The notes under the pieces: model-generated
The model's input: the letters and a program-made list of their open reading frames with translations, nothing else
What the model was told of the DNA's origin: nothing
Databases searched by the model: none
Assembly: GCA_017466325.1 (NCBI GenBank)
Contig: JAFTUK010000052.1
Coordinates: 1 to 35,358, forward strand
DNA length: 35,358 nt
Reading direction: 5' to 3'
From: Bacteroidaceae bacterium
GTDB lineage: Bacteria > Bacteroidota > Bacteroidia > Bacteroidales > Bacteroidaceae
Program-made: the position numbers and the translations under genes
In this document: positions 1-35,358 of the stretch, piece by piece
Layout of the letters: every line of letters starts with the position of its first letter
Position numbering within the stretch: position 1 is the stretch's first letter

Positions 1-56
1 ACTGGCGGTGAACTTTATCGCCGAGGGCGGTTCATTTTACCGCCACCGAGGACTGG
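1..56. repeat. GGCGGT...CCGCC hairpin repeat downstream of the GH20 gene
   Basis: Two adjacent hairpin-forming units lie here, GGCG-gtgaacttta-CGCC-type and GGCGGT-tcatttt-ACCGCC. A related piece (GGCGGTTCATTTTATCGG) is at 35204-35221 near the other end of the window. The unit sits beyond the stop codon of the minus-strand operon, so it may serve as its transcript end, but it has no clear T tract. It looks like a dispersed intergenic repeat. Confidence 0.5.
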
Positions 57-83
57 ATTAGGTCTTCGGGAGGAAACATCCCG

Positions 84-1745
84 TTATTCCAACTGCTTGC
101 AGTAGTTGACACCAAGCAGGTCGTACAACTTCTTCAGGCGCGGCAGACGCTTCTTGAAGTAGTCGAAGTTCTTCTGGTCGGGGTTGCACCACTGGACCTC
201 GCTGGATGCACCCAGTCTTGGCAGGAGTTGGTAGAAAGCATGCTGGGGATATGCCACGTGCTCTGTCCAAAGATTTACCTGGGGACCAAGGATAAGTCTT
301 TGCTGCTCCTTGGTGAGGCTGTCGGGGATAAGGGGCTCGAAGGAATATACCTTGCTGGCGGAAACTATATAACTGTCCGTAGTGCGTGGTTGCTTGCCAA
401 GGTCCTTCAACTGGGGATGGTCGATGTATGAGAATACATTGGGGCTCATGATTACTCTGTGTCCCTGACGGGCCGCTGCTATTCCACCCTTTGTTCCACG
501 CCATGACATGATGATGGATTCGCCGGAAAGGCCGCCTTCCAGAATCTCGTCCCAACCGATAATGGCACGGCCACGCTCCTTCATGAAGGATTCCACCTCG
601 CGGTTAATGTAGCTCTGCAACTGGTTCTCAGGAGTGTGCTTGCCATCGTTCTTCAGACCCAGTTCCTTTATCTTTGCCTGACATGTGGGACACTTCTGCC
701 AACGGTGCTTGGGACATTCGTCACCGCCGATATGTATGTATTTGGAGGGGAAGACATCGCAGAGTTCGCCAAGTACGGTCTTCAGGAATGTCAGCGTCTC
801 GGGATTACCGCCACAGAGAACCTCACGGCTTACACCCCAATAGGTGCGCACGGGATAAGGGCCTCCGGTGCATCCGAGATGCGGGAACACATGCAGGGCA
901 CTCTGCATGTGGCCGGGGAGGTCTATCTCCGGAACTACATTAATATAACGCTCGGCAGCATAGCGTACTACCTCGCGGCACTCCTCCTGAGTGTAGTATC
1001 CACCATAGGGAGTACCATTATATATACCTGAATTTCCAGGACCTATGACCGTTTCGGCACGTACACTGCCCTTTTGGGCAAGGCTTGGATATGCCTTCAC
1101 CTCGAAACGCCATCCCTGGTCTTCGGTAAGATGCCAGTGGAACTGGTTGCTGCCATGCAGGGCCATAACGTCCAGGAACTTCTTTATGAACTCCACGGTA
1201 AAATAGTGTCTTCCGCAATCAAGAAGTACGCCACGATACTCGAAACGTGGTTCGTCGTATATCTCGGCATAGAGAAGTTCCACCTTGTCGGCATTCTTGA
1301 CAATGGGAAGCGATTTGCGCAAAGTCTGGGCAGCACGGAACAGGCCTATAGGCTGACGGGCAATGATGTCAATACCCTTCTTGTCCACCTTTATTATATA
1401 TGCCTCCTTTTGCTGTTCTGTAAGGTCTGATTCCACCTCACCCTTGGCCTTAGGATAGTCAAGGCTCATACGTATGGCAGCTTTCTTGTCGCCAGGTGCG
1501 AGTTTCAGTGTTATGCCTGTAGTTTCCTCTATCCACTGACGGAAAAACAACACATTCCTATAAACTTCCTCATTGGAAGCATCAAACGACACTCCCATAC
1601 CATTTTTCAGTACAAACACATTGGCAGAGTCAACCTTCACTTCCTTGGGCAAGGGGATGACATCATACTCAGCATGCTGGGCATTGGCAGAAAGAGTGCC
1701 TGCAATGACCAGGGCGATAAAAAGAAAGAAAGAGAGTTTTCTCAT
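84..1745 (-). CDS. Secreted beta-N-acetylhexosaminidase, GH20
   Basis: This 553-residue exo-glycosidase of family GH20 should remove terminal beta-linked GlcNAc or GalNAc in the periplasm or outside the cell. Residues 1-22 form a signal peptide ending in ANAQ. A GH20 N-terminal alpha/beta domain (about 25-165) precedes the (beta/alpha)8 catalytic domain, which opens with the RGVLLDCGRH strand. The HIGGDE motif holds the expected catalytic Asp-Glu pair at about D342/E343 (known for the family: the Asp orients the substrate acetamide, the Glu is the acid/base). A later GWDEILEGG and MSWRG also fit GH20. It is the last gene of a minus-strand operon, 25 bp after the hydrolase gene. The ATG at 1745 is the obvious start because it begins the signal peptide. 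Confidence 0.95.
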   Translation of the reverse strand: MRKLSFFLFIALVIAGTLSANAQHAEYDVIPLPKEVKVDSANVFVLKNGMGVSFDASNEEVYRNVLFFRQWIEETTGITLKLAPGDKKAAIRMSLDYPKAKGEVESDLTEQQKEAYIIKVDKKGIDIIARQPIGLFRAAQTLRKSLPIVKNADKVELLYAEIYDEPRFEYRGVLLDCGRHYFTVEFIKKFLDVMALHGSNQFHWHLTEDQGWRFEVKAYPSLAQKGSVRAETVIGPGNSGIYNGTPYGGYYTQEECREVVRYAAERYINVVPEIDLPGHMQSALHVFPHLGCTGGPYPVRTYWGVSREVLCGGNPETLTFLKTVLGELCDVFPSKYIHIGGDECPKHRWQKCPTCQAKIKELGLKNDGKHTPENQLQSYINREVESFMKERGRAIIGWDEILEGGLSGESIIMSWRGTKGGIAAARQGHRVIMSPNVFSYIDHPQLKDLGKQPRTTDSYIVSASKVYSFEPLIPDSLTKEQQRLILGPQVNLWTEHVAYPQHAFYQLLPRLGASSEVQWCNPDQKNFDYFKKRLPRLKKLYDLLGVNYCKQLE

Positions 1746-1770
1746 AGTATTATTATATAATGTATAGATT

Positions 1771-3153
1771 TCAGTCGTTCAATTCATTTATCCATCCAAC
1801 CATATCACTGAGCACCTCCTCGGATATGGTTTCTTCTATTGCCCCGTAATTCATGGCGGTGGCAGGGGTGCAGTGCTGGAAAAGGTGGTTGAGGGATTCG
1901 TATTCCCTGATGATGTTCTTGGAGTTTGAAGGCAGATTGTCCCTGATTACGGGTATGTTGTCCCTACTCAGTACCTGAAGGTCGAGGGTTCCGTTCAGTG
2001 CCATTACGGGACATGCAACCTTTCTTATTGCCTCGGCAGGACTATAACGCAAGAACCATGTAAACCACTCACCACCGGCTGAAACGCACTTTGAAAGGTT
2101 TGTCTTTAGAGCGCCTGGCAAAGTGAGGTTCTCAGCATTACACAAGTCCTCTGTGTACCTGACAGGGTCGTTGATTTCCTTACCCTCTACACGGTCCTTG
2201 TACAATATGCGCAATGCCTTGGCATAGTTACCTATAATCTCCTGTGGTACACCCTGCTGTTGCATCATAGCCTCGTTCTGACCCACTATGACATCAATGC
2301 CGTTAGCGGCACTACCGGCAAGTGAAACAAGGAAGTCAACACTCTTTTCCGCTCCCAGCATGAAGGCTATGGTACCTCCCTCGCTATGTCCTATTATGCC
2401 AACCTTCCCGAACTTGTTCAGTTTACGAAGATAGGATATACCGGCCTTTGCATCTGCAAGGTTATTCTGCGTTGTCGTACCCAGGGTGGGACCTGTGGAT
2501 TTTCCTATTCCCCTATCATCGTACCTTAAGGAAGCAATACCATGACGTGCAAGGTAATCCGCTATGACAAGGAAGGGCTTGTGGCCGAAAATCTCCTCGT
2601 TTCTGTCCTGACCTCCACTTCCTGTAACCATAAGGACAACAGGTGTCTGCTTCTTTAACGAGGCATTGTAATTTATGGGATATGTCAATGTTCCTGACAG
2701 TACTGCACCTTCTGCCTCATTACTGAACAACACTTCCTCTGTCTTATAGGCATAAGGTGCATTGGGGGTCTGAGGTCTTTTCAAAAGGGATTTACCTTGT
2801 TTGAGATTCAAATCAAGGACAGCACCGTTTTGGGAAAACTTGCCTTCTATGCTTTCGGCTGACAACTTGCGACCCCTATAAACGGCCCTTAAAGCCGGAA
2901 TGGATATGTTGAGACTATCGGAGTCGTTCTTCAACACACTGACAGGAATGTTCTTGGCGCCCTGTTCAGGTACGTCCATTGTAGCAGTAAATGTGCCATC
3001 GGACAGTGTCTTTATGTTAATCCCTATATGAAGTTTACTGGTACCTATGGATAACTCGCCCGTCCAACTGGCAGATGATTCCGATTTCTGCGCATGGGAA
3101 CATAGTGAGGAAAAAAGCACAACTATAATATAAGATATCAGTATCCTAAACAT
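1771..3153 (-). CDS. Secreted alpha/beta hydrolase (dienelactone hydrolase/acyl esterase-like)
   Basis: This 460-residue protein has a signal peptide (MFRILISYIIVVLFSS...HAQ). A beta-rich N-terminal domain (about 30-125) of a kind common in Bacteroidetes exported hydrolases precedes an alpha/beta-hydrolase domain. The nucleophile elbow is GHSEGG, with Ser at about 257, and the strand before it reads LRYDDRGIGKS. The substrate is unknown; peptidase, esterase or deacetylase activity are all possible. I chose the ATG at 3153 because the longer frame to 3174 begins with TTG and would put seven polar residues ahead of the signal peptide. It sits between a PBP4-like lipoprotein gene and GH20 in one operon, which hints at a cell-envelope or glycan role, but this is inference. 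Confidence 0.85.
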   Translation of the reverse strand: MFRILISYIIVVLFSSLCSHAQKSESSASWTGELSIGTSKLHIGINIKTLSDGTFTATMDVPEQGAKNIPVSVLKNDSDSLNISIPALRAVYRGRKLSAESIEGKFSQNGAVLDLNLKQGKSLLKRPQTPNAPYAYKTEEVLFSNEAEGAVLSGTLTYPINYNASLKKQTPVVLMVTGSGGQDRNEEIFGHKPFLVIADYLARHGIASLRYDDRGIGKSTGPTLGTTTQNNLADAKAGISYLRKLNKFGKVGIIGHSEGGTIAFMLGAEKSVDFLVSLAGSAANGIDVIVGQNEAMMQQQGVPQEIIGNYAKALRILYKDRVEGKEINDPVRYTEDLCNAENLTLPGALKTNLSKCVSAGGEWFTWFLRYSPAEAIRKVACPVMALNGTLDLQVLSRDNIPVIRDNLPSNSKNIIREYESLNHLFQHCTPATAMNYGAIEETISEEVLSDMVGWINELND

Positions 3154-3196
3154 ATCCTTCGTTGTATAAGTCAATAATACAAGTAAATATATTTTA

Positions 3197-4219
3197 CTAC
3201 TTCTCGGTAAGGGCTATGCAAACCTGATCCTGGAAGTTGCGGCCAATGCTTCCCCTTTGCACACCCTGGTTTATTATACAGAAAGAGATTACGTGTCCGT
3301 TACCGCCATTGGCATATCCGCTTAGCGACGATATACCGCTCACCGTACCTGTCTTGGCAAAGATGTTGTTGTAGGCAGATGTGCCATGGAAGCGCTTCTT
3401 CAAGGTACCGTCCACACCTCCTATGGGCAGGGATGGCACAAGGTGGGCACGTATGTCCTGTTGCCACCAGGCATACACAAGCAGTGCATTGAGCATCTGA
3501 GGGGTGATATAGTTATAGAGCGAAAGCCCGCTGCCATCGGCTATCCTGTATCCGCTATCCTTTGGAATACCAGCACGTTGGAATACTGACTCTATATTTG
3601 ACACCACAGACTTTATATCACCGAACTTTCCGCCTCCAAACGTGGACAGTTGCCAAAAGAGACTCTCGGCCAGACGGTTGTCACTGTCCTTCATCATGAT
3701 GTGCAGAACCTCGTTCATGTGCCATTTCTTGCGTTCGCGATACGGCATCTGCAACGTGATGTCATCATCCCAGCACCAGCCTTCTCCTGCCTCATCAATG
3801 CGGGGAACATAGTTGTACTCGCCTCCGAGAAGGTCAAGGGCAGATATAGCCGTAACGAGTTTCTGGCATGATGCCGGACGCATGCGGTGGTCACCGTTTA
3901 TTGTAAAGATATATTTACCATCCGTAATGTCGTAAACCACCAATCCCAACTGGCTGCTTTGGAACATGGGCGAGTTGCAGAGTTCAAGTAAACGGGATTG
4001 CAACCGTCCCTCCCATGTATCGGTGGAATATATCGGTGAGGTGCTGAAATTACGGAACCCCTGCTTCAGCATGCCAAGAAGCATGAGGTCTTCGTCCGAA
4101 ACCTTGTTACGCTCAACATAAACGGTCCTTATCTCCGGTTCCAACTGCACTATCTCACGCTTGGTCTTACAGGACAAGAGCAGGAAAACGGAGAGAAGGC
4201 AAAATATGGTTCTTTTCAT
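3197..4219 (-). CDS. PBP4-like D-Ala-D-Ala carboxypeptidase lipoprotein (family S13)
   Basis: This 340-residue penicillin-binding-protein fold carries all three active-site motifs: SxxK (S117-CQ-K120), SxN (S179-D-N181) and KTG (K289-T-G291). The N-terminus is a lipoprotein signal with lipobox LLSC (C17), so it should be membrane-anchored and act on peptidoglycan stem peptides (DD-carboxypeptidase/endopeptidase). It is shorter than E. coli PBP4 (477 residues in the precursor), so the inserted domain between SxxK and SxN is probably reduced. The ATG at 4219 is preferred over the in-frame TTG at 4252 because it starts the lipoprotein signal and 4252 lies inside the likely promoter element. It is the first gene of the minus-strand operon. 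Confidence 0.9.
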   Translation of the reverse strand: MKRTIFCLLSVFLLLSCKTKREIVQLEPEIRTVYVERNKVSDEDLMLLGMLKQGFRNFSTSPIYSTDTWEGRLQSRLLELCNSPMFQSSQLGLVVYDITDGKYIFTINGDHRMRPASCQKLVTAISALDLLGGEYNYVPRIDEAGEGWCWDDDITLQMPYRERKKWHMNEVLHIMMKDSDNRLAESLFWQLSTFGGGKFGDIKSVVSNIESVFQRAGIPKDSGYRIADGSGLSLYNYITPQMLNALLVYAWWQQDIRAHLVPSLPIGGVDGTLKKRFHGTSAYNNIFAKTGTVSGISSLSGYANGGNGHVISFCIINQGVQRGSIGRNFQDQVCIALTEK

Positions 4220-4249
4220 GGGATTATATTGAAATGCACTATACAACGA

Positions 4250-4257
4250 CAAAAATA
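4250..4257 (-). promoter_or_regulatory. Bacteroidetes-type -7 element for the PBP4-like operon
   Basis: Read on the minus strand this is TATTTTTG, matching TAnnTTTG, 30 bp before the chosen start codon. I do not see a TTG at the usual spacing, so support is moderate. Confidence 0.4.
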
Positions 4258-4338
4258 CACAATTTTATCAAAACACATAAACACAGGACATGATAATGAG
4301 GCAAAAACGTTAATAAAACCGAATTCGCGGGCGCGTGC

Positions 4339-4369
4339 TTGCGTGTATAAGGTTATTTTCATATCTTTG
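4339..4369 (+). promoter_or_regulatory. Bacteroidetes-type promoter of nadB
   Basis: TTG at 4339-4341 and TATCTTTG at 4362-4369 are separated by 20 bp, which fits the -33/-7 layout of the Bacteroidetes primary sigma factor. The nadB start codon lies 88 bp downstream of the -7 element. Confidence 0.7.
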
Positions 4370-4457
4370 TGCAGATTAACGGATACTGAATTCCGCGCAC
4401 ACCAAACATAAAATGAAGGCGGACACTGGATTCACGACCAAATAAAGAAGAAAGGAA

Positions 4458-6053
4458 ATGATCAGAAAATTTGATTTTCTCGTTATCGGAGGCGGTGTGG
4501 CAGGCATGAGCTACGCACTGAAGGTGAGCCAGAGCGGTAAGGGCAAGGTGGCCCTTGTGTGTAAGACATCATTGGGAGAGTCCAACACCTCCAAGGCACA
4601 GGGTGGAATAGCCTCGGTGACAAACCTGGAACTGGACAACTTTGAAAAGCATATCCAGGATACCATGATTGCAGGCGACTACATATCAGATCCTGCCGCC
4701 GTGGAACAGGTGGTAAAAGGCGGACCTGCAGGAATAGCCGACCTGGTGAAGTGGGGAGTAAACTTCGACAAGAAGGAGGATGGAGAGTTTGACCTGCACA
4801 GAGAGGGCGGACACTCCGAGTTTCGAATCCTGCACCATGCCGATGACACTGGCTTTGAAATACAGCGCGGTCTTATGGAGGCCGTAAAGAGCAACCCCGA
4901 CATAACGGTACTGGAAAACCATTTTGCCGTGGAAATAATCACCCAGCACCACATGGGTATCCGTGTCACAAGACGTACTCCGGACATAGAGTGCTTCGGT
5001 GCATACGTCCTGAACCCGGAAACAGGCAAGGTGGATACCTATCTGTCAAAGATTACCGTTGTGGCAACTGGAGGTACGGGTGCCGTCTATTCTTCCACCA
5101 CCAATCCGGACATTGCCACGGGCGACGGCATAGCCATGGTGTACCGTGCCAAGGGCAAGGTGCAGGACATGGAGTTCGTACAGTTCCACCCCACGGCACT
5201 ATACAATCCAAAGGAAAAGCATCCGGCATACCTCATTACCGAAGCCATGCGAGGATATGGCGGCATATTGCGCCTACCCAACGGCAAGGAGTTCATGCAG
5301 AAGTATGACGAGCGCCTGAGCCTGGCTCCACGCGACATAGTGGCACGTGCCATAGACAACGAGATGAAGATTCACGGTCTTGACCACGTATGCCTGGATG
5401 TAACGCACAAGGATCCTGAGGAAACAAAGAAGCACTTCCCGAACATATATGCCAAGTGCCTGTCCATAGGCATAGACATAACAAAGGACTATATACCTGT
5501 TTCCCCCTGTGCACACTATATGTGCGGAGGTATAAAGGTGGATCTTGACGGACAAAGCAGTATCAGGCGACTCTATGCCCTGGGAGAATGTTCTTGCACT
5601 GGGTTGCATGGCGGCAACCGTCTGGCAAGCAACTCCCTGATAGAAGCCGTGGTGTATGCCGATGCCGCCGCACGCCATTCCTTAGAGGTGGTGGACAACT
5701 ACACCTTCAATGAGAAAGTTGCGGAATGGGACGACGAGGGCACGCTGACCAACGAGGAAAAGGTGCTTATAGCACAGGACATGAAGGAGGTGAACCAGAT
5801 TATGTCCACTTACGTGGGTATAGTGAGAAGCGACCTCAGACTTCACCGTGCATGGGAACGTCTTGACCTTCTGTTTGAGGAAACGGAACATCTTTTCAAG
5901 AGAGTGAAACCCACCAAGGATATCTGCGAACTGAGAAACATGATAAACGTGGGTTACCTTATCACACGTCACGCACTGGAAAGGAAAGAAAGCCGAGGAC
6001 TGCACTACACCATTGACTATCCGAAGCACGCTTATGATAAAACGGAAAAGTGA
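4458..6053 (+). CDS. nadB: L-aspartate oxidase
   Basis: This 531-residue flavoprotein oxidises L-aspartate to iminoaspartate, the first step of de novo NAD synthesis. The FAD dinucleotide motif (VIGGGVAGMSYAL) is at residues 8-20. Other features are the succinate-dehydrogenase-like flavin region (SNTSKAQGGIASV), the HREGGHS loop, VVATGGTGAVYSSTTNP, the QFHPTALYN strand and the PRDIVARAI active-site segment. A C-terminal helical domain follows (about 430-531). Length is normal for NadB (about 530). It is the first plus-strand gene after the divergent promoter region. The partner nadA is about 4 kb downstream rather than adjacent, and nadC is not in the window. Confidence 0.96.
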   Translation: MIRKFDFLVIGGGVAGMSYALKVSQSGKGKVALVCKTSLGESNTSKAQGGIASVTNLELDNFEKHIQDTMIAGDYISDPAAVEQVVKGGPAGIADLVKWGVNFDKKEDGEFDLHREGGHSEFRILHHADDTGFEIQRGLMEAVKSNPDITVLENHFAVEIITQHHMGIRVTRRTPDIECFGAYVLNPETGKVDTYLSKITVVATGGTGAVYSSTTNPDIATGDGIAMVYRAKGKVQDMEFVQFHPTALYNPKEKHPAYLITEAMRGYGGILRLPNGKEFMQKYDERLSLAPRDIVARAIDNEMKIHGLDHVCLDVTHKDPEETKKHFPNIYAKCLSIGIDITKDYIPVSPCAHYMCGGIKVDLDGQSSIRRLYALGECSCTGLHGGNRLASNSLIEAVVYADAAARHSLEVVDNYTFNEKVAEWDDEGTLTNEEKVLIAQDMKEVNQIMSTYVGIVRSDLRLHRAWERLDLLFEETEHLFKRVKPTKDICELRNMINVGYLITRHALERKESRGLHYTIDYPKHAYDKTEK

Positions 6054-6077
6054 AATAGGAAAACGGAAAACTAACAT

Positions 6078-6121
6078 ACCCCCTCCGGAGCGTTGCTCCT
6101 CGTCCCCCTATTTAGGGGGAC
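6078..6121. repeat. Dispersed palindromic repeat between nadB and trkH
   Basis: A C-rich stretch ends in a perfect hairpin, GTCCCCCTA-TT-TAGGGGGAC (6102-6121), and is flanked on both sides by copies of GGAAAACGGAAAA. It could end nadB transcription, although there is no T tract. It resembles the repeated intergenic elements of Bacteroidales genomes. Confidence 0.5.
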
Positions 6122-6151
6122 AAAGAAAACGGAAAACGGAAAAAACACTGA

Positions 6152-7639
6152 ATGAAGAAAAGCATATTCGGCACATTGCTCCAACTGGAATCAGTATTCC
6201 TGTTGATAACGGGCGCCGTCAGTTTATTCTATAAAGAGGAAGACTGGTGGGTGTTCATGTCGTGTGCAGCTATAAGTTTTCTCATAGGTGCAGTGAACAT
6301 AAGTATAAGAAAGTGCCAAAGCAGAAACAATAATGAACATTGCCACAAGTACTTCTCGCGCGCCGACAGTTTTATGGTGGTGACAATGACATGGGTACTC
6401 TTCTCCCTGATAGGAATGATACCGTTCATCTATCTAAATGGAATGGATATAACAGATGCATTCTTCGAGACAATGTCAGGCTTCACAACTACGGGTGCAA
6501 CGGTAATCTCTGATATTGACAGTATGTCGAACGGACTTAAGTTCTGGCGATGCATAACGCAATGGATGGGAGGACTGGGAATAGTGGTATTTACCTTTGC
6601 ACTGATGCCTACCGGAGAGATGCGAAACAACAACATATTCTCGGCAGAAACAACAGGTATAAGTCTGGACAAACTTAGTCCTAAAATAAGTTCTACGGCC
6701 AGAAGGCTGATGATAATATACCTGATACTTACAGTATGCTGTGCCGCACTTTATTATGCAGGACCAATGAGTGCATTTGATGCCGTATGCCACTCCTTTA
6801 CTACAATATCCACTGGAGGTTTCTCCAATTATACGGCAAGCATGGCACACTTCAATTCCAAGTACATAGAATATGTCTGTTCCGTATTCATGCTTCTGTC
6901 AAGCATTAACTTCGGACTTTATTATTATGCTGCAGTGAGAAAGTGGTATATAATACAGAATAATGAGGAAATCAATGTGTTTTTCAAAATAGTATGTATA
7001 TCAATAGTTATATTCATGCTGCTTTTCTATTTTGTTCCTGCAACTATAGAAAACATGGCATCACTGCCTATGGGAATAGAAGAGATATTCCGTACATCAT
7101 TATTCCACGTATCTACCATAATAAGCAGTACTGGTTTTGCAGCATCGAAGTATGACTATGTGGCATGGGGTGATGCCTACCTTATGCCTACACTGTTGAT
7201 GATGACCATAGGCGCATGTGCCGGAAGTACGGCAGGAGGCATGAAAGTGGTAAGATTCATAGTAGGTGCAAAGGCAATACGTAATGAATTTATAAAGCAA
7301 CTTCATCCGAGGGCAATTCTGAGCGTAAACCTTGGAGGACAAATACTAAAGGAAGAAAGAGTAAGAAGAACACTGGGGTTCATTCTAATCTACGTGGTGC
7401 TGGTTATAATCGGAATAACGATAATGACATACTTTGGAATGGATACGATAACCAGTCTTGGAAGTAGTATAACAGCATTGAGCAACATAGGACCTGGTGC
7501 AGGACTCACAGGTCCTGCCAACAACTTCTCGGAAATTCACCCTATTACAAAATGGCTCTTCAGTTTCTACATGCTGGTGGGACGTCTGGAGATATACACC
7601 GTATTGTTCCTGTTTATGCCCAGTTTCTATAAAAAGTAA
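6152..7639 (+). CDS. trkH: TrkH/KtrB-type potassium uptake channel subunit
   Basis: This 495-residue inner-membrane protein has about ten hydrophobic helices. The four pore-loop segments of the SKT superfamily are visible: SGFTTTGATVI, FTTISTGGFSNY, VSTIISSTGFA and ALSNIGPGAGLTGP. Each brings the glycine that forms the K+ filter. The protein should take up K+ and needs a cytoplasmic TrkA/KtrA RCK partner, which is not in this window. A second K+-related gene (Kef-like antiporter at 11173) is nearby but not in the same transcription unit. Confidence 0.93.
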   Translation: MKKSIFGTLLQLESVFLLITGAVSLFYKEEDWWVFMSCAAISFLIGAVNISIRKCQSRNNNEHCHKYFSRADSFMVVTMTWVLFSLIGMIPFIYLNGMDITDAFFETMSGFTTTGATVISDIDSMSNGLKFWRCITQWMGGLGIVVFTFALMPTGEMRNNNIFSAETTGISLDKLSPKISSTARRLMIIYLILTVCCAALYYAGPMSAFDAVCHSFTTISTGGFSNYTASMAHFNSKYIEYVCSVFMLLSSINFGLYYYAAVRKWYIIQNNEEINVFFKIVCISIVIFMLLFYFVPATIENMASLPMGIEEIFRTSLFHVSTIISSTGFAASKYDYVAWGDAYLMPTLLMMTIGACAGSTAGGMKVVRFIVGAKAIRNEFIKQLHPRAILSVNLGGQILKEERVRRTLGFILIYVVLVIIGITIMTYFGMDTITSLGSSITALSNIGPGAGLTGPANNFSEIHPITKWLFSFYMLVGRLEIYTVLFLFMPSFYKK

Positions 7640-7647
7640 ATACATAT

Positions 7648-8436
7648 ATGACATTGATGCACAGATCACCAATATTCGGACCTGTAAAGAGCAGAAGGCT
7701 CGGCATATCGCTTGGCATAAACGTTATGCCGGATGATGGCAAATGGTGTTCGTTTGATTGTGTATATTGCGAATGCGGTTTGAACAAAGACCATCGGCCA
7801 AGCAAACCCTTGCCTACGATTGAAGAGATAGAATACAAACTCAGGGAAAGACTGAAGGCAATGAAGGAGAGTGGAGAAGACCTGAACACTCTCACCTTCT
7901 CCGGAAATGGCGAACCTACCATGCACCCAAAGTTTCCAGAGATAGTGGACAAAGTGCTGCATCTTCGCGATGAATACTTTCCAAAGGCAAAGGTTACAGT
8001 ATTGTCCAACAGCACGCAGATACATCGCAAGGAAGTGTTCAGCGCACTGATGAGGGTGGACAATGCACTGATGAAACTGGATACCGTTTCTCCGGAATAC
8101 ATAGAACTGGTTGACCAACCAGCCGGAAAGTATGATGTTGAAAGCATAATAGAACGTCTTGCCGAAATGAATGGGCATGCCGTAATACAAACCATGTTCA
8201 TGAAAGGCAATATCAAGGGCAAGGACGGAAACATGGTGTCCGTGGACAACTGCAAGGACGAATACATTGAACCATACATAGAAACACTGAAAAAGATAAA
8301 GCCACGACAGGTGATGATATACACTCTGGACAGAGAGTGGCCAACCGAAGGCCTGGAAAAGGCAAGCCGTGAAACTATGGACGGCATAGCAGAGAAAATA
8401 CGCAAAGCAGGATTTGATACGAGCGTAAGTTACTGA
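7648..8436 (+). CDS. Radical SAM protein
   Basis: This 262-residue protein carries the radical SAM cluster motif C34-x3-C38-x2-C41 (CSFDCVYC), which binds a [4Fe-4S] cluster and S-adenosylmethionine. It also has a conserved TFSGNGEPTMHP strand typical of the wyosine-like/MoaA-related group of small radical SAM enzymes. The substrate cannot be told from the sequence. It starts 9 bp after the trkH stop codon, so the two are probably co-transcribed. Confidence 0.85.
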   Translation: MTLMHRSPIFGPVKSRRLGISLGINVMPDDGKWCSFDCVYCECGLNKDHRPSKPLPTIEEIEYKLRERLKAMKESGEDLNTLTFSGNGEPTMHPKFPEIVDKVLHLRDEYFPKAKVTVLSNSTQIHRKEVFSALMRVDNALMKLDTVSPEYIELVDQPAGKYDVESIIERLAEMNGHAVIQTMFMKGNIKGKDGNMVSVDNCKDEYIEPYIETLKKIKPRQVMIYTLDREWPTEGLEKASRETMDGIAEKIRKAGFDTSVSY

Positions 8437-8473
8437 TATACCTATACAGAAAAAAAGGACAATTTACAAAAGA

Positions 8474-9142
8474 ATGAGGAAGATACTTGTCATACTGATG
8501 CTTCTTGCAACATTCACCGGCATTTCCTATGCCCAGGATGATGTTGTGCAGAACATCGAGAAATTAAGTCTCGTGCATCAGGACAAAGTAACTACGCAAG
8601 GTGAAGGATATGCACTTAAACTTCAAAGATACCTTATTCTGAAACCTTATATTTTGGATGGTGACACCATGTACCAGTATCTTCTGCCGGAAATGCCGGT
8701 ATATGCTCCTTTGAAGTTCAAGAGCAACAGGCAAAGGAAAAGGTACAACAAACTTGTACACAACGTAAAGACGGTACTTCCCATTGCCCAGGAAGTGAAC
8801 GCACTTATAAAGGAAACCTACGAAACCCTGCAAATGCTTCCTGACAAGAAAAGCAAGGACGAGCACATAAAAGCGGTAGAAAAGGAAATATGGAGAACCT
8901 ATTCTCCAAGGATGAAGAAACTTACCTATTCGCAAGGCAAACTTCTTATAAAACTCGTTGACCGTGAGTGTAACCAGAGTTCATACGAGATAGTAAAGGC
9001 TTTTCTGGGTCCTTTCAGGGCTGGTTTCTATCAGGTATTTGCATGGACATTCAATGCCTCTCTAAAGAAAGAATACGATCCGGAGAACGATGACAAACTG
9101 GTGGAAAGGGTGGTAAGAGAAGTAGAAGCAGGATTACTTTGA
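8474..9142 (+). CDS. DUF4294 exported protein
   Basis: This 222-residue protein has a signal peptide (MRKILVILMLLATFTGISYAQ) and a body that fits the Bacteroidetes-specific DUF4294 family: an early KLQRYLILKP segment, a YxRLVHNVK-like helix (RYNKLVHNVKTVLPIAQ) and the FLGPFRAGFYQVFAWTFN block. No catalytic motif is visible. It is likely periplasmic or membrane-associated. The function is unknown. Confidence 0.8.
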   Translation: MRKILVILMLLATFTGISYAQDDVVQNIEKLSLVHQDKVTTQGEGYALKLQRYLILKPYILDGDTMYQYLLPEMPVYAPLKFKSNRQRKRYNKLVHNVKTVLPIAQEVNALIKETYETLQMLPDKKSKDEHIKAVEKEIWRTYSPRMKKLTYSQGKLLIKLVDRECNQSSYEIVKAFLGPFRAGFYQVFAWTFNASLKKEYDPENDDKLVERVVREVEAGLL

Positions 9143-9150
9143 GTAAGACA

Positions 9151-9240
9151 CACCACCTTACCCCTACGCAAGGGAGGAAGTATATAGTAAACAATTAATG
9201 GTAACCTCTCCCTCCCCTTGCGGGAGGGTTGGGGAGGGGT
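9151..9240. repeat. C-rich/G-rich dispersed inverted repeat
   Basis: The right part forms CCCTCCC (9210-9216) paired with GGGAGGG (9222-9228), followed by a G-rich tail. The left part (around 9161-9178) carries a weaker copy of the same motif. This is an intergenic palindromic repeat between the DUF4294 gene and the methyltransferase gene. No promoter is seen in it. Confidence 0.5.
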
Positions 9241-9259
9241 CCAAACCTAAATAAAAAAG

Positions 9260-9799
9260 ATGAGAAAACTGAAGGTAACGGAAATGAACCGCATAACTCC
9301 GCAAGAGTTTCAAGTGGCTGACAAGAACCCCTTGGTGGTGGTATTGGATCATGTCCGCAGCCTATACAATGTTGGTAGTGTCTTCCGTACGGCAGATGCC
9401 ATGAGACTTGCAGGAATATGCCTTTGCGGAATTACCGCCACACCGCCTAATGTAGAGATACACAAGACAGCCCTTGGTGCAGAAGACACCGTGGAATGGA
9501 AATACTTCAAGCAAACCGAGGATGCCGTTGAATGGCTTCGCCAGGAAGGATACACCATCATGGCGGTGGAACAATGCGAAGGCAGCACCATGCTACAAGA
9601 CTTCCATCCAGAACCTGAAAAGAAGTATGCCATCATCATGGGCAACGAGGTGAAGGGTGTTCAGCAGCACATAGTGGACATGGCCGACGGATGCCTGGAA
9701 ATACCCCAGTTCGGAACCAAACACAGCATGAATGTTTCCGTCACGGCAGGCATGATAATATGGGATTTCATGCAGAAAAGTTATCTACATTCGTGTTGA
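9260..9799 (+). CDS. TrmH/SpoU-family RNA 2'-O-methyltransferase
   Basis: This 179-residue SPOUT methyltransferase shows the three SpoU motifs: NVGSVFRTADA (motif 1), IIMGNEVKGV (motif 2) and the knot-forming IPQFGTKHSMNVSVTAG (motif 3). It should methylate a ribose in tRNA or rRNA using SAM and act as a dimer with a trefoil knot. It is short, a catalytic SPOUT domain alone with no N-terminal RNA-binding domain. TrmL and TrmH are both possible. The stop codon overlaps one DnaA-box-like 9-mer of the downstream cluster. Confidence 0.9.
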   Translation: MRKLKVTEMNRITPQEFQVADKNPLVVVLDHVRSLYNVGSVFRTADAMRLAGICLCGITATPPNVEIHKTALGAEDTVEWKYFKQTEDAVEWLRQEGYTIMAVEQCEGSTMLQDFHPEPEKKYAIIMGNEVKGVQQHIVDMADGCLEIPQFGTKHSMNVSVTAGMIIWDFMQKSYLHSC

Positions 9800-10046
9800 T
9801 AACTATGTTCAAAAACCTTGCATAACACTGATATTCATGATAACAAAAGCGGGGAAGAATAGTTATAAACACAGGCAAAAAGGCTATAAACACGGTTATT
9901 TCAACCCTTATCTACATGGATGTAAAAGCATGCAAAGAACGAAGGATTAGCACATTAAATGATATGGCAACATAAGTTATCTACACTATCAACACCCTAT
10001 CATTATCATCATAGATATAGAAATTAAATAAATAAAGGATAATAAT
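9781..10046. other. Cluster of DnaA-box-like 9-mers plus AT-rich stretch (candidate origin)
   Basis: Seven 9-mers close to TTATNCACA lie in 214 bp: TTATCTACA at 9781, 9908 and 9977; TTATCAACA on the minus strand at 9794-9802; TTATAAACA at 9863; CTATAAACA at 9884; CTATCAACA at 9986. An AT-rich run (about 9995-10046) then leads to the nadA start codon. This is the layout of a bacterial oriC (DnaA boxes beside an unwinding region), but no box is the perfect TTATCCACA. A DnaA-responsive promoter region of nadA is the alternative. Confidence 0.35.
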
Positions 10047-10982
10047 ATGAACATTAAAGAGGAAATACGCAGGATGTGCCGTGAGAAGAATGCGGTGATT
10101 ATGGCACACTACTACACCGACGGTGAGATACAGGATATAGCCGATTTCGTCGGTGACTCACTGGCTTTGGCACAGAAGGCTGCCACCACCGATGCTGATA
10201 TAATAGTAATGTGTGGCGTGCACTTCATGGGCGAGACAAGCAAGATACTTTGTCCCGACAAGAAAGTCCTTGTTCCCGATCTGGAGGCTACCTGCTCCCT
10301 GGCGGAGAGTTGCCCTGCCGACAAGTTTGCAGAGTTCGTGGCAGAGCATCCCGGTCATACCGTTATAAGTTATGTAAACACCACGGCTGCCACCAAGGCC
10401 GTTACCGACATAGTGGTGACCAGCAGCAATGCCCGCCAGATAGTGGAGTCGCTTCCTCAGGACACTCCCATCATCTTCGGCCCCGACCGCAACCTGGGTG
10501 GATATATAAATAGTATAACGGGCAGGAACATGCTCCTTTGGGACGGTGCATGCCATGTGCATGAGAAATTCTCGGTGGAGAAGATACTGGAACTGAAGAA
10601 GCAGTATCCAGATGCCAAGGTGCTGGTACATCCAGAGTGCAAGGGCACGGTGGTGAAACTTGCCGACAAGGTAGGCAGTACCGCGGCTCTTCTGAAGTAT
10701 AGCATCAATGACCCTGCACAGGTATTCATTGTGGCCACCGAGAGCGGTATCCTTCATGAGATGCAGAAGTCATGCCCCGAAAAGACTTTCATCCCTGCTC
10801 CTCCAAGCGACAGTACATGTTCATGCAACGAGTGCTCATATATGAAACTCGTCACGATGCAGAAACTCTACGATTGTCTCCTGAACGAGGCACCGGAGAT
10901 ACACGTTGATGCCGAGGTGGCAGAGAAGGCCATACGTCCCATCAACCGCATGTTGGAAATATCCGAGAAATTGGGCCTTTAA
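10047..10982 (+). CDS. nadA: Quinolinate synthase
   Basis: This 311-residue enzyme condenses iminoaspartate (made by NadB) with dihydroxyacetone phosphate to quinolinate in NAD synthesis. It has the three-fold pseudo-symmetric NadA layout: HYYTDGEIQDIADFVGDSL, the MCGVHFMGETSKIL segment, and VHPECKG. By position, the [4Fe-4S] ligands should be C83, C169 and C263, the last in ECSYMKL. Length is that of the short bacterial/archaeal NadA type. The upstream region is the unusual 9-mer cluster. Confidence 0.96.
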   Translation: MNIKEEIRRMCREKNAVIMAHYYTDGEIQDIADFVGDSLALAQKAATTDADIIVMCGVHFMGETSKILCPDKKVLVPDLEATCSLAESCPADKFAEFVAEHPGHTVISYVNTTAATKAVTDIVVTSSNARQIVESLPQDTPIIFGPDRNLGGYINSITGRNMLLWDGACHVHEKFSVEKILELKKQYPDAKVLVHPECKGTVVKLADKVGSTAALLKYSINDPAQVFIVATESGILHEMQKSCPEKTFIPAPPSDSTCSCNECSYMKLVTMQKLYDCLLNEAPEIHVDAEVAEKAIRPINRMLEISEKLGL

Positions 10983-10989
10983 TCCCTTG

Positions 10990-11101
10990 ACCCGAGGCGA
11001 AGGCAATTACTTCCCGAAGCAAAGGCAATCGCTTCCCGAGGCGAAGGCCGTGACAATACATTGCAAAGGCTTTGACAATACATTGTCATTCCCTTTGCAA
11101 T
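10990..11101. repeat. Five 22-bp tandem units ending in a long hairpin
   Basis: Five consecutive 22-bp units start at 10990, 11012, 11034, 11056 and 11078. The first three share cCCGARGCRAAGGCaat-type sequence; the last two share ATACATTG. Units 4-5 fold into a hairpin: ATTGCAAAGG (11060-11069) pairs with CCTTTGCAAT (11092-11101) and TGACAAT (11073-11079) with ATTGTCA (11082-11088), leaving a 3x3 internal loop and a 2-nt loop. It lies between nadA and the antiporter gene. Confidence 0.7.
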
Positions 11102-11172
11102 ACGATGCGATCCAACATATAATATATATAGAATAAGAAAGGAACCAGTATAGCATAATATATAAGAAGGAA

Positions 11173-13404
11173 ATGCAGGAAACTCTGCCTACACTGATAA
11201 CCGACCTTGCATACATACTCATAGTGGCGGGAGTCACTACGGTTTTGTTCAAGAAACTAAAGCAACCTCTTGTACTTGGCTACATAGTTGCCGGTTTTCT
11301 TGCAGGACCCTATATGCCATATACTCCCACCATAGGAGATATGGACGAATGTGAGCAATGGGGACAGATAGGTGTGATTATCCTGATGTTCACCCTGGGC
11401 CTTGAATTCTCTTTCAAGAAGATAATCCAAATGGGAGTGTCGCCCATCATCTGTGCATGCCTTATTATGGCAGGAATGATAGGTGTGGGCAATGTAGCAG
11501 GAGGATTGTTCGGGTGGAACAGCATGGACAGCATGTTCCTTGGTGGCATGCTGGCAATGAGCAGTACCACCATTATATATAAGGCATACGATGATTTGGG
11601 TCTCCGGCACAAGCATTTTGCCGGAAACGTACTCTCCGTGCTCATCATTGAGGATATACTTGGCATCCTGCTGATGGTGGTGCTGAGCACCATTGCCGCC
11701 ACAAGAAGGTTTGAGGGCATGGCACTGATGGAAAGTCTGTTTGGTTTGTCCAGTGTGCTGTTGATATGGTTCTTGGTTGGAATATACATTCTTCCCATAT
11801 TATTGAAACGTTACAAGCGTTACATGAACAGGGAGACCCTCATGATAGTGTCCCTTGCCTTGTGTTTCCTGCTTGTGCTCATCAGCACACATGCAGGATA
11901 CAGTCCTGCATTCGGAGCCTTTATGATGGGCAGCATATTGGCAGAGACGGTAGAGGCCGAACAGATAGAGAAGGCGGTGGAACCTGTCAGGGACCTGTTT
12001 GGTGCCATCTTCTTTGTAAGTGTGGGAATGATGGTAAATCCAGAGGTTCTCTTAGCCTATTGGCCAGTGATACTTGTGTTGACTATAAGTATAGTGTTCG
12101 GTCAGATGATAATAGGCACATTGTCTTATCTCCTTACGGGAAGTTCGTTGAGCGATAGTGTTCATAGCGGTTTTTCCATGGTGCAGATAGGCGAGTTTGC
12201 CTTCATACTGGCCGTGCTTGGTGAGCAACTTGGCGTAACAAGCGGTAAACTCTATCCGATAGTAGTGGCGGTAAGTATCATCACCACGTTCATAACACCA
12301 TATATGATAAAGTTGTCCGATCCCGTAAGCAGGATGTTGGAGAGGAACATCAATTATGGCGCGGTAAGTGGCATAAAGGGCAATATTCACGGCAGGAAGA
12401 ACATATTCGGCAGCATGAACGTAATGCGCAAGAACATTATAGGAACGTGGAAAGCGCTTCTGCAGGCCCTGTGCTATCAGACGGTATCATATCTGGTGCT
12501 TTCCTCTGCCTTCGTGGGTTTCGGCCTTGCAACACTGAAACCTCTCATAGGTGCATATTGCATTCCGCTTATAGTGATATTCATCTCCCCATTCCTCAGG
12601 GCAGTGGTTATGCGCAAGAACCATAGTATGGAGGTACAGTTCCTTCGTGAACAGGGCGGTATGCACGTATTCTTCATAAACCTCACCATATTGATAAGGT
12701 TCATTCTCAGTGCCGGAATCATATATAGTGTGATAGAGTACAGTAGCGACATGCCATTGTACATAGACATAGCGCTTTCTGCACTGATAATGGGTTTAAT
12801 AATATGGAGCAGGCTTATCAAGATGGTAAGCATACGCATAGAGCGTACTTTCAAGCAGAACCTCCGACGCAGGGAGAATAGCGTATGCAGTTATTCACGC
12901 ATGCTTCGCGGTCGCGACATACACCTTGCACGTCTCACCGTACCCGAATTAAGCAAATGGGCAGGCAAGAAACTCTCTGCCCTTAACTTCGGCAGGCACA
13001 ACAATGTGCACATAGCCTCCATAGTACGCGGAAAGGTTCGTATAAACATACCCGGTGGGGAGAATATGATATTCCCCGGCGATGTACTTGAAGTGGTGGG
13101 CGACGATAGAAGCATAGAATCTATACGCCAGAAGATGTACACCGAAACTACAGGTATCAACGACACACTACAGGCAGAACCTCTTACGATCAGGAGGTAC
13201 ACACTTAACAACGGGTCGGCCTTCATAGGCAGGACTTTAGCCAATAGCGGATTAAGGCAGGAATACCACTGCACCGTCATAGGTTTTGAAGATGAGTCAG
13301 GAAATCTCGTGTCTCCAAGTCCCGAACGTATAATACAGAGCATGGACACCATCTGGGTGGTAGGAGAGTATGAGAGTCTCAGGAAACTCAACACCGTGCT
13401 ATGA
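11173..13404 (+). CDS. Kef-type monovalent cation:proton antiporter (CPA2) with two RCK-C domains
   Basis: This 743-residue membrane protein has an N-terminal CPA2 exchanger domain (about 10-385), with the [11 protein letters not shown] helix, [10 protein letters not shown] and the [16 protein letters not shown] / LIIEDILGI segments that carry the ion-binding acidic residues. Four extra hydrophobic helices follow (about 425-555). Two TrkA-C/RCK-C domains close it, from about 575 ([14 protein letters not shown]) and from about 670 ([14 protein letters not shown]). There is no Rossmann TrkA-N domain, so nucleotide gating of the KefC kind is not expected; small-ligand control through RCK-C is more likely. 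It probably exports K+ or Na+ in exchange for H+. Confidence 0.9.
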
Positions 13405-13457
13405 ATAAATAAATATAAGATAACACAACAGATAATAATATAATAAAAGATAATAAG

Positions 13458-14555
13458 ATGAAAGCAGGTATTGTAGGACTGCCCAACGTGGGCAAATCAA
13501 CATTGTTCAATTGTCTCTCGAGCGCCAAGGCACAGGCGGCCAATTTCCCCTTCTGCACCATTGATGCCCAGTTGGGACAGGTCAGTGTGCCCGACGAGCG
13601 TCTGACCAAGTTGGCAGAAATAGTAAAGCCAGGACGCATAGTACCGGCCGTATGCGATATAGTGGACATAGCCGGTCTTGTGAAGGGAGCCAGCAAGGGT
13701 GAAGGTCTGGGCAACCAGTTCCTTGCCAACATCCGCGAGTGCGATGCCATCATACATGTGTTACGTTGCTTTGATGACTCCGGTATCGTTCACGTGGATG
13801 GTAGCGTTGATCCTGTCCGCGACAAGGAAATCATCGACATGGAACTTCAGTTGAAGGACCTGGAGACACTCGAGAATCGTGCCAAGCGTGTTGAAAAGGC
13901 TGCCCGTGTGGGTGGCGACAAGGCAGCAAAGATAGAGATGGACGTCATATACACCTATCGCAAGGTTCTGCTTGAGGGCAAGAGTGCACGCACCGTATCG
14001 TTTGAGACGGAGGACGAGCAGGCAGCGGCCAAGTCCCTGTTCCTCCTCACGGCCAAGCCCGTACTTTATGTATGTAACGTTGACGACAAGAGCGCTTCCA
14101 CCGGCAACGAGCACACCGCCCGTGTGGCAGAAGCCATAAAGGACGAGGAGGCGGAAATGCTCATCATCAGTGCACAGACGGAGGCCGACATTGCCGAACT
14201 GGAAACATACGAGGAGAAGCAGATGTTCCTTGAGGACATGGGATTGTCCGAGAGCGGATGCAACCGCCTTATCAAGGCCATATACAGCCTTCTCACCTTG
14301 CAGACATTCATCACCGCAGGCGAGATGGAGGTAAAGGCATGGACCTTCCGCCGCGGATGGAAGGCACCCCAGTGTGCAGGTGTCATCCACACTGACTTTG
14401 AAAAAGGTTTCATCCGTGCTGAGGTTATCAAGTACGACGACTACATACATTACGGAAGCGAAGCCGCCGTTCGCGAAGCCGGCAAGATGGGTGTAGAGGG
14501 CAAGGAATATGTTGTTCAGGACGGTGACATCATGCACTTCCGCTTCAATGTATAA
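13458..14555 (+). CDS. ychF: Obg-family ATPase/GTPase YchF
   Basis: This 365-residue P-loop NTPase has GLPNVGKST at residues 7-15 (G1), [20 protein letters not shown] (G3 region), a long coiled-coil insertion (about 125-195) and a C-terminal TGS domain (about 280-365). In the family G4 is NxxE and favours ATP over GTP; here it reads NVDD (CNVDDKSA). YchF/OLA1 proteins associate with ribosomes and redox-stress control. lgt begins 4 bp after the last base of ychF, so the two genes are coupled. Confidence 0.95.
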
Positions 14556-14558
14556 GTT

Positions 14559-15440
14559 ATGACAATTCCTGCATATATACTTTGGAATCCAGATATAGTG
14601 GCCTTCAGCCTTGGCCCTATAGAGGTAAGGTGGTATTCGCTCTTATGGTGCATAGGTCTTTTTGCCGTGTACCAGTTGATGCACTATTTGTTCAAGGAGC
14701 AGAAGTTGGGCGAGGACAAGTTCGAACCAATGTTCGTCTATTGCTTCCTCGGCATACTCATAGGTGCACGACTTGGCCATTGCCTTTTCTATGAACCCGA
14801 GTACTTCCTTTCCCATCCTGTGGAGATGTTCCTGCCTATACGCAAGTTTGCCGACGGCGAATGGCACTTTACGGGTTATGAGGGTCTTGCATCGCATGGC
14901 GGCACTTTGGGCCTGATGCTTGCCATAGTGCTTTATAGCCGTAAGGTGAAGTTGAACCTGATGCACGTATTGGACAACGTGGCCATAGTCACTCCCATCT
15001 GTGCTTGTGCCATACGCCTTGGCAACCTGATGAACTCGGAAATCATCGGTCGTCCCACCGATGTGCCCTGGGCATTCATCTTTGAGCGTGTGGACATGCA
15101 GCCACGCCATCCCGGCCAGTTGTACGAGGCTTTGTGCTATGCAGTATTCTTCTTCATAGGTTGGGCGATATACCGCCGCTCCCTTGACATAAAGGGAGTG
15201 AACAAGGATAATAAGCCTTTGTTTGACATCAGTGTGGGTTCCGGCTTCTATTTCGGCTTGTGCATATTCTTGATTTTCCTTTCCAGAATATTCATAGAGT
15301 TCACAAAGGAGAACCAGGTTGACTTTGAATCGTCCATGACGTTCAACATGGGTCAGTTGCTCAGTGTTCCCTTCGTATTGCTCGGCCTTTATTGCATGTT
15401 CGGAGGCAAGTATTGCAAGAATTTAGGCGAATATAAATAA
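14559..15440 (+). CDS. lgt: Prolipoprotein diacylglyceryl transferase
   Basis: This 293-residue inner-membrane enzyme transfers diacylglycerol from phosphatidylglycerol to the lipobox cysteine of prolipoproteins. It has seven hydrophobic segments, the hallmark [11 protein letters not shown] loop (His in the conserved HGG motif), the [20 protein letters not shown] signature with the catalytic-region Arg, and [10 protein letters not shown]. Length is typical. It is coupled to ychF. The PBP4-like lipoprotein at 3197-4219 is one visible substrate candidate. Confidence 0.96.
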
Positions 15441-15492
15441 TATGAATCCTTTTAACACGCGTTAATACAACACACCATAATATATTATATCC

Positions 15493-18400
15493 ATGATTAA
15501 GAAGTTTATTTTGAGAGCAATAATGATAACTTTATTGTTGTCTGTTCATTTCATCTATGCGCATGCCGATAAGTATGTTATTTATCCCATACCGCATTCA
15601 ATAACAATGAACAGGGGTAGTTTGACAATGACCAATAAAGTTAATGTGGTGTTTGAGAGTACCATAGATCTTATGACCAAGAAGCGACTGGCAGATGTCC
15701 TGTCACAACATGGCATGGAGGTCGTAGAAGGAACTACTGATGCAGGAAACATAACACTTCGATTGGGAACCATAGGCAGTGGTGAGAATGTAGAAACTTA
15801 TGCGTATGAAACCTTGGCATTAAAAAAGGAAAGCATTATTAAGGCTAATATGTTTGACCGTCATGCCATCAAGGTAAATGCTGATGGAATAACCATTTTA
15901 GGAGAGCACACCAACGCCGTGTTCTGTGCCTTGGCCTCTTTGGAGCAGATGTTGGAACAGATGCATGACAATGCATTGGACTTTACTACCATCTACGACT
16001 ATGCCGACCAACAGAACCGCGGTTTGGTAGAAGGCTACTATGGCTACCCGTATAGTGTGGACGTGAAAAAGGATTTAATGCGTTACATGATGCGATTCAA
16101 GATGAATACCTACATGTTCGGTGCAAAGAGCGATCCCTATCATTCACAGATGTGGAAAGATCCGTATCCTACCACCATTTCTGCAGAACAGGAGAAAAAC
16201 GGATGGTTGACACAGGATATGTTGCGCGACCTTTCAAAGGTGAGCGAGGAAACAAAGGTGAACTTCATCTGGGCCATTCATCCGGGTAACGAGTTTTTAG
16301 GCAGCAACACGGTCATCAGCGATATCATGAGCAAATTCGAGAAGATGCACGAATTAGGTATCCGCCAATTCGGTGTTTTCGTTGATGATGTAAGTATTCC
16401 ATCCAGCGATGCGGACATGAAGAAGAATGCCGACAGGCTTACCCAACTGCAAAAGGAAATAGAAAAGAAATGGAATACGGAAGGTTCTGCACCTGAGGAT
16501 ACCGTGCGTCCTCTGCACTTCGTTCCGCAGATCTATTGTAATAGTTTTGCCAGCAGTGTTGACCAGCGCCAGCGTTTCATGACAGCTTTGAGTAAAGTTC
16601 CCTCTTACATAACTGTTTATTCTACCGGTCAGGGTGTATGGTCAGTACCCAACAACGACCACACGATCACCGTGAAGCAAGAGTTCGGCCGTGCCATGGC
16701 ATGGTGGTGGAACTACCCCTGCAACGACAATGCCGACGGACAGATTTTTCCCATGGATATGTATAGCAACTTCGTGGACATGCCTTCAGTGGGTAATGGA
16801 GAGCGTCTGCCATCAAGGTTGAACAATTGCCAGGGTTTGATAGCCAACCCCATGCAACAAGGACAGGTAGCAAAGACCTCGCTGTTCTCCATTGCCGACT
16901 ATGCATGGAATAATGCAGGTTTCAAGAACGAACAGAGTTGGGAGGCCAGTTTCAAGACCATCATCAAGGATGAGGAGGTACGACAAGCATATCACGACAT
17001 CACTTACTATCTGCGATGGAACGAACCACAGAGCATGCAGACACTGATAAATAATTACAAGAACTCCTTGGAAAGCGGTCTTCCCAACTCTTCGGACCTC
17101 ATTGCCGTAATACAGAAGATAAGGACCGATTGCGAGAAGGTGATTACCTTGAAGGATTCTGAAATACATAGTGACCGCCTGTTATACGCCGATATAGCCC
17201 CTTGGCTACATACTCTGCACACATATTCCATCGTCATAGAAAAGATGCTTGGCATTTTGGACAATCAAGAGGACGGACATATGCAGAACTGGCTAAGTGT
17301 TAAGGAAGTGAGTGATAGTCTTATGTCTTTGGACAAGAGTACCCTTTACACCGCATATGCGTTAGAGGGTATGGGCAACGGCATCAGCGTAAGTTATCGT
17401 CAGGCTCAGTTATCGAGACTCTACCTGTATCCCTTCATTTCATACCTGAAAGAAAGAAGCATTGACACATATTTCATTGATCCTACCGCCATCAGCACTC
17501 CAACCGTAATCAGCAACTCTCCCCTGCTCAACGCAACCCTTACCATGAAGGGTAGCAAGATATCTCTGGCATTACCTACAAGAAATCTGGACATCAACAA
17601 GTACGTAGGTGTACAACTTGTGGAGCCTATTCTTCTGGACAACATCAACATTACCGAAGAACTTCTGCCATACGCCAGATACAGTACAAACGGCAAGGAA
17701 TGGAAAAAGTTGGCATCCACATCTGAATTGCCTCAGGAGCACGTAGCGTACTTCATATTCCTGAACGATACAGACAAGGGAATAAAGGAGTTTACCCTTT
17801 CTGAGGATATATTCTCATTCAATATCGCCATCCAAGCCAAAGCCCAAAGTGTGACTCTTCCAGAGGGCAATATCTACGACGGGCACACCGCAGCATTTAT
17901 GGTAGACGGCAAATACGACACATACACTTGTTTGAACCGTAACCAGCAGTCAGGCGATGTGTACACTCTGGATTTGGGTACGGAAACTATACTGCACGAT
18001 GTAAGACTCTGCATGGGTACAGTAAACGGGGATTATCCCAATGTGGCCAGAATACAATATTCGTCAGATGGAACCAAATGGGCAAACCTCAAAGTCAAGG
18101 ACACAGACACGTACAATTGGAATATTGATTTGGAGCAGAACGTTACCTACAGCGACGAGATGGTCTATTGTGATTTCGACGGAGCAGGAAATAAAGCGCG
18201 CTACATACGCCTTAGGCTTACAACGGCCAACACCAGCAAATGGATGCGCCTTTACGAGATAGAGGTAAACAGACAGCACGCACTGAACAGCACATTGGCA
18301 GAATGTACGGATGCAGAAAACAAGGAAGTGGGCGAATTGACCGATGACAATGCGCAAACTGGCATCCCTGCTACCGCAACAAGTCCAATTACATACTCCT

Positions 18401-19476
18401 TCAACCGACACTTTGCTGTACAGGGTATTACCATATACAGTCTGCCTTCCTCTGTACAGCCAACCATAAGCGTAACTACCGACGGAGAGCAGTGGGCCAA
18501 TGTAGGGATCCTGAGCGAGGCATGCCAATATATAGACCTTTCTGCTTATCCCATGGCTTTGGCCGTCCGTATGGCATGGCAGGGTTCCGAAGTTCCTGCC
18601 ATATTTGAGGTAACGCCTAAATATGATACAAACGCTTCCACATTGCCAGAAGAGGAAAGTGAACTTGCAAAGGCCTTTGCTTTGCTGAAATCAAAGGCAC
18701 AACATGCATTGGATTCCTGTGGTCAAGGCAGTAAACTCATTACCAGTAATAGTCAGTTTTCTTCTCCCTACACCGAACCTAGTGAAGGTTCGCTTAACAA
18801 TCTTTTAGACGGTAAACAGAATACCTTTTGGCACTCTGCATGGAGTACTGGAAGCGTTCAGGATGGTGTCCACTATCTTGAAATAGCACTGCCCGAAGGA
18901 ACAATTGGTGACGTAATTATGCATTACGGCCGTAGAAGCGACACAGACGGTCATCATCTTATCAAGGCAAAAATACTGGGTGTGGTGAGCGGTAGCGGCA
19001 CCTCTGCCAATACAGAGGTGGTATGCGAGTTGGACATGCCGCTTAAAAGTCAGACGGAAACCATTAAGCGTGCCTTCACCCTTCCAAAGGCATATTCTGC
19101 CATCCGTTTGCTGGAAATTCGTACAAGCGGTGATATGAAAGGTGTCAGTGCAGGTTTCTTCCACATTGGTGAAATGCAGATATACGACGTCCAGAAGTAC
19201 TACATTATCAAAGATGCCGAAGCCGAGGCTCAGGCTTTGATGAAAGCCATGTTGCCATTACCCTCAGAGGCAACAGATAAGGATTATGAGGAATTGCAGA
19301 AGGCATACAATGATTTCATGTACAAGGTATTTGGTATAATCCCATCTGGCATTGATAATGTTTCAGGTGCGAACAAGACCACAGATAATGTCATCTATGA
19401 CCTGAGCGGACGCCGTGTTGCGACACCCGTAAAAGGTGTATATATAGTGGATGGCAAGAAGCAAATATTCAAATAG
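15493..19476 (+). CDS. Secreted GH84 beta-N-acetylglucosaminidase with discoidin-like domains
   Basis: This 1327-residue exported glycosidase has a signal peptide (1-25), a GH84-associated N-terminal domain (about 28-165) and a GH84 catalytic barrel that starts at RGLVEGYYGYPY (about 175). The catalytic aspartate pair is D298/D299 in FGVFVDDVSIP. Family knowledge: GH84 uses two adjacent Asp residues in substrate-assisted cleavage of beta-GlcNAc. A helical domain (about 470-640) is followed by at least two discoidin/F5-8-type sugar-binding modules (for example about 795-930 and 1070-1215). The end (YDLSGRRVATP...GVYIVDGKKQIFK) is a short C-terminal tail frequent in Prevotella secreted proteins. 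The substrate is probably host mucin or N-glycan chains. It pairs with the next gene. Confidence 0.93.
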   Translation: MIKKFILRAIMITLLLSVHFIYAHADKYVIYPIPHSITMNRGSLTMTNKVNVVFESTIDLMTKKRLADVLSQHGMEVVEGTTDAGNITLRLGTIGSGENVETYAYETLALKKESIIKANMFDRHAIKVNADGITILGEHTNAVFCALASLEQMLEQMHDNALDFTTIYDYADQQNRGLVEGYYGYPYSVDVKKDLMRYMMRFKMNTYMFGAKSDPYHSQMWKDPYPTTISAEQEKNGWLTQDMLRDLSKVSEETKVNFIWAIHPGNEFLGSNTVISDIMSKFEKMHELGIRQFGVFVDDVSIPSSDADMKKNADRLTQLQKEIEKKWNTEGSAPEDTVRPLHFVPQIYCNSFASSVDQRQRFMTALSKVPSYITVYSTGQGVWSVPNNDHTITVKQEFGRAMAWWWNYPCNDNADGQIFPMDMYSNFVDMPSVGNGERLPSRLNNCQGLIANPMQQGQVAKTSLFSIADYAWNNAGFKNEQSWEASFKTIIKDEEVRQAYHDITYYLRWNEPQSMQTLINNYKNSLESGLPNSSDLIAVIQKIRTDCEKVITLKDSEIHSDRLLYADIAPWLHTLHTYSIVIEKMLGILDNQEDGHMQNWLSVKEVSDSLMSLDKSTLYTAYALEGMGNGISVSYRQAQLSRLYLYPFISYLKERSIDTYFIDPTAISTPTVISNSPLLNATLTMKGSKISLALPTRNLDINKYVGVQLVEPILLDNINITEELLPYARYSTNGKEWKKLASTSELPQEHVAYFIFLNDTDKGIKEFTLSEDIFSFNIAIQAKAQSVTLPEGNIYDGHTAAFMVDGKYDTYTCLNRNQQSGDVYTLDLGTETILHDVRLCMGTVNGDYPNVARIQYSSDGTKWANLKVKDTDTYNWNIDLEQNVTYSDEMVYCDFDGAGNKARYIRLRLTTANTSKWMRLYEIEVNRQHALNSTLAECTDAENKEVGELTDDNAQTGIPATATSPITYSFNRHFAVQGITIYSLPSSVQPTISVTTDGEQWANVGILSEACQYIDLSAYPMALAVRMAWQGSEVPAIFEVTPKYDTNASTLPEEESELAKAFALLKSKAQHALDSCGQGSKLITSNSQFSSPYTEPSEGSLNNLLDGKQNTFWHSAWSTGSVQDGVHYLEIALPEGTIGDVIMHYGRRSDTDGHHLIKAKILGVVSGSGTSANTEVVCELDMPLKSQTETIKRAFTLPKAYSAIRLLEIRTSGDMKGVSAGFFHIGEMQIYDVQKYYIIKDAEAEAQALMKAMLPLPSEATDKDYEELQKAYNDFMYKVFGIIPSGIDNVSGANKTTDNVIYDLSGRRVATPVKGVYIVDGKKQIFK

Positions 19477-19598
19477 ATTGAGGTCTGGATGCACTTATAA
19501 TGTCATTGATAATGTCATTTCGGCAATTACAATATAAATCAACGTGAGTACAACTAATTATATTATAATGTAAAAACACAATAATAAAAACTAATATT

Positions 19599-22500
19599 AT
19601 GAAGGACAAGACAAAATTGATGTTCAAACGTCTATGCATTGCTTTAATGGCATGCACATTTGCCTTGGGTATACATGCACAGACGGTGGGAAGTGTATAT
19701 CGTATTGTATCCACCAATACAGGCAAGGCCATTACCAACAATGGCAATTATAATCCCGATGCTCCTATCGTGATGGGAAGTATGGACGAGAACGACAAGA
19801 GCCAGATGTGGGCACTTATCAACGATGGAACAGAGGGTACGTACGGACTCTACAACATTGGTTCCAAGTTGGCCATAGACATGGCACTGGAGAGCAAGAA
19901 TCCAGGCAAACTGCTTCATTGGAAACCAAACCTCAACAATCAGAACCAGGTGTTCAATATCCACTCACCTGGCATAGCAGGTTCTGCCATACAGTTACTG
20001 TGTGCCGGAAACCCGGGCAAGGTATTGACAGAATACGAAAACGGTGAACTATGGATGGCGGATGACCTCACGAATACCAGTACCTACTTTGAATTGAAGG
20101 AGGTAGTCAATGTAGAGGAAAATCCCATTCCTCTGCCATATTTCACATATATGATCAAAAGTTTGAGCACCAATCTTGTTCTGTCCAATGGCGGCAGCAA
20201 CGAAAACGATGCGCTTATAATTGTTGAGGAAGCCGACGAAAAGGCATACGGCCAAATGTGGAAACTCAGCATACCCATGTACCAGAGTGGAAGCACTACC
20301 TGGTATCAGTTGCTCAACGAGAGTTGCGGTAAGTGCATAGACGCAGCCATGGAGAGTTCTGGAAAGCCTCTTCAGTGGAGTCAGAGTTATGATGAGAAAA
20401 ACGCCAACTGGAACCAGATGTTTGAGATACTGGAGGTTGAGGATGTGGAGAACGCATACCAACTCAAAGTGGGCAAGAACATAGGCAGCAAGTGGTCTCC
20501 ATCCTTTGAATACTATTATCTGGCGGTAAGTGCCGACAAGGAGTTGTATTTTACCAAGGAGAGCGGAAGCACCGACACCCATTTCACCTTCACAAAGGTA
20601 AACAATGCCAATCTTCCGCAAGGTATCTTCTGGCAGGATGAAAAGGTGTTCGAGCAGAACAAGGAAAAGGGACATGCCACATACATCCCCTACCAGAGTA
20701 CAGATGCCATGCGTGCCGATGCCCGTTATGAGAAGGCATGGCTTGATCCCACCCAAAGCAACCGTTGGATGAGCCTGAACGGAACATGGAAACTGATATG
20801 GAACGTGCTTGACGACGAGTACACAATGCCTCAGGAGGAGTTCTACGGCAATGACGTGGATGCTTCAGCATGGGATGACATAACGGTACCCGGATGCCTG
20901 GAGATGCAAGGCTATGGTACACCTTATTATATAAATGTGGATTATGCCTTTGCCGATAATCCTCCGTACATAGCCATGAAGAATGGCATGAAGAACAGTG
21001 TGGGCAGTTACCGCAGGGACTTCACCTTGCCCGAGGGTTGGGACAATGAGCGCATACTTCTGCACTTCGATGGCATATACTCTGCCGCCTATGTATGGGT
21101 GAACGGAAACTATGTTGGTTATACCGAGGGAGGCAACATGGATGCCGAGTTCGACATCAGCAAGCATGTACGTACGGGCGACAACAACCTTTCCGTCCGT
21201 GTAATCCGTTGGACAGACGGTTCATACCTTGAAGGTCAGGACATGTGGCACATGAGCGGTATCCACCGCGATGTCTATCTGATGGCAGTACCAAAGGTAT
21301 TCGTAAGGGACCATTACATATCAAGCAGCCTTTCCGATGATGCCACGTCAGGCAATATGAGTGTTAAACTTACCTTGGACAACAGGGACAGCCTTATCGT
21401 AAGCAAGCAGTATGAAGTGCGCCTCATTTCACCCGACGGCAATGTTCTCCAGACACAGACAGGCAGTGCAGATTTCACAAATACAGAGGTTTCAAAGACT
21501 CTTGACGTGGTGTTCGAGGGTCTCAGCGATCTGAAGCCATGGACAAGCGATTCTCCCACACTCTATACCGTGGAGGTTGTACAGAAGGATGCTGATGGCA
21601 ATGAGGAAAGCGTGCATGCCACAAAGTATGGTTTCTGCACGGCTACCATCAGGAACAGCCAGTTCCTTGTCAATGGCAAGCGTGTGCTCATGAAGGGTGT
21701 GAATGCCCAGGATACCCATCCCATTACAGGACGTACCGTTGGCATAGATACCATGTGGAAGGACCTTGTACTGATGAAGCAGGCAAATGTAAACATACTC
21801 CGTTCAAGCCACTATCCCCGCAGCCCCAAGATGAATGCCATGATGGACTACATTGGCATGTATCACATGGATGAGGCCGATGTGGAGTTCCACAAGAACT
21901 GGACAGACGGTGGACGCATACATACCTCTCCCACATGGCGTGCTCCCATAGTGGACCGTGTCACACGTATGGTCCTGCGCGACAGAAACCACTCCAGCAT
22001 AGTGTCATGGAGTCTTGGCAACGAGAGCGACGGCGGACAGAACTTCAACTATGCCTATGATGCGGCACGTGCGCTTGATCCTCGTCCCATACATTACGAG
22101 GGTGCCACCCGTGCCGGAACTTCTCCCACCGACATCTACAGTGTCATGTATAGGGACGTACCCACTGTCCGGTCCTATGTGGATTATGTTGGCAAACCCT
22201 ATTTCATGTGCGAATATGCCCATGCCATGGGTCATTCCGTGGGCAACCTGATGGAATACTGGGAGGTGATGGAGAACAGCAAGAACGGTATGGGCGGTTG
22301 CATTTGGGACTGGGTAGACCAGGCAATCGTTGACCCGCAGGACATAAAGGACGGCGAACTGAAAGTTAACGGCTTCAACAAGTACCGCAACGGCAACGAC
22401 TATCCCGAAGCACCGCATCAGGGCAATTTCGTGAACAACGGTATAATCACCGCCGACCGCCAGCCCACCGGCAAACTGGCAGAGGTAAGACGTATATACC

Positions 22501-23858
22501 AGCATATAAAGTTCTCCGAGGTTGACCAGACAAACGGTACCGTAACCGTTACCAACAAGTACGAAAGCATCAATTTGGAGGGAATGACACTGGAATGGAA
22601 ACTCCTGCTCAACGGTAGGGATGTGGCCGACGGTTCTATTGTCCTTCCTTCAATACCCTCAGGCGAGTCAGAGGACATTGCCATACCTTATGGTTCCGTA
22701 TCCGAGGAGGGCGAATATCTTCTCAACCTCTCCGTATGCCTGGCAGAGCCTACTTCATGGGCGGAAAAGGGATATGCCATAGCAGGCACGCAATGTGCAT
22801 TGACCGGTCGCACCCCCCTGTCTGCTCCCGACAATACCGCAGGTACACCTCTCACACTAACAAACAGCGGTTCTGTTTACACCATAGAGGGACAGGACAT
22901 CAGCATGACGGTAGACACCTCCAAGGGCATTACCTCATGGAAGCAGGGTGGCATCAGCGTCATCCCCGATGCTACGGATGCATCCACGGCACCTGCATAT
23001 AGCAATTACCGTTGGATAGAAAACGATGCTCCCTACGGAACAGATCCATACTATAGTACAAGCAACGGTATAAACAACAGGTCGTTCAGTGTCAGTGCAA
23101 GCGGCGACGGCTCTGCAGTAACCATTACCGAGAATGCTACCGGAAGCCTGTGCGACTACAAGTTCATCTATACCGTAAACCGCGACGGTTCTGTAGACCT
23201 CGATGCCTCTTATACCGTCAGGGGCACCAACCTCCGCCGTATAGGCATGCTCATGGAATTGGATTCTGATTTGTCCCTTACTCAGTACTATGCCCGAGGA
23301 CCCCTGGACAACACCATCGACCGCAAGCAGGGTTCCGACCTTGGCATATACGAACTGCCCGTAAGCGGCTTCCATGTCGACTATGTCCGCCCCCAGACCT
23401 CTGGCGACCGTCAGGACCTCCGCTGGATTACCTTCTTCAACGAAGAGGGCAAGGGTATCCGCGTGGAGACGGAAGGTCAGGTGAACCTTACCGTTGACAA
23501 CTATACCGACGAGTACAAGCACCAGTATCTGCATCAGTGGGATATGGATGCCTCCGACAGGGTTTATGCCAACTTCGACTATGCCCAACTTGGTATCGGT
23601 AACGGTTCCTGCGGTGCAGGTGTGCTGGACAAGTACAAACTTCCAACCAGCGGAACCTATGGCTACAAACTCCGTTTCTCATACGTGAATGATGTGGAGA
23701 CAGGCATCAGCGACCTTCCCTGCACCCCCCCATCTGCAGAGAACAGCCCCATGCCCATCTTCAACACCCGCGGCCAACTCGTGGGCAACACCGCTTCTCC
23801 CACCTCCCTCCCCCAGGGCATCTACATCATAGGTGGCAAAAAGGTTGTGATCAAGTAA
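19599..23858 (+). CDS. Secreted GH2 beta-galactosidase with N-terminal ricin-like domains
   Basis: This 1419-residue exported enzyme has a signal peptide ending MHAQ (about residue 28) and about 300 residues of ricin-type beta-trefoil repeats (TGKAITNNGN..., SGKCIDAAMES..., QMWKL motifs). A LacZ-type GH2 follows: sugar-binding domain from PYQSTDAMRADARYEKA, Ig-like domain, catalytic barrel with acid/base E809 (GNESDGG) and nucleophile E872 (FMCEYAHAMGHS), and a C-terminal Bgal_small domain. It ends in a tail (GIYIIGGKKVVIK) like the one on the GH84 protein. Beta-galactosidase is the best reading. Placed next to GH84, it could expose GlcNAc by removing galactose. A terminator hairpin follows the stop codon. 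Confidence 0.93.
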   Translation: MKDKTKLMFKRLCIALMACTFALGIHAQTVGSVYRIVSTNTGKAITNNGNYNPDAPIVMGSMDENDKSQMWALINDGTEGTYGLYNIGSKLAIDMALESKNPGKLLHWKPNLNNQNQVFNIHSPGIAGSAIQLLCAGNPGKVLTEYENGELWMADDLTNTSTYFELKEVVNVEENPIPLPYFTYMIKSLSTNLVLSNGGSNENDALIIVEEADEKAYGQMWKLSIPMYQSGSTTWYQLLNESCGKCIDAAMESSGKPLQWSQSYDEKNANWNQMFEILEVEDVENAYQLKVGKNIGSKWSPSFEYYYLAVSADKELYFTKESGSTDTHFTFTKVNNANLPQGIFWQDEKVFEQNKEKGHATYIPYQSTDAMRADARYEKAWLDPTQSNRWMSLNGTWKLIWNVLDDEYTMPQEEFYGNDVDASAWDDITVPGCLEMQGYGTPYYINVDYAFADNPPYIAMKNGMKNSVGSYRRDFTLPEGWDNERILLHFDGIYSAAYVWVNGNYVGYTEGGNMDAEFDISKHVRTGDNNLSVRVIRWTDGSYLEGQDMWHMSGIHRDVYLMAVPKVFVRDHYISSSLSDDATSGNMSVKLTLDNRDSLIVSKQYEVRLISPDGNVLQTQTGSADFTNTEVSKTLDVVFEGLSDLKPWTSDSPTLYTVEVVQKDADGNEESVHATKYGFCTATIRNSQFLVNGKRVLMKGVNAQDTHPITGRTVGIDTMWKDLVLMKQANVNILRSSHYPRSPKMNAMMDYIGMYHMDEADVEFHKNWTDGGRIHTSPTWRAPIVDRVTRMVLRDRNHSSIVSWSLGNESDGGQNFNYAYDAARALDPRPIHYEGATRAGTSPTDIYSVMYRDVPTVRSYVDYVGKPYFMCEYAHAMGHSVGNLMEYWEVMENSKNGMGGCIWDWVDQAIVDPQDIKDGELKVNGFNKYRNGNDYPEAPHQGNFVNNGIITADRQPTGKLAEVRRIYQHIKFSEVDQTNGTVTVTNKYESINLEGMTLEWKLLLNGRDVADGSIVLPSIPSGESEDIAIPYGSVSEEGEYLLNLSVCLAEPTSWAEKGYAIAGTQCALTGRTPLSAPDNTAGTPLTLTNSGSVYTIEGQDISMTVDTSKGITSWKQGGISVIPDATDASTAPAYSNYRWIENDAPYGTDPYYSTSNGINNRSFSVSASGDGSAVTITENATGSLCDYKFIYTVNRDGSVDLDASYTVRGTNLRRIGMLMELDSDLSLTQYYARGPLDNTIDRKQGSDLGIYELPVSGFHVDYVRPQTSGDRQDLRWITFFNEEGKGIRVETEGQVNLTVDNYTDEYKHQYLHQWDMDASDRVYANFDYAQLGIGNGSCGAGVLDKYKLPTSGTYGYKLRFSYVNDVETGISDLPCTPPSAENSPMPIFNTRGQLVGNTASPTSLPQGIYIIGGKKVVIK

Positions 23859-23943
23859 GAGCACCTTATATATAATATACACTCATCCCCACAGACACTA
23901 TCAAGGTGTTTGTGGGGATGTTTTGTGTCGTAGTGGATATAAT
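23844..23943 (+). repeat. Left copy of island-flanking direct repeat (GH2 3' end plus terminator)
   Basis: This 100-bp stretch begins in the last codons of the GH2 gene (encoding VVIK and the stop) and continues through the terminator hairpin to GTGGATATAAT. The second copy at 29726-29825 has the same length and is close to 90 percent identical by eye, with long exact blocks (for example TTATATATAATATACAC and AGGTGTTTGTGGGGATG). The pair brackets the accessory island. Confidence 0.85.
23884..23925 (+). terminator. Rho-independent-type terminator of the GH2 gene
   Basis: CATCCCCACA pairs perfectly with TGTGGGGATG; the stem extends through GACAC/GTGTT with one G-U pair, has a short loop (TATCAAG) and is followed by TTTTGTGT. 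It lies 26 bp after the GH2 stop codon. Confidence 0.8.
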
Positions 23944-24009
23944 CAACTGATTATTGAACCCAAATCGTTAATTAGCGATGTGATGATAATGACCTTTATT
24001 TTTGATATT

Positions 24010-24030
24010 GTATGCAAAGTTTATGCACAC
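24010..24030. promoter_or_regulatory. Palindromic operator-like site 1 (DnaE-like operon)
   Basis: GTATGCAAA-gtt-TATGCACAC. The left arm is identical to that of the perfect site at 27894; the right arm differs at two positions. It ends 73 bp before the start codon at 24104. Probably bound by the WYL regulator encoded at 25318 (inference). Confidence 0.6.
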
Positions 24031-24103
24031 CTTATCTCTTTTTTACCGAAAATAGCAATAATTCATCGTATATATATAATATATAGAACCAATAATAATA
24101 AAT

Positions 24104-24604
24104 ATGGCTAATAAGAAAGACAAAAATCGAAAGGATGCCCTCAAGAGAAAAAGTGCAATTGAGTCGTTGAAATTTCAAACAAGGTGGGGATTTGAAAAAC
24201 ACTTTGGAACGCCATCATCACTGTATTCTGTGTTTTTAGAAACAGAATTGGATTACATAATAGAGTTAGAACTTCAAGAAGATCTATTATCCATTAAGCG
24301 CTTTATAGACGATATAAAATCAGGATTGTGTGTAGAACCGATACCTGAACTTGGTGATTTCTATCATAGCTTGGTTGCCATTTCATTGGGTATATCTCAA
24401 ATAGCTGACATAAATAAATTTTGTATTCCCACACCCTGGGATGAGTTGCTAAATAAGAAAATACTAAGCATATATTACCCTGATGAAATACGAAATCAAG
24501 TTGTTGAATATGCTAAAGAGAAAAATTACAATACTTCTACCTATCTCGGTCAACCAATTGTGAAATTCAATCAGTTATACATTAAAATAAGCAGAAAGAT
24601 ATGA
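24104..24604 (+). CDS. DnaE palm-like protein lacking the catalytic Asp motif
   Basis: This 166-residue protein would be called hypothetical, but residues 46-160 follow the palm of bacterial DNA polymerase III alpha (family C). ELDYIIELELQEDLLSIKRFIDDIK (46-72) matches the helices before the GPGRGS loop. SLVAISLGISQIADINKF (89-106) matches the SLVAYCLGITDIDPL region. LNKKILSIYYPDEIRNQVVEYAKEKNY (116-142) matches the stretch around the catalytic PDIDIDF and the VIDYVxEKYG helix. The GRGS residues are replaced (PELGDF) and the Asp-x-Asp pair is gone, with SIYYPDE in its place. A lysine-rich N-terminus (3-16) is extra. It cannot be an active polymerase. The next gene overlaps by 4 bp (ATGA) and encodes the fingers-like part. 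The homology call is by eye, moderately sure. Confidence 0.65.
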   Translation: MANKKDKNRKDALKRKSAIESLKFQTRWGFEKHFGTPSSLYSVFLETELDYIIELELQEDLLSIKRFIDDIKSGLCVEPIPELGDFYHSLVAISLGISQIADINKFCIPTPWDELLNKKILSIYYPDEIRNQVVEYAKEKNYNTSTYLGQPIVKFNQLYIKISRKI

Positions 24605-25188
24605 GAAGAATGAAAGAAGCAGATGCAAGGGAACTGTTTGCTTTTGTGGCAGACAGAATCGACATAGAGTCAATACCTCTTGATGATGATGAAACATATG
24701 AGTTGTTATCCAAGGGTAATACAGACAGAGTGTATATGATGGAATCCAATTGGGACAAATATGATTTGCTTCAAATAAAGCCGCAGAATTTTGAAGAGCT
24801 TGTTGCCTGTGTTGCATTCAGTCATAGTCTTCTGCTTAATCCCTATATCTATACATATCTGAAGATGACAGAGGTTCGGCCTCTTACTTACCCTATATAT
24901 GCTAAAATAGAGTATGTTGAATCTGTCCTTAAAGAAACACGTGGGTTATTGGTTTACCAGCATCAGGCAACGTTAATAAACGATTATATCAAGAATATGA
25001 GTGTCGAGGACAAAGAGAGCTATAGGCTTGCCATAAGGATAATAAAGACTGAAATTGAACGTCGGAAACGCACATTGGCAGATTATTCTTTCTTCTATAA
25101 GAGAGCATTGTTATGTTATCGCATAGCATACATCAAAGCTAATTTAACTGAGGTTTTTGAACTTTTTTGGAAGAAAAGATGTAACTAA
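24601..25188 (+). CDS. DnaE fingers-like protein (standalone, degenerate)
   Basis: This 195-residue protein matches the fingers region of DnaE along most of its length. IPLDDDETYELLSKGNT (25-41) corresponds to IPLDDxxTYEL..GxT; VYMMESNWDKY to VFQFESxGM; LQIKPQNFEELVACVAF (57-73) to LKPxxFEDLIAxxAL; VLKETRGLLVYQHQ (109-122) to LxxTYGIxVYQEQ; YKRALLCYRIAYIKANLTEVFE (166-187) to the NKSHSxxYAxxxYQxxYLKAHYPxEF block. Key residues have decayed: RPGP is missing, YQEQVM became YQHQATL and RxAMGKK became RLAIRIIK. The DnaE segment between palm and fingers, which carries the third catalytic Asp, is absent from both genes. Start and stop of the pair overlap, so the two proteins are probably made together and may form one complex. 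The function is unknown; mimicry of DnaE is the natural hypothesis. Confidence 0.75.
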   Translation: MRRMKEADARELFAFVADRIDIESIPLDDDETYELLSKGNTDRVYMMESNWDKYDLLQIKPQNFEELVACVAFSHSLLLNPYIYTYLKMTEVRPLTYPIYAKIEYVESVLKETRGLLVYQHQATLINDYIKNMSVEDKESYRLAIRIIKTEIERRKRTLADYSFFYKRALLCYRIAYIKANLTEVFELFWKKRCN

Positions 25189-25247
25189 AGTTATTATTCA
25201 GTCTTTGGCCAAGCATAATTTACCCATAAATAGCAGTTTTTGTTTGG

Positions 25248-25268
25248 GTGTGCAAACGTTTTGCATAG
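25248..25268. promoter_or_regulatory. Palindromic operator-like site 2 (WYL operon)
   Basis: GTGTGCAAA-cgt-TTTGCATAG, a two-mismatch relative of the perfect site at 27894. It ends 49 bp before the WYL start codon and 8 bp before a TAnnTTTG-like element, where a bound protein would block transcription. Confidence 0.6.
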
Positions 25269-25276
25269 ATAATTTA

Positions 25277-25284
25277 TATTTTTG
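25277..25284 (+). promoter_or_regulatory. Possible -7 element of the WYL operon
   Basis: TATTTTTG matches TAnnTTTG. No TTG at 19-21 bp upstream is clear, so the promoter call is weak. The location just after operator site 2 supports it. Confidence 0.35.
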
Positions 25285-25317
25285 CGTTGGGTAACTTTCA
25301 TATGAAGTAGACGGTTT

Positions 25318-26223
25318 ATGGTAAGCAAGACATTCAATAGGTATATATGGCTGCTTGACATTCTCTTACAGGAGAAGAAGATGACATTTGATGAGATAAG
25401 CAACCGATGGAAAGAAAGCAATATTGGCAACAATACCCCCATGCCATTGCGTACATTCCATCAGCATCGTGCAGCTGTAGAAGAACTGTTTGGAGTTCAA
25501 ATCAAGTGTGATGCATCCAATGGATACAAGTATTACATTGCTAATCCTGAGGTATTGAAAAACGACAAGACCCGTAAGTGGCTATTGAACTCTTTCAATC
25601 TGTCGAATATGATTATTGCCGGCCATAACATGAAAGACAGAATATTGTTTGAAGACATACCTCATGGCACTGAGTATCTACAAAGCATAATATATGCCAT
25701 GCAGCATTCTAAGGAACTGGCAATAGATTATCAACCATTTTATGGTCATAGAACGTCATACACCATTCAGCCCTATGCAATGAAAACGTATAATCAGCGA
25801 TGGTATGTGCTCGGTTATATAAAGGAATTGGATGCTATCCGTAATATTGCCCTGGATCGTTTGCTTGAAATGACAATTACGGAACAAGCCTTTAAACTCC
25901 CCAAAGGTTTTAGTGCAGAGAAGTATTATGAAAACACGGTAGGGATATTTGTTAATGATGAACTCTCTCCTGTAAAGGTAAAACTCAAGGCGTATGGATC
26001 CCAGATAGAATACCTGCGTTCTTTGCCACTGCATAAATCACAAAGAGAAACAGCCTCCAAATATGGCGAGTTTTGTGTCTTTGAATACAAACTGTGCCTG
26101 ACTCCAGAACTATCAAGTCAAATATTGGCTATGGGAGAAAATGTAGAAGTACTGGAGCCAATAGAATTGAGAGAAGAAATCAAACGTAGATTGGAACAAT
26201 GTTTAACTAAATACAAATATTAA
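25318..26223 (+). CDS. WYL-domain transcriptional regulator
   Basis: This 301-residue protein has an N-terminal winged-helix part (about 1-75, TFNRYIWLLDILLQEKKMTFDEISNRW), a WYL domain (about 125-190) with QRWYVLGYIKE (WYV in place of WYL) and the conserved LDRLLEM strand (D180, R181), and a C-terminal WCX-type extension to about 290. WYL regulators sense nucleic acid or nucleotide ligands, and some (BrxR, CapW types) repress phage-defence operons by binding palindromes, including their own promoter. Operator site 2 lies just upstream, so autoregulation is likely. It heads an operon with two nuclease-like genes; the next starts 6 bp after its stop. Confidence 0.88.
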   Translation: MVSKTFNRYIWLLDILLQEKKMTFDEISNRWKESNIGNNTPMPLRTFHQHRAAVEELFGVQIKCDASNGYKYYIANPEVLKNDKTRKWLLNSFNLSNMIIAGHNMKDRILFEDIPHGTEYLQSIIYAMQHSKELAIDYQPFYGHRTSYTIQPYAMKTYNQRWYVLGYIKELDAIRNIALDRLLEMTITEQAFKLPKGFSAEKYYENTVGIFVNDELSPVKVKLKAYGSQIEYLRSLPLHKSQRETASKYGEFCVFEYKLCLTPELSSQILAMGENVEVLEPIELREEIKRRLEQCLTKYKY

Positions 26224-26229
26224 AAGAGT

Positions 26230-27042
26230 ATGGAATTCAATAAATTAATAAATACTTTATACACAGAGATTGGTATTAAAACTACATTATATCAATCTTC
26301 TGTTTATTGCCTTGAGCCTATTATTAAATTATCAGAATCTCAAGCAAAACAAATGCTAGATGGAGATGGTCAAAGTAATTCTAATGAATACAAACAAATA
26401 AATTCATCGACAGGATTAGCTGTTAACTACTTTAAAATATTAGAAAATATTGGAAAAATAGAAGGACTTCAGTTTGAAGAAAAAGTAATGAAACCACTTC
26501 GTTCGAAGGGAGGTAAATCTGCCAATCTTGATGTAACATATAAAAGAGATGGAAAACTTTATTACATTGAAAGTAAATATTTAGAACCATACTACTCTTA
26601 TAATGAGCAAAACTCAAAATCATACTTTAATAAAGACTATTATGATGTAAAAACATCAGATAAGGAAGTTTGGTATAATCTTTTTGTTGAAGCTCAAAAG
26701 TTTAGATTCTATAATTTCTCACAAATATGTCGGCATTTATTGGCTATATATAGAAAACATAAGGATGATAACGAATTACATATTGTTTTACAAAGTGTAA
26801 TTTGGTTAATGACAGATACTTTTATTGACAGGATTGAAAATGATGAAATAAAAGATTCTTTCCGTAAACGAAGATTTCTGATAGAGAAAGAAGCTAAATC
26901 ATGTCAGGAAATGATAAATAAGTTTTTAGAACAAATAGCATGTGATAATATTAAATTTGAAAGCCTTTATTACAATGATATAATCCATGAAATAGCAACA
27001 TCTCCCTATATAACAGAGTTTAGAAGAAGATATTTTCTTTAA
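26230..27042 (+). CDS. PD-(D/E)XK nuclease-like protein (PGN_0703-like)
   Basis: This 270-residue protein shows a PD-(D/E)XK active-site pattern: an early Glu (FEEK, 82-85), D101 (ANLDVTY), then E114-S-K116 in YYIESKYLEPYY. A later Q165 (FSQICRHLLAIYRK) is followed by a helix like that of the PGN_0703 group of putative restriction endonucleases. It should be a Mg2+-dependent DNA (or RNA) endonuclease. No separate DNA-binding domain is obvious. It is the most AT-rich gene of the island. There is no methyltransferase partner nearby, so a classical restriction-modification system is unlikely. Fold assignment is by motif only. Confidence 0.65.
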   Translation: MEFNKLINTLYTEIGIKTTLYQSSVYCLEPIIKLSESQAKQMLDGDGQSNSNEYKQINSSTGLAVNYFKILENIGKIEGLQFEEKVMKPLRSKGGKSANLDVTYKRDGKLYYIESKYLEPYYSYNEQNSKSYFNKDYYDVKTSDKEVWYNLFVEAQKFRFYNFSQICRHLLAIYRKHKDDNELHIVLQSVIWLMTDTFIDRIENDEIKDSFRKRRFLIEKEAKSCQEMINKFLEQIACDNIKFESLYYNDIIHEIATSPYITEFRRRYFL

Positions 27043-27061
27043 AAACATTTATAAGTAAATT

Positions 27062-27889
27062 ATGCCAGTTACATTTGATACATTAAAACCAGATGCAAGA
27101 ATTTTCCTTGAACTAAATAATAATCCACATTGGTGGAAGCAATTCAAGAAAGACTCTTCATTATACATAGAAGTGAGAAAAGACAATCAAGTGAATGTTT
27201 ATTTTGAAGGTGGAAGCATTGCCCGAATACACTATTGCAGCAAACACAGGAAACTGCAAGTCTTTATACATCATAAATATTTGGGAATTCCTAAACCTGC
27301 AGATAACAATCTGTATGTAGAATATAGTGATAAAATAGGTTCTTGTCTTAATGATGTTTTAGATAGGGTAAAGACTGTTTATTCACAAAAAGGTAGTATT
27401 GATGGTGTAGTACCTAAAGAGAAATGGTCGGAAAAGTATATCCAAGGAACATTAATAGTACAATCTCGCCAGTATCATCTTGATTCAGAGTTTGCATATA
27501 ATGATAGTGAGACAAGCAACCGTATAGATTTAGTAAGATGCTCTGACGGTATGGTTACCTTTGTTGAACTCAAGCGAATGGGTGATAATAGAATGCTTCA
27601 TGAAACTGATGCAACTCCAGAGGTCGTTTATCAAATGAATAGATACAAGCAGTTTATTGAAAAATACTCTTCTCAACTTCTTGAATACTATCAAAAGCTA
27701 TATGATATAAAGAAAATATTAGAATTGCCTGTTCCTGAGTCTCGGCCAGTATGTATCAATCCTATTCCCGAATTATTGATATTCGATTGCTGGGAAAAGA
27801 ATACAAAAGGTAGAGATGAACACCGTCGCAGATTGTGCGAAATTCTGCATAAGGAGGATGTCAAGTTCTCTATAATGACAGATTTTTAG
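27062..27889 (+). CDS. PD-(D/E)XK nuclease-like protein (RecB-type motif order)
   Basis: In this 275-residue protein, residues 120-200 carry a nuclease core: E124 (KWSEKYIQG), D156 (SNRIDLVRC), E169-L-K171 (TFVELKRMGD) and a Q191-xxx-Y195 motif (YQMNRYKQF). The D-(D/E)xK-QxxxY order is that of RecB-family/Cas4-like nucleases, though no Cys cluster is present. The N-terminal 115 residues (NNPHWWKQF, YIEVRKDNQVNVYFEGGSIARI, KLQVFIHHKYLG) look like a beta-rich module that I do not recognise. It lies 19 bp after the preceding nuclease-like gene and has a different sequence, so the operon encodes two unlike nucleases. Confidence 0.7.
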   Translation: MPVTFDTLKPDARIFLELNNNPHWWKQFKKDSSLYIEVRKDNQVNVYFEGGSIARIHYCSKHRKLQVFIHHKYLGIPKPADNNLYVEYSDKIGSCLNDVLDRVKTVYSQKGSIDGVVPKEKWSEKYIQGTLIVQSRQYHLDSEFAYNDSETSNRIDLVRCSDGMVTFVELKRMGDNRMLHETDATPEVVYQMNRYKQFIEKYSSQLLEYYQKLYDIKKILELPVPESRPVCINPIPELLIFDCWEKNTKGRDEHRRRLCEILHKEDVKFSIMTDF

Positions 27890-27893
27890 CACC

Positions 27894-27914
27894 GTATGCA
27901 AAGTTTTTGCATAC
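27894..27914. promoter_or_regulatory. Palindromic operator-like site 3 (mini-sigma operon), perfect copy
   Basis: GTATGCAAA-gtt-TTTGCATAC is a perfect 9-bp inverted repeat with a 3-bp spacer, 4 bp after the second nuclease-like gene and 77 bp before the mini-sigma start codon. It could also act as a weak hairpin after the nuclease operon, but the two variants at 24010 and 25248 are upstream of promoters, which favours an operator. Confidence 0.65.
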
Positions 27915-27991
27915 CATGTGGCGATTTAGTCCATTTACACACTTTCCTTTTCGTATAATAGTATAAGAGAAACATTTAAAACGACTTATAT

Positions 27992-28357
27992 ATGGAAAAG
28001 AAAGTAATGATTACCAGAATTAATGGAGTAAAAGAACAAGAAGTAGATACAGAGGCTCGCTATTATCTTTAAGAGGAATTACAGATAATAAAGTCTATTC
28101 AGCAAGGAGGAAAAGAAAGAGACACTGCTATTGAAAGACTTACGCAATCCAGGACAAGATTTGTTGCTGCTGTAGCCAAGAGGTATGCAAACAACAACTT
28201 GTCTATGGATGAACTCATAAAGGCAGGTAACAAAGGCTTGGTGCAAGCAGCTGAGAAATTTGACGAAAATAGAGGTTTCAAATTCATCTGCTATGCTATT
28301 TGGTGGATAAGACAGAGTATAGAAAACGAAATTAGTAATTCAAATAATCTGCAATGA
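27992..28357 (+). pseudogene. Mini sigma-70 (RpoD region 1.2-2.4) with an in-frame TAA
   Basis: The frame codes 121 codons interrupted once by TAA at 28070-28072, after 26 codons. Translation on both sides is in one frame: EARYYL, stop, EELQIIKSIQQGG, then RTRFVAAVAKRYANN, LSMDELIKAGNKGLVQAAEKFDENRGFKF and YAIWWIRQSI. This matches RpoD from the end of region 1.2 through 2.4 (core-binding 2.2 and -10-binding 2.3/2.4), close to Bacteroidetes RpoD. Regions 3 and 4 are absent: it stops naturally at TGA 28355-28357, overlapping the next start (ATGA). Only one stop and no frameshift are present, so it is either freshly broken, read through, restarted internally (in-frame ATG at 28205) or a sequencing error. 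Intact, it could bind RNA polymerase core without recognising a full promoter. Confidence 0.75.
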
Positions 28358-29610
28358 TGAACATAAAAGTACATAGAGGCCTGGAGCAAATAGGGGGGTG
28401 CATTACTGAAATCAGTACTGCGACTTCACGTGTCTTTATTGATTTTGGACAGAACTTACCCGGCAATGGTGAAGCAACAACACCCGAACAAGACAGGCTA
28501 ATGGTGGAAAACATCTTTGCTACTAATGCTAAAAAGCATGAAGCGGTGTTCTATACTCATGGCCATGAAGATCATGTTGGGCTGTTTGAATACATACCTC
28601 CTTATGTTCCACAATATATGAGCGATGGCACTAAGGAACTTTTGCTTATAAAATATAGAACTCTAAAGGAAGGTGTTGAACTTTCCCTTGCACAATTACA
28701 AAATGATGCAAATTCTATAAAAGAACAAATAGAAGAAGAAAACTTTAAAAAGTCAAATGCAGAAAATAAGATTAAGATAATTGCGAGGATGAACTCATGG
28801 GGTAGGACATCTCCTGGTAAGAAGCCAAGTCCTATTTTCATTGGTGATATCACAATTACACCCTTCTTTAATTGCCATTCTATTTATGATTCACACATGT
28901 TTCTTATAGAAGCAGATGGGAAACGCATTTGGCATACCGGTGACTATAGAGCACATGGCTATATGGGTAAAGGTTTATTTCCAACGTTAAGGAAGTATGC
29001 CACAAACATTGATACCCTTATCACGGAGGGTACAATGCTGAACCGGAATGATGAATGCATCCATGAATGTAAGGTGTCGGAAAAGATGGCCAATGTTATG
29101 AAAGCATTCAAGTACGTTTTTGTTCTGGCTTCAGCAACAGATATAGAAAGATTGGCTTCCATCAAAAATGCATCATCAGAGGCGAAGAAAACACTATATG
29201 TATGTTCAAAATTCATGGCATCCACAATGAAGTTCTTCACAGAGCGTGAGTCATCACTATCTCGAGGATTGTTTAATTTTTCTCCACGTATGTTACGGCT
29301 TAACGGATTGGATAGAATCAAAAAGAAGGGTTTTGTCCTTATTGCCGGAACTTCGCAAATATCACGTGTTAAAAAGTTATTAAAAGAACTTCCAATCGAA
29401 GAGACTCTTCTTATCTATTCATCCTGGGAGGGGTACTACACTATTCCTGAACAAATAGCCGCTAATCCTGGTTACAAGAATTTTCGTGAATTATTCTACA
29501 ACATCGTAGATATACATACTTCTGGCCATGCCGATAAAACTACAATAAAAAGGGTAATAGAAACAATCAATTCCAAAGAGGTTATTGTTATACATAAAGA
29601 AGGAGATTAA
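28354..29610 (+). CDS. Beta-CASP/RNase J-like MBL-fold metallo-hydrolase
   Basis: This 418-residue protein has the metallo-beta-lactamase zinc motifs: THGHEDH (H69, H71, D73, H74), the CHSIYDSHMFLIEADGKRIWHTGDYR strand with His and Asp ligands, and TEGTML, which resembles beta-CASP motif A. A SGHAD loop near the end is followed by VIVIHKEGD in place of the RNase J IHxE segment, and the protein stops there with no C-terminal RNase J domain. A charged coiled segment (about 110-150) is inserted in the MBL domain. RNase J-like nuclease or RNA-processing activity is likely but not certain. The start codon overlaps the mini-sigma stop, so translation is coupled. Starting at the second ATG (28357) is equally possible. 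Confidence 0.82.
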   Translation: MMNIKVHRGLEQIGGCITEISTATSRVFIDFGQNLPGNGEATTPEQDRLMVENIFATNAKKHEAVFYTHGHEDHVGLFEYIPPYVPQYMSDGTKELLLIKYRTLKEGVELSLAQLQNDANSIKEQIEEENFKKSNAENKIKIIARMNSWGRTSPGKKPSPIFIGDITITPFFNCHSIYDSHMFLIEADGKRIWHTGDYRAHGYMGKGLFPTLRKYATNIDTLITEGTMLNRNDECIHECKVSEKMANVMKAFKYVFVLASATDIERLASIKNASSEAKKTLYVCSKFMASTMKFFTERESSLSRGLFNFSPRMLRLNGLDRIKKKGFVLIAGTSQISRVKKLLKELPIEETLLIYSSWEGYYTIPEQIAANPGYKNFRELFYNIVDIHTSGHADKTTIKRVIETINSKEVIVIHKEGD

Positions 29611-29725
29611 CTAACATATTTGATTCAAGATTCCGAAAGTCTATATCCTTTAATTTTCACGAAATTCCGATATTTTTATAGAGTTCTCAGCAAAACTTTT
29701 AACCAGCAACTTGAATGCATTTAAT

Positions 29726-29825
29726 GTTGTGATTAAGTAACATATCTTATATATAATATACACCAATCCCCACAGGCACTGTACAAGGTGTTTGTGGGGA
29801 TGTTTTGTGTGGTAGTGGATATAAT
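29726..29825 (+). repeat. Right copy of island-flanking direct repeat
   Basis: Same 100-bp length as 23844-23943. It even keeps GTTGTGATTAAGTAA, which in the left copy encodes the last codons and stop of the GH2 protein, although no GH2 coding sequence precedes it here. It contains the same hairpin (see the separate entry). Confidence 0.85.
29766..29806 (+). terminator. Second copy of the terminator hairpin
   Basis: ATCCCCACA pairs with TGTGGGGAT and a TTTT run follows. Differences from the left copy in the upper stem keep pairing through G-U pairs, so the RNA fold is conserved. It would end the mini-sigma/MBL transcript. Confidence 0.7.
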
Positions 29826-30017
29826 AAAAATCTTTTACCTGTCCATCTCCAATAAAACTATTACTGATTTAGGAGGAGTGGCAATTCAAATGCCTCGTCA
29901 AAGAGTTCATCGCTATCTGCCGTGAACATACGAGTCGTAATGTTGTATGTAGCATATACACACCTGAATAAAGAGAACCAGTTTTATCCTGTTTCAAGGA
30001 GACAGATGATATGTAAG

Positions 30018-30043
30018 AACCTTCTTAGTAAGAACTTTATTAC
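30018..30043 (+). repeat. 26-bp direct repeat, left copy, flanking the four-helix cassette
   Basis: AACCTTCTTAGTAAGAAC and the following CTTTATTAC-type bases match 30913-30938 at 23 of 26 positions by eye. The core TTCTTA-g-TAAGAA is itself palindromic. Confidence 0.6.
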
Positions 30044-30051
30044 TAAGAAAC

Positions 30052-30081
30052 TTGTTACTTGATAATATTTTCCTATCTTTG
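30052..30081 (+). promoter_or_regulatory. Bacteroidetes-type promoter of the four-helix gene
   Basis: TTG (30052-30054) and TATCTTTG (30074-30081) are 19 bp apart. The start codon is 98 bp downstream, leaving a leader that includes the hairpin at 30099-30118 and the first CCTAGG units. Confidence 0.7.
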
Positions 30082-30098
30082 TAGGAGGAAAGTGAATT

Positions 30099-30140
30099 TA
30101 GGGTTTTTATAAACCCTAGGAAGACCTAGGACAACTTAGG
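30099..30140. repeat. Leader hairpin and upstream CCTAGG array
   Basis: TAGGGTTT-ttat-AAACCCTA (30099-30118) forms an 8-bp stem. CCTAGG follows at 30115 and 30125 and a variant CTTAGG at 30135, spaced exactly 10 bp, in phase with the unit length of the array after the gene. Confidence 0.7.
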
Positions 30141-30178
30141 AGCCCTAAAAAATAACCCTTACAAAGAAAAGAAAGGCC

Positions 30179-30847
30179 ATGGAGTATAACACGAAGGGCA
30201 CGGTGCTGAAGAAGGCTGTTGTGTGGAAGAATCTGTTCTTCTATCGCAAGAGCTATGCCATCTTTCAGTTGACGGTGGAATTCTGCAGGCGTTTCCTGCC
30301 TCCCCATGGCGACCGCACTGTGGACCAGATGGTGCAGGCGGCACGGTCGGGAAAGCAGAACATCATAGAGGGTAGCGAGGACGGCATGACCAGTTCGGAG
30401 ATGGAGATAAAACTGCTGAACGTGGCACGTGGAAGTCTGCAGGAACTTAGAGAGGATTATGTGGATTTCCTTAACACGCGCCATTTGTGCCTCTGGTCGT
30501 CCACGGAGCCAAGACAGGAGCGTCTGAAGGACTTCTGCCACTCGCACAACGACTTCGAGGACTATGCTCCCTTAGTGGAAAGAATGAATGCAGAGGAGTT
30601 TGCCAACCTGTTGCTTACCCTGTGCCACCAGACGGACAAGATGATGTGTGCCTATGTGGAGAAACTTGAACAACGCTTCGTCACCGAAGGCGGAATAAAA
30701 GAGCGGATGTATGCCGCCCGTACCGGTTACCGCAAGTCGCAGGACGAGTACATCAAGCGCCTGGAGGAAGAGAACCGTTTTCTTCGTGCAGAGAACGAAA
30801 GGCTGACAAGAATGATAGAGGAAATAGGAGGTGCTAGGAAATCCTAG
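30179..30847 (+). CDS. Four-helix-bundle protein with C-terminal suffix domain
   Basis: This 222-residue protein has an N-terminal half (about 15-125: WKNLFFYRKSYAIFQLTVEFC, DQMVQAARSGKQNIIEGSEDG, GSLQELREDYVDFL) typical of the four-helix-bundle family (23S rRNA intervening-sequence/S23 type, also related to the Avd accessory protein of diversity-generating retroelements). The C-terminal half matches the suffix-domain variant and ends in a coiled coil (about 190-216, RLEEENRFLRAENERLTRMIEEI). The family binds nucleic acid as a pentamer in Avd; the role of this subtype is not known to me. The last codons (GARKS, stop) are themselves made from the flanking CCTAGG repeat, with the TAG stop inside CCTAGG. 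No reverse transcriptase is nearby, so it is not a visible retroelement. Confidence 0.85.
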   Translation: MEYNTKGTVLKKAVVWKNLFFYRKSYAIFQLTVEFCRRFLPPHGDRTVDQMVQAARSGKQNIIEGSEDGMTSSEMEIKLLNVARGSLQELREDYVDFLNTRHLCLWSSTEPRQERLKDFCHSHNDFEDYAPLVERMNAEEFANLLLTLCHQTDKMMCAYVEKLEQRFVTEGGIKERMYAARTGYRKSQDEYIKRLEEENRFLRAENERLTRMIEEIGGARKS

Positions 30848-30898
30848 GAAACCCTAGGAGGACCTAGGAGAACCTAGGAAGACCTAGGACATCCTAGG
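30823..30898. repeat. 10-bp-periodic CCTAGG array after the four-helix gene
   Basis: Six perfect CCTAGG units start at 30843, 30853, 30863, 30873, 30883 and 30893. Decayed units GCTAGG (30833) and AATAGG (30823) lie inside the coding sequence in the same 10-bp phase. The period is close to one DNA turn, so all palindromes face nearly the same side of the helix. Confidence 0.85.
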
Positions 30899-30912
30899 AC
30901 ACTCTATGAGGG

Positions 30913-30938
30913 AACCTTCTTGATAAGAACTTCATTAC
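30913..30938 (+). repeat. 26-bp direct repeat, right copy
   Basis: Partner of 30018-30043 (AACCTTCTTGATAAGAAC and following bases). Together the two copies frame the promoter, arrays and four-helix gene as a ~920-bp cassette. Confidence 0.6.
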
Positions 30939-30954
30939 ATAAAATACACATACA

Positions 30955-33900
30955 ATGAGCAAGAAAATCTTATCTCTTATTGCATGCCTCGTGATAGGTA
31001 TGCTGGCAAGAGCCGAATCAGAGAATCCGTTGTGGATGCGTGGCGGTGTCATTTCACCCGACGGCAATAGTATAGCCTTCTCTTATATGGGAAACATCTA
31101 CACTGTTCCGTCTGCCGGTGGAGAGGCAAAGCAACTTACCACCAATGCCAGTTATGACGGTCATCCCATGTGGAGTCCTGACGGTAGTATGCTGGCATTC
31201 TGTAGCAACAGGGAAGGTTCTCTGGATGTCTTCATCATGTCTGCCACTGGTGGAAAGGCCGAGCGAGTCACCACCCATTCCTTCAACGAGTATCCGGCAG
31301 GATGGCTTGGCAATGATACCTTGCTCATACGCCGTGCAGGCAATCCCACGGTGAGCGAACTTACCTTCCCTGGTTCCACCTTTACCAGATTGTACAAGGT
31401 GGCTAAGAGCGGTGGGCGCCAGACCTTGTTCTCTGCCATATCCATGGACCATCTGAGCATGGCATCGGACGGACGTATATTATATAATAATGTGAAGGGC
31501 TACGAGGATCCCTGGCGCAAGCACCATACCAGCAGCATTGCGCGCGACATATACATGAAGGAGGGTGGGGCGTACAAGCGCATGACCACCTTTGCCGGCG
31601 AGGACCGCAACCCCGTATGGGCACCCGACGGTAAGGGATACTATTACCTGAGCGAGAAGGATGGTACATTCAACGTGTACCACTCCACTCTGGGCGGTGT
31701 GAGCAGGCAACTGACCAGTTTCAAGGGTAACCCCGTGCGCTATCTGAGCATCTCGTCCAATGGCCTGCTCTCCTTTGCCTACGACGGCGAACTCTACACC
31801 ATGGTGCCTGGCAAGGAACCAGTACGTGTGCCAGTGAAGATAAATACTGACATAGATACTGACAAGGTGATACGCAGCCTCACCACCCGTGGTGCCACGC
31901 ATGTGGCCGTATCTCCCAAGGGCAAGGACGTGGCCTTCATATTGAATGGTGACGTGTATGTTACCACCATTGACTTCAGCACCACAAAGCAGATAACCTG
32001 CACCCCCGAGCGCGAGCGTTGTGTAGACTTCCGTGCCGATGGCAGGGCTGTGGTTTACGATAGCGAGCGTGGCGGTATATGGAGCATCTACGAGTCGGAG
32101 ATAGTGAACGACAAGGAAGCCGTGATGACCTATTGCACCGAACTGAACGAACGTCGCCTTACCGATGGCGTTACCACCAGTTTCCAGCCACAATACAGCC
32201 CCGATGGCAAGAAGGTGGCATATTTCCAGAACAGGGAGGCCATCTGTGTTGTAGATGTCAAGTCGGGTAAAATGCATACCGCCATGGATGCCAAGTACAC
32301 ATATTCCTATTCCGACGGCGACCAGTACTTCACCTGGAGTCCTGACGGCAAGTGGCTTTTGGCCAACTACATGGGCAATGGCGGATGGAACAATGTAGAC
32401 GTTGCTCTTATAGATGCCGAGGGAAAGGACGAACCCGTCAACCTGACACAAAGCGGCTACACCGACTCGCGTCCACGCTGGGTCATGGGCGGTAAGGCCA
32501 TGATTTTTGCCAGCGACAGGGCAGGTTATCGAAGCCATGGCAGTTGGGGTGCACACCGCGATGTCTATATCACATTCTTCGATGACGAAGCCTACAACAA
32601 GTTCCGCATGAACAAGGAAGACAGGTCACTGCTCGAGGAATCCGAGAAGAAGGACAAGAAGTCTGAGAAGAAGGACAGTACCGAGAAGGAGAAGAAGGTG
32701 GAGGCACTGGAACTACAGTTGGACAACCTCGACGACCGTACCATGCGCCTTACATTCCAGTCATCGCACCTGTCCGATGCGGTGATGAACAACGAGGGTA
32801 CACGCCTCTATTATCTTGCCCCCCACAACGGCAACATGGCTCTCTGGGTCCGCGACTTCGTTGAGGAGCGTACGGAGTTGAAGATGCAACGCATAGATGC
32901 ACGTTCGTTCCAACTTGACAAGAGCGGCAACACCTGTTATTTCATCGGTCAGGGCGGTACCCTGTGCCAACTCAATCTCAATTCCGCTTCTGTCAAGACC
33001 ATACCGTTCGAGGCATTCACCGTGACACAGCCTGCCAAGACTCAGGCATACAACTTCGAGCACATCTGGCGCCAGACAAAGGAGAAACTCTACGACCCCG
33101 GCATGAACGGTGCCGACTGGGAGCGCCTCTACACGACATACAAGCGTTTCCTTCCCCATATCAACAACGGTTATGACTTTGCCGAGATGGCAAGCGAATT
33201 GCTTGGCGAACTCAACGTGAGCCATACCGGTTGCCGTTATCATGCTCCCTCCAGTTCATTGCCTGTGGCTCAGTTGGGCATCATCCCCGACGAGACATAC
33301 CAGGGCGAGGGCATCAGGGTGGCAGAGGTGCTTTCGGGCGGTCCGCTGGATGTGTGCAAGGACATCAAGGCCGGCAGCATCATCACTTCCATAGACGGAA
33401 TGAAGATAGAGGCTTGTGCCGACTACTATCCCATGCTCGCCGGCAAGGCCGGCAAGGCCACACGCCTTAGCATCAAGGGCGAGAAGAAGGAGATAGTGGT
33501 ACGCCCAATCTCGTGGGGCAAGCAGGAGGAATTGCTCTACAAGCGATGGGTGCGTCGCAACGAGCACATGGTGGACAGCCTTTCCGGCGGACGTCTGGCC
33601 TATGTACACATAGAAGCCATGAATGCCGCCTCCTTCCACGAATTCTACAAGAACCTGCTTTCCGAGAAGAACCGTATGCGCGATGCCGTTATCGTAGACA
33701 CCAGGCACAATGGTGGCGGATGGTTGCACAACGATGTATGCATAGCCCTCTCGGGCAAGGCCTACTCACGTTTTACCCCGCGTGGCAAGTTCATAGGCAA
33801 CGACCCCTTCGACCGTTGGGTGAAGCCCTCGTGCATGCTTGTATGCGAGGACAACTATTCCAATGCCCACGGCACTCCCTGGCTCTACAAGGAAATGGGT

Positions 33901-34131
33901 ATAGGCAAACTCATAGGTGCTCCCGTTCCCGGTACCATGACCGCAGTATGGTGGGAGAACATCGGCCAGTACACATTCGGCATACCCCAGGTGGGCACCA
34001 AGGACAACCGCGGCAACTATCTCGAGAACCAGCAACTGGAACCCGACATCGAGTGCTACGTTACACCCGAGGACATGCTCCGCGGTGTGGACACTCAGAT
34101 TCAGGCGGCGGTAAAGGAATTGATGAAGTAA
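30955..34131 (+). CDS. Tricorn-like S41 family protease
   Basis: This 1058-residue exported protease has a signal peptide (about 1-20) and an N-terminal beta-propeller of PD40/WD40-like repeats (about 25-330, with WSPDG, WAPDGKGYY motifs). A second propeller region (about 330-660) is interrupted by a Lys/Glu-rich linker (about 555-580). A core-1 helical part, a PDZ domain (about 775-850) and the S41 catalytic domain (about 870-1055) follow. The family's catalytic His and Ser should be H757 (NVSHTG) and S969 (EDNYSNAHG); Tricorn has H746 and S965 in a protein of similar size. Such proteins degrade peptides in the periplasm. It stands alone, with no partner aminopeptidase in view. Confidence 0.93.
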   Translation: MSKKILSLIACLVIGMLARAESENPLWMRGGVISPDGNSIAFSYMGNIYTVPSAGGEAKQLTTNASYDGHPMWSPDGSMLAFCSNREGSLDVFIMSATGGKAERVTTHSFNEYPAGWLGNDTLLIRRAGNPTVSELTFPGSTFTRLYKVAKSGGRQTLFSAISMDHLSMASDGRILYNNVKGYEDPWRKHHTSSIARDIYMKEGGAYKRMTTFAGEDRNPVWAPDGKGYYYLSEKDGTFNVYHSTLGGVSRQLTSFKGNPVRYLSISSNGLLSFAYDGELYTMVPGKEPVRVPVKINTDIDTDKVIRSLTTRGATHVAVSPKGKDVAFILNGDVYVTTIDFSTTKQITCTPERERCVDFRADGRAVVYDSERGGIWSIYESEIVNDKEAVMTYCTELNERRLTDGVTTSFQPQYSPDGKKVAYFQNREAICVVDVKSGKMHTAMDAKYTYSYSDGDQYFTWSPDGKWLLANYMGNGGWNNVDVALIDAEGKDEPVNLTQSGYTDSRPRWVMGGKAMIFASDRAGYRSHGSWGAHRDVYITFFDDEAYNKFRMNKEDRSLLEESEKKDKKSEKKDSTEKEKKVEALELQLDNLDDRTMRLTFQSSHLSDAVMNNEGTRLYYLAPHNGNMALWVRDFVEERTELKMQRIDARSFQLDKSGNTCYFIGQGGTLCQLNLNSASVKTIPFEAFTVTQPAKTQAYNFEHIWRQTKEKLYDPGMNGADWERLYTTYKRFLPHINNGYDFAEMASELLGELNVSHTGCRYHAPSSSLPVAQLGIIPDETYQGEGIRVAEVLSGGPLDVCKDIKAGSIITSIDGMKIEACADYYPMLAGKAGKATRLSIKGEKKEIVVRPISWGKQEELLYKRWVRRNEHMVDSLSGGRLAYVHIEAMNAASFHEFYKNLLSEKNRMRDAVIVDTRHNGGGWLHNDVCIALSGKAYSRFTPRGKFIGNDPFDRWVKPSCMLVCEDNYSNAHGTPWLYKEMGIGKLIGAPVPGTMTAVWWENIGQYTFGIPQVGTKDNRGNYLENQQLEPDIECYVTPEDMLRGVDTQIQAAVKELMK

Positions 34132-34142
34132 AATGAACGGTG

Positions 34143-34216
34143 AGTGGTGAGCGGTGAGCGGATGAGCTGGGGTAGGGACGTTGCAGGTCTTTCGGACGCT
34201 GCACGCAGCGTCCCTA
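34143..34216. repeat. Short tandem GTGAGCG and TAGGGACG inverted repeat
   Basis: GTGAGTG/GTGAGCG copies (34146-34161) are followed by TAGGGACG (34173-34180), paired with CGTCCCTA (34209-34216), and an alternative inner hairpin GACGCTGC-ac-GCAGCGTC (34195-34212). It looks like a dispersed intergenic repeat and could end the protease transcript. Confidence 0.5.
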
Positions 34217-34313
34217 CTGCTGGCTGTTACTTTCCTCTCTACTTAATTCGTAATATTCCGATTACTCCTATTACTCCAATATCCTCTTCACATTCCCCAA
34301 AACATAACCACAA

Positions 34314-35045
34314 ATGAGCATAACTATAGATACCAAAAAGGACCCCATGGGTGCTGCCATTGCCGAGTATTATGCCAAGGGCAGGGCAGCAAGGCTGAGG
34401 GTGTTTTCCAGTCAGTTCTACGAGGACGAGATACCTGTAGATACCCTTTTCAGGACTTTGGAGGACATGCCGCCACAGGAGCAGGAAGCCCTGCGCCTGT
34501 GTCGCGGCCGTGTGCTTGATGTAGGCGCAGGTTCCGGTTGTCATTCCCTGGAACTCATGAATAGAGGCATGGATGTGATGGCAATAGACATATCCACGCT
34601 TTCCGTGGACGTGATGAGGCAGCGGGGCATAGATGCCAGAGTTGTGGATTTCTTCGACAAGACCTTCGACGAGAAGTTCGACACCATCCTCATGGCCATG
34701 AACGGAATAGGCATTGTGGGCAAGATAGAGCGCCTGCCCGAGTTCTTCATGCGCCTGAAGCAAATCCTTGCCCCCGGCGGACAGGTGCTGCTCGATTCCT
34801 CCGATATCCGTTATGTCTTCGAGAACGAGGACGGTTCCTTCGACATCAACCTTGCCGGTGCCTACTATGGCGAGATAGACTACCGCATGCAATACCGTGG
34901 CGTAAAGGGAGAACCCTTCGACTGGCTCTACATTGACTTTGACACCCTCTCCATGTATGCCAATGAGCATGGCTTTCTGTGCGAGAAGTGCATTGACGGA
35001 GAGCACTACGACTATCTGGCAAGGTTGGCTGTTGGTCACAAATAA
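34314..35045 (+). CDS. Class I SAM-dependent methyltransferase
   Basis: This 243-residue protein has the SAM-binding motif I VLDVGAGSGCHSLEL (about 66-80), an acidic residue ending strand 2 (VMAIDIS) and a DTILMAMNGIG strand as motif IV. No substrate-specific domain is present, so it could methylate a small molecule, protein or RNA. The length is that of a bare Rossmann-fold methyltransferase with a short N-terminal cap. No operon partner is seen: the previous gene ends 182 bp upstream. Confidence 0.85.
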   Translation: MSITIDTKKDPMGAAIAEYYAKGRAARLRVFSSQFYEDEIPVDTLFRTLEDMPPQEQEALRLCRGRVLDVGAGSGCHSLELMNRGMDVMAIDISTLSVDVMRQRGIDARVVDFFDKTFDEKFDTILMAMNGIGIVGKIERLPEFFMRLKQILAPGGQVLLDSSDIRYVFENEDGSFDINLAGAYYGEIDYRMQYRGVKGEPFDWLYIDFDTLSMYANEHGFLCEKCIDGEHYDYLARLAVGHK

Positions 35046-35115
35046 ACTATGGTACTTCTAATTTATCATAGCTCCTATTTTCTGTAGTCGGTGGCCAATG
35101 TTTCCCAATCATGTT

Positions 35116-35183
35116 CCAGTACTCTCGTGGGAGTATTGCAGTACTCTCGCGGGGAAACTGTAGTACTCTCACGGGAGTACTGG
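35116..35183. repeat. Three tandem 22-bp palindromic units
   Basis: Three units CAGTACTC-tcgyg-GGAGTAYTG-like start near 35117, 35139 and 35161. The first and third are near-perfect inverted repeats; the middle has a decayed right arm (GGGGAAACTG). They lie between the methyltransferase gene and the insertion sequence. Confidence 0.75.
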
Positions 35184-35200
35184 CGACAAAGTTCAGCGCC

Positions 35201-35225
35201 ACTGGCGGTTCATTTTATCGGCTCA
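35201..35225. repeat. Copy of the window-start GGCGGT repeat, cut at the insertion sequence edge
   Basis: ACTGGCGGTTCATTTTATCG repeats the unit seen at 1-56, but the right arm breaks off at GGCTCAGTAG, which may be the terminal inverted repeat of the adjacent insertion sequence (inference). Confidence 0.5.
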
Positions 35226-35233
35226 GTAGTTAA

Positions 35234-35358
35234 TTAGTGTGGATAAGCAAAAAGTTTGGCTATTCTGAACAGGAAAAATTTTTTGTCTATCACTCCTCTA
35301 AGATTAGCTCTGAATAGTTTTATTTTGGCGTTAAACGATTCAGCCAAGGCGTTAGAAG
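35234..35358 (-). CDS. Insertion-sequence transposase, C-terminal fragment (runs off window)
   Basis: The minus strand is open from the window edge to a TAA at 35234-35236 and encodes SNALAESFNAKIKLFRANLR and then GVIDKKFFLFRIAKLFAYPH. The AESFNAKIKxFR...FRGVxxxxFFLFRLAKLxA ending is that of DDE transposases of the ISL3/ISAon1-like group common in Bacteroidales. Only the last 40 residues are present, so intactness cannot be judged. The catalytic Glu usually lies near the AESFNAK stretch. Confidence 0.75.
   Translation of the reverse strand, partial: SNALAESFNAKIKLFRANLRGVIDKKFFLFRIAKLFAYPH

What the first reader, a model, noticed from the sequence alone, without database searches (positions are those of the whole stretch)
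24104..25188. Two overlapping small genes look like a split, catalytically dead DnaE (palm + fingers)
Seen: the 195-residue protein keeps, in order, IPLDDDETYELL, the ES segment, IKPQNFEELVACVA, KETRGLLVYQHQ and YKRALLCYRIAYIKA, which match the DnaE fingers. The 166-residue protein before it keeps the helices around GRGS, SLVAISLGIS and VVEYAKEK of the palm. Missing: GRGS, the PDIDIDF Asp pair, the segment with the third Asp, RPGP, and the exact YQEQ and AMGKK residues. Known: family C polymerases need three Asp residues. Inference: a conserved but inactive DnaE mimic, perhaps binding replisome partners or phage factors. I know of no described standalone DnaE palm/fingers pair.
Basis: partly seen in the sequence, partly recalled or inferred. 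Interest (0 to 1): 0.9.

Follow-up and report, generated by a model that had tools for sequence, protein, structure and literature searches.

The report
Dead polymerase pieces in defence-like locus
Two small bacterial genes make broken-off, inactive pieces of the cell's own DNA-copying enzyme, and they sit among nuclease genes in a locus whose relatives also carry pieces of other essential machines, as if the cell kept dummies of the proteins that viruses attack.

Summary
The 195-aa protein is a stand-alone DnaE fingers domain (Pfam DNA_pol3_finger, 3.8e-19), the 166-aa protein a DnaE palm (profile-profile 98.3%, 2e-14; two controls below 1%). 0 of 29 aligned palm relatives keep either catalytic Asp of the palm, 10 of 10 host DnaEs keep both. 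They are not decaying: palm relatives occur in 33 of 399 family genomes; dN/dS is 0.03-0.43 (13 palm pairs) and 0.13 (fingers). Most palms lack a fingers gene (6 of 63 loci have one). The pair belongs to a larger locus: WYL regulator, a REase-ARP-type and a second putative nuclease, a sigma-70 fragment (stop-interrupted in the window) and a beta-CASP MBL protein, tied together by three copies of one operator (TGCAAA-N3-TTTGCA; 0.13 expected). Related loci carry further degenerate copies of essential host proteins: larger DnaE pieces, sigma-70, DnaB, GyrA and FtsZ parts, once DnaE and FtsZ fused. Best explanation: host-protein decoys that bait phage (or toxin) takeover proteins and control nuclease effectors. 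The decoy function is inferred (about 0.5); the dead-DnaE identity is near certain. Ten paper searches listed no description.

The parts
24013..24027 (.). operator copy 1, TGCAAA-N3-TTTGCA with one mismatch, upstream of the palm gene
   Evidence: 3 sites in the window, 0.13 expected, 0 of 100 shuffles reach 3
24104..24604 (+). 166-aa inactive DnaE palm mimic
24601..25188 (+). 195-aa DnaE fingers mimic, overlapping the palm gene by 4 nt
25251..25265 (.). operator copy 2, exact, upstream of the WYL gene
25318..26223 (+). 301-aa WYL-WCX transcription regulator
   Evidence: Pfam WYL 4.9e-12 and WCX 1.4e-10; in 44 of 63 palm loci
26230..27042 (+). 270-aa restriction-endonuclease-like protein (Pfam REase-ARP)
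   Evidence: 2.6e-8, over the cut-off
27062..27889 (+). 275-aa second putative nuclease (weak HSDR_N, E-x-K motif read by eye)
   Evidence: HSDR_N 0.02, below the cut-off
27897..27911 (.). operator copy 3, exact, upstream of the sigma fragment
   Evidence: place relative to the gene
27992..28357 (+). sigma-70 region-2-like fragment gene, interrupted in the window by one in-frame TAA at 28070-28072; an intact relative exists (L099:3939-4316)
28354..29610 (+). 418-aa beta-CASP metallo-beta-lactamase-fold protein (RNase J-like), overlapping the sigma fragment by 4 nt
   Evidence: RMMBL 1.9e-4, just over the cut-off; TIGR00649 3.9e-15, far below its cut-off; in 57 of 399 family genomes

Best explanation
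Shown: palm and fingers are homologous to the host replicative polymerase DnaE and have lost its active site; they are kept by purifying selection; they share one operator with a WYL regulator gene and a sigma-fragment/MBL gene pair; related loci carry degenerate copies of sigma-70, DnaB, GyrA and FtsZ beside nuclease-like genes. Inferred: these pieces are decoys (baits) of essential host machines. A phage (or toxin) protein made to seize DnaE, sigma-70, DnaB, gyrase or FtsZ binds the decoy as well; this sequesters the attacker and, through released or induced partners under WYL control, unleashes the restriction-like and MBL nucleases on phage DNA/RNA or on the cell itself (abortive defence). 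The window's palm and fingers would be the bait for a DnaE-directed factor.
For: Homology; the own DnaE as query finds 24 of 63 palms. Loss of catalysis: 0 of 29 palm rows keep either Asp, hosts 10 of 10. Purifying selection: dN/dS 0.028-0.426 in 13 palm pairs, 0.129 in the fingers pair. Locus: of 63 palm loci 44 have WYL, 32 MBL, 29 a sigma-like gene, 59 at least one family that I labelled nuclease. Palm and MBL co-occur in 17 of 399 genomes (33 have palm, 57 MBL; 17 counted by me; Fisher 9e-8), in 15 of those 17 on one contig within about 10 kb. Shared operator: PALM 16 of 64, WYL 12 of 58, SIG 13 of 39 against 6 of 684 unlabelled genes, 0 of 74 MBL, 1 of 118 nuclease-labelled genes (one site between divergent genes counts for both). 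Several unrelated host machines: DnaB_C 2.1e-67 and sigma regions; GyrA profile 2.4e-7 in PDB and 3.4e-9 to an 861-aa frame of the own genome taken as gyrA; FtsZ: all 35 listed PDB hits of L078 are FtsZ (best 0.043), host FtsZ profile 3e-12 to 1.1e-10 for L166, L078, L182 and L180. Over 103 loci: palm 66, other DnaE-like 21, sigma 38, FtsZ 7, GyrA 6, DnaB 3; 46 loci carry two or three different host proteins. One 432-aa protein fuses DnaE palm, fingers and an FtsZ-like domain (L166). No relative in viral contigs (0 of 9 candidate stretches) or phage records (palm, MBL).
Against: No binding partner, structure or phage phenotype is known. 29 of 103 loci, all from the MBL set, carry no recognised mimic, so the nuclease/MBL core can exist without bait. 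Four palm loci show no WYL, MBL or nuclease (L034, L036, L062, L063), though in all four the palm lies within 1 kb of a contig end. The long sigma genes look complete (L059: regions 1.2, 2, 3, 4) and could be working sigma factors; they are counted among the mimics. One DnaE-like count (L100) is probably the host's real dnaE. The host GyrA profile finds only 4 of the 6 GyrA-like proteins. The invariant palm residues include some of its own (LG-P--K) that differ from the DnaE motifs at that place, which suggests a function besides mimicry. One palm (L089) still reads GRGS by eye. Nearby AbiE and type IV restriction genes were picked by me from 250 neighbours (list partly cut from view), so they show no enrichment.
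Confidence: 0.5

Rival explanations
1. Dominant-negative effectors: on infection the WYL regulator lifts repression and the fragments poison the machines they come from (FtsZ, gyrase or DnaB assembly, RNA polymerase core, DnaE), shutting down the cell together with the nucleases.
For: The sources are assemblies or multi-subunit machines; the short sigma fragments keep region 2; the genes share one operator.
Against: Palm and fingers lack the C-terminal part of DnaE, which carries the clamp and tau contacts (recalled); palms match within DnaE 335-499 and fingers genes within 661-791. Complete-looking sigma copies would not obviously be poisons.
Confidence: 0.22
2. Reused scaffold: palm and fingers have become DNA- or protein-binding subunits of the nuclease complex and no longer imitate anything.
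For: The palm has invariant residues of its own and is widespread without fingers.
Against: It does not explain why sigma-70, DnaB, GyrA and FtsZ pieces join the same loci.
Confidence: 0.17
3. Back-up copies: reserve sigma factor and polymerase parts that escape phage inhibitors.
For: Complete-looking 287-290-aa sigma paralogues; a 791-aa DnaE-like copy in L095 in which, by eye, the palm Asp pair is kept.
Against: Palm and fingers lack the catalytic residues and most of the enzyme.
Confidence: 0.06
4. Decaying pseudogene of a second dnaE.
For: Short pieces; the window's sigma fragment is itself interrupted by a stop; 2 of 34 palm matches contain a stop.
Against: Open frames of similar length in 11 genera; purifying selection; the 4-nt overlap with a fingers gene kept in the window, L040, L099 and L101.
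Confidence: 0.02

Closest known systems
DNA polymerase III alpha subunit (C-family, DnaE1)
   Same: Palm part (own DnaE 368-492) and fingers part (661-786 for the window) in order
   Different: No PHP or C-terminal parts, no catalytic Asp; two short genes, usually only the palm. Timinskas et al. [quoted passage not shown]
Decoy- or guard-type anti-phage systems (PARIS, Panoptes, Ronin)
   Same: Something that the phage factor is made to attack sets off an effector (review PMC12409349, passages seen)
   Different: In the passages seen these sense anti-restriction proteins or sponges for signal molecules; here degenerate copies of essential host proteins are collected. Triggering was not shown here
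WYL-controlled defence loci (BREX BrxR; PMC9122589, passages seen)
   Same: WYL-WCX regulator beside nuclease-like genes
   Different: No BREX protein matched in the PADLOC scan of six window proteins; the regulated genes are different
RNase J / beta-CASP nucleases
   Same: MBL fold with RMMBL motif
   Different: 418 aa and far below the RNase J family cut-offs

Membership tests
C-family DNA polymerase (DnaE) | palm homology | tested here: met
C-family DNA polymerase (DnaE) | fingers homology | tested here: met
C-family DNA polymerase (DnaE) | catalytic Asp residues | tested here: not met
   0 of 29 palm rows at both positions; the protein ends before the segment with the third Asp
C-family DNA polymerase (DnaE) | PHP domain and C-terminal parts | tested here: not met
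   Pfam finds only the fingers in the two proteins
Known anti-phage system of PADLOC-DB 2.0 | match of the system's proteins | tested here: not met
   of six window proteins only the WYL protein matched
Decoy/guard immune system | bait bound by a phage factor triggers an effector | not testable with these tools
   needs binding and infection tests
WYL-regulated operon | WYL gene with a shared operator at the regulated genes | tested here: inconclusive
   the operator is shared; that WYL binds it is inferred
PD-(D/E)XK nuclease (window neighbours) | profile match | tested here: inconclusive
   26230-27042 REase-ARP over the cut-off; 27062-27889 only HSDR_N 0.02

The most novel reading that the evidence does not exclude
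Bacteroidales carry a modular immune locus that collects degenerate copies of the cell's own essential machines (DNA polymerase, sigma-70, replicative helicase, gyrase, FtsZ) as interchangeable baits for phage takeover proteins, wired through one WYL-type operator to a set of exchangeable nucleases: a bacterial counterpart of the integrated decoys of plant immunity.
Probability: 0.42. Interest if true: 0.96.

Novelty: categorically new. Interest (0 to 1): 0.86.

Why it matters
If the pieces are decoys, each tells which host protein phages of gut and rumen Bacteroidales attack, and gives a ready bait to fish the attackers out. It would show that bacteria, like plants, keep dummy targets, and that small 'truncated housekeeping genes' that surveys discard can be immune parts. 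Even if they are poisons or scaffolds, a stand-alone, selected, inactive DnaE palm in about 8% of the family genomes searched (33 of 399) is a protein kind that my ten paper searches did not turn up.

Tried and rejected

Phage origin: not supported. No relative of palm or fingers in viral contigs (5, 13 and 9 candidate stretches tested; the single-sequence scans reach close relatives only), none of palm or MBL in phage records. Phage hits of the fingers query (105 records, all below 60% identity) are, where annotated among the 20 shown, DNA polymerase genes.

Plasmid search with a palm relative (L069) gave 901 records; of the 20 shown 16 are annotated, all as dnaE or error-prone polymerase. 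This supports homology; the 881 other records were not seen.

FtsZ reading of three further small proteins (L053, L069, L051) was made by eye and is NOT supported; I withdraw it, with the same protein in L062. So the FtsZ counts (5 and 3) are replaced by those (7 of 103), and a fusion of such a piece with a phosphoesterase in L051 is not claimed.

The first count of MBL loci (40) joined fused nucleases by single linkage; the profile count (32 of 63) replaces it.

Local capture: the 791-aa DnaE-like copy of L095 is closer to DnaE of other genomes (48% to G441) than to that of its own genome (40%), so capture from the present host was rejected for that case.

The wider operator pattern with three mismatches gave 6 window sites (0.91 expected), three of them away from this locus with 2-3 mismatches; I rely on the narrow pattern.

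Empty site at the window's flanks: relatives of the downstream gene were found in 8 of 25 genomes but not followed.

Dropped rows: 19 of 82 loci were left out before the count of 63 (17 with the same last 100 palm residues as another, 2 without a palm ORF). Of 40 genomes with MBL but no listed palm, one (G083) was not fetched; the other 39 gave 40 regions. The 23 pairs and the rows of the alignments were chosen by me.

Full report
What was checked. The window holds, on the + strand, a 166-aa ORF (24104-24604) and a 195-aa ORF (24601-25188) that overlap by 4 nt. The 195-aa protein matches the Pfam fingers domain of bacterial Pol III alpha at 3.8e-19, DnaE-type families in NCBIfam (10 of 10 hits) and DnaE chains in the PDB (the nine best of 15 hits, best 7.1e-12).

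Relatives. A search of 41 genomes, the own one included, found one other palm gene. Of 399 genomes of the family, own included, 33 have one (E at most 0.001, 11 of 30 genera; 34 places, of which 2 contain a stop and one is a 46-residue piece). One scan of named genomes gave 47 loci; their titles name Prevotellaceae, Bacteroidaceae, Muribaculaceae and other Bacteroidales or Bacteroidia (one, Candidatus Gallipaludibacter, I recall as Bacteroidales), among them Prevotella corporis DSM 18810 and Caecibacteroides pullorum AN421. Viral contigs gave none (9 stretches tested). With the window and after removal of duplicates these make 63 palm loci.

Palm identity. The profile of 23 relatives finds DnaE in the PDB with 1.5e-5, aligned on the palm; 9 of 14 listed hits are DnaE (seven at 0.001 or better, two at 0.18), the other five lie at 0.09-0.65. 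It finds the own DnaE at residues 368-492. Conversely the own DnaE as a single query finds 24 of 63 palms, within DnaE 335-499, best 2.7e-13; the window's palm is not among them. HHalign of 29 palm relatives against ten host DnaE palms: 98.3%, 2e-14; against fingers 0.4%, against an unrelated family 0.2%. In the joint alignment both catalytic Asp of the PDID motif are lost in 29 of 29 and kept in 10 of 10 hosts; of the G-R-G-S loop single positions survive in many rows and, by eye, all four in one (L089). The protein ends before the segment with the third Asp. That three Asp residues are catalytic in this family is recalled knowledge.

Not a pseudogene. dN/dS (Nei-Gojobori, pairs chosen by me) is 0.028-0.426 for 13 palm pairs and 0.129 for fingers (window against L099); WYL gives 0.154, and GyrA-like, FtsZ-like, DnaB-like and sigma-like genes 0.19-0.36 where dS could be computed (two of 23 pairs were saturated).

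The locus. Behind the pair follow a WYL-WCX regulator, a REase-ARP-type protein, a second putative nuclease and a beta-CASP MBL protein. Between the last two I found a gene for a sigma-70 region-2 fragment (27992-28357), interrupted by one TAA; L099 has a relative without the stop. An inverted repeat TGCAAA-N3-TTTGCA occurs three times in the window with at most one mismatch (0.13 expected; 0 of 100 shuffles reach three), each time ahead of a transcription unit of this locus: palm-fingers, WYL-nucleases, sigma-MBL. Over 103 loci such a site lies within 220 nt upstream of 16 of 64 palm, 12 of 58 WYL and 13 of 39 sigma genes, but of 6 of 684 unlabelled, 1 of 118 nuclease-labelled and 0 of 74 MBL genes; a site between divergent genes counts for both. 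So palm-fingers, WYL and sigma-MBL probably form one regulon; that WYL binds the site is inference. L099 repeats the order palm, fingers, WYL, a nuclease-labelled gene, a 275-aa gene, sigma, MBL.

Neighbour counts. Of 63 palm loci (many cut by contig ends): WYL 44, MBL 32, sigma-like 29, other DnaE-like 13 (one of them, in L100, probably the host's real dnaE), metallophosphoesterase 14, AAA ATPase 11, and 59 with at least one of fifteen families that I labelled putative nucleases. Pfam supports this label for the REase-ARP and PDDEXK_13 types; one family is DUF6946; six families gave no Pfam hit, one only a sub-threshold HSDR_N hit, and the others were not tested or showed nothing in a fusion; for these the label rests on an E-x-K motif read by eye. 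Palm and MBL co-occur in 17 of 399 genomes (33 and 57 have them; Fisher 9e-8).

MBL as second anchor. 57 of 399 genomes have the MBL gene. In 40 regions from 39 of the 40 genomes without a listed palm, 11 regions hold an essential-protein piece (three of them a divergent palm that one search had not listed), and such pieces go with WYL (8 of 13 regions with WYL, 3 of 27 without; p 0.0017). Many of the other 29 look like simpler nuclease-MBL modules. A WYL-hypothetical-MBL order also occurs on a Butyrivibrio plasmid, and WYL and MBL sit divergently side by side on a Prevotella plasmid.

Pieces of other essential proteins. (a) Larger DnaE pieces with palm and fingers: 280-501 aa, 762 aa and 791 aa. 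(b) sigma-70: pieces of 50-208 aa and copies of 286-305 aa; the one long copy tested has regions 1.2, 2, 3 and 4. (c) DnaB C-terminal domain, 2.1e-67. (d) GyrA coiled-coil part: profile against PDB 2.4e-7, gyrase or topoisomerase IV for the best 36 of 51 listed hits; 3.4e-9 to an 861-aa frame of the own genome, taken as gyrA; a host profile of such frames finds four of the six proteins. (e) FtsZ C-terminal domain: L078 against PDB gives only FtsZ (35 of 35 listed, best 0.043) and a 414-aa frame of its own genome, taken as ftsZ, at 1.4e-8; a host FtsZ profile finds seven proteins in seven of 103 loci, from 4.7e-20 (L047) to 2.2e-5 (L057). In L166 one 432-aa protein holds DnaE palm, DnaE fingers and the FtsZ-like domain. 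Over 103 loci: palm 66, other DnaE-like 21, sigma 38, FtsZ 7, GyrA 6, DnaB 3; 40 loci have two different host proteins, six have three, 28 one, 29 none.

Mechanism. What unites these proteins is that they are essential host machines that phages and toxins are known to attack (recalled: AsiA on sigma-70, lambda P on DnaB, lambda Kil and T7 gp0.4 on FtsZ, CcdB on GyrA). The GyrA-like hits include short GyrA chains (1x75, 4ely) that I recall as CcdB complexes. I therefore favour baits: the attacker binds the dummy and the locus answers with its nucleases. The steps shown are homology, loss of catalysis, selection, shared operator and co-location; the steps inferred are binding of a phage factor, triggering, and the nuclease targets. 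The main rival is a set of dominant-negative poisons induced on infection; palm and fingers, which lack the C-terminal contacts of DnaE (recalled), fit that less well. A third reading is reuse as a scaffold of the nuclease complex, supported by invariant palm residues that differ from DnaE.

What is known. The 2013 survey of Pol III alpha subunits removed remaining fragments without an intact active site (PMC3919608, 12 of 20 passages seen); the 2026 survey of bacterial polymerases (PMC12926913, 12 of 43 passages seen) showed no such protein in the passages seen. Ten paper searches were made; judged by title and start of abstract no listed paper describes this locus (in one search 20 of 69 papers were listed). 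A review of guard and decoy logic in phage defence (PMC12409349, passages) gives the closest concept. PADLOC recognises only the WYL protein among six of the window.

Noticed in passing
window 27992-28357: Sigma-70 region-2 fragment gene with one in-frame TAA at 28070-28072, overlapping the MBL gene by 4 nt; a relative without the stop is in L099.
   Followed up: yes
L166:13669-14967 (+): One 432-aa protein fuses DnaE palm, DnaE fingers and an FtsZ-like C-terminal domain.
   Followed up: yes
L095:7143-9518 and 9499-10350 (+): A 791-aa DnaE-like copy (matching DnaE 2-858) followed by a 283-aa DnaB-like gene beside a palm gene; it looks like an early stage of decay of a polymerase copy, closer to other genomes' DnaE than to its own.
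   Followed up: partly
L236:9008-11296 (-): A second DnaE-like copy of 762 aa in the genome of L095, near a gene of the AAA ATPase family of these loci.
   Followed up: partly
L100:4661-5215 and 5916-10523 (+): A palm gene lies about 0.7 kb upstream of a 1535-aa dnaE that looks like the genome's main DnaE (58%; the other match is 31-41%).
   Followed up: partly
L047:2927-3901 (+): A near full-length but divergent 324-aa FtsZ-like protein beside a palm gene (host FtsZ profile 4.7e-20).
   Followed up: partly
L148:12055-13560 (-): A DnaE palm-fingers piece fused to WG repeats (Pfam WG_beta_rep 2.7e-52, five stretches).
   Followed up: no
L078:9533-10399 (+): By eye, this sigma copy looks chimeric: front part like the locus sigmas, rear part like an ordinary primary sigma, as if converted by the host gene; not tested.
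   Followed up: no
NZ_CP091789.1 168192-183349 (L261): Plasmid of Prevotella sp. E2-28 carries WYL, an annotated 3'-5' exonuclease, two DUF262 genes, MBL and a metallophosphatase together.
   Followed up: partly
L059:658-2446, L149:10774-12413, L177:6930-8371: AbiEi/AbiEii pairs lie near three of these loci (PADLOC); picked by eye, no enrichment tested.
   Followed up: partly
window 30179-30847 (+): 222-aa protein with a weak match to the 23S rRNA intervening-sequence protein family (3.9e-7, below the cut-off).
   Followed up: no
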